Assembly: GCA_030679975.1 (NCBI GenBank)
Contig: JAUXSL010000124.1
Location: 1-34,974, forward strand
Length of the DNA stretch: 34,974 bases
DNA from: Actinomycetota bacterium
GTDB lineage: Bacteria; Actinomycetota; Aquicultoria; CAJVYJ01; JAUVQD01
Reading direction: 5' to 3'
Shown: positions 1 to 34,974 of the stretch, one piece after another
How positions within the stretch are numbered: the first letter of the stretch is position 1
Layout of the letters: each line of letters opens with the position of its first letter
Translations under genes and position numbers: made by a program
Notes under the pieces: model-generated
The model's database searches: none
The model's input: the letters and a program-made list of their open reading frames with translations, nothing else
What the model was told of the DNA's origin: nothing

Positions 1-92
1 TGGGGAACGACTATCTCAGCTTCAGCATAGACAAAAAGTGCATTTGGGTCGCTGAGCAGCACATTCGTGTCTATTACTACGATTGTTTTCAT
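1..92 (-). CDS. PhoH-family ATPase with N-terminal PIN domain (5' fragment)
   Basis: The ATG is at 92-90 on the minus strand and the gene runs off the left edge after about 30 codons. The peptide begins with a hydrophobic strand followed by DTNVLLSDP and a run ending EIVVP. This is the characteristic start of the PIN domain in long PhoH proteins (PhoH2/YlaK type), in which the first Asp binds metal and an ATPase/helicase-like PhoH domain follows. The ORF track omits it because of its length. It lies 68 bp downstream of the small membrane protein gene on the same strand and has its own promoter-like sequence. Only the N-terminus is visible, so a stand-alone PIN protein is possible, but the match to PhoH2 starts is close. 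Confidence 0.72.
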   Translation of the reverse strand, partial: MKTIVVIDTNVLLSDPNALFVYAEAEIVVP

Positions 93-113
93 GCTGTTTT
101 CAACTCACCGAGT

Positions 114-142
114 ATTATAAAGGTTTTACGATGATATGTAGA
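114..142 (-). promoter_or_regulatory. Promoter for the PhoH-like gene
   Basis: On the minus strand a perfect TATAAT (119-114) lies 17 bp downstream of TCTACA (142-137), a four-of-six match to the -35 consensus. It would start transcription near 107, about 15 nt before the ATG, with GGTGAG as a possible ribosome binding site. Confidence 0.5.
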
Positions 143-160
143 GGCGCGGCCCCAACGACG

Positions 161-535
161 CTACAGGCCGGCGTTTAACGGCAGGTCGACCTGGCCTCGT
201 GCGGAAAGATACGGCTTCAAGCTCTCTATCCGGTGCGCCACCCAGGTTGTCTTAGACGGAATCTCGATAGATACCCGCACAGCGGTTTGCGTTATTTGGA
301 ACCCGGTCAAAACAGCCCCGCTTTGCTCGGCTTTTATCTGAGCGGCCCTCAATGCCTGCTCCTGGGAATGGCTGAACAACTTGTAGTTGCGCAACGCTTC
401 TTCCGCCACGCGCTGAGTTTCGTCGCCTATGCGATAGTAGGTCATGATAACGCTGCCGCCGTCGTTGACCAGGGTGGCGGCGATCATGGCGGCGATGATT
501 ATTTTCACCCAAAAGCTAAAGAAGTCGGATCTCAT
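161..535 (-). CDS. Small membrane-anchored protein of unknown function
   Basis: This 124-aa protein has one hydrophobic N-terminal segment (about residues 8-24, VKIIIAAMIAATLV), a central predicted helix rich in Glu, Gln and Ala (about residues 38-72), and a C-terminal part with alternating hydrophobic residues. The topology resembles TadE-like or other signal-anchored envelope proteins, but no family motif is evident. Its ATG overlaps the stop of the upstream GH57-like gene (ATGA, 532-535), so the two are translationally coupled and probably act together at the cell envelope. Function is unknown; the reading frame is well supported by the overlap. Confidence 0.65.
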   Translation of the reverse strand: MRSDFFSFWVKIIIAAMIAATLVNDGGSVIMTYYRIGDETQRVAEEALRNYKLFSHSQEQALRAAQIKAEQSGAVLTGFQITQTAVRVSIEIPSKTTWVAHRIESLKPYLSARGQVDLPLNAGL

Positions 536-2505
536 GCGCGTCTCCCTCTTTTAAAGATCAACGTCGTGACCCCCATTATCGATAAAGTAGTTATGGCAAC
601 CACCAAGTATCTAAGCATATTACTAACTCTTACCTCGATATTTCGGCTGGCTATAGTTCGCGTACCGACAAGAACCGTCACCTTCAATTTTGACAAACCC
701 ACGAACCCGGCGGTGATATCGTAAGAAATCAGATTCTCCTTGGGCATCAACGTGACCTCTTCCTTTTTATCGTCGGAAAACACAAAGTTCTTACCGGCTA
801 AATGGACGCGGGCTTTTATCGGGTAGCCGGCGCGGTTGACTATGGCCACCGGAATCTTCCCATTCTTTGTTGAAAAGGTGATCTTCGATGGCGGGACCAA
901 TTCAAGCTTAGAAAATTCCGAGTCGATCGTGCGGTGAATGTTGTCGGCGTAGATTTTGCCCATCGGCGGGATCTGAGGATCGTTCCCGAGCCAATAATCG
1001 ATCGACTCGCTGACGTATAATTGATGCTCAAGCTGTCGTCGCAGCTCATTAGAGGAAGAGACCCCGGCAGTGAAATCGAGCAGGTCCCGGCGGCTGCGCT
1101 CCACACTATTCTTATAGGCCCGGCTCGCGCTCGCCGGCGCTTTACCGGTGGCAAGGTTAGCCGGTGATTTTGGTTGATCCATAAGCGATGCCAGGGTAAC
1201 GGTCTTAGCCCATGGAATCCGCGCCAGGGCTTGGTAAACCTGGCGAAGTAAGTCCGGGCTGGGTAGAGAGTGGGCTTCGTCGGGGGCGATAGTCACGACT
1301 TTATCGGCATCCCCAGCCAGCAGGCGTTGCGCCAGTAAAGCGGTCAATTCCTGGCCGGCTTTTTCCGGAGAAGCGATGTGGAGCCAACCCGTTATTTCAG
1401 GATCGCTTTGCAGAATCGTTAAATGGCGGCGGCCCAGCTTAAAATCGAGCGGCGGCAGTGGTTTCGCGACCGCGACGCCGGCATTGGGGGCGGTTGAGCG
1501 GGCCACCGCATATTTGACGTTGCTTTTGACGAGCCACGGCGCCGATCGCTTATCAAGCATAAGGCCGGGCAAGTACAGTCCGGGCAAGGGACTGTCAAGC
1601 GCTAATATTTTTTTGCTGGCGGTTCCGGCTGCCTGGAGCTGACCGAGGGCGTCACTTTCCCACCCCAGAGCCGCCAGGGTCGGCAGGGGAGATTGGCCGT
1701 AGGGCGATGTCAGTATCTCAGCCTGCCCGCCGGCGACGATTTTTTTCAGGGACTCCAGCCAATTCCCGGCGTCTTGCGCCGACTCGCCGTCACGCGCCAC
1801 TACTTTGGATGACCGGCCTTCATGCCAAGTGTACCCGGCGGCCATTGAGGATAGTTGCTCAAGCAAAACAGGGCTGACGGCTAAATTGGCTTTTACGGTC
1901 GGTAACTCGCCGAGAGCCGACAGTTGTTGGCTTAAAAGGCCTTGATTCTCGGGCCTATTCGCGACGAGACCGGCCAAGGCGTTGTCAAAAAAAGTCCCGT
2001 CCGGCAGTCGCCGCTCCGGTTGATGGAGATTCCAGACGACCGCGACCGGCATCTGCCGATCTTTCGGCCCGAGCACGACCAAATAAGACCGGTCGACGAC
2101 CGTTTCGCGGCCGGCCAGGGTAAGGCTTAGTTCCGCCGGATAGACGCCTTCGTTAAGCTTGAGCGTTTGGAGACTCCGGGATAGGCTGACGCTTGTAGTG
2201 CCCGGCAAGATGGTTGTGAACCAACTTTGATGGATTACAGGCGGGCCGGGGTTGCCAAAGGCTTTACTGAGAGCGGTCCCCGGTCCCGCGGCCGGGAAAA
2301 CAGAGAGAGTCAGGCGATTGTATCGAAGGTTCACCGCTGACGCGTTTGTTATGGTCGCCGTGGCCGTGAAGGTCTCGCTCGGGCCGTAGAAGTTCTTGTC
2401 AAAAACCAGCTTCACTGTCGGAATGGGCTGTGCCGGAGCCGGGGTGGGCTGGATAACTAAAGCAGCCAGAAGTATTACCAAAAGCATTCGCAAATAAGTG
2501 TTCAC
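532..2505 (-). CDS. Membrane-anchored GH57-like (glycoside hydrolase/deacetylase fold) envelope protein
   Basis: The 657-aa protein has a signal peptide (residues 1-25, ending APAQ), a beta-rich domain, then VVWNLHQP at about residues 155-163 followed by a long region containing NLAVSPVLLEQL. The His-Gln-Pro motif after a hydrophobic strand, plus the downstream sequence resembling the LTP(V/A)LLxQL region, are typical of the GH57 family and its relatives. A Ser/Lys-rich C-terminal beta domain is followed by one transmembrane segment and a basic tail (KRGRRA). This makes it an exported protein held at its C-terminus. The start is a GTG at 2505 preceded by GGAGG at 4-5 nt. It is first in an operon with the small membrane protein. 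Substrate and catalytic activity cannot be read from the sequence. Confidence 0.6.
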   Translation of the reverse strand: MNTYLRMLLVILLAALVIQPTPAPAQPIPTVKLVFDKNFYGPSETFTATATITNASAVNLRYNRLTLSVFPAAGPGTALSKAFGNPGPPVIHQSWFTTILPGTTSVSLSRSLQTLKLNEGVYPAELSLTLAGRETVVDRSYLVVLGPKDRQMPVAVVWNLHQPERRLPDGTFFDNALAGLVANRPENQGLLSQQLSALGELPTVKANLAVSPVLLEQLSSMAAGYTWHEGRSSKVVARDGESAQDAGNWLESLKKIVAGGQAEILTSPYGQSPLPTLAALGWESDALGQLQAAGTASKKILALDSPLPGLYLPGLMLDKRSAPWLVKSNVKYAVARSTAPNAGVAVAKPLPPLDFKLGRRHLTILQSDPEITGWLHIASPEKAGQELTALLAQRLLAGDADKVVTIAPDEAHSLPSPDLLRQVYQALARIPWAKTVTLASLMDQPKSPANLATGKAPASASRAYKNSVERSRRDLLDFTAGVSSSNELRRQLEHQLYVSESIDYWLGNDPQIPPMGKIYADNIHRTIDSEFSKLELVPPSKITFSTKNGKIPVAIVNRAGYPIKARVHLAGKNFVFSDDKKEEVTLMPKENLISYDITAGFVGLSKLKVTVLVGTRTIASRNIEVRVSNMLRYLVVAITTLSIMGVTTLIFKRGRRA

Positions 2506-2534
2506 ATTGCCTCCGAGCAGAACAACTGGTCTCT

Positions 2535-2562
2535 ATTATAGGATAACCGCCGGTCAGTACAA
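2535..2562 (-). promoter_or_regulatory. Promoter for the GH57-like operon
   Basis: On the minus strand, TTGTAC (2562-2557) is separated by 16 bp from a perfect TATAAT (2540-2535), about 30 bp upstream of the GTG start at 2505. It is divergent from the lon promoter in the same 182-bp intergenic region. Confidence 0.6.
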
Positions 2563-2650
2563 CTTTTCAAAAGGCGCTCCCCGCTGTAGGTCGAATCATC
2601 CCGACCGGCGATGGATGTGCGTTTAGGCTAGCGCTTTTTTGTTTTTTATT

Positions 2651-2656
2651 TATAAT
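2651..2656 (+). promoter_or_regulatory. -10 element of the lon promoter
   Basis: A perfect TATAAT lies 32 bp before the lon start codon and is followed by AAGGAG, a good ribosome binding site 8 nt before the GTG. No convincing -35 box and no HspR (HAIR) or CIRCE operator is visible nearby, so heat-shock control is not evident. Confidence 0.5.
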
Positions 2657-2687
2657 TGGATGGAATCTTTAAGCAAGGAGAACTTCA

Positions 2688-5045
2688 GTGGCGGATATCA
2701 GCGGTAAGGAAGTGGTCAGTGTCCCGGACATCTTACCCTTAATCCCATTAAGGGATCTAATCATATTCCCCAATCTCGTCGTGCCGCTTTTTGTCGGCCG
2801 CGACCGCTCGATCAAGGCGCTCGAGGACGCGATGCGCACAGACCACATAGTGGCTCTCGTAGCCCAAAAAGAAGCGGAGACACAGGACCCGGCATCGAAA
2901 GATCTCTATGAAATCGGGTCGGCCGCGACGGTAATGCAGGAGCTGAAATTGCCCGACGGGACGGCAAAAGCCCTTGTCGAGGGGATCGTTCGGATAAAGA
3001 TAGAGGAATTCGTCCAGATCGACCCATTCTTTAAAGTACGGGTATCCGTGGTCGAAGAGCCGATCAAAAAAACCATTGAAACAGAGGCCCTGATGCGCAA
3101 CCTGGTGGCGCAGTTCGAGCAAACGGCGAGGCTTGGCAAGCCGATTCCGCAAGAAGTCCTCTTAGCGTCGATGAATATCGAGGAACCCGGCCGCTTGGCC
3201 GACTTTATCGCTTTTCATTTGAATCTGCGCACGGACGAAAAACAACGGATACTGGAAGCTGTCAGCGCGGACTCGCGCCTTGAATTGGTCGGATCTTATC
3301 TTGGAAAAGAGCTTGAAATCCTGGAGATAGGCAGCCGCATCCAGTCACGCGTTAAAGAGCAGATGACCAAGACCCAGCGTGAGTACTTTTTGCGCGAGCA
3401 GATGAAAGCTATCCAAAAAGAGTTGGGGGTTATGGATGAGCAGCAGGCGGAAGTCGAGGAGCTGCGGACCAAAATAAAAGAAGCCGAAATGCCGGAAGAA
3501 GTAGAGGAAAAGGCCTTAAAAGAACTTGGCCGCCTCGAAAAAATGCCGGCGGCGGCGGCTGAAACGGCGGTTATCAGGACTTATCTGGACTGGTTGATCG
3601 GGGTGCCGTGGAAAAAAGAGACTGAAGAGAAACTCAACATCAAGGAAGCGCAACAGATATTGGACGAAGATCATTACGGTCTGGAAAAGGTAAAAGAAAG
3701 AGTCCTTGAATATTTAGCTGTTCATACTCTGACTGGAAAGATGCGCGGGCCGATCCTTTGTTTTGTGGGGCCGCCCGGCACGGGCAAGACATCGATAGGC
3801 AAGTCGATCGCCAGGTCTTTGAACCGCAAATTCATCCGCGTCTCACTTGGGGGCATCAGGGACGAAGCCGAGATACGGGGTCACCGGCGCACGTATGTCG
3901 GCGCCCTGCCGGGCCGCATCGTCCAGTCGATAGTGCGGGTGGATGCTCGCAACCCTGTCTTCATGATGGATGAGGTGGACAAGGTCGGCATGGATTTCCG
4001 GGGAGATCCGACCTCGGCTTTGCTTGAGGTCCTCGATCCTGAACAGAACAATGCTTTTAGCGACCACTATCTTGAAGTGCCGCTCGATCTTTCCGATGTT
4101 ATGTTTATCACAACGGCCAATCTGCTCGATCCTATCCCGCCGGCGTTGAAAGACAGAATGGAAGTGATCCACTTTGCCGGCTACACGGAAGAAGAGAAAA
4201 TAAAGATAGCTCAGCAATACCTGGTGCCCAAGCAAACAAAAGCGCACGGCTTGAAAGAAAGGCATCTGGTTATCTCGCCGGACGGCCTGCAAAAGATCAT
4301 TCGCGAGCACACGCGTGAAGCAGGGGTGCGAGGTCTTGAACGCAAGATAGCCGCTATCTGCCGGCAGGTGGCCCGGCGTATAGTCGAGGGCAAGACCAAG
4401 AGCGTAAAAGCCACCGCCAATAACATCCATCGGTTTTTGGGGCCGACCCAATTCCGTTATGGGATGGCTGAAGAAGAAGACCAAGTCGGTGTCGCCACCG
4501 GCTTGGCCTGGACCGAAGTCGGCGGCGATGTCATGTCGGTCGAGGCTACGGTTTTAACCGGCAAAGGCGATCTCTTACTGACGGGCCGGCTTGGCGACGT
4601 AATGAAAGAATCCGCTCAGGCAGGGGTAAGCTATATCCGCTCCCGCGCCGAGCAACTGGGGATACCTGACGATTTTAATAAGCACTTCGATATCCACATA
4701 CACGTGCCTGGAGGGGCCATACCCAAGGACGGCCCCTCAGCCGGTATCACCATGGCTATCGCGTTGATCTCGGCGCTGACCAAGCAACCGGTGCATCGCG
4801 CTGTCGCGATGACCGGAGAAATAACTTTGCGCGGTCGGGTTCTGGCGATAGGCGGTCTTAAAGAAAAAGTTTTAGCGGCCCATCGCGCCGGAATAAAGGA
4901 AGTCATTATGCCCAGGGACAATGAGAAAGACCTTGAGCTTGTGGCGAAAAACGTTAGAAGCGAACTTAAATTCGTTTTCGTCGACCATATGGATGAAGTG
5001 GTGGCCGCGGCGCTCAAGCCGCCGCGGCGCTTGAAGAAGAAGTAA
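2688..5045 (+). CDS. lon: ATP-dependent protease Lon (La)
   Basis: This full-length 785-aa LonA has an N-terminal substrate-binding LON domain (about 10-205), a coiled-coil region, an AAA+ module with Walker A GPPGTGKT (about 361-368) and Walker B FMMDEVD (about 425-431), and a C-terminal protease domain. The catalytic Ser lies in DGPSAG (S684) and the catalytic Lys in LKEKVLAA (K727), giving the family's Ser-Lys spacing of 43. It degrades misfolded and regulatory proteins in the cytosol as a hexamer. The GTG start is chosen because AAGGAG precedes it by 8 nt. It is transcribed divergently from the GH57-like operon and followed 47 bp later by a ferredoxin gene. Confidence 0.97.
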
Positions 5046-5092
5046 AAAGCCTTCGTTTTCCCCGACTAAGACATTGGGTAATTATCTCTACT

Positions 5093-5311
5093 ATGAAGCC
5101 CGTGATCGATCAAGACCTATGCCTAGGTGACGGTATCTGCGAGGATATCTGTCCCGAAGTGTTCGAACTTCGGGAAGACGGTCTGGCGCATGTTATTGAT
5201 GCCCGGCCCGGTGAAGGTCTGTGGGTCAGAGTTGAAAAGGCGTCGGTCGAATGCCCGACCGACGCCATTTATTTAGAGGAGTACGGCCCCGAGGAAGAGG
5301 CCGCTGCTTGA
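5093..5311 (+). CDS. Single-cluster ferredoxin (paralogue 1)
   Basis: This is a 72-aa acidic electron carrier. It has CLGDGIC followed by ICPEVFEL near the N-terminus and ECPTDAI near the C-terminus, the pattern of monocluster ferredoxins (ferredoxin_1/Fer4_15 type). The usual second Cys of the CxxCxxC motif is replaced by Asp (CxxDxxC), as seen in ferredoxins binding a [4Fe-4S] or [3Fe-4S] cluster. It is a close paralogue of the ferredoxin encoded convergently at 5495-5686, with a longer Glu/Ala tail. There is no ribosome binding site before the ATG, but TAATTA lies 8 nt upstream, so the mRNA may be leaderless. Its electron-transfer partner is not apparent from the neighbours. Confidence 0.9.
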   Translation: MKPVIDQDLCLGDGICEDICPEVFELREDGLAHVIDARPGEGLWVRVEKASVECPTDAIYLEEYGPEEEAAA

Positions 5312-5315
5312 GATA

Positions 5316-5477
5316 CGCGGCCGAAAACTCCGTCTGCGGCGTTTTCCTCGCCCTCGGTTCGGTCACGTAATCACACATACGCTCCCTCGCCTCGGACTTG
5401 CACCCCACAAGACCAAGTCCGTCTTGCGGGGACCCCGCGTTCGTCAGCCTTGCATCCGGGGCTTTGGGCCGCGTTTC
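5316..5477. repeat. Dispersed intergenic repeat with inverted ends, copy A
   Basis: The segment between the two ferredoxin genes starts with CGCGGCCGAAA and ends with a near-complementary GGGCCGCGTTT. Its inner part shares many short blocks in the same order with copy B at 31142-31263 (for example GTCACGTA, TACGCTCC and GCCTTGCATC). Copy A contains an extra internal hairpin of about 40 bp (arms CAAGAC/GTCTTG) that copy B lacks. It lies between convergent genes and could also act as a bidirectional terminator. Confidence 0.7.
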
Positions 5478-5494
5478 TCATTCACTTACCTGTC

Positions 5495-5686
5495 TTATTC
5501 CTCGACGGTTATCGCTGAAGTCGGGCATTCCTCGACGGCTTCTTCTACTTTATCAAAGAGGCTGTCGTCAGGGTCTTCTTCGATGACATATGCCAGGCCG
5601 TCGTCTCTTAATTCAAAGACTTCAGGGCAAATCTCCTCGCAGATGCCATCCCCTATGCATTCATCGTGATTGATTTTTGGCTTCAT
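5495..5686 (-). CDS. Single-cluster ferredoxin (paralogue 2)
   Basis: This 63-aa protein begins MKPKINHDECIGDGIC and continues EEICPEVFELRDDGLAYVIEE, with a second cluster motif EECPTSAI. It matches the ferredoxin encoded at 5093-5311 almost position for position, including the CxxDxxC replacement. The gene faces its paralogue across a 183-bp repeat-containing gap. The two probably arose by duplication, with one copy inverted, or by separate acquisition. Cluster type and redox partner cannot be determined from the sequence. The coding call is secure because both cluster motifs and the full length are conserved. Confidence 0.9.
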   Translation of the reverse strand: MKPKINHDECIGDGICEEICPEVFELRDDGLAYVIEEDPDDSLFDKVEEAVEECPTSAITVEE

Positions 5687-5890
5687 ATTTGTACTTCCCT
5701 CCCGAATCCGCGGCGCCTTCTACTTAAGTCTTGGGCACTGATTTCCGCATTATATGGTAATGTTTTAAAAAAAACCAGAAGTAATTCCGGGAATCTTCTC
5801 GGCAAGAAGCAAAAGAGTTAAACTTAAGATAAGCTGAGACTCCTATTGTCCGGCAGGTATGGTGGGAGCGGACTAAAAAAAGGGGGGCAG

Positions 5891-6301
5891 ATGAACGAAG
5901 AGTCTAATGTTTCCAGCCACATCTATGGCGGCCTGGCCACGATCATGAGATTACTGGTCGTTGCTTCAATCGCCGTGGGGATTTTGCTTCTGGCGCGAAT
6001 TATCTTGCTCTTCTTCGAGTCGCTTAAAACCGTCCCCGGGTACGAACAAGTAGTGGCGATAACCGGTTCTTTCATCGGGCCGCTCAAGAGCGTTGCTCCG
6101 GTCAAAACGCCATACGAAGGCATTTTCGACATTGCCGCTACCGGCGCTCTTCTCGTCGCGTTGGTGCTGGAATTTGTTTTTCAGAGCGTCCAGAACTATC
6201 TGGAGAAGCAATCCGTTCGGGCTGGTACCGCTCGCCCCGCAGGCACATCGACCGCCGCGTCCGGCATGCCTAAGATCGAAGATGACTTAGTGAAGAAATA
6301 G
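5891..6301 (+). CDS. YggT-like small integral membrane protein
   Basis: The start at ATG 5891 (MNEESNVSS) is preferred over the ORF-track start because a G-rich stretch (GGGGGG) lies 5-8 nt upstream. The protein is about 136 aa. It has two hydrophobic segments (about residues 18-42 and 80-105) separated by a loop with ITGSFIGPLKSVAPV, resembling the YggT-family region in which a Pro-rich PxxPxRxxxP stretch sits between two helices. A polar Ala/Thr/Ser-rich tail follows. It lies 11 bp upstream of the aminotransferase gene and is probably cotranscribed. The YggT assignment is tentative. Confidence 0.55.
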   Translation: MNEESNVSSHIYGGLATIMRLLVVASIAVGILLLARIILLFFESLKTVPGYEQVVAITGSFIGPLKSVAPVKTPYEGIFDIAATGALLVALVLEFVFQSVQNYLEKQSVRAGTARPAGTSTAASGMPKIEDDLVKK

Positions 6302-6311
6302 GAAAGTTTCT

Positions 6312-7589
6312 ATGCCTAAGTATCAATTTGATAAGTGGACAGACCTATACGCAAATCGAACCGGCAGGCTGAAGTCCTCAGCCATCCGTGATCTCCTGAG
6401 CGTCACCCAGCGCAGCGATATAATATCGCTGGCAGGCGGCACGCCCTACACCCGCGACTTTAAGCTTGAGAAGATAGTTTCGGCCACGACCGCCTGTATG
6501 TTGAACCAAGGTAATGACGCTCTGCAATACGGCGGTTCCGAGGGGCATGTCGGGCTCAAGAAACATATAGTGAAGATGATGAGCGCCGACGGCATCAATG
6601 TGGACACGGAGGATTTCATCGTTACGGGCGGCTCGCAGCAAGCTCTCGACTTGATAGGAAAAATATTTATCGACCCCGGCGACGTAATTCTGGTTGAGGC
6701 GCCCAGCTATCTCGGAGCCCTGGATGCCTTTACCTGTTACGAACCGAAGGTGGTCAGTATCCCGCTTGATGAGGACGGCGTGCGCGTCGATGAACTTGAA
6801 GCCCGATTGCGGGAGCTGGCCGCGGCCGGTATCAAGCCAAAGTTTATGTATCTTGTTCCTAATTTCCATAACCCGGCCGGCGTTACTCTCAGCGCCGAGC
6901 GACGCCGCCGGCTTATCGAGCTCTCGCGTGAGTTCGGGCTTCTGTTGGTGGAAGACAACCCGTATGGGCGTCTGCGCTTTGAGGGGGAGGACATCCCGTC
7001 GTTGCGGGCCCTGGATGAACATGTGATCTATTTAAGCACTTTTTCCAAGATATTTTCTCCGGGCATCAGGTTGGGCTGGATAATGGCGCCTCACCCGATA
7101 TTGGAGAAGATAATCTTCGCCAAGCAATCAGCCGATCTGTGCTCGAGTTCTTTTACGCAGCGGGTCGTTGAGGAGTTTCTCAACGAAAATGAGCTCGACC
7201 CTTACTTGAACCAGTTGGTTAAGACATATAGAAGCCGCCGCGACGCGATGTTGGCGGCGCTGGACGAGTTCTTTCCTCCGGAGGCCACATGGAGCCGGCC
7301 CCGGGGGGGCTTTTTTGTCTGGGCTCGGTTGCCGGAATTTATTGACACCACTGAAATGCTGGCTGAAGCGATAGGCCAAAAGGTCGCTTACGTACCGGGC
7401 CGGGCGTTCTTTGCCGACGGCAGCGGGGCGAATTTTATGCGGCTGGCATTCTGCTACCCGAGTGAAGAAGATATTCACGAAGGCATTAAGCGGCTTGCGG
7501 GCGTTGTAAAAGACCAGATTTCTCTTTACCATTCAGTCGCCGGCCTCTTGCGTGCGCCGGCACAGACAGAAGAAAAGGCGGGTAATTGA
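6312..7589 (+). CDS. PLP-dependent aminotransferase class I/II (LysN/MocR catalytic-domain type)
   Basis: This 425-aa fold-type I aminotransferase starts with a segment typical of the 2-aminoadipate/aromatic aminotransferase group (SAIRDLLSVTQ, then SLAGGTP). It contains VTGGSQQALDL (cofactor phosphate region), PNFHNPAGVTLS, a VEDNPYGRLRF segment with the pyridine-binding Asp-like position, and STFSKIFSPGIRLGW, which carries the Schiff-base Lys. There is no HTH domain, so it is the enzyme form rather than a MocR regulator. The ATG has AGGAAAG 7 nt upstream. It lies 1 bp before ddl. The amino acid substrate cannot be decided; aminoadipate, branched-chain or aromatic substrates are all possible. 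Confidence 0.88.
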   Translation: MPKYQFDKWTDLYANRTGRLKSSAIRDLLSVTQRSDIISLAGGTPYTRDFKLEKIVSATTACMLNQGNDALQYGGSEGHVGLKKHIVKMMSADGINVDTEDFIVTGGSQQALDLIGKIFIDPGDVILVEAPSYLGALDAFTCYEPKVVSIPLDEDGVRVDELEARLRELAAAGIKPKFMYLVPNFHNPAGVTLSAERRRRLIELSREFGLLLVEDNPYGRLRFEGEDIPSLRALDEHVIYLSTFSKIFSPGIRLGWIMAPHPILEKIIFAKQSADLCSSSFTQRVVEEFLNENELDPYLNQLVKTYRSRRDAMLAALDEFFPPEATWSRPRGGFFVWARLPEFIDTTEMLAEAIGQKVAYVPGRAFFADGSGANFMRLAFCYPSEEDIHEGIKRLAGVVKDQISLYHSVAGLLRAPAQTEEKAGN

Positions 7590-7590
7590 C

Positions 7591-8532
7591 ATGGCGGCTA
7601 AAATTGCGGTCCTCATGGGTGGGCGTTCGCTGGAGCGCGAGGTTTCCCTGAAAAGCGGCCATCGCGTCTGCGAGGCCCTGGCGGCAAAAGGTTATGATTT
7701 TATCTCTTTTGATGTCGACGAGCAGTTGGTCGACAATCTCATGGTCGCCGCACCTGATGTCGTCTATATCGCGCTGCACGGCAAATATGGTGAAGACGGC
7801 ACGGTACAAGGGTTGTTGGAACTCTTGGGCCTACCCTATACCGGTCCCGGCGTCTATGCCAATATTGCCAGTTTCGATAAAGTCCTGGCCAAAGAGATAT
7901 TTGTCCGCCATGATATCCCCACCCCGCCCTGGTTGACCTTAAGCGCCGACTCTTTTAAAGAGATGGGGGCGGCCGGCGCTCTGGACAAAGCAGTCGATCT
8001 TCTGGGCCTGCCGATCGTGGTCAAACCCGCCGGGCAGGGTTCGGCGCTGGGCATCAAAATTGTCCACAAACGAGAAGACCTACCAAAAGCTTTGATCGGA
8101 GCTTTGAGTTACGACACCAAGGTCGTTCTGGAAAAGCACATCAAGGGAACGGAATTGGCCGTTAGTATACTGGGCAACGATCCACCGCGGGCATTGCCGA
8201 TCGTCGAGATAGTCACGACCAGAGAATTTTTTGATTTTGAATCGATGTATCGCATGGGAGCGACCGAATACTTCGTGCCGGCCCGGCTTGAGCCACAGAC
8301 GGCCGCGGCTGTACAGCAGATATCGGTTGACGTGCATACATCGCTTGGTTGCCGGGATGTCTCGCGCGTGGATATTATCTTGTCCGAGGGTGTGCCATAC
8401 GTTTTGGAGCTAAATACGAGTCCCGGAATGACGGAAACCAGCCTCTTGCCGATGGCGGCCGCCGAAGCTGATATCCAGTTTGTCGATTTGGTCGACCAAC
8501 TGGTGCTGATGGCGTTGGCCCGGAAGAAATAA
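7591..8532 (+). CDS. ddl: D-alanine--D-alanine ligase
   Basis: The true start is ATG 7591 (MAAKIAVLMGGRSLEREVSLKSG), not the upstream ORF-track start, because the typical Ddl N-terminus GGxSxEREVSLxSG begins there. The product is 313 aa, slightly short but within the family. It has an ATP-grasp fold with HGKYGEDG, VVKPAGQGSALGI (nucleotide-binding loop) and LELNTSPGMTETSL (Mg-binding and active-site loop). It joins two D-Ala molecules for peptidoglycan precursor synthesis in the cytosol. It directly follows the aminotransferase gene with 1 bp between them, so the two are cotranscribed. Confidence 0.93.
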   Translation: MAAKIAVLMGGRSLEREVSLKSGHRVCEALAAKGYDFISFDVDEQLVDNLMVAAPDVVYIALHGKYGEDGTVQGLLELLGLPYTGPGVYANIASFDKVLAKEIFVRHDIPTPPWLTLSADSFKEMGAAGALDKAVDLLGLPIVVKPAGQGSALGIKIVHKREDLPKALIGALSYDTKVVLEKHIKGTELAVSILGNDPPRALPIVEIVTTREFFDFESMYRMGATEYFVPARLEPQTAAAVQQISVDVHTSLGCRDVSRVDIILSEGVPYVLELNTSPGMTETSLLPMAAAEADIQFVDLVDQLVLMALARKK

Positions 8533-8546
8533 CCACGGACGCTGGT

Positions 8547-8556
8547 TGTGTATAAT
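8547..8556 (+). promoter_or_regulatory. Extended -10 promoter upstream of the YtxH gene
   Basis: TGTGTATAAT includes a perfect TATAAT (8551-8556) about 20 bp before the start. The same ten-base string occurs before the DUF4446 gene (26741-26750). No good -35 hexamer is seen in either case. Confidence 0.5.
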
Positions 8557-8576
8557 GTTATCAGGAGGTGATGTCA

Positions 8577-8939
8577 GTGAGCGGAAGATTGTCTAGTTTT
8601 GTCTGGGGCGGATTGATAGGTCTGGCTGTAGGTGTTTTGTATGCGCCGAAGTCCGGCAAAGAAACCCGCGATGAGTTAAAAAAACGGGCCGATGAGTACT
8701 TGGAGCAAGGCTTGGAAGAATATGAGGTCCAGAAGGATAGAGTGCTTGAGGCTGTGGAGATGGGGCGCCGGAGCGCGATAGACACAAGCGAAGATCTTAA
8801 GAGCAAGATCCAGGAAACCCGGGATAAGCTAAAAGCCCAGGTGGACGCGGCGACTGAAGCGGCCAAAGAGAAGATAAACGTGGCTGCCGGCAAAGTCAGG
8901 GATGTAACTGAAACACCGGCGCCCGAAGCGCCTGAATAA
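8577..8939 (+). CDS. YtxH-domain protein
   Basis: A GTG at 8577 is chosen because a perfect AGGAGG (8563-8568) ends 8 nt before it; the ORF-track start overlaps that ribosome binding site. The roughly 120-aa protein has a short hydrophobic N-terminal helix (SFVWGGLIGLAVGVLYAPKSG) with the small-residue/YAPxSG pattern of YtxH (gas vesicle GvpP-like) proteins. A long charged helix full of Lys/Glu repeats follows, likely a coiled coil. YtxH proteins are often stress-related, but no function is established. TGTGTATAAT (8547-8556) is an extended -10 promoter just upstream. Its stop overlaps the next start by one base (TAATG). Confidence 0.8.
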   Translation: MSGRLSSFVWGGLIGLAVGVLYAPKSGKETRDELKKRADEYLEQGLEEYEVQKDRVLEAVEMGRRSAIDTSEDLKSKIQETRDKLKAQVDAATEAAKEKINVAAGKVRDVTETPAPEAPE

Positions 8940-9556
8940 TGGGCCGCAGGTCGATTGTCCCCGTCACGCTGGAGCGGCTGCCCGCCCTGCCCGCCCCATG
9001 CGGTTGTTGCGGTTTTTGGGAAAATAGAGAGCCGGCCTCGCTGGATATTGATTTTGCCGCCGGCAACACAGATAAAAAAGACTGGTACGAAAACGTGCTG
9101 ACCCATTGGGGCTCGTGCGGTCGGCTTGTACTTGAGGCCGAGCAAGCGCTGGCTTATGCCCAGTATGCTCCGGCCGACTTCTTCCCCCAGCTTCAATACT
9201 ACGCGCTCGGCCCTGTCAGCCCTGACGCTATTTTCTTGTCCTGCCTTTTTGTGCCGGACCGATTTCGCGGGCGCGGCCTGGGCAAACTACTGGTCAATAC
9301 GGTGCAAAAGGATTTGATCAAGCGCGGTTACCGGGCCGTTGAAACATTTGCCCGCCGGGCGCCGGCTAAAAATCCATCCGGCTGGACGGAATTTTATCTG
9401 GCCAACGGCTGGCAGGTCATCAGAGAATCAAGCTTGATGTCCCTGCTCCGTCTTGATCTGCGAACCGTGGTGAGCTGGCAGATAAATTTGGATTCAGTTT
9501 TGGAGAGCCTGTCCATCCCGGTGCCGCGCCAGGCAAAAATGCCTGTTCCCGGCTAA
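8939..9556 (+). CDS. GNAT-family N-acetyltransferase
   Basis: This is a 205-aa protein. The acetyl-CoA-binding motif A is clear at about residues 100-118: a hydrophobic strand (IFLSCLFV), then RFRGRGLGKLLVNTV with the R/QxxGxG/A loop. The N-terminal part contains a Cys-rich PCGCCGFWE segment typical of a GNAT subgroup annotated only as acetyltransferase. The substrate is unknown. It overlaps the YtxH gene by one base and is therefore in the same operon. Confidence 0.85.
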   Translation: MGRRSIVPVTLERLPALPAPCGCCGFWENREPASLDIDFAAGNTDKKDWYENVLTHWGSCGRLVLEAEQALAYAQYAPADFFPQLQYYALGPVSPDAIFLSCLFVPDRFRGRGLGKLLVNTVQKDLIKRGYRAVETFARRAPAKNPSGWTEFYLANGWQVIRESSLMSLLRLDLRTVVSWQINLDSVLESLSIPVPRQAKMPVPG

Positions 9557-9558
9557 GA

Positions 9559-9587
9559 TTGAAAAATCCGGTGCCTTCCGGTACTTT
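9559..9587 (+). promoter_or_regulatory. Promoter for yihY
   Basis: TTGAAA (9559-9564) is separated by 17 bp from TACTTT (9582-9587). The predicted start of transcription falls within a few bases of the TTG at 9597, so the message would be nearly leaderless. Confidence 0.5.
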
Positions 9588-9596
9588 AAACTTATC

Positions 9597-10421
9597 TTGG
9601 CGAACAAATTAGGTTTTGACTTCATAGTCGACCTTTATCGTCGTTTTTCCGAAGACGCCGGTAGTTTTCTGGCGGCGACGATCTCTTATTATGCGCTCTT
9701 TTCGATATTTCCCCTGCTTTTGGTGGCTATTTCTATCGCCGGCTACGTTGTTACCTACGCGGATAAAACCGAGGTTCTCCGTTACACGAGCGGGGTTTTC
9801 CCCCAGTTCAGCAAGGAGATTGCGGCCAATATCCGCTCGATAGCGGCCAACCGTCGCTCGACCGGTCTTGTCGGCCTTGTGGTTTTGATGTGGTCGGGCG
9901 CCGCTGTTTTCGAGGCTATTGAGTTCGCGCTGAACAAGGTCTGGAAAGTGCCGGTCGGACGCCATTTTATCCTATCAAAGCTGTTATCGCTCGCCTCGGT
10001 CATCGCGGTGATCGTTTTGCTCTTGTCGACCACATTGATCTCAGTCGGGTATGAAACCTTTCAAAACTATTGGCGGGCGGTGTTCACGACGAACCCGCCG
10101 CTGGCGGCTCTGTGGCTCAGTGCCTTTTTAGGGGGACTGGTGATAACGTTTTTGGCTTTGGTCGTCATCTATTCCGTCGTGCCGAACCTGAAGCTTGGCT
10201 TGAGAGATGTCTGGCCGGGGGCCGCCTTTGCCGCCATCGCCTGGGAGGCGGCAAAGCGCCTGTTTGCTATTTATATATCCCGGGCCGCGCGATTCAATGC
10301 CGTATACGGCTCGGTCGGCGCCTTTGTCGGCCTGTTGTTCTGGCTCTACATCACCGGCGTTATCTTGGTGCTGGGGGCGGAGATTAATGCCGCGCTGGCG
10401 GGGCGAACTAAATCGCCTTGA
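9597..10421 (+). CDS. YihY/UPF0761 family inner-membrane protein
   Basis: This 274-aa protein has six hydrophobic helices. The family signature appears as FLAATISYYALFSIFPLLL near the N-terminus, and the C-terminal part has VGAFVGLLFWLYITGVILVLGAEINAAL. The family was formerly called RNase BN/BrkB by mistake; its real role is unknown and transporter-like functions are suspected. No in-frame ATG precedes the conserved region, so a TTG start is used; it has no ribosome binding site and lies just downstream of a promoter, which makes the exact start uncertain. The gene's stop overlaps the -35 box of the downstream arsR promoter. Confidence 0.88.
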   Translation: MANKLGFDFIVDLYRRFSEDAGSFLAATISYYALFSIFPLLLVAISIAGYVVTYADKTEVLRYTSGVFPQFSKEIAANIRSIAANRRSTGLVGLVVLMWSGAAVFEAIEFALNKVWKVPVGRHFILSKLLSLASVIAVIVLLLSTTLISVGYETFQNYWRAVFTTNPPLAALWLSAFLGGLVITFLALVVIYSVVPNLKLGLRDVWPGAAFAAIAWEAAKRLFAIYISRAARFNAVYGSVGAFVGLLFWLYITGVILVLGAEINAALAGRTKSP

Positions 10422-10464
10422 CAACCCATCAATAAGATAATATATATTCGTATATATGAATATA
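10418..10464 (+). promoter_or_regulatory. Strong promoter with overlapping ArsR-type operator
   Basis: A perfect TTGACA (10418-10423) and TATATA (10441-10446) are spaced by 17 bp. An inverted repeat TATATTC-N8-GAATATA (10443-10464) covers the -10 box and the start codon at 10456. Repressor binding here would block polymerase, the expected autoregulation of an ArsR gene. The ATG falls about 10 nt after the -10 box with no room for a ribosome binding site, so the mRNA is predicted to be leaderless. Confidence 0.75.
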
Positions 10465-10788
10465 CAAAATGACTTGATCTACGTTATGCATGCCAATATT
10501 TGTAAGACTTTCACGAGCCCGACCCGGATCATGATTATGGACGAGCTTCAAAACGGTGAACGCACCGTCTCCGAGCTAGAAAAGGCGCTTGACGTTCGAC
10601 AGGCAACCTTGTCGCAACACTTGGCCGTCCTAAGGGAAAAAGGGATTGTGATTGCGAATCGCCGAGGGCATAACGTTCATTACCGGATATCCAACCCTAA
10701 AATTCTTGAGGCCTGTCGCTTGATGCGCGAGGTCTTGCTGGAACAGATAGAACAAAATAGTCGACTTTTGCGGTCAAAGGAAGGGTAG
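10456..10788 (+). CDS. ArsR-family winged-helix repressor of the sulfur/redox operon
   Basis: This 110-aa protein has an ArsR/SmtB-type winged helix: RIMIMDELQNGERTVSELEKALDVRQATLSQHLAVLREKGIV, then the wing RRGHNVHYRISNPKI. The usual metal-binding CxC motif in helix 3 is absent; the only cysteines are C16 near the N-terminus and one near position 86. Two separated cysteines without CxC resemble redox or persulfide sensors such as SqrR/BigR, which fits the downstream sulfur genes, but this is inference. It is first in a tight operon with thioredoxin and DsrE and probably represses it through the operator covering its own promoter. Confidence 0.88.
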   Translation: MNIQNDLIYVMHANICKTFTSPTRIMIMDELQNGERTVSELEKALDVRQATLSQHLAVLREKGIVIANRRGHNVHYRISNPKILEACRLMREVLLEQIEQNSRLLRSKEG

Positions 10789-10791
10789 AAA

Positions 10792-11124
10792 ATGAAGGTG
10801 CACGAGATAACGGACCAAAATTTTGAAGTCGAGGTCCTTAAAGCGGAATTGCCGGTAATCGTTGATTTTTGGGCGCAGTGGTGCGCGCCATGCCTGCGCC
10901 TTGGTCCGATCATCGATGAGCTGGCGAAAGACCATAGAGATACGTTGAAGGTGACCAAGTTGAACGTCGATGAAAACCAGGAGACGCCGCGCTCCTTCGG
11001 GGTCCAAGGCATCCCCACGATCATCTTTTTTAAGAAGGGAAAGGAAGCAAAGAGAATCGTTGGCGCCAGGGAAAAAACCGAACTGGAAAAGGAGCTTGGC
11101 TTAAACGGGGCTTTGGAGGTCTGA
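10792..11124 (+). CDS. Thioredoxin
   Basis: This 110-aa thioredoxin fold carries the redox motif WCAPC (residues 30-34) after VIVDFWAQ. It also has the conserved cis-Pro region (VQGIPTIIFFKKGK), and its length is normal for the family. It reduces disulfides, or here possibly persulfide-carrying proteins, in the cytosol. It begins 3 bp after arsR and its stop overlaps the start of dsrE (TGATG), so it belongs to the sulfur/redox operon rather than acting only as a general thioredoxin. No signal peptide is seen. Confidence 0.93.
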   Translation: MKVHEITDQNFEVEVLKAELPVIVDFWAQWCAPCLRLGPIIDELAKDHRDTLKVTKLNVDENQETPRSFGVQGIPTIIFFKKGKEAKRIVGAREKTELEKELGLNGALEV

Positions 11125-11534
11125 TGGAGAGCCTGCTGATCGTCCTGAACGAATTGCCCTATAAAACGGACAAAGCCTATAACGCTTTACGAATGGCCGG
11201 CGTGGCCGCGGACAACGGCACGAAGGTTGTCGTTTTCCTAATGGGTGATTCCATATACGTCGCCCGCAAGGACCATAGCCCTCCGGAGAACTTTCCCAAT
11301 CTCGAAGAGATGGTTATCGAGTTAATGAACAAAGGTGTAAAATTCAAACTGTGCACCACTTGCGTCAACGCCCGTGGCTTTGAGCCGAAAGAGGGGGAGG
11401 TCAGTTCGTGCTTTATTGGCTCAAAGGCCGACGGCGGCCTGACGCCGGGCGATTTGATCTACGGCTCGGAGATGTCGACAATGGTCGACTTTGTAATTCT
11501 CGTCGATGTCAGCGAGAAAGTGATAAGTTTTTAG
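11124..11534 (+). CDS. DsrE-family sulfur carrier-like protein
   Basis: The 136-aa protein matches the DsrE/TusD-like fold: an alternating hydrophobic start (LLIVLNELPYKTDKAYNALRMA), then TKVVVFLMGD and a conserved Cys pair in LCTTCVNARG. The cysteine after the strand is where DsrE-type proteins bind a persulfide. It probably accepts or passes on sulfane sulfur in the cytosol. The start codon overlaps the thioredoxin stop, so the two are translationally coupled. The neighbouring flavoprotein and cytochrome support a role in handling the sulfur produced by sulfide oxidation. Confidence 0.88.
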   Translation: MESLLIVLNELPYKTDKAYNALRMAGVAADNGTKVVVFLMGDSIYVARKDHSPPENFPNLEEMVIELMNKGVKFKLCTTCVNARGFEPKEGEVSSCFIGSKADGGLTPGDLIYGSEMSTMVDFVILVDVSEKVISF

Positions 11535-11565
11535 CGTTGGCGGTCAACGCGGTTAGGAGGTTCCG

Positions 11566-11763
11566 ATGTTTTTAATGCCTATTTTTTGGCTGCTTATTTT
11601 AGTCGGCGCCATTATCGTTGTCGTCGCTGCGGCGCAAAGCGGGAGCGGGACAACCGCTCCCCAATCACCCGAAACGGCGCTCGATATCTTGAAAAAAAGA
11701 TACGCCCGCGGTGAAATCGGCGCGAAAGAGTACGAAGAGAAGAAAAGCGAGTTGATAAAATGA
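11566..11763 (+). CDS. Short membrane protein with SHOCT domain
   Basis: This 65-aa protein has one N-terminal transmembrane helix (FWLLILVGAIIVVVAAA) and a C-terminal SHOCT motif, ALDILKKRYARGEIGAKEYEEKKSEL. SHOCT is a short oligomerisation-associated domain found at the ends of many membrane proteins. AGGAGG lies 5 nt before the ATG. The gene overlaps the cytochrome c gene by four bases (ATGA), which suggests it helps assemble or anchor that protein. Its precise role is unknown. Confidence 0.88.
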   Translation: MFLMPIFWLLILVGAIIVVVAAAQSGSGTTAPQSPETALDILKKRYARGEIGAKEYEEKKSELIK

Positions 11764-12281
11764 ACAAGAATAGTTTGCTGATTACAGGCTTGGTTTTTAT
11801 CGCCGTGGGCGTGGTCGGCCTCATTGTCAGCGGCTTTTGGTACGGGTCGAACGGCTGGTCGGGTTGGGGCGGCATGATGGGCGGTCAAGGCATGATGGGC
11901 GGCGGCGCCCGCCCGAGCTCTTTCTCGTCGAACGGCGAGCGGATATATTACACGGCGACCAGTGACTCGGGCGATAATATCAGCGCTTCCATGGGCGGTA
12001 TGACAATGGCTTCGCCAATGATGAGTTGCGTTAATTGTCACGGCCAAGACGGACAGGGCGGTCGCGTATCGATGCCCATGGGGACTTTTACTGCCGCCGA
12101 CATCACCTACAAACAACTGACCCAACGGGAAAAGCCGCCTTTCACGGACGAGCTGATCAAAAGGGCGATAACTAAGGGTCTGGACCAAAAAGGCCGGCGC
12201 TTGAGCACGATGATGCCAAGATGGAAAATGAGCGACCAAGATCTGAATGACTTGGTCGAGTATTTAAAGACCTTGGATTAG
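11760..12281 (+). CDS. Membrane-anchored monoheme cytochrome c
   Basis: The 173-aa protein starts with a single transmembrane helix (residues about 6-28), followed by a Met/Gly-rich linker (GGMMGGQGMMGG) that could bind copper or simply be flexible. The heme-binding CVNCH is at 90-94, with a class I cytochrome c domain ending in MMPRWKMSDQDLNDLVEYLKTL, which supplies the distal Met and the last helix. The heme domain should face the outside of the membrane. It overlaps the SHOCT gene and lies 8 bp before the sulfide-dehydrogenase-like flavoprotein, so it is a likely electron acceptor for that enzyme. Confidence 0.9.
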   Translation: MNKNSLLITGLVFIAVGVVGLIVSGFWYGSNGWSGWGGMMGGQGMMGGGARPSSFSSNGERIYYTATSDSGDNISASMGGMTMASPMMSCVNCHGQDGQGGRVSMPMGTFTAADITYKQLTQREKPPFTDELIKRAITKGLDQKGRRLSTMMPRWKMSDQDLNDLVEYLKTLD

Positions 12282-12289
12282 GAGACCCT

Positions 12290-13459
12290 ATGACGGAAAA
12301 AACTATTTGCGTCCTGGGCGGCGGGATTGGCGGCGTCGCGGTTGCCAATCGCCTGAAATCGGCGCTCGGCGACGCCGGTCGAGTCGTGATAATCGACAAG
12401 AGCCCGGACCACGTTTTCGCCCCGTCTTTCTTGTCGGTGTTGACAGGGGATAGGCGTCCGGCCGACATAAAGCGCCCACTGGCAGGCCTGAGTCGCAAAG
12501 GCATTGAGTTCATCAATGCCGAGGTCAAGGCCATCAAGCCGGAAGAAAGCCTGATTTTAGCCGGCGACGAGCAAATCCGGTATGATTATCTTATCGTCGC
12601 TCTGGGCGCCCGCGCGAACCTCGCCGCCGTCGAAGGGTTGGCCGATGCGGCGATAAATCTTTACAGTCTTGACGGAATTCTCAAGCTGAAAGAAAGAATC
12701 GAAACATTTGGCGGCGGCGAGGTCGTCATTCTCATACCTTCGATGCCGTACAAGTGCCCGGCGGCCCCTTATGAGGCCGCCTTCATGCTGGACGCCGCCT
12801 TTCGGCGCCGGGGTCTAAGGGAGAAGGCAAACATTAGCGTTTACACTGTCGAACCTCTGCCCATGCCTACCGCCGGGCCGCAAGTCGGCCAGGCGATCAA
12901 GGGGATGCTTGCCGGGCGGAAGATAGATTTTAAGCCGCAGATGACGATTAAATCGGTGAGCGCGGGCAAGGAACTGGTCTTCGCCGACGGCACGACCAAG
13001 CGCGCCGATCTGCTGGTGACAATTCCGCCTCATAAAGCGCCGGACGTTGTTAAAGCCGCCGGCCTGACGAACGAAGCCGGATGGATACCGGTTGACCCGA
13101 AGACGCTCAAAACGAAATTTGACAATGTTTTTGCCCTCGGCGATGTGACCGCCGTCAAATTGGCCGGTCAATATAAGCCCGACAAGCCGCTGATGTTGCC
13201 AAAAGCCGGGGTCTTCGCCCACGCTGAGGCCGAAATCGTGGCGGCTAATATCGTGGCCGACATCACAGGGCGCGGGACGCGCCGCGAATTCGACGGCCAT
13301 GGCTCATGCTTCTTGGAGCTTGGCGACGGCACGGCCGGCTACTCCAAAGGCGACTTCTTTGCGCTGCCTCACCCAGAAGTCAGCATGAAGGGGCCGGCGC
13401 GCCGGTTTCGCCTCTACAAAATCCTCTTCGAGAAATGGTGGTTTTGGCGCTCGTTTTAG
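12290..13459 (+). CDS. Sulfide:quinone oxidoreductase / flavocytochrome c sulfide dehydrogenase-like flavoprotein
   Basis: This 389-aa protein is in the disulfide oxidoreductase superfamily. FAD binding is shown by VLGGGIGGVAVANRL at the N-terminus and FALGDVTAV near residue 280. Redox cysteines are at 156 (in MPYKCPAAPYEAAF) and 340 (in GSCFLELGDG), spaced as in SQR and FCSD. The third cysteine present in many SQRs (around 120-130) is missing, a feature of FCSD-type enzymes. The C-terminus ends in an aromatic amphipathic stretch (KWWFWRSF) that suits membrane attachment. It probably oxidises sulfide or polysulfide and passes electrons to quinone or to the cytochrome encoded just upstream. 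AGGAGA precedes the ATG. Confidence 0.85.
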   Translation: MTEKTICVLGGGIGGVAVANRLKSALGDAGRVVIIDKSPDHVFAPSFLSVLTGDRRPADIKRPLAGLSRKGIEFINAEVKAIKPEESLILAGDEQIRYDYLIVALGARANLAAVEGLADAAINLYSLDGILKLKERIETFGGGEVVILIPSMPYKCPAAPYEAAFMLDAAFRRRGLREKANISVYTVEPLPMPTAGPQVGQAIKGMLAGRKIDFKPQMTIKSVSAGKELVFADGTTKRADLLVTIPPHKAPDVVKAAGLTNEAGWIPVDPKTLKTKFDNVFALGDVTAVKLAGQYKPDKPLMLPKAGVFAHAEAEIVAANIVADITGRGTRREFDGHGSCFLELGDGTAGYSKGDFFALPHPEVSMKGPARRFRLYKILFEKWWFWRSF

Positions 13460-13502
13460 CCGGGACTGGCCCTTGCTTCCATTGTTGCTCTTGATTGACA
13501 AT

Positions 13503-13521
13503 TTTGAAGCAAGGCTTCAAA
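13503..13521. promoter_or_regulatory. Inverted-repeat operator candidate before the CDF exporter
   Basis: TTTGAAGC and GCTTCAAA form a perfect 8-bp inverted repeat separated by AAG, starting 3 bp after a TTGACA -35 box (13495-13500) and ending 9 bp before the ATG at 13531. The position suggests a repressor or metal sensor site controlling the exporter. No clear -10 box was identified. Confidence 0.45.
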
Positions 13522-13530
13522 GTCATTTAG

Positions 13531-14562
13531 ATGTACGATAGAGGCTCCCATAAGGTTGCCGGGCCGCGTGAACGTGGTCGTAGACACTCTGAGCATAGCC
13601 ATATCCACGGTGTTGTGGACCCGTCCCTATTTACGGCGCAACGCGGCATCCGGGCGGTTAAATGGTCATTTCTGGCGCTAATCGCCACAGCCCTTTTTCA
13701 ACTCGCTGTTGTCTTTCTTTCCGGAAGTGTGGCGCTTCTCGCCGACACCATCCATAACTTTGGGGATGCCGTGACCGCCGTTCCGTTGTGGGTCGCCTTC
13801 GCGCTCTCGCGCCGCAAACCGAGTAAGCGGTTCACATACGGCTATGGCCGCTTGGAAGACCTAGCCGGCGTAACTATCGTGCTGGTTATCTTATTAAGCG
13901 CCGTCATTGCCGGCTACCAGTCCATCAATCGGCTTTTCCATCCACAGAACGTGAGCTATATTTGGGCTGTGATCGCGGCATCGGCGATCGGCTTCGTCGG
14001 CAACGAGGCGGTGGCGGTGTTTAGGATCAAGACCGGCAAAGCCATCGGCAGCGCCGCCCTGATCGCCGATGGGTATCACGCCCGCGTCGACGGCATCACC
14101 AGTCTGGCGGTGCTTTTCGGCGCCGTCGGGGTATGGCAGGGGTATCCATTGGCCGACCCTATCGTCGGCCTTCTTATTACTGTGGCCATTTTGCGAATCG
14201 TGTGGGAGTCCGGTAAGGTTGTTTTTACGCGCTTACTCGATGGGGTGGACCCGGACATAATCGATGAGATCAAGCATGCGGTGAATCACACCCACGGCGC
14301 CAGAGGTGTCACTGAGGTCCGGGTAAGATGGTTGGGCCATGGGCTTCACGCGGAAGTAAATATTTCAGTAGACGAAAAACTCACCGTTGAAGAAGGGCAC
14401 GAGATAGCCATCGCGGTGCGCCACGAACTTTTGCATCGGTTGCGCTATCTGTCCAACGCGACAATTCATGTTGATCCCGCGAATGCCTCGGGAGAGGAAT
14501 ATCATCGTGTTGTCGAACACGAACATGATGATGTACCACCTCATTCGCATCAAGGGCTTTGA
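13531..14562 (+). CDS. Cation diffusion facilitator (CDF) family metal exporter
   Basis: This 343-aa protein has the CDF signature: a membrane core with LLADTIHNFGDA in helix 2 and LIADGYHARVDGITSL in helix 5, each carrying His/Asp residues of the transport site. A cytosolic ferredoxin-like C-terminal domain follows (EVNISVDEKLTVEEGHEIA). His-rich segments at the N-terminus (HSEHSHIHG) and C-terminus (HEHDDVPPHSHQGL) indicate Zn, Cd, Co or Ni binding. It probably exports divalent metal by proton exchange at the inner membrane. It lies 71 bp after the sulfide-oxidoreductase gene behind its own promoter-like sequence and inverted repeat, so it may be regulated separately. Which metal is unknown. 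Confidence 0.92.
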   Translation: MYDRGSHKVAGPRERGRRHSEHSHIHGVVDPSLFTAQRGIRAVKWSFLALIATALFQLAVVFLSGSVALLADTIHNFGDAVTAVPLWVAFALSRRKPSKRFTYGYGRLEDLAGVTIVLVILLSAVIAGYQSINRLFHPQNVSYIWAVIAASAIGFVGNEAVAVFRIKTGKAIGSAALIADGYHARVDGITSLAVLFGAVGVWQGYPLADPIVGLLITVAILRIVWESGKVVFTRLLDGVDPDIIDEIKHAVNHTHGARGVTEVRVRWLGHGLHAEVNISVDEKLTVEEGHEIAIAVRHELLHRLRYLSNATIHVDPANASGEEYHRVVEHEHDDVPPHSHQGL

Positions 14563-14643
14563 CACGCTCATCAAGGCGACGCCATGGAGCGCCTCTGCAA
14601 TGGAGCAAATGTCATGCCATCGCATAATTGCTACAATGGCTTT

Positions 14644-15195
14644 ATGGATTTAATCGCTATGCGTCAAGAACTGCGCCGTCTGACCATGGCCGCTGTCCAC
14701 AAAGGGCCGGTGACCTTGGCGTCCGGCAAGATCAGCGATTTTTATATCGATGGGCGCCTGGTTACGCTAAGCGCTGAGGGTCTTTATTTGACCGCCTGCT
14801 TGATGGCCGACCTCCTCAAGGATGATGACTTCGACGCCGTCGGCGGCCCGACCATGGGGGCGGACCCGCTCGTCGGGGCTCTTCTTTATCACTTTTGGTC
14901 GACTGAACAAAGACGGATCGACGGTTTTATCATCCGCAAGGAAGCCAAAGGCCATGGGATGCAAAAGATGATCGAGGGCCTCCCGCTTCCCGAGGGCGCT
15001 CGCGCCGTGCTCGTTGAAGACATTGTCACCAGCGGCGGGTCGATCATCAAAGCGGCTAAAGCTGTCGAGGAAGCCGGCGCGCACGTCGTTAAGATGCTGG
15101 CCCTGGTCGATCGCGAAGAAGGGGCGCACGAGACACTCGCGGCGGCCGGGTACGACTTCGAGGCGATATTTACCCGGAGTGAACTTATTTCCTGA
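14644..15195 (+). CDS. pyrE: Orotate phosphoribosyltransferase
   Basis: The start is placed at ATG 14644 because the OPRT N-terminus aligns from there and TACAAT (14632-14637) lies 6 nt upstream, making a leaderless message likely. The 183-aa enzyme contains GKISDFYIDGRLVTL, the VGGPTMGADPL region and the PRPP-binding motif VLVEDIVTSGGS. It converts orotate and PRPP to OMP in pyrimidine synthesis, in the cytosol. No other pyr gene is adjacent. ATG 14659 is a possible alternative start. Family identity is clear. Confidence 0.92.
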   Translation: MDLIAMRQELRRLTMAAVHKGPVTLASGKISDFYIDGRLVTLSAEGLYLTACLMADLLKDDDFDAVGGPTMGADPLVGALLYHFWSTEQRRIDGFIIRKEAKGHGMQKMIEGLPLPEGARAVLVEDIVTSGGSIIKAAKAVEEAGAHVVKMLALVDREEGAHETLAAAGYDFEAIFTRSELIS

Positions 15196-15235
15196 CTTGC
15201 CCGAAAGAAGGGTATCAGCGGAAAGCGGCCGGAAG

Positions 15236-16270
15236 ATGTTTAAACCGAATTGGCAAAACAGTAATAGGATAGTTAAGAATTTAACGGCGATCGCCGAGGC
15301 CCGCGCGATTGTATTAAGCGCGCCGCTCGTTCCCAAGTGGGAAGTGTCGCTGCGCCGGGATGCCGTCTTGAGAAGCGCCCATTCATCTACGGCGATTGAA
15401 GGCAACAGGCTGTCGCTGGAAGAAGTCAGCGCTCTGGCTGAAGGCCGGGAAATTATGGCCGCCCGCAAGGACAAGCAAGAGGTGCTAAATTACCTTGAAG
15501 CCCTCGACAAGTTGCCGCGGTTTGCCAAGAAAGATTCTTTCACGACCAAGGATTTCTTGAAGCTTCATAAGTTGGTGACCAAGGAGACACTGGACAACCC
15601 TCTCCATGAAGGGGCTTTCAGGCCGGTACAGGTGTACGTCGGCAACCGGGCCGGCGAGGTCGTTTTTATGCCGCCGCCCACCGCGGAAGTGCCCCGCTTG
15701 GTTGATGATCTCTTGGCTTGGCTCAATGCGCCTCAAATTAATGAGATAGACCCGGTCATCGGAGCCGGCATCACCCACTATGAGATAGCGCGCATCCATC
15801 CGTTTGTCGACGGCAACGGCCGCACGGCCCGCGTCATGGCCGCGCTTGTGCTTTACAAACGCGGCTTTGACGTTAAGCGCTTCTTCGCCCTCGATGATTA
15901 TTACGACCAGGACCGGCCTGCTTACTACGCCGCGCTGAAAACCGTCGATCAGAAGACACTAGACTTGACCGGCTGGCTGGAATATTTCACCGATGGTGTG
16001 GCCGTCAGCCTCAAGGCCGTGAAGGACAAGGTCGTCGGCCTAAGTAAAGACATCAAAGTGCTGAAAGAAAAGGGCCAGGTAGCCCTGACCGAGCGGCAGA
16101 TGAAGATTGTCGAGCACATCGTTCAAAACGGCCAAATCTCAAACAAAGACGTGCGCGCGATGTTCGATCTATCCGATGAGGGGGCCCGCAAAGAAATATC
16201 CAAGCTTGTGAATCTGGATGTCTTAGTGAGTGAAGGCAAAGGCCGCGCGTTCCACTACGTTTTGAATTAA
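15236..16270 (+). CDS. Fic-domain protein (AMPylase-like) with C-terminal winged helix
   Basis: ATG 15236 is chosen because Fic homology starts just after it; the ORF-track start lies within pyrE. The 344-aa protein has the Fic_N-like region with an inhibitory-helix motif SSTAIEGN (about residue 50). The catalytic loop is HPFVDGNGRTAR (H188 to about R199), matching HxFx(D/E)GNGRxxR. A C-terminal winged helix follows (ERQMKIVEHIVQNGQISNKDVRAMFDLS). Such proteins attach AMP to a target hydroxyl and are autoinhibited by the SxxxEG helix; the Glu is present here. The target is unknown. It lies 40 bp after pyrE on the same strand. Confidence 0.92.
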   Translation: MFKPNWQNSNRIVKNLTAIAEARAIVLSAPLVPKWEVSLRRDAVLRSAHSSTAIEGNRLSLEEVSALAEGREIMAARKDKQEVLNYLEALDKLPRFAKKDSFTTKDFLKLHKLVTKETLDNPLHEGAFRPVQVYVGNRAGEVVFMPPPTAEVPRLVDDLLAWLNAPQINEIDPVIGAGITHYEIARIHPFVDGNGRTARVMAALVLYKRGFDVKRFFALDDYYDQDRPAYYAALKTVDQKTLDLTGWLEYFTDGVAVSLKAVKDKVVGLSKDIKVLKEKGQVALTERQMKIVEHIVQNGQISNKDVRAMFDLSDEGARKEISKLVNLDVLVSEGKGRAFHYVLN

Positions 16271-16272
16271 AT

Positions 16273-16307
16273 GGTTGGCGATTAGGTTGGCGATTAGGTT
16301 GGCGATT
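16273..16307. repeat. Three tandem 12-bp repeats at the end of nfo
   Basis: GGTTGGCGATTA is repeated three times head to tail, the last copy differing in its final base (ATTC). The repeat spans the stop codon of the minus-strand endonuclease IV gene and the first bases after it. It probably arose by slippage and alters only the last two or three residues of the protein. Confidence 0.85.
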
Positions 16308-17151
16308 CCGCGATCCCGGCCAGGCTTCTCAGGACTTCCAGATTTCGTATATCATCCCCCGCTTCCGGCCGGGGCGTCTCAATAATAAAAGTCATCTCTT
16401 GAAACTCCGGACGCTTTAAGATGGCGCGGAAGCCATCTCTGCCGATAGCGCCGTGGCCGATCTGTTCGTGGCGGTCGAGGTGGTCGCCGAGGGTTCCCCG
16501 GCAATCATTGGCATGGATCACGCCGATCCGGTCGAGACCGATGAGGTCGTCTAATTTTTTGATGAAGTCATCGAGGGTCGCCGGGTCGCTCAGATCGTAG
16601 CCGGCCGCATAGGCGTGGCAGGTATCCAGGCAGATGCCGAGCCGCGGGTCCTTATCTAAGTCGTTGACTATCTCCGCTATCTCTTCAAGGCGACTCCCCA
16701 GGGTAAAGCCGGCCCCGGCCGTGTTTTCCAGGAGCAACTTTGCCCGGCCAAAATCAGATGTAAGGACCTCCTTGAGGCCGGCATTTATCCTCTGAAGCCC
16801 ATACTCGCGGCCCGCTCCGACATGGCTGCCGACGTGTACGACCAGGAAATCGGCATCGACCAGTACTGCCTTGGCCAGGGAATCTTTAGTTGCGGCGATC
16901 GACGCCTCAAAAACCCGGTTGGTGGGCGCGCCCAAGTTGACAAGATAGGGAAGATGGATGACAAGCGGTCGGATGTCCGCTAACTCGCGGCGCCGCCGGA
17001 ATTCATCGAGGTCCGCCAGGTCAAAATAGCTCGAGTGCCAGCCGCGCGGATTGCCCGGGAATATCTGCATCGCGTCGCAACCAATAGATGCGGCCCGGTC
17101 GACGGCGTCATAGAGATGATTGGCTATGGAAACGTGAGCGCCGAATCTCAT
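16294..17151 (-). CDS. nfo: Endonuclease IV (AP endonuclease)
   Basis: This roughly 285-aa TIM-barrel enzyme has the AP endonuclease family 2 signatures in order: MRFGAHVSIA at the start, MQIFPGNPRGW, LVIHLPYLVNLG, LVVHVGSH, LLLENTAGAG, GICLDTCHAYAAGYDL, VIHANDCRGTLGDHLDRHEQIGHG and FIIETPRP. The conserved His, Glu and Asp residues bind the Zn cluster that cleaves DNA at abasic sites. ATG 17151 is favoured because the family begins MR(I/F)GAHVS; ATG 17169 would add six residues (MGYPDP). It is transcribed divergently from the deacetylase gene with only a few bases between them. Confidence 0.95.
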   Translation of the reverse strand: MRFGAHVSIANHLYDAVDRAASIGCDAMQIFPGNPRGWHSSYFDLADLDEFRRRRELADIRPLVIHLPYLVNLGAPTNRVFEASIAATKDSLAKAVLVDADFLVVHVGSHVGAGREYGLQRINAGLKEVLTSDFGRAKLLLENTAGAGFTLGSRLEEIAEIVNDLDKDPRLGICLDTCHAYAAGYDLSDPATLDDFIKKLDDLIGLDRIGVIHANDCRGTLGDHLDRHEQIGHGAIGRDGFRAILKRPEFQEMTFIIETPRPEAGDDIRNLEVLRSLAGIAESPT

Positions 17152-17185
17152 TGGGTCAGGATATCCCATATGGTAAGCTCAAACA

Positions 17186-18313
17186 ATGCGCCGATTTCTT
17201 TACTTCATCAGAGATGCCCTTGCCGGCAATACCGCTGTCAGGGTAGCGTTTGGCTTTTCAGCATTTTTGCTCGCGGAAGCCTGGCTTTATCCTGCCGGCT
17301 TCTCCGCGCCGGTTTTAATCAATGGGCGCTTATTTGTAATAGATAGGCCGGCGGTCGTCGAGAAAGTTTTACAGAGGGCCGGCTACCGGACCGGCCATGG
17401 AGACCTTCTCGATGTCGACGGCCGGATATTTAAGCGCGGCGCCGGCGCCGCTCCAAAGATAAGCATCAATGGACGGGCGGCGGATATGCTCGCGCCTGTA
17501 GCGCGGGATGACGCGGTCACTTTTATTCCCGGGCGCGACCGGACTGAGCCGACAAGGACCGCGATCGAAGCGGTGGTTCTGGCCTCCAGAGTCAACGGCC
17601 AAGGCGAATATGTAATCGTTAAGTCAGCGGGCAGACCCGGCGAAAAACTGGTGGCTCGGGGGACTTTGAGCGGGAAGATAGTCTCCGCGCGCACGTTGTC
17701 CGAAGCTCAACCGATGGTCGTTGTCCGCACCGATGTCCGGCCGGAAAAAATCATCGCCCTCACATTTGACGACGGTCCGAATCCGCCGTTCACGGGGCAA
17801 ATCGTTCAGATACTAAAAGACGCGCAGGCGACGGCGACGTTTTTCATGCTCGGACGCCAGGTCGTTCTCTATCCGAAACCGGTCAGAAAAGTGTGGAACG
17901 CGGGCTTTCAGATAGCCAACCATTCGTTTTCACATAGGCGGCTTGACCATGTCCCGGCGCCGGACTTGACGCGCGAGCTGGACGACACTAGGAACTTGCT
18001 TTTTCCAATCACCGGCGTCGAACCTAAATGGTTTCGATCCCCCTATGGCGCGGAAAGCCCGGCTCTGAAAGCCGTGGTCGAGGCGAAGGGATATCGCGTC
18101 GTCGGGTGGAACGTCGATACCCGCGATTGGGAGGCCGCCAACTCGGATGATATTGTCAATCAAGTCATCAATGCCGCATTTCCGGGCGCTATTGTCCTGA
18201 TGCACGACGGCGGCGGGAACCGGACCAAAACGGTCATGGCGCTGCCCAGGATAATCCAGACGTTGCGTGAACGAGGCTATACGTTTGTGACGCTTGATCA
18301 ATTAGTAAAGTGA
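17186..18313 (+). CDS. Exported polysaccharide deacetylase (NodB domain)
   Basis: The 375-aa protein begins with a basic N-terminus and a hydrophobic segment (about residues 12-34). An extracytoplasmic region of about 140 residues follows that resembles small ubiquitin-like/DUF348 and G5-type wall-associated domains. The NodB homology domain carries TFDDGP (193-198), the metal-binding NHSFSH motif, the RSPYG motif and a C-terminal LMHDGG. It removes acetyl groups from peptidoglycan or another cell-surface glycan. The start ATG has no strong ribosome binding site. A hairpin, CCCTGA/TCAGGG (18347-18364), lies after the stop. Confidence 0.88.
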   Translation: MRRFLYFIRDALAGNTAVRVAFGFSAFLLAEAWLYPAGFSAPVLINGRLFVIDRPAVVEKVLQRAGYRTGHGDLLDVDGRIFKRGAGAAPKISINGRAADMLAPVARDDAVTFIPGRDRTEPTRTAIEAVVLASRVNGQGEYVIVKSAGRPGEKLVARGTLSGKIVSARTLSEAQPMVVVRTDVRPEKIIALTFDDGPNPPFTGQIVQILKDAQATATFFMLGRQVVLYPKPVRKVWNAGFQIANHSFSHRRLDHVPAPDLTRELDDTRNLLFPITGVEPKWFRSPYGAESPALKAVVEAKGYRVVGWNVDTRDWEAANSDDIVNQVINAAFPGAIVLMHDGGGNRTKTVMALPRIIQTLRERGYTFVTLDQLVK

Positions 18314-18386
18314 ATCTTGCATGTCATTCCTATCTGCGAAGCTTGTCCCTGACTACGATCAGGGAGCGGGAACCCATAAAGCATGA

Positions 18387-18429
18387 AGCCCGCCAAGTAA
18401 CTGCTTAAAAAGCGCTACTCGTGCGGGCT
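18387..18429. repeat. Long imperfect hairpin between convergent transcripts
   Basis: AGCCCGC (18387-18393) pairs with GCGGGCT (18423-18429), and inside it a second stem pairs AGTA..GCTT with AAGC..TACT. There is no T-run, so it is not a classic intrinsic terminator. It lies downstream of the 22-codon ORF on the minus strand and of the deacetylase gene on the plus strand. Confidence 0.5.
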
Positions 18430-18454
18430 CCATTTATGGTTGAGCGGTTTGGTG

Positions 18455-18523
18455 TCATGCTCGGGACCAGAGATTACAACCTGAATCACAGTGTGACACG
18501 CGCGGAATAGTATATCTTTTCAT
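18455..18523 (-). CDS. Possible 22-aa Cys-containing peptide in the second arsR operon
   Basis: On the minus strand, 15 nt after the arsR stop, a near-consensus ribosome binding site AGGAGGTG (18538-18531) lies 7 nt before an ATG. The frame encodes MKRYTIPRV followed by SHCDSGCNLWSRA and stops at TGA. It is too short for the ORF track. The very strong ribosome binding site and tight spacing to arsR argue for translation; two cysteines in CxxxC arrangement suggest metal or thiol binding. It could also be the beginning of a gene whose remainder is lost. The TGA could in principle encode Sec, adding six residues before TAA, but nothing supports that. Confidence 0.45.
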   Translation of the reverse strand: MKRYTIPRVSHCDSGCNLWSRA

Positions 18524-18538
18524 TTGTTCTCACCTCCT

Positions 18539-18889
18539 TTAAACTAAGCCTATATCGCTCGTCTTAGCTTCTTTATTTACAAATAAGCCGTTACAACACT
18601 CAAAACGCTTAAAATACTCGTGACAAAAACTTTTCAAGTTCTCGCATTCCAGAGAGTAAAAAACTTGCTGGCCCCGCCGCTCGTCTCTGACCAAACCCGC
18701 ATTCCTTAAGACCGCCAGATGTTTGGAGATAGACGACTGCGACAAGTGGGATGAATCGACCAACTCGCTGACGCAGCAGTCCTTTTCCTGCAAGTGCCAG
18801 AGTATCTTTTGCCTTTGTTTGTCCGATATCGCTTGAAATAATCTACAAAAATCATTCATATACATAACACCATATTCACATATTCCCAT
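18539..18889 (-). CDS. ArsR-family metal/metalloid-sensing repressor
   Basis: This 116-aa winged-helix protein has ISDKQRQKILWHLQEKDCCVSELVDSSHLSQSSISKHLAVLRNAGLV, then the wing RRGQQVFYSLE. Cysteines at the start of helix 3 (DCCVSEL), additional ones in FCHEYF and FECCNG, and one near the N-terminus are placed as in metal or arsenite sensors of this family. ATG 18889 is chosen because a strong promoter puts the transcription start next to it (leaderless); ATGs at 18865 or 18859 are alternatives. No resistance gene follows in this window, only a 22-codon ORF. Confidence 0.88.
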   Translation of the reverse strand: MGICEYGVMYMNDFCRLFQAISDKQRQKILWHLQEKDCCVSELVDSSHLSQSSISKHLAVLRNAGLVRDERRGQQVFYSLECENLKSFCHEYFKRFECCNGLFVNKEAKTSDIGLV

Positions 18890-18923
18890 AAGTGAATATA
18901 TTCAAACGGCCGGAGGATGTCAA
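18872..18923 (-). promoter_or_regulatory. Promoter and operator of the second arsR
   Basis: On the minus strand, TTGACA (18923-18918) is 17 bp from TATATT (18900-18895). A 12-bp palindrome TGAATATATTCA (18893-18904) covers the -10 box, and a wider inverted repeat ATATTCAC-N12-GTGAATAT (18872-18899) runs into the first codons. The ATG at 18889 lies 5 nt after the -10 box, so the mRNA should be leaderless. Confidence 0.72.
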
Positions 18924-18974
18924 GTATTTTAGCAAAATTGGAGAACGCGGCAGACGGGGTTTTCGGTCGCGTTT

Positions 18975-19529
18975 CTAAAAGACCCGGCTCTCCGTCACCA
19001 CCAAGTCCATAGCCACATCGTGTTCGGCGATCGGCAAGATATCGATGGTCTGGATGTCAAAGGCGACGCCTATGGCGGTCGCTTCGACAGTCATTAGGAA
19101 GCGGTCGTAGTAGCCGACGCCATAGCCGAGGCGATGGCGGTGCAGGTCGAACGCGAGGCCGGGAACGATGACGAGGTTTATCGGATCATTCGCCGCTTCC
19201 CCGGTTTGCGGCTCGAGCAGACCGAACGGCCCGTCCGCCAGGGTCTCTGTCCGCCCGTCAAAAAGGCAGAACTCCAACCGGGCCGCGGCCTTGTTCACCC
19301 GCGGTAAGAATATCTTTTTGCCGGCGCCGAGGGCGAAAGCGATGAACGGCCTAAGATCGACCTCGTCTTCAAGGGGCCAGTAGGCGGCGATTCCCCGGGC
19401 GTTTTGGTAGGCGGCCACGGTCGGCAGAGTATCGGCTATTTCGCGGGATGCGCCGGCGCGGGCTTCGGCCCCGAGCGCCCTGCGCCGTTCGCGAAAGACC
19501 TCCCTTAAGCTTGCTTTATGTAATGACAT
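18975..19529 (-). CDS. 5-formyltetrahydrofolate cyclo-ligase
   Basis: This 184-aa protein has the family's features: basic N-terminal helix LREVFRERRRAL, the substrate segment YWPLEDEVDLRPFI, GKKIFLPRV, and the ATP/metal motif VPGLAFDLHRHRLGYGVGYYDRFL with GxGxGYYDR. It converts 5-formyl-THF to methenyl-THF in one-carbon metabolism. GGGAG lies 6 nt before the ATG. It is divergent from the ABC transporter operon, and their -10 boxes overlap at 19579-19585. Confidence 0.93.
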   Translation of the reverse strand: MSLHKASLREVFRERRRALGAEARAGASREIADTLPTVAAYQNARGIAAYWPLEDEVDLRPFIAFALGAGKKIFLPRVNKAAARLEFCLFDGRTETLADGPFGLLEPQTGEAANDPINLVIVPGLAFDLHRHRLGYGVGYYDRFLMTVEATAIGVAFDIQTIDILPIAEHDVAMDLVVTESRVF

Positions 19530-19578
19530 GGCGACTCCCGAGCGTTGGGGCGGCTGGCAAGAACCTACTTGTCTACTG

Positions 19579-19587
19579 TATTATACT
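19579..19587. promoter_or_regulatory. Overlapping divergent -10 elements
   Basis: TATTAT or TATACT (19579-19587) on the plus strand precedes the ABC ATPase start at 19591 by a few bases, indicating a leaderless mRNA. The same bases read TATAAT (19585-19580) on the minus strand for the 5-formyl-THF cyclo-ligase. Polymerase binding in the two directions should be mutually exclusive. The -35 boxes are weak. Confidence 0.45.
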
Positions 19588-19590
19588 CAC

Positions 19591-20556
19591 ATGATCGAGG
19601 TGCGGGAGATACAAAAAAGTTTTGGCGAGGTCGAGGCGGTCGCGGGCGTTACCTTCGATGTCGGCGGCGGCGAGATATTCGGCTTTTTGGGTCCGAACGG
19701 CGCCGGCAAAACTACCACCATAAACATTCTTTGCACCCTGGTCAGGCCCACTTCCGGGTCCGCCGCTCTGGCCGGGTACGATGTTGTCAGTAAAGCAAGC
19801 GAGGTCAGGGCGTCGATCGGTATCGTCTTCCAAGATCCGAGCCTGGACGAACGCTTGTCGGCCTATGAGAATCTCATTTTCCACGCGCTTGTCTACAGCG
19901 TGCCCAAGGATGTCCGCGAAGAGCGTATTGCTTCCGCCTTGGACATGGTTGGACTCTGGGAGCGGCGCCGGGATATCGTGCGCACTTTTTCCGGGGGGAT
20001 GAAACGGCGCCTCGAAATCGCCCGCGGGCTGCTTCATCACCCCAAAGTCCTCTTCCTGGACGAGCCGACCCTCGGTCTTGACCCGCAAACGCGAAACAAA
20101 ATATGGGAATTCGTCCACGACTTAAGGGAGAAGGAAAATATCACGATTTTCCTGACGACCCACTATATGGACGAGGCCGAAAACTGTAACCGCATCGCTA
20201 TTATCGACCACGGCCGGATAATCGCTCTGGACACGCCGGCCAAACTTAAGACTATGGTCGGCGGCGACGTCATCACCTTGAGCACCGCTGATGACGAGGC
20301 CGCCGCGGAACAAATAAAAGAACTCCACGGGCTTGAGGCGACGGCGCAAGACGCCAAGCTGATTCTGGAAGTGCCCGACGGCGAGAAATTCTTAGCGCCG
20401 CTCGTCCGCTCGCTCGACACGCCTATCAACTCGATCAGCCTGCGGCGCCCGACCCTGGAAGACGTTTTTCTCAAACTGACGGGTCGCACGATTCGCGACG
20501 AGAGCGCCGGCGCCCTTGATTCAATGCGCTCCCATGTGAGAATGAGGCGCCGGTGA
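19591..20556 (+). CDS. ABC transporter ATP-binding protein (DrrA-like)
   Basis: The start is ATG 19591 (MIEVREIQKSFGEVEAV), where ABC homology begins. The protein has Walker A GPNGAGKTT, a Q-loop (VFQDPSLDERLSAYENL), signature FSGGMKRRLEIARG, Walker B VLFLDEPTLGLDP and an H-loop (LTTHYMDEAE). The C-terminal extension ends in SLRRPTLEDVFLKLTGR, as in DrrA-type exporters. About 320 aa, it powers export through the ABC-2 permease encoded directly downstream, whose GTG overlaps this gene's stop (GTGA). The substrate is unknown; drugs, lipids or glycans are typical of the group. Confidence 0.93.
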   Translation: MIEVREIQKSFGEVEAVAGVTFDVGGGEIFGFLGPNGAGKTTTINILCTLVRPTSGSAALAGYDVVSKASEVRASIGIVFQDPSLDERLSAYENLIFHALVYSVPKDVREERIASALDMVGLWERRRDIVRTFSGGMKRRLEIARGLLHHPKVLFLDEPTLGLDPQTRNKIWEFVHDLREKENITIFLTTHYMDEAENCNRIAIIDHGRIIALDTPAKLKTMVGGDVITLSTADDEAAAEQIKELHGLEATAQDAKLILEVPDGEKFLAPLVRSLDTPINSISLRRPTLEDVFLKLTGRTIRDESAGALDSMRSHVRMRRR

Positions 20557-21326
20557 ACATGAACAACCTCCGCGCTGTCTACGCGATTTGGCTTCGGGAC
20601 GTCATCCGTTATAAGCGGGACAAGGCCCGGGTGGTCAGCTCGCTGGCCCAACCCGCGCTCTTTCTTTTTGTCTTCGGCAATGGCTTGGCCAGGGGGCTGT
20701 CTATAAATGTCGCTACAGGCGGCGCGCGGACCGGTTATGTCGCATTCATATATCCGGGCATTATCGGGATGACCCTCTTATTTACCTCGATGTTCACCGC
20801 CGTATCGATTGTGTGGGACCGCGAATTCGGTTTTCTGAAGGAAGTCATGGTCGCGCCCATATCGCGGGCGTCCGTGGCTATCGGCAAGGCGCTGGGAGGG
20901 AGCACCGTGGCGCTTATCCAGGGGGGCATCGTCTTATTATTATCGCCCTTTCTGGGCGTCAAACTTTCGCCCTTGCTGATCATCACTGTCCTGCCGGTGA
21001 TGCTTCTAATATCTTTCTCTCTGACTTCAATAGGTATTGTCATCGCCGCCAAGATGGAGAGTATGGAAGGCTTTCAAGTGATCATGAACTTTCTGATCAT
21101 GCCGCTCTTCGTTCTGTCCGGGGCGATGTTCCCGCTCACCCGGCTGCCGGTCTGGTTGAGGTCCCTGACGCGTGCCGACCCCTTAACCTACGGGGTCGAC
21201 GCTTTGCGCGGCTTGATACTCGGACCGAAGCTGGCCGAGTTTTCTCTGGCCTTGGATTTGACGGTCATCGCTTTGGTTGGTGCGATAATGATATCCGTGG
21301 CCGTCTATTTTTTTGAAAGGCAATGA
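20553..21326 (+). CDS. ABC-2 type transporter permease
   Basis: This 257-aa membrane protein has six hydrophobic segments. The N-terminal part reads RAVYAIWLRDVIRYKRDKARVVSSLAQPALFLFVFG and the fifth segment region reads NFLIMPLFVLSGAMFPLTRLPVWL, both typical of DrrB-like ABC-2 permeases. The GTG at 20553 overlaps the ATPase stop; ATG 20559 two codons later is an alternative. It forms the membrane channel of the exporter. The next sequence downstream, after 6 bp, is the selA remnant. Confidence 0.92.
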   Translation: MNMNNLRAVYAIWLRDVIRYKRDKARVVSSLAQPALFLFVFGNGLARGLSINVATGGARTGYVAFIYPGIIGMTLLFTSMFTAVSIVWDREFGFLKEVMVAPISRASVAIGKALGGSTVALIQGGIVLLLSPFLGVKLSPLLIITVLPVMLLISFSLTSIGIVIAAKMESMEGFQVIMNFLIMPLFVLSGAMFPLTRLPVWLRSLTRADPLTYGVDALRGLILGPKLAEFSLALDLTVIALVGAIMISVAVYFFERQ

Positions 21327-21332
21327 TGCTTG

Positions 21333-21428
21333 ATGCGACGCATCCCGTCGGTCGACAAAGTCTTAGGCGCGCCGGAAGTCGCCGGCGCGGTCGAGGGCCT
21401 GCCGCGCTCGAAGAAGGCGCGTTTATGA
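21333..21428 (+). pseudogene. selA: N-terminal remnant of selenocysteine synthase (selA)
   Basis: A 31-codon frame starting at ATG 21333 encodes MRRIPSVDKVLGAPEV followed by AGAVEGLPRSKKARL, then TGA. The opening (R)xIPSVDxVLxxPE is the typical start of SelA (Se-cys_synth_N), and selA normally precedes selB. Here the frame stops after 31 codons and selB begins 37 bp later, so more than 400 codons of SelA are missing. A small stand-alone ORF cannot be excluded, but its position and sequence both point to a selA deletion. No other frame in the gap continues a SelA-like sequence. Confidence 0.72.
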
Positions 21429-21465
21429 TAGCGGCGCCGGCGGCCGGGATAAAAAGGGCGATTAT

Positions 21466-23355
21466 TTGATTATCGGCACCGCCGGCCATATCGACCACGG
21501 CAAGACAGAGTTGGTCAAGGCTTTGACCGGCGTCGATACCGACCGCCTGGCTGAGGAAAAAAAGCGCGGGATATCGATAGACCTCGGCTTTGCCTCATTT
21601 TTTCTTCCCTCCGGTCTCGAGGCCGGCATCGTCGACGTTCCCGGCCACGAGCGGTTCATCAAGAACATGTTGGCCGGCTCCACGGGCATCGATTTAATGC
21701 TGTTGGTGGTCGCCGCCGCCGACGGCGTCATGGCCCAGACTATCGAACATCTGGCCATAGCCGAGCTCCTTGGCGTGGGCGCTGCCGTGGTCGCCGTCAC
21801 CAAAGCGGACTTAGCCGGCGCTGAGCGTCTGGACGAGGTCGAGGAGCAAGTGAGGGAATTGCTCGAATCAGGTTCATTTAAGGACGCGCCTATCGTCAGA
21901 GTTTCAGCCAAGCGCCGTCTTGGTCTCGAAGAGCTGGTCGCGGCCATTGAAACCCAAGCCGGTCTACGGACAGAGCGATTGCTCGATCTTCCGCCGCGAT
22001 TGCCCATCGACAGATCGTTTATCCTAGCCGGGGCAGGCCGGGTGGTGACCGGGACTCTTTGGTCGGGCGTGCTCGCGGCCACGGGTTTGCTGGAGCTGCT
22101 GCCAACAGGGGAAACCTGCCGGCCGCGCCGCATCGAAGTCCACGGCAACCCCGTCACCAAGGGCTTAGCGGGCCAGCGGGTGGCGGTGAACATAGTCGTT
22201 TCCGGACCGCCGCCACGGCGCGGAGATTGGCTCGTGCCCCCTGCCACCTTTAGTCTCACATCCGAACTGCTGGCTCGTGTGACGGTTGTCCCGCAGGCGC
22301 CCAGAGCTTTAAAGCGCCGCGCTCGCCTGCGCCTTTATCACGGCACCCGAGAAGTCGCCGCCGTTTTAAGTCCGATAGGCGAGGCCCAGATAGAGCCCGG
22401 CCGACAGGGGTATGCCCGCCTCGTCTTAGCGGAGCCGATAGTCGCTGTCTTCCGGGACAGGTTTATCTTGCGCTCTCTCTCGCCCATGGCCACGGTCGCC
22501 GGCGGGATCATTCTGGAGAACCGGACAAAAGGCCGAGGGGGCCAAGTCGATATAGACCATCTTGCCGCTCTGGCCGGCGATGACCGGTCGGCGGTAAGGG
22601 AGTTTTTTCAAGGGCGGCGTCTGCCGTTGACAGGCGATGAGGTGGCCGACGCGGTCCAGCTCGGCAGCCGGGCGACGGAAAAAGCCGTTGCCGAACTGGT
22701 TGGAGAAAATGCGATAACGCCGTTCAATGTCAGGCAGCGCGTCTACTATTTGGCTACCGAAGCGATCGCCGGCTGCGCCCGCGACCTCGATGCGCTGCTG
22801 GCGGGTTTTCACGCTGAACAACCCTACCGGTTCGGCATCGAAAAAGAGGCGGCCCAAAGGCGGCTGTGGCCCGAGCTCTCTCCTTCCCAGGCCGACATCC
22901 TGTTCGACTATTTCATATCGATGGGGTCGATAGTCCGCCGGGACGGGCGCCTGGCTGCGGCAGACCGGGTGCTTGACGCCATGGCTGTAAAGTTGGAGCA
23001 GATCGGACAGGAACTTCAGGGATTTTCTCCCCCCGACCTAAGAAAACTCGGTGAGGATACGGGCATCGCCGCCGCCGACCTCAAAGCTTTGCTCGGTCAG
23101 CTTCGGTCCGACGGGTCAGTCGTAGCCGCGGGCGGCGACCAATATTTTACCCGGGGCGCCGTTGATGAGGCGACCGGCAGATTGCTGGAGTTCTTGGCCG
23201 AAGCCGGCGAGATAACCGTCAGTCAGTTTAAAGACCTGCTCGGCACGACCAGAAAATACGCTGTCCTCCTGCTTGAATATTTCGACCGGCAGAAAGTGAC
23301 CAGGCGCGTTGGCGATGTACGGGTGGTCTATGATGCGCGGGTGGAAGAGCTATAG
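21466..23355 (+). CDS. selB: Selenocysteine-specific elongation factor SelB
   Basis: The 629-aa protein starts at TTG 21466. Its GTPase domain carries TAGHIDHGKTELVKAL (G1), RGISIDLGF (G2), DVPGHERFIKNMLAG (G3) and VTKADL (G4). Two beta-barrel domains of the EF-Tu type follow, then a long C-terminal part with four winged-helix modules that bind the SECIS hairpin (the last near GEITVSQFKDLLGTTRKYAVLLLEYFDR). It delivers Sec-tRNA-Sec to UGA codons. Alternative upstream starts are not better supported. The tRNA-Sec gene lies 0.9 kb downstream, separated by the PIN/Phd genes. Confidence 0.96.
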   Translation: MIIGTAGHIDHGKTELVKALTGVDTDRLAEEKKRGISIDLGFASFFLPSGLEAGIVDVPGHERFIKNMLAGSTGIDLMLLVVAAADGVMAQTIEHLAIAELLGVGAAVVAVTKADLAGAERLDEVEEQVRELLESGSFKDAPIVRVSAKRRLGLEELVAAIETQAGLRTERLLDLPPRLPIDRSFILAGAGRVVTGTLWSGVLAATGLLELLPTGETCRPRRIEVHGNPVTKGLAGQRVAVNIVVSGPPPRRGDWLVPPATFSLTSELLARVTVVPQAPRALKRRARLRLYHGTREVAAVLSPIGEAQIEPGRQGYARLVLAEPIVAVFRDRFILRSLSPMATVAGGIILENRTKGRGGQVDIDHLAALAGDDRSAVREFFQGRRLPLTGDEVADAVQLGSRATEKAVAELVGENAITPFNVRQRVYYLATEAIAGCARDLDALLAGFHAEQPYRFGIEKEAAQRRLWPELSPSQADILFDYFISMGSIVRRDGRLAAADRVLDAMAVKLEQIGQELQGFSPPDLRKLGEDTGIAAADLKALLGQLRSDGSVVAAGGDQYFTRGAVDEATGRLLEFLAEAGEITVSQFKDLLGTTRKYAVLLLEYFDRQKVTRRVGDVRVVYDARVEEL

Positions 23356-23357
23356 CG

Positions 23358-23798
23358 CTAAGTAATTCTCCGGCTGTTTTCTTCTAAGGCTACCAAGAAC
23401 CGTCCACCTGCCGCAATCTCGATATCGCGGTAGCTTCTCAGCTCTAACAGATCGCTATCGCCGGAGACTACAAAGTCGGCTTGGCCTGCAACAGCGCAGG
23501 TAAGGAATTTGTCGTCGTCCGGATCGGAGCTAATGGGGGTTTTGATGTCCGCAGGTTCGACCAAGACGGCATATTTCTTTAGCAGGGCGATAACTTGTTT
23601 TCGCTTAGCCGGTGTCAAGCCATATTTATTGGCGATTTTTGGGTAGGCGAGCACTCGCTCGATTTCACTGATTATCTCTGTTGAGAGAAGCAACACAAAT
23701 TCGCGATGGCGCCAGGCTTTGAGGATATCGGCCGGCGTGCCACGTTTCGATATGAGGCCGCTGACGATGATATTGGTATCAAGAACGACCCGGAGCAT
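23358..23798 (-). CDS. PIN-domain toxin (COG1569 type)
   Basis: This 146-aa PIN nuclease has the first acidic residue in LRVVLDTNIIVSGLISKRG, an internal Glu in STEIISEIERVL, then DPDDDKFLTCA and VVSGDSDLLEL. These give the four or so acidic residues that bind Mg for RNA cleavage. It overlaps the antitoxin gene by 20 bp and is cotranscribed with it. It is a likely type II toxin (putative toxin-antitoxin component, PIN family). It ends 2 bp from the selB stop in convergent orientation. Confidence 0.9.
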   Translation of the reverse strand: MLRVVLDTNIIVSGLISKRGTPADILKAWRHREFVLLLSTEIISEIERVLAYPKIANKYGLTPAKRKQVIALLKKYAVLVEPADIKTPISSDPDDDKFLTCAVAGQADFVVSGDSDLLELRSYRDIEIAAGGRFLVALEENSRRIT

Positions 23799-24066
23799 GA
23801 CGCTTTCTTACTTTTCGTACCGCTTCAGCCACATCTCTCTGTACTTCTTCAGGCGTGTATTGGGCCGCTTGTTCCCGAACTTGCTCCAACGCCGCAAAGT
23901 CTTTTTCGCGCTGTGCTTGCCAGCGCTCGTATTCTTGAATTGGGATTAAGGCCGCCATGGGTTTACCGGCGCGCTCGATAACAAACTCGTCGCCGCGGTA
24001 GTAGCTTTCCTCCAATAGTTGGCCGAGATTTTGTCGGGCCTTTATGGCGGTGGTCCGCTTAGTCAT
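23779..24066 (-). CDS. Phd/YefM-family antitoxin
   Basis: ATG 24066 is used because AAGGGGTG precedes it by 6 nt; the GTG of the ORF track lies inside that ribosome binding site. The 95-aa protein begins with the Phd fold: KARQNLGQLLEESYYRGDEFVIERAGKPMAALIPIQEYERW. A flexible charged C-terminus, which would wrap the PIN toxin, follows. It probably also represses its own promoter. The two genes form a standard antitoxin-toxin pair. Confidence 0.9.
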   Translation of the reverse strand: MTKRTTAIKARQNLGQLLEESYYRGDEFVIERAGKPMAALIPIQEYERWQAQREKDFAALEQVREQAAQYTPEEVQRDVAEAVRKVRKRHAPGRS

Positions 24067-24099
24067 TCTTATCACCCCTTAACCATAATGATTGTTATT

Positions 24100-24129
24100 A
24101 TTATATCAATAATGATGATTATTAAGCAA
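24100..24129 (-). promoter_or_regulatory. Promoter and AT-rich operator of the PIN/Phd module
   Basis: On the minus strand, TTGCTT (24129-24124) and a perfect TATAAT (24105-24100) are 18 bp apart. The spacer holds the inverted repeat AATAAT-N4-ATTATT (24108-24123), placed where the antitoxin could block transcription. Confidence 0.55.
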
Positions 24130-24197
24130 TAGGTGACATCGCGAGCGAAAACCGAAAACCGATAGCCGACCGAACCGAAAGATTTCTCGGCTTTCGT

Positions 24198-24211
24198 GCC
24201 GCAGAAGCGGC
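24198..24211 (-). terminator. Hairpin just after tRNA-Sec
   Basis: GCCGC-AGAA-GCGGC forms a perfect 5-bp stem beginning 4 bp beyond the 3' end of the minus-strand tRNA gene. A second hairpin, CGAAAG..CTTTCG, follows. They may terminate or define 3' processing of the tRNA transcript; there is no T-run. Confidence 0.4.
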
Positions 24212-24214
24212 CTG

Positions 24215-24305
24215 CGGAAGCGCCCAGGGATCGAACCTAGCCGAGAGGTCACCCTCTCACACTGGTGTTGAAGACCAGGCGGCCCACCAGGACCGAAGCG
24301 CCTCC
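24215..24305 (-). tRNA. selC: tRNA-Sec (anticodon UCA)
   Basis: The minus strand folds into an unusual tRNA. The acceptor stem has 8 bp (GGAGGCGC with GCGCTTCC, one G-U). The D stem has 6 bp (CGGTCC/GGGCCG) with a 4-nt loop. The anticodon stem is CTGGT/ACCAG with loop CTTCAAC holding TCA (24271-24269). The long variable arm is GAGAGG-GTGA-CCTCTC, and the T-arm loop is TTCGATC. The 8-bp acceptor, 6-bp D stem and long variable arm are specific to selenocysteine tRNA. The discriminator is G and CCA is not encoded. TATCAT about 20 bp upstream on the minus strand may be its -10 box. Confidence 0.96.
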
Positions 24306-24363
24306 CTGTCGGTAGTCGGACCTAATGATACAACTTCTCGCTCCAATGGAAAAAACCAAGTAT

Positions 24364-25089
24364 ATGAACCCCTTTAGACTTGCGGCCGTCGGCGATCTTC
24401 ACTGCTCGGAAACGAGCGCCGGCAGCTACCGTTATACGTTCGAGGACCTTAATCTGCGGGCCGATGCTCTCGCTCTCTGCGGCGACCTCACCAGTCGCGG
24501 TAAGATGTCGGAGATCGAGGTGGTTCTGGAAAACTTGGCCGAGGTGCGCATTCCCGTCGTGGCTGTACTGGGCAACCATGATTATCATGAACAGAACAAT
24601 CACCGCTTTCACGATCATCTGGAATCTGCCGGCGTCACCGTTCTGGACGGCGACTCGATGATGCTGACCATCGATAATCGCACGGTCGGTTTTGCGGGGG
24701 CCAAGGGCTTCGCCGGCGGCTTCGGACGGCGGGCCTTACCTGATTTCGGCGAGGAGATTTGGCGGGCTTTTTATCGCGAAACCCTGTCGGAAGCGGATAA
24801 GTTGCGCCGCGCTCTGGTATCCCTGGAAACCGACCTCAAGATCGCCGTCTTGCATTACGCCCCCATATTAAGCACTTTAACGGGTGAGGACCCGCAAATA
24901 TACGCGTTCATGGGCAGCTCGGAATTGGCTAAGGCCATAGATGACGGCGCCGCCGATCTGGCCCTTCACAGCCACGCTCACTTCGGTCAGGAGACGGGGA
25001 GCACTCCGGGCGGGGTGCCCGTCTACAACGTTTCCGAACCACTTATAGGCAGGTCCTACGCGATTTTTGAGCTGGAATTCCCCCGCTGA
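24364..25089 (+). CDS. Calcineurin-like metallophosphoesterase
   Basis: The protein has the metallophosphoesterase motifs in order: LAAVGDLHC (DxH), ALCGDLTSRG (GDxxxxG), VLGNHDYH (GNHD), LHYAPI and LHSHAHFG (final GHxH-like). These bind two metal ions for phosphoester hydrolysis. The start is placed at ATG 24364 (MNPFRLAAVGDLHC), close to the conserved region; ATG 24346 and 24325 are in frame and possible. The length of about 241 aa is normal for small cytosolic members. The substrate is unknown. Its 3' end overlaps the convergent nucleotidyltransferase gene by 34 bp. Confidence 0.88.
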   Translation: MNPFRLAAVGDLHCSETSAGSYRYTFEDLNLRADALALCGDLTSRGKMSEIEVVLENLAEVRIPVVAVLGNHDYHEQNNHRFHDHLESAGVTVLDGDSMMLTIDNRTVGFAGAKGFAGGFGRRALPDFGEEIWRAFYRETLSEADKLRRALVSLETDLKIAVLHYAPILSTLTGEDPQIYAFMGSSELAKAIDDGAADLALHSHAHFGQETGSTPGGVPVYNVSEPLIGRSYAIFELEFPR

Positions 25090-25682
25090 TAAATATCGAT
25101 CAGGTCGTCGATCACGCCGGGCGGAATAATGTGGCCGCCGGTCTTTTCACCGTAAGTCGATTCGGCGAAAAAGACAAAGCTTAAATATTTGGCGATGTAT
25201 TTGCCGGCTTTACCGATTACATAATGCCAGTCAAAGTCGGCGGCGTTTTCAATCACCGACAAGGCGTCATACCAATCGGCCGGCCGAATCTCTTTGGCCG
25301 CGAGAATTTTCATCATGACCAGATTTTCCGGGTCCATTACCCTAAAAGAAACGCCGGCTATATTCATCTGTCGGGCGCGGCCGAGAATCTCCGGCGTCAG
25401 CTTGATATCGCCTCTGGCCTCGAATATTAGATCGATATCCGAATGGTCCAATGACGCCTTGTAGAGCCAGCGGTGGTCGGTTTCCTCAGTCAAGAATCCG
25501 GCCCGGCCAAGCATATCCAAAGTGCGCTTGGCGTCTTCCCGGCGTATGAGCAGGTCGATGTCTTTAGTTTTGCGCCGCCGCCCATAAGCCCAGACCGCGA
25601 TACCGCCGAAAACCACATAGTCGATACTCGCGGCTTCAAGAACATCGGTGGCGTACTTAAATTGGCGTAGAAGTTCTTCCAT
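25056..25682 (-). CDS. Nucleotidyltransferase-fold protein (MNT/AbiEii-like)
   Basis: This 208-aa protein contains VVFGGIAVWAYGRRRKTKDIDLLI, the GG..DxD signature of the polymerase-beta-like nucleotidyltransferase superfamily. A second acidic strand follows (HSDIDLIFEARGD), and a helical C-terminal part includes NLVMMKILAAKEI. Such proteins appear in toxin-antitoxin modules, abortive infection systems and antibiotic modification. No obvious partner gene is adjacent. It starts 41 bp after the LarC-like gene on the same strand, with AGGGGAAG upstream of the ATG, and may be cotranscribed with it. Confidence 0.82.
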   Translation of the reverse strand: MEELLRQFKYATDVLEAASIDYVVFGGIAVWAYGRRRKTKDIDLLIRREDAKRTLDMLGRAGFLTEETDHRWLYKASLDHSDIDLIFEARGDIKLTPEILGRARQMNIAGVSFRVMDPENLVMMKILAAKEIRPADWYDALSVIENAADFDWHYVIGKAGKYIAKYLSFVFFAESTYGEKTGGHIIPPGVIDDLIDIYQRGNSSSKIA

Positions 25683-25723
25683 AAGGGAAATTCTTCCCCT
25701 GTCGCCCCTGTCTTTATCGGAGT

Positions 25724-26710
25724 TTAGTTGCGTCGCCGTCGGGGTTGACGGGCGACCAGCAGGTCGGCCGCCGGGGTGATCGCGAAGATCGCGTTGATCA
25801 GGTCCTCTTCCTTGTCGAGGGAGGCCAGGACGTTAAGTTCAAGGGCTTCGGCCCCGCGGGCCTTGCCGACCGGGGTCAGCCAGGCATCGGCGGCTCCCGC
25901 ATCCAGGAGTTTTTCAAGCAGCTGTGCCCCGGCCGCGTCATCGACTTTGTCGACAATCGCGGTGATCAGTGTCGCCGGATCAGCCGTCGTGGTTTCAGTC
26001 AACTCGCCGGTGACCAACCGCAGCACGTTAGGTACTTCCAGGTCGGCCCGGCCGGCTCCATAGCCGGTCTTCGCCACAATCATCGGCGGCATATCGCTGA
26101 ATTTTTGGACGTATGAGCGGGCGATCGCGGCGCCGGTGGGGGTGACCAATTCAGCGTGAAGGCCGGTGGAATAGACGGGCACACCGCTGAGTATCTCCAG
26201 CGTGACCGGGGACGGGATGGGCATCATGCCGTGGTCGGTCCGAGTCATACCCAGGCCCATCGGCAGCGGCGAACAATAGACCCGGTCAACGCCGAGCATA
26301 TGGAAGCCGATGGCGGCGCCGACGATATCCACAATAGAATCAATCGCCCCGACTTCATGAAAATGAATGGTTTCGACGTTCTTGCGGTTCACCTTGGCCT
26401 GGGCCTGCGCCAGCGTTTGGAAGATGGCCAGGCTCCGTTCCTTTACCTGTGTTTCAAGCCCGCTCTCTTCAAGAACCCGGCGGACATTGTGATAGGTGCG
26501 CACCAGGCCTTTTTCCGTGGCCTTAATAGAAACCTTGGTGGCGCCGATCCCGCCCCGGGTCACCGGTTTGGCGGCCATCACGTATTCGGTCAGCGGCAAC
26601 TTGGCCAATTCAGCCCGCAGCGCGTCGGAATCGACGCCGATATCAAGAAGCGAGCCCAGGACCATATCGCCGCTCAAGCCGGAAAAACAATCGAAGTAAG
26701 CAACTTTCAT
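25724..26710 (-). CDS. larC: LarC-like nickel-pincer cofactor protein (C-terminally short)
   Basis: ATG 26710 starts MKVAYFDCFSGLSGDMVLGSLLD, the standard LarC opening. The family motifs follow in order: IHFHEVGAIDSIVDIVGAA, CSPLPMGLGMTRTDHGMMPIPSPVTLEIL, ELVTPTGAAIA and KTGYGAGRADLEVPN. The DUF111 C-terminal part begins (LITAIVDKVDDAAGAQLLEKLLDAGAADAWLTPV) but then ends in RQPRRRRN at about 328 aa, whereas LarC is usually about 400. The metal-insertion step on the pincer nucleotide of lactate racemase-type enzymes would be its role. No larA, larB or larE is in the window. Reading the other two frames past the stop shows no missing LarC sequence. Confidence 0.88.
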   Translation of the reverse strand: MKVAYFDCFSGLSGDMVLGSLLDIGVDSDALRAELAKLPLTEYVMAAKPVTRGGIGATKVSIKATEKGLVRTYHNVRRVLEESGLETQVKERSLAIFQTLAQAQAKVNRKNVETIHFHEVGAIDSIVDIVGAAIGFHMLGVDRVYCSPLPMGLGMTRTDHGMMPIPSPVTLEILSGVPVYSTGLHAELVTPTGAAIARSYVQKFSDMPPMIVAKTGYGAGRADLEVPNVLRLVTGELTETTTADPATLITAIVDKVDDAAGAQLLEKLLDAGAADAWLTPVGKARGAEALELNVLASLDKEEDLINAIFAITPAADLLVARQPRRRRN

Positions 26711-26740
26711 AATCACACTACTGCCTTCTGTACCCCGTTT

Positions 26741-26750
26741 TGTGTATAAT
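26741..26750 (+). promoter_or_regulatory. Extended -10 promoter of the DUF4446-pheA-serS operon
   Basis: TGTGTATAAT ends 29 bp before the DUF4446 start and is identical to the string before the YtxH gene. CGAGGAG and TAAGG lie between it and the ATG as ribosome binding sequences. Confidence 0.5.
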
Positions 26751-26779
26751 CTTAAAGCAATTCCGAGGAGAAAGTAAGG

Positions 26780-27270
26780 ATGCCTGACCTCTCTTCAACA
26801 AACACGATTTTAGCAGCTCTAGCAGGCTTAACGTTGTTACTGCTGGTCTGGGTCATCTTGCTGAGCTTAGCGGTGCGCCGGCAAAACCGGGCTAAGCTAA
26901 AGGTTGTCAAGGCTCTGAAGGGGGAGACGGATATCATGGAGATCATCGCCAAGTCGCTCGACGACATAGAGAGTCTTTCCGCCCGGCAGGAGCAATTGAC
27001 GGCGACCGGGCTGGAGCACCGGGCGATGCTAAGCGAGGCCGTCAGGCGTGTGGGGGTTGTCCGATATGACGCGTTTCCTGAAGTCGGCGGGCGCCTCAGT
27101 TTTTCCGCGGCCCTTCTTAACGAAGGCGGCGACGGTGTCATCATCACCTCCATAAGCGGGCGCAGCGACAGCCGCGTTTACGCCAAACCTATTGTCGACA
27201 GACGATCGACCTATCCTTTGTCCGGAGAAGAAGAACAAGCGATGGCAGAGGCTTTTAAAGGTGCGAGGTT

Positions 27271-27274
<4 letters not shown>
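26780..27274 (+). CDS. DUF4446 family membrane-anchored protein
   Basis: The 164-aa protein has one N-terminal transmembrane helix (AGLTLLLLVWVILLSLAV), a coiled-coil-like charged helix, and the DUF4446 core: VGVVRYDAFPEVGGRLSFSAALLNEGGDGVIITSISGRSDSRVYAKPI. The core ends near a conserved SGEEEQA segment. The family is widespread in Gram-positive bacteria and has no established function. Its stop overlaps the pheA start (ATGA), so it is the first gene of an operon with pheA and serS. Confidence 0.88.
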
Positions 27275-29432
<2,158 letters not shown>

Positions 29433-29496
29433 TAGCTATCTATTGCTTTTCTTGCCTGCTTTAGCTAATAGTAAACAAGAGAGCAAAGGTTCCCGC

Positions 29497-29532
29497 CGGC
29501 AAAACCGCTTCAACCAGTAGGCAAATTTGCCG
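29497..29532. repeat. Hairpin in the leader of the GGDEF gene
   Basis: CGGCAAA (29497-29503) and TTTGCCG (29526-29532) form a perfect 7-bp stem with a 22-nt loop, 40 bp before the diguanylate cyclase start. It may be a terminator-like or regulatory leader structure. Confidence 0.35.
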
Positions 29533-29572
29533 ATAGAAATAGAAGGCTTCGCTTACACAAGCAAAATGCTTT

Positions 29573-31141
29573 GTGGCGGGCATAAGTGGGCACATCGTGG
29601 GATGGTTTCAGAGAAGTCTTGATAAACAAATACGTCTCTTCTATCTGCCGCTCATCACGGGGGTCTCGGTTGCCTTTGCTTTGATGGCTGATTTGCCGAC
29701 TTTCAATAAATCCGGCGTGGTCTTAATCCTCCTCTTGACGGCCATCGTCCACTGGGACTTACGTGACGGAGGCGTCCTTTCCCGTTGGCTATACAGTCAC
29801 GGCGCCGGCTACGATATGCGGAGCTACATCACTGTCAGTGTCGCTTTTGGTTTAGTTACCTTAATCTTGGGCTTTGCTAACGCTTTCTACACCCCTCTGA
29901 TCATGCTTTATTATATCCCGATCGTGCTCTGCGCCATGCGGGGCGGTTATCGGATGACGCTACTCTTTGTCGGCATCCTCGCCGCTTCGACCTCAGCTTA
30001 TTACCAGGTCGGCTATCAAGTCTACGGGCGGGTTTACAAGGAAGGTAATTTGTACTTGTTGCTTTTCCTTGGTCTCGCGCTGGCATCCGGTTTTATCGCC
30101 GACCGCCTGAGAAGGGCGGCGGTCGACTTAAGCGCCTTGTATGAGACCGGCCGGGCGCTCAACTCCACCCTCAATGTTTCCGAGATCTACGCCCTCGCGT
30201 TGAACATCATCTCGATGGACCTGGCGCCCGATGTTTCGGCGCTCTTCATGATAGACAGCCAAAAACATCTGCAGTTACAGGCCCATCGGGGTCTCGATGA
30301 CAGCAGGGTCAAAGAGCTCAGTATTGAGATAGGCCGCGGCCTGATTGGCAAGGTCGCTGAAACGCGCACGCCGATGTCTATCTCCGAAACGAACCGCAAA
30401 TGGCAGCTTAGCTTTGCCCCTGACATAATTTCAGTGATGGCGGTGCCGGTCCGCGTCGGCGAAAAACTGCTCGGAGTGATGATGGTCGGCAAGCGGATGG
30501 CGCATGCTTACGGCTACGAGAATTTGAGGTTCCTGGAGGCGCTCGGCAGCCAGGCTGCCATCTCGATTCAAAACGCCTGGCTTTATCGCCAGACAAAAGA
30601 GTGGGCCTCACTTGACGCCTTGACCGGTATTTACAACTATCGCTACTTCTCCGAGCGCCTTGACAGCGAATGGAGCCGGGCGCTCCGGTACGAGAAACCG
30701 CTCTCATTTATCATGATCGACGTCGACTTGTTCAAGCAGGTAAATGACAATTACGGTCATCTTTGCGGCGACGAGGTCCTGCGGGAGATCGCCCATATGT
30801 TAAAGAAGCATACTCGTGACACGGATATTGTCGCGCGCTACGGCGGCGAGGAATTTGTCATTATCCTGCCGGAAACACATTATCAAGACGCTTATGTCGC
30901 CGGGGAAAAATTGCGCCGGTCGATTTATGAAGCCACGTTTACCGGCGGCAACAACAATCAAAAGATAAAATTGACGATCAGCTTAGGGATAGCCAACTAT
31001 CCGAGCACCGCCTTCAGTAAATCCGATCTTATCTACCAAGCCGACCAGGCCCTCTACCAAGCCAAGATTCAACGCAATACGCTGGCCAGCCCGCTCGATA
31101 CTAGCTGCCAGATTAACCTGAACCCTTCCGAAATCAGCTAA
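29573..31141 (+). CDS. Membrane GAF-GGDEF diguanylate cyclase
   Basis: The 522-aa protein has an N-terminal membrane module with about six hydrophobic segments (residues about 20-185). A GAF sensor domain (about 190-340, YALALNIISMDLAPDVSALFMI) is followed by a GGDEF domain starting ASLDALTGIYNYRYF. The active site reads GGEEF (424-428). An allosteric I-site RxxD (RDTD) sits five residues before it, so product inhibition by cyclic di-GMP is expected. It makes cyclic di-GMP in response to a membrane or small-molecule signal. The start is GTG 29573; GTG 29597 is possible. It is not part of an evident operon. Confidence 0.9.
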   Translation: MAGISGHIVGWFQRSLDKQIRLFYLPLITGVSVAFALMADLPTFNKSGVVLILLLTAIVHWDLRDGGVLSRWLYSHGAGYDMRSYITVSVAFGLVTLILGFANAFYTPLIMLYYIPIVLCAMRGGYRMTLLFVGILAASTSAYYQVGYQVYGRVYKEGNLYLLLFLGLALASGFIADRLRRAAVDLSALYETGRALNSTLNVSEIYALALNIISMDLAPDVSALFMIDSQKHLQLQAHRGLDDSRVKELSIEIGRGLIGKVAETRTPMSISETNRKWQLSFAPDIISVMAVPVRVGEKLLGVMMVGKRMAHAYGYENLRFLEALGSQAAISIQNAWLYRQTKEWASLDALTGIYNYRYFSERLDSEWSRALRYEKPLSFIMIDVDLFKQVNDNYGHLCGDEVLREIAHMLKKHTRDTDIVARYGGEEFVIILPETHYQDAYVAGEKLRRSIYEATFTGGNNNQKIKLTISLGIANYPSTAFSKSDLIYQADQALYQAKIQRNTLASPLDTSCQINLNPSEIS

Positions 31142-31263
31142 AAAACGCGGCCTAAAAGGCATCTGCCGCGTTATCCTCGACCTCGCCTCAGTCACGTACT
31201 TGATGTACGCTCCTTCGCTTCGCCCTTCGTCTGCCTTGCATCTGCACTTTTAGGCCGCGTTTT
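31142..31263. repeat. Dispersed intergenic repeat with perfect inverted ends, copy B
   Basis: The 17-bp ends AAAACGCGGCCTAAAAG (31142-31158) and CTTTTAGGCCGCGTTTT (31247-31263) are exact inverted repeats. The interior shares GTCACGTA, TACGCTCC, TTCGTC and CCTTGCATC in order with copy A (5316-5477). CGCGGCCGAAA (31270-31280), the left-end sequence of copy A, also occurs just outside the right end. The repeat begins right after the GGDEF stop codon and may serve as its terminator. Confidence 0.75.
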
Positions 31264-31331
31264 GGACATCGCGGCCGAAAGCCTCGTCGCTTGATTATTA
31301 AACAATTATCGGCTTGAAAATAATTCTGCGT

Positions 31332-31360
31332 CATTATTATGCTGCTTCCGCATAATAATG
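31332..31360. repeat. Perfect 11-bp inverted repeat (AT-rich hairpin)
   Basis: CATTATTATGC and GCATAATAATG are exact inverted repeats around TGCTTCC. There is no T-run. It could be a protein-binding site or the remains of an element at the edge of the cassette array. Confidence 0.7.
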
Positions 31361-31479
31361 ATTATTTGAACATTATCAGCGCTCAAAGAGCTCAACTCGA
31401 GTTGGCCCCATTTCCATTGCCCATTTGGCGCCTGATTGCCTAAAATGCGATAAAACATAGAAGAAAGATAAAAGACACT

Positions 31480-31486
31480 GTTGTGT
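31480..31486 (+). other. Left recombination junction of the hicAB cassette (G/TTGTGT)
   Basis: GTTGTGT fits the integron core site GTTRRRY except one position and is the exact reverse complement of the 1L box (ACACAAC, 32033-32039) of the attC at the right end of the same cassette. In a free circular cassette these two boxes would form one paired attC end, so the cassette runs from 31481 to 32107. No folded attC lies upstream, so the site on the left is either an attI or a secondary insertion site. Confidence 0.75.
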
Positions 31487-31500
31487 CCAATAACTAAGAA

Positions 31501-31529
31501 TTAGCACTTTACGCTCAGTTGGCTATAAT
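31501..31529 (+). promoter_or_regulatory. hicA promoter inside the cassette
   Basis: TTAGCA (31501-31506) and a perfect TATAAT (31524-31529) are spaced by 17 bp. The start of transcription would be near 31536, about 36 nt before the hicA ATG. The cassette therefore does not depend on an external integron promoter. Confidence 0.55.
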
Positions 31530-31571
31530 CATCATAAGGCTGGTTTTTGCTCAAAATCCTGGGTTTGGGAT

Positions 31572-31760
31572 ATGAAAATACGTGATGTGATTAAATTGAT
31601 CGAATCAGACGGCTGGTTTCTGGTTGCGACCAAAGGAAGTCACCAGCAATATAAACACCCGGTAAAACCTGGAAGAGTTACGATTGCAGGCCAACCGGGT
31701 CATGATCTGGCACCCGGCACCCTAAACAGCGTGTTAAAGCAAGCACAAATCAAGAGGTGA
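31572..31760 (+). CDS. hicA: HicA toxin (mRNA interferase)
   Basis: This 62-aa protein has the HicA double-stranded-RNA-binding-like fold: IKLIESDGWFLVATKGSHQQYKHPVKPGRVTIAGQPGHDLAPGTLNSVLKQA. The catalytic His is in GSHQQY. It cleaves mRNA and is neutralised by HicB, encoded immediately downstream. Its stop lies 5 bp before the HicB ATG. Base composition is AT-richer than the chromosomal genes to the left, in line with arrival on an integron cassette. TA genes are common cargo there because they stabilise the array. Confidence 0.95.
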   Translation: MKIRDVIKLIESDGWFLVATKGSHQQYKHPVKPGRVTIAGQPGHDLAPGTLNSVLKQAQIKR

Positions 31761-31765
31761 GTTCC

Positions 31766-31984
31766 ATGTATCGGTTTCTAGTGGTAATCGAAAAGACAAA
31801 CAATAATTACTCCGCCTACTCTCCTGATCTGCCTGGCTGTGTTGCGGCAGGCGACACCGTTGAAGACGTTGAGCGCAATATCCACGAGGCAATTGCAATG
31901 CATGTGAGTGGACTTAAAGAAGATAACGAGCCAATTCCTGTCTCTCACGCTATTGCCGAGTATGTTGCTGTCGATTCTGCTTGA
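31766..31984 (+). CDS. hicB: HicB antitoxin
   Basis: ATG 31766 is preferred because AGAGGTGAG lies just upstream; the ORF-track GTG 31757 overlaps the hicA stop and is an alternative. The roughly 72-aa protein has the degenerate RNase H-like HicB fold: YRFLVVIEKTNNNYSAYSPDLPGCVAAGDTVEDVERNIHEAIAMHVSGLKEDNEPIP. It ends without an added HTH or RHH domain, so it is a short HicB. It neutralises HicA, and the pair fills the first cassette. Confidence 0.93.
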   Translation: MYRFLVVIEKTNNNYSAYSPDLPGCVAAGDTVEDVERNIHEAIAMHVSGLKEDNEPIPVSHAIAEYVAVDSA

Positions 31985-32032
31985 AGGCTAATCCAACGCT
32001 GTTGGCGACGGCGACCGAAAAATAAAGGCCTG

Positions 32033-32113
32033 ACACAACAAGTCGTTCCAGCGGACATTTCAACGCGGCAAAAGCGGCCCCGTTAAAACGCCGCTGAACA
32101 TTAAGCGTTGGGC
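32033..32113 (+). repeat. attC recombination site 1
   Basis: The boxes in order are 1L ACACAAC (32033-32039), 2L GTTCCAGCGG (32045-32054), 2R CCGCTGAAC (32091-32099) and 1R GTTGGGC (32107-32113). 2L and 2R are complementary except for one extra C in 2L, the extrahelical base that orients integrase on the folded bottom strand. The 5-nt and 7-nt gaps are normal. Recombination would occur between G32107 and T32108. Confidence 0.92.
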
Positions 32114-32389
32114 GACAAAATTAAAAGTTGGAAAACCGACGGCAAAAGCGACCGATCAGTTACTGGCTGCGGTCGCTAAGAAATGAGAGCAGTAAGTGCT
32201 CGGTTGCCTGCAAAAAAGCATCAATTGTTCACTATTGATTAAAGGCTTGGTTACCGGATTATCGTTGAGCCAGTGGCGTGGTTTCCGGCGAGCTCCCTAC
32301 CCTCGAACCTTGCTTCTTCAAGCCGGCGCTGTAGAATGAAAGCTTAGCTAAGAGAGACAAGGGGTTGGCGCTTCAAACCTAGAGTGAGC

Positions 32390-32419
32390 TTGATTGGCTG
32401 AATAAAAGACTGTGATAAT
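32390..32419 (+). promoter_or_regulatory. Promoter of the TPR-protein module
   Basis: TTGATT-N18-GATAAT with a TG two bases before the -10 box. Transcription would start near 32426, leaving a leader of about 60 nt before the first ATG. Confidence 0.45.
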
Positions 32420-32486
32420 GGTAGGGTGTGGGCCTGCCGACCACAGAAAGAGACGCTTATAAGGGAACAAGGACCTGATTGGAACC

Positions 32487-33011
32487 ATGAAAACATCACC
32501 GCATGGCTCTGTGTCAATGGATGTGTTAAGTCTATATTCGATCAATACTTGGTTGGCTTATGTGATAAATATGAAGTACTTCAGTGACCTGCATTACGTT
32601 TGGTGCGCCCCTTTTTTTACCGGCAACGCTAGAGCGCCCATAGACCTAACAAATCCTGCGTCGTCAATTCCAAGTCAGCGTTATTGGCGATTAGTTGAGG
32701 ATATCAAGAAAGGTGATCGTCACAGCGTACTAATCAAAGAAAATATTTTCGGGATAAAAAACGGTATTCTCGCAAAGGAGAAAGCCAAAATAATTACCCG
32801 GACACAAGGTGATGAAATTCGAAGTATTATACAAGAAGCACAAGTTTCAGATTTTAGACCTTTAATATATATCATTCCATTTACCAAGGCTGTAAGGGAA
32901 TTATGCATTCAACCTCATGTAAAAGAACGGGCGCATCCCTTGGCTGAAGAGTTCGTAATAAAAGAACTTCCGCGGTCAATGTTTGATATAATCGAGCTGG
33001 ATCATGTTTGA
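32487..33011 (+). CDS. Unrecognised 174-aa cassette protein (module partner 1)
   Basis: I do not recognise this family. Visible features: an aromatic-rich start (LYSINTWLAYVINMKYFSDLHYVWCAPFF), a Pro/Ser-rich segment (NPASSIPSQRYWRLVEDI), a His- and Asn-containing helix region (GDRHSVLIKENIFGIKNG), then RPLIYIIPF and a C-terminal HPLAEEFVIKELPRSMFDIIEL. No signal peptide or membrane helix is seen, so it is cytosolic. Conserved-looking Tyr, His, Trp and Glu residues could form an enzyme active site, but no known motif is present. The start is uncertain (weak ribosome binding site; GTG 32511 or ATG 32517 are alternatives). It overlaps the TPR gene by 8 bp, so the products are made together. Confidence 0.75.
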   Translation: MKTSPHGSVSMDVLSLYSINTWLAYVINMKYFSDLHYVWCAPFFTGNARAPIDLTNPASSIPSQRYWRLVEDIKKGDRHSVLIKENIFGIKNGILAKEKAKIITRTQGDEIRSIIQEAQVSDFRPLIYIIPFTKAVRELCIQPHVKERAHPLAEEFVIKELPRSMFDIIELDHV

Positions 33012-33999
33012 ACTCCTTAAGGAAAAATCACTAGAAAAAACAGTTGGGTTTGCGTACCAGTTATCTCGCATTCTGTTGGAGCGAGATTTTCGTGAAGCAA
33101 GCGAAATAGGGCCTTGGCTGATTGGCCTTGATGCGGATGAAAAAAGTGAAGTTAAAGAATTTCTTAGCGAGATAGAAAAGAGAGAAAATCTTACTATTGC
33201 TAATTTGAGCGAGTCAAGGGTGCAGGAGCTGGTTGATGAACTTGCTAAGCTGGTTAAGGATCAAGAGCTACATGAAGTACGCCTAAACAATCACACAGGC
33301 AAAGACTTGCTGGGGGAGCTTCATTCTCGACACAGCCAGTTGACATCTAGTTTGGAAACTGAAGCAGATCGTTTATGCAATGAGGGCGACCTAGTGGGAT
33401 CGGCAGAGCTATACCTTAAAATATTAGGTTTTGTTGCCTTGCCCCAAAATGATTCGAATCAAGTACGACTAAACCTAAAGTGCGGGCGAGTGTTTCATGA
33501 ACTTGGTCAATATAACAAAGCGCTAGATTTCCTTGTAAATGCATACAAGGGCACCGACGAAATTGCAGAGAAAATCGAACCGCTGGGTCTCATAATGTTA
33601 TTACACCTAGACGCCAAGCAACAGCGCCGAGGGCAAGAATCTCTTGAAAAATTAATCAGGTTCACAAACTGGGCTCATAATGAGGATATTGCAAAAGGTC
33701 AGGGCTTTCACTTTATTGGGAGATTCCATTCGCGGCTCGGAAATAATGAGGAAGCATTCCGCTTTTATAGCAGAGCCTATGAGGTTTTTGAAAATCATTC
33801 GTTTGATTTTGGCATCGCTTCGGTAAGCAATAATCTCGGCATACAATATTTTAAGCAAAAAGATTACGATAGTGCCTTAACTTGTTTCGACCGAGCTCTT
33901 AATATATTTAAGCGACTTGATATCAAGAAAGATGAAATGGCAGTGCAAGCAAACATCGAGACACTGCTCCAAGCGCGACAAGCACAGATAGAACCTTAA
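33004..33999 (+). CDS. TPR-repeat cassette protein (module partner 2)
   Basis: This 331-aa helical protein has an N-terminal domain of about 120 residues rich in Glu and Lys, probably coiled coil, followed by several tetratricopeptide repeats. Examples are SAELYLKILGF..LKCGRVFHELGQYNKALDFL, GFHFIGRFHSRLGNNEEAFRFYSRAYEVF and NNLGIQYFKQKDYDSALTCFDRALNIF, which match the TPR pattern of alternating W/LG-Y-A-A/F residues. TPRs bind partner proteins or peptides. Its ATG lies inside the last codons of the upstream gene (ATGTTTGA). It is the last gene before attC site 2. Function is unknown; a sensor or scaffold for partner 1 is the simplest guess. Confidence 0.85.
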   Translation: MFELLKEKSLEKTVGFAYQLSRILLERDFREASEIGPWLIGLDADEKSEVKEFLSEIEKRENLTIANLSESRVQELVDELAKLVKDQELHEVRLNNHTGKDLLGELHSRHSQLTSSLETEADRLCNEGDLVGSAELYLKILGFVALPQNDSNQVRLNLKCGRVFHELGQYNKALDFLVNAYKGTDEIAEKIEPLGLIMLLHLDAKQQRRGQESLEKLIRFTNWAHNEDIAKGQGFHFIGRFHSRLGNNEEAFRFYSRAYEVFENHSFDFGIASVSNNLGIQYFKQKDYDSALTCFDRALNIFKRLDIKKDEMAVQANIETLLQARQAQIEP

Positions 34000-34107
34000 C
34001 TGATTCTTTTGAACAAGAAAGACAAGGGTGGCCGTTCAACCCTACAGCTTAGCCCAAACGTTCCCCCCCTCGTTCGCTTCAGTTAAGATTTGTAAAACAA
34101 AGGACGC

Positions 34108-34190
34108 GCCCAACAAATCGTTCCAGCGGATGTTTACCTGCGTCATTTGGTCGCTCCGCAGCTAAACGCCGCTGAATTCAAGCGTTAGCC
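34108..34190 (+). repeat. attC recombination site 2
   Basis: The boxes are 1L GCCCAAC (34108-34114), 2L GTTCCAGCGG (34120-34129), 2R CCGCTGAAT (34169-34177) and 1R GTTAGCC (34184-34190). The inner part folds further: GTTTACCTGCG pairs with CGCAGCTAAAC with one mismatch. The 1L box is the exact reverse complement of GTTGGGC, the left edge of the same cassette, fixing its limits at 32108-34184. The 13-bp string TCGTTCCAGCGGA is identical in site 1. Confidence 0.92.
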
Positions 34191-34226
34191 CACAAGAGAA
34201 ATAATCCGCTGTTGCTTGTTTAGGCA

Positions 34227-34265
34227 TTGAAATACACGAAACATATACGTATACTACACGTATAC
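34227..34265 (+). promoter_or_regulatory. Promoter and operator of the RHH/MazF-like pair
   Basis: TTGAAA (34227-34232) and TATACT (34250-34255) are 17 bp apart. ACGTATAC occurs twice (34247-34254 and 34258-34265) with an 11-bp period, about one helical turn, overlapping the -10 box; this is a likely binding site for the antitoxin. GGAGG at 34270-34274 precedes the ATG at 34281. Confidence 0.65.
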
Positions 34266-34280
34266 GGAATGGAGGTTTTA

Positions 34281-34511
34281 ATGCAAAAGAAGCTGACCAT
34301 AACATTAGACGAGGAAGTTTATGTGGGCCTTCGCAAGACCATCGGCCCGCGCAAAATCAGCAAATTTGTCGAGGAATTGGTTCGCCCGCACGTAGTGCGC
34401 CCGAATTTAGAATTAGCATACTCTCAAATGTCACAAGATAAAAAGAGAGAGGCAGAAGCCTTGGATTGGGCAGAGATGACTTTCAGGGACATGGCTCGTG
34501 AAAAAAGGTGA
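34281..34511 (+). CDS. Ribbon-helix-helix-type antitoxin (MazE-like)
   Basis: ATG 34281 is chosen because a strong GGAGG ends 6 nt before it; the ORF-track start lies in the -35 box. The 76-aa protein begins [36 protein letters not shown], a typical ribbon-helix-helix DNA-binding fold. An acidic C-terminus ([20 protein letters not shown]) follows that would bind the toxin. Its last 14 bp overlap the toxin gene. It probably represses the pair by binding the ACGTATAC repeats. Confidence 0.88.
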
Positions 34512-34821
34512 GGTTTGGTGGGTTAACTTCGACCCCTCGGTTGGCGGAGAAATTAGAAAGAAACGCCCTGCTGTAATTGTTAGCAATGATGCATCGAACA
34601 AGTTTCTCAATCGCGTCCAGGTTGTTCCTTTAACAAGCAAGACAGATCGTCTTTATCCCAGCGAGGCGCTGGTTGTGTTAGATGGCAAAGAAAGTAAGGC
34701 GATGGCCGATCAGCTAGCTACTGTGAGCAAGTTGCGACTGTTTAAATTTGCCGGCGTCCTCTCGGAAGAAGATATACTCAAAATTAGTGAAACTATCAAA
34801 ATACAATTAGATATTTTCTGA
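34498..34821 (+). CDS. MazF/PemK-family toxin (mRNA interferase)
   Basis: This 107-aa protein has the CcdB/PemK-like barrel signature: [33 protein letters not shown], then [10 protein letters not shown] and a C-terminal [22 protein letters not shown]. The N-terminal G-x-V/I-W-x-V-x-F-x-P and the R-P-x-x-V-I/V-S motifs are the hallmarks of MazF endoribonucleases. GTG 34498 overlaps the antitoxin end, giving translational coupling. It lies directly before attC site 3 and completes the third cassette. Confidence 0.93.
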
Positions 34822-34827
34822 AAACCG

Positions 34828-34899
34828 GGCTAACAAGGCGTTCCACCCGACCGCTACCCGGCCGGTCAAAGTAGCGGCAGGTGAACGCAGGCGTCATGT
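34828..34899 (+). repeat. attC recombination site 3
   Basis: The boxes are 1L GGCTAAC (34828-34834), 2L GTTCCACC (34840-34847), 2R GGTGAAC (34880-34886) and 1R GTCATGT (34893-34899). The inner stem CCGCTAC/GTAGCGG is perfect, and 2L again has one extra C relative to 2R. 1L is the exact reverse complement of GTTAGCC, the left edge of this cassette (cassette 34185-34893). The 1R box departs from GTTRRRY at two positions. Confidence 0.85.
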
Positions 34900-34907
34900 G
34901 CAAAACA

Positions 34908-34937
34908 TTGACAAATTTCTATCGATAAGGGTAAAGT
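34908..34937 (+). promoter_or_regulatory. Promoter at the start of the fourth cassette
   Basis: A perfect TTGACA (34908-34913) and TAAAGT (34932-34937) with an 18-bp spacer, followed by GGAGG (34944-34948) before an ATG at 34956. Confidence 0.6.
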
Positions 34938-34955
34938 ATTACTGGAGGTGTATCG

Positions 34956-34974
34956 ATGGAATTAGTAAAAGTTT
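34956..34974 (+). CDS. Start of a gene in the fourth cassette (5' fragment)
   Basis: ATG 34956 follows GGAGG by 7 nt and a good promoter. Only MELVKV is visible before the window ends. AbrB-type antitoxins often begin this way, but six residues do not allow assignment. Confidence 0.5.

Follow-up and report, generated by a model that had tools for sequence, protein, structure and literature searches.

An integrase-less cassette array headed by an attI-type site with a predicted promoter, one of several dispersed copies in an Actinomycetota genome

The textbook integron has a single attI beside its integrase, and arrays lacking an integrase are usually taken as debris. The window, which is the whole 34,974-nucleotide stretch analysed here and the entire contig C29 (ending at 34974) of genome G000 (1.76 Mb, 127 contigs), carries an integrase-less array and raises the question of what kind of site heads it. 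An initial annotation had proposed a cluster of attC sites lacking integrase (a CALIN), a cassette inserted at a secondary site, or an integron whose intI was deleted or lies beyond the right edge. The reading favoured here is that 31299-31480 is very probably an attI carrying a cassette promoter (Pc) of its own, that it belongs to a family of at least five dispersed members, and that IntI would insert cassettes into it in trans. The features of the locus are as follows.

29573-31141, plus strand: GAF-GGDEF diguanylate cyclase gene, the left flank, with its stop at 31141
31142-31263, no strand assigned: repeat of ~120 bp, dispersed in the genome and bounded by 17-bp terminal inverted repeats; independent of the attI element
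31299-31480, plus strand: attI-Pc element, common with contig C34 from ~31299 and with contig C1 from ~31319, up to the crossover
31331-31361, plus strand: AT-rich hairpin inside the element, with 12-bp arms TCATTATTATGC/GCATAATAATGA and a 7-nt loop
31417-31446, plus strand: predicted cassette promoter Pc (sigma70-type, by consensus), TTGCCC-18-TAAAAT, its -10 ending 34 nt before the crossover
31457-31482, plus strand: attI core ATAGAAGAAAGATAAAAGACACTG/TT, crossover between 31480 and 31481
31481-32107, plus strand: cassette 1, starting TTGTGT, with hicA (31572-31760) and hicB (31766-31984)
32032-32113, plus strand: attC of cassette 1 (attC model)
32108-34184, plus strand: cassette 2, with two ORFs, of which the second encodes a TPR protein
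34107-34190, plus strand: attC of cassette 2 (attC model)
34185-34893, plus strand: cassette 3, a small ORF and a PemK/MazF-like toxin
34827-34899, plus strand: attC of cassette 3, R' GTCATGT here and GTTGGTA on contig C25
34894-34974, plus strand: beginning of another cassette, truncated where the contig ends

The left end of the array was described initially as lacking both integrase and attC, and this is borne out. An attC covariance model built from the sites of nine arrays found no attC between the GGDEF stop (31141) and 31480, a profile search detected no integron integrase on the contig, and tblastn returned no intI relic in the window. The hicAB cassette does start at G/TTGTGT: the R'' of its attC at 32032 (GACACAAC) is perfectly complementary to GTTGTGTC at 31480, with the cassette start reading TTGTGTC, so the boundary first placed at 31480/31481 is correct. 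G/TT heads the array, and the first cassette complements its own R'' with 0 mismatches, as do the first cassettes on C1 and C34. With three attC in the window (at least two are required) and no neighbouring intI, the array is a CALIN by definition, as the first of the initial readings had it; no intI adjoins the attI, as it would in a complete integron. The dispersed repeat lies directly 3' of the GGDEF stop codon and has ~30 full or partial matches across the genome. Elsewhere in the window, a selenocysteine tRNA (24216-24305, minus strand) lies near a SelB-like elongation factor gene (21466-23355, plus strand).

The 340 bp before the array had been thought to hold only a repeat and a hairpin. 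Both are present, but 31299-31480 is itself a multi-copy element. Positions 31319-31480 match C1:20157-20319 with 94% identity over ~165-167 bp, and 31299-31480 match C34:66570-66982 in two pieces, with 74% and 90% identity. A ~240-bp palindromic insertion (L056:6695-6934) splits the C34 copy upstream of the -10 and probably breaks its promoter. At C29, C1 and C34 the likeness stops within a few bases of G/TT, and a different cassette follows each copy. In all, the element or its core occurs at four other places in G000 (C1, C34, C125 and C124), each followed by different cassette-like DNA; on C125 the first stretch after the attI was called a cassette by its similarity to the C34 one, not by an R'' match. 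Of these five members, C29, C1, C34 and C125 head arrays without an adjoining integrase, and C124 adjoins intI.

A search for the core ATAGAAnAAAGATAAAAnnnnnTG/TT covered 36 genomes of the class. With up to three mismatches the core occurred three times in G000, and a reversed-pattern control gave 0 occurrences; a looser core additionally found C125 in G000 and three copies in G012, a class-level relative. The G012:C12 copy occupies the canonical attI place, ~150 bp upstream of an intI that is divergently oriented; at the G012 copies on C89 and C91, intI is absent and attC follow. The C124 copy of G000 (three mismatches, at 364, minus strand) also lies ~150 bp upstream of a divergent intI, in the canonical place. 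Leave-one-out motif scores of the ten sites were 22-37 bits, with 36.8 bits for the window site, which shares its core motif with the intI-adjoining sites C124 and G012:C12; a shuffled control (614 kb, Markov) gave no motif score above 14 bits, apart from real loci. BLAST with the DNA element gave no match in family members, the diverged copies being reached by the motif scan only, and the attC loci on C49, C54 and C125:1103 have no such attI.

Several candidates were set aside. A motif-like match on G000:C89 had no attC nearby in the stretch examined and was treated as chance, G005:C126 had a good motif score with a differing promoter spacing, and the array starts of G015, alike over a dozen bases only, were left unused. 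The exact attI pattern gave only two matches in GTDB genome contigs, both in Bacteroidota and taken as chance. It was absent from the viral contigs, plasmids and phages searched, which gives no sign of the element travelling on known mobile elements.

The predicted Pc is directed into the array, and its spacing to the crossover is conserved. The 34-nt spacing recurs at C124, C1, C125, G012:C12, G005:C34 and G004:C236, the last being a seventh site added after the following count was made. The pattern TTG[AC]C-17/18-TANNNT ending exactly 34 nt before G/TT was found at 6/10 sites, against 4 in 40,000 shuffles, a descriptive figure since the count was made after the spacing had been noticed. Furthermore, GCATAATAAT, from the window hairpin, recurs 130-136 nt before the crossover at C1, C124 and G004:C236. 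It is well supported, at the level of sequence, that the stretch before the array is an attI-type site with a predicted Pc and a member of a multi-copy family. The initial term "attI-like" was apt, as same-family copies at C124 and G012:C12 occupy the canonical attI position beside intI.

An intI elsewhere in the genome, which the initial annotation had suggested looking for, was found on C124. It is the only full-length integron integrase gene detected in G000, with an attI and flanks of its own. Its frame (700-1710) scores 405 bits against the IntI profile (cut-off 265), and the core carries a phage-integrase domain and a SAM-like domain. The C124 integrase is 67% identical to that of G012:C12, compared with 47-50% for other integrases of the class, which indicates that attI motif and integrase type go together. 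The G012 integrase has an N-terminal extension of ~90 aa; on C124 the start of this extension survives in a different frame from the 336-aa core, and the segment between is missing, so present integrase activity is uncertain, and the 336-aa frame that remains may be active or inactive. The tetranucleotide usage of C124 agrees with that of C29 at 0.89, equal to pieces of C29 among themselves (relatives, 0.4-0.8), so C124 probably belongs to the G000 genome; in an assembly this fragmented its membership rests on binning and composition, and further intI may be missing. Separately, an integrase C-terminal end 91% identical to the G012 integrase lies at a contig edge on G002:C39 (L136:6321-6419); it fell outside the E-value limit set for the family search.

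Five relatives have the GGDEF gene followed directly by dnaK, which supplies the empty site that the initial annotation proposed seeking. The C1 array separates moaE from pfpI, which are neighbours in two relatives, and the C34 array separates gpsA from fmdB, which are neighbours in five relatives; these empty sites make the C29, C1 and C34 insertions lineage-specific within the set compared. On the right, contig C25 starts with 134 bases that are 98% identical to the 3' end of cassette 3 with its attC and then continues into the dnaK leader, so the array sits between GGDEF and dnaK. The window (34780-34899) and C25 (1-134; L119) show two differences, after which C29 enters another cassette; this divergence after the attC of cassette 3 points to strain variation or to a cassette present twice.

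Under the favoured reading, IntI from C124, from an ancestor or from a neighbour cell would recombine circular cassettes (attC, G/TT) into any attI copy in trans, and the local Pc would transcribe the first cassettes of each array. We infer both the action of IntI in trans on the attI copies and the activity of Pc, a promoter predicted by consensus. Mobilisation of cassettes in trans is generally assumed (PMC9668308, PMC12444791). A gene-less cassette stretch is common to C34 and C125 (97.5% identity over 118 bp), and a diverged hicAB copy occurs on C54 (83% identity). Both fit exchange between loci, as they would common array ancestry. The shared gene-less cassette is strongly palindromic (L056:7573-7738 at G000:C34; L118 at C125). 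Among other arrays of the genome, that on C1 has an IS110/IS1111-like transposase gene inside an attC (L055:7455-8670), resembling attC-targeting insertion sequences, and a four-attC array on G000:C6:141-2299 (L114) continues past the left edge of its contig, so that its head and any attI lie outside.

The element may have been dispersed by duplication of the attI-Pc unit, or by insertion of an integron that then lost its intI. The copies at C29 and C1, at 94% identity, are recent, and their likeness makes a recent duplication of the attI-Pc unit plausible for these two. The other route is part of a broader alternative, in which each array was once a complete integron that was inserted and later lost its intI, so that the attI-Pc remains and the arrays are frozen. 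We consider this a real possibility, if somewhat improbable. In its favour, degradation of integrons has been proposed as the origin of CALINs (PMC9024848), the element is conserved over roughly the length of the intI-attI intergenic region, and the C124 intI is itself partly damaged. Moreover, fragments of the intI start lie at the expected place upstream of the attI at C125 (MLNQFKAYLLEKG...) and G005:C34 (MLAAFKGYLTEKAL...), which supports the decay of complete integrons at those two loci. At C29, C1 and C34, however, tblastn finds no intI fragment, despite the recent age of the C29 and C1 copies, and three separate insertions followed by complete losses would be needed since the split from the sister genus. 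The initial suggestion that intI was deleted here may hold: fragments of the intI start are present at C125 and G005:C34, and C29 shows none.

An origin at an arbitrary genomic G/TT site (attG), where IntI placed a cassette with no involvement of attI, is very unlikely. Such attG insertions are described in work cited in PMC12444791, and the array is absent at this position in relatives. Random attG sites would have only a few bases in common, whereas the left end matches C1 over ~165 bp with 94% identity, and three further loci, including one beside intI, have its core and promoter spacing. The site at C29 belongs to a multi-copy attI family and is not a genomic site unrelated to attI, so that the secondary insertion site of the initial annotation is not supported: a site of the attG type, or one used by chance, would not have a ~165-bp element and an identical Pc spacing in common with four other arrays. 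The window array, although a CALIN by definition, has an attI at its head and is probably served in trans, as opposed to having arisen by attG insertion. Least credible is a complete integron split by assembly, with an intI belonging at the left or right end of the array and lost at contig edges: the contig does end inside the array and such splits of integrons are common (PMC9024848), but the array is joined on its left, within the contig, to a conserved chromosomal gene, the intI of C124 has its own attI and flanks, and on C25 a copy of cassette 3 leads into dnaK, the neighbour expected on the right, so the locus runs into dnaK where an intI beyond the right edge had been envisaged.

The favoured reading, an attI with its own Pc that receives cassettes in trans, can be set beside several known systems. 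Like other CALINs, the window array is a series of attC without an adjoining intI in a genome that has intI elsewhere, as in Xanthomonas, where CALINs occupy several chromosomal loci with intI elsewhere in the genome (PMC12444791); unlike them, it is headed by a recognisable attI with a predicted Pc, common to four other loci. A direct precedent is the Shewanella prophage M16-3, which carries a complete integron and a CALIN, each with its own Shewanella-type attI (PMC9892861). There too, two arrays start at one attI type and one intI is present, but the single extra copy lies inside a 40-kb prophage, whereas here at least four intI-less copies lie at scattered chromosomal loci, and the pattern is repeated in a second genome of the class. 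The canonical sedentary integron (intI-attI-Pc-array) is represented by C124 and G012:C12, which have the same attI motif; the window locus differs in having attI, Pc and array without intI. In delta-attI-type cassettes, attI remnants replace attC within a class 1 array (PMC12901181). These are likewise attI-derived sequences in non-standard places and can still recombine through IntI1, while here chromosomal arrays have entire attI-Pc units at their heads. Outside class 1 integrons, attI sites are poorly described (PMC9024848), and a limited literature search found no report of many chromosomal attI-Pc copies per genome.

The locus matters because, in two genomes belonging to one class, several integrase-less arrays have each retained a matching attI together with a promoter at a fixed distance. 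More tentatively, and on balance doubtfully, the whole may be a multi-locus integron, in which one IntI acts in trans on at least five attI-Pc platforms and the unit itself spreads to new intergenic sites, with or without cassettes; if so, cassettes would be movable between several independently expressed first positions. This set of attI sites yields a motif that can be used for a new group, and it offers a means of asking how CALINs originate. If these arrays are served in trans, the position and expression of a cassette would not be confined to one locus.
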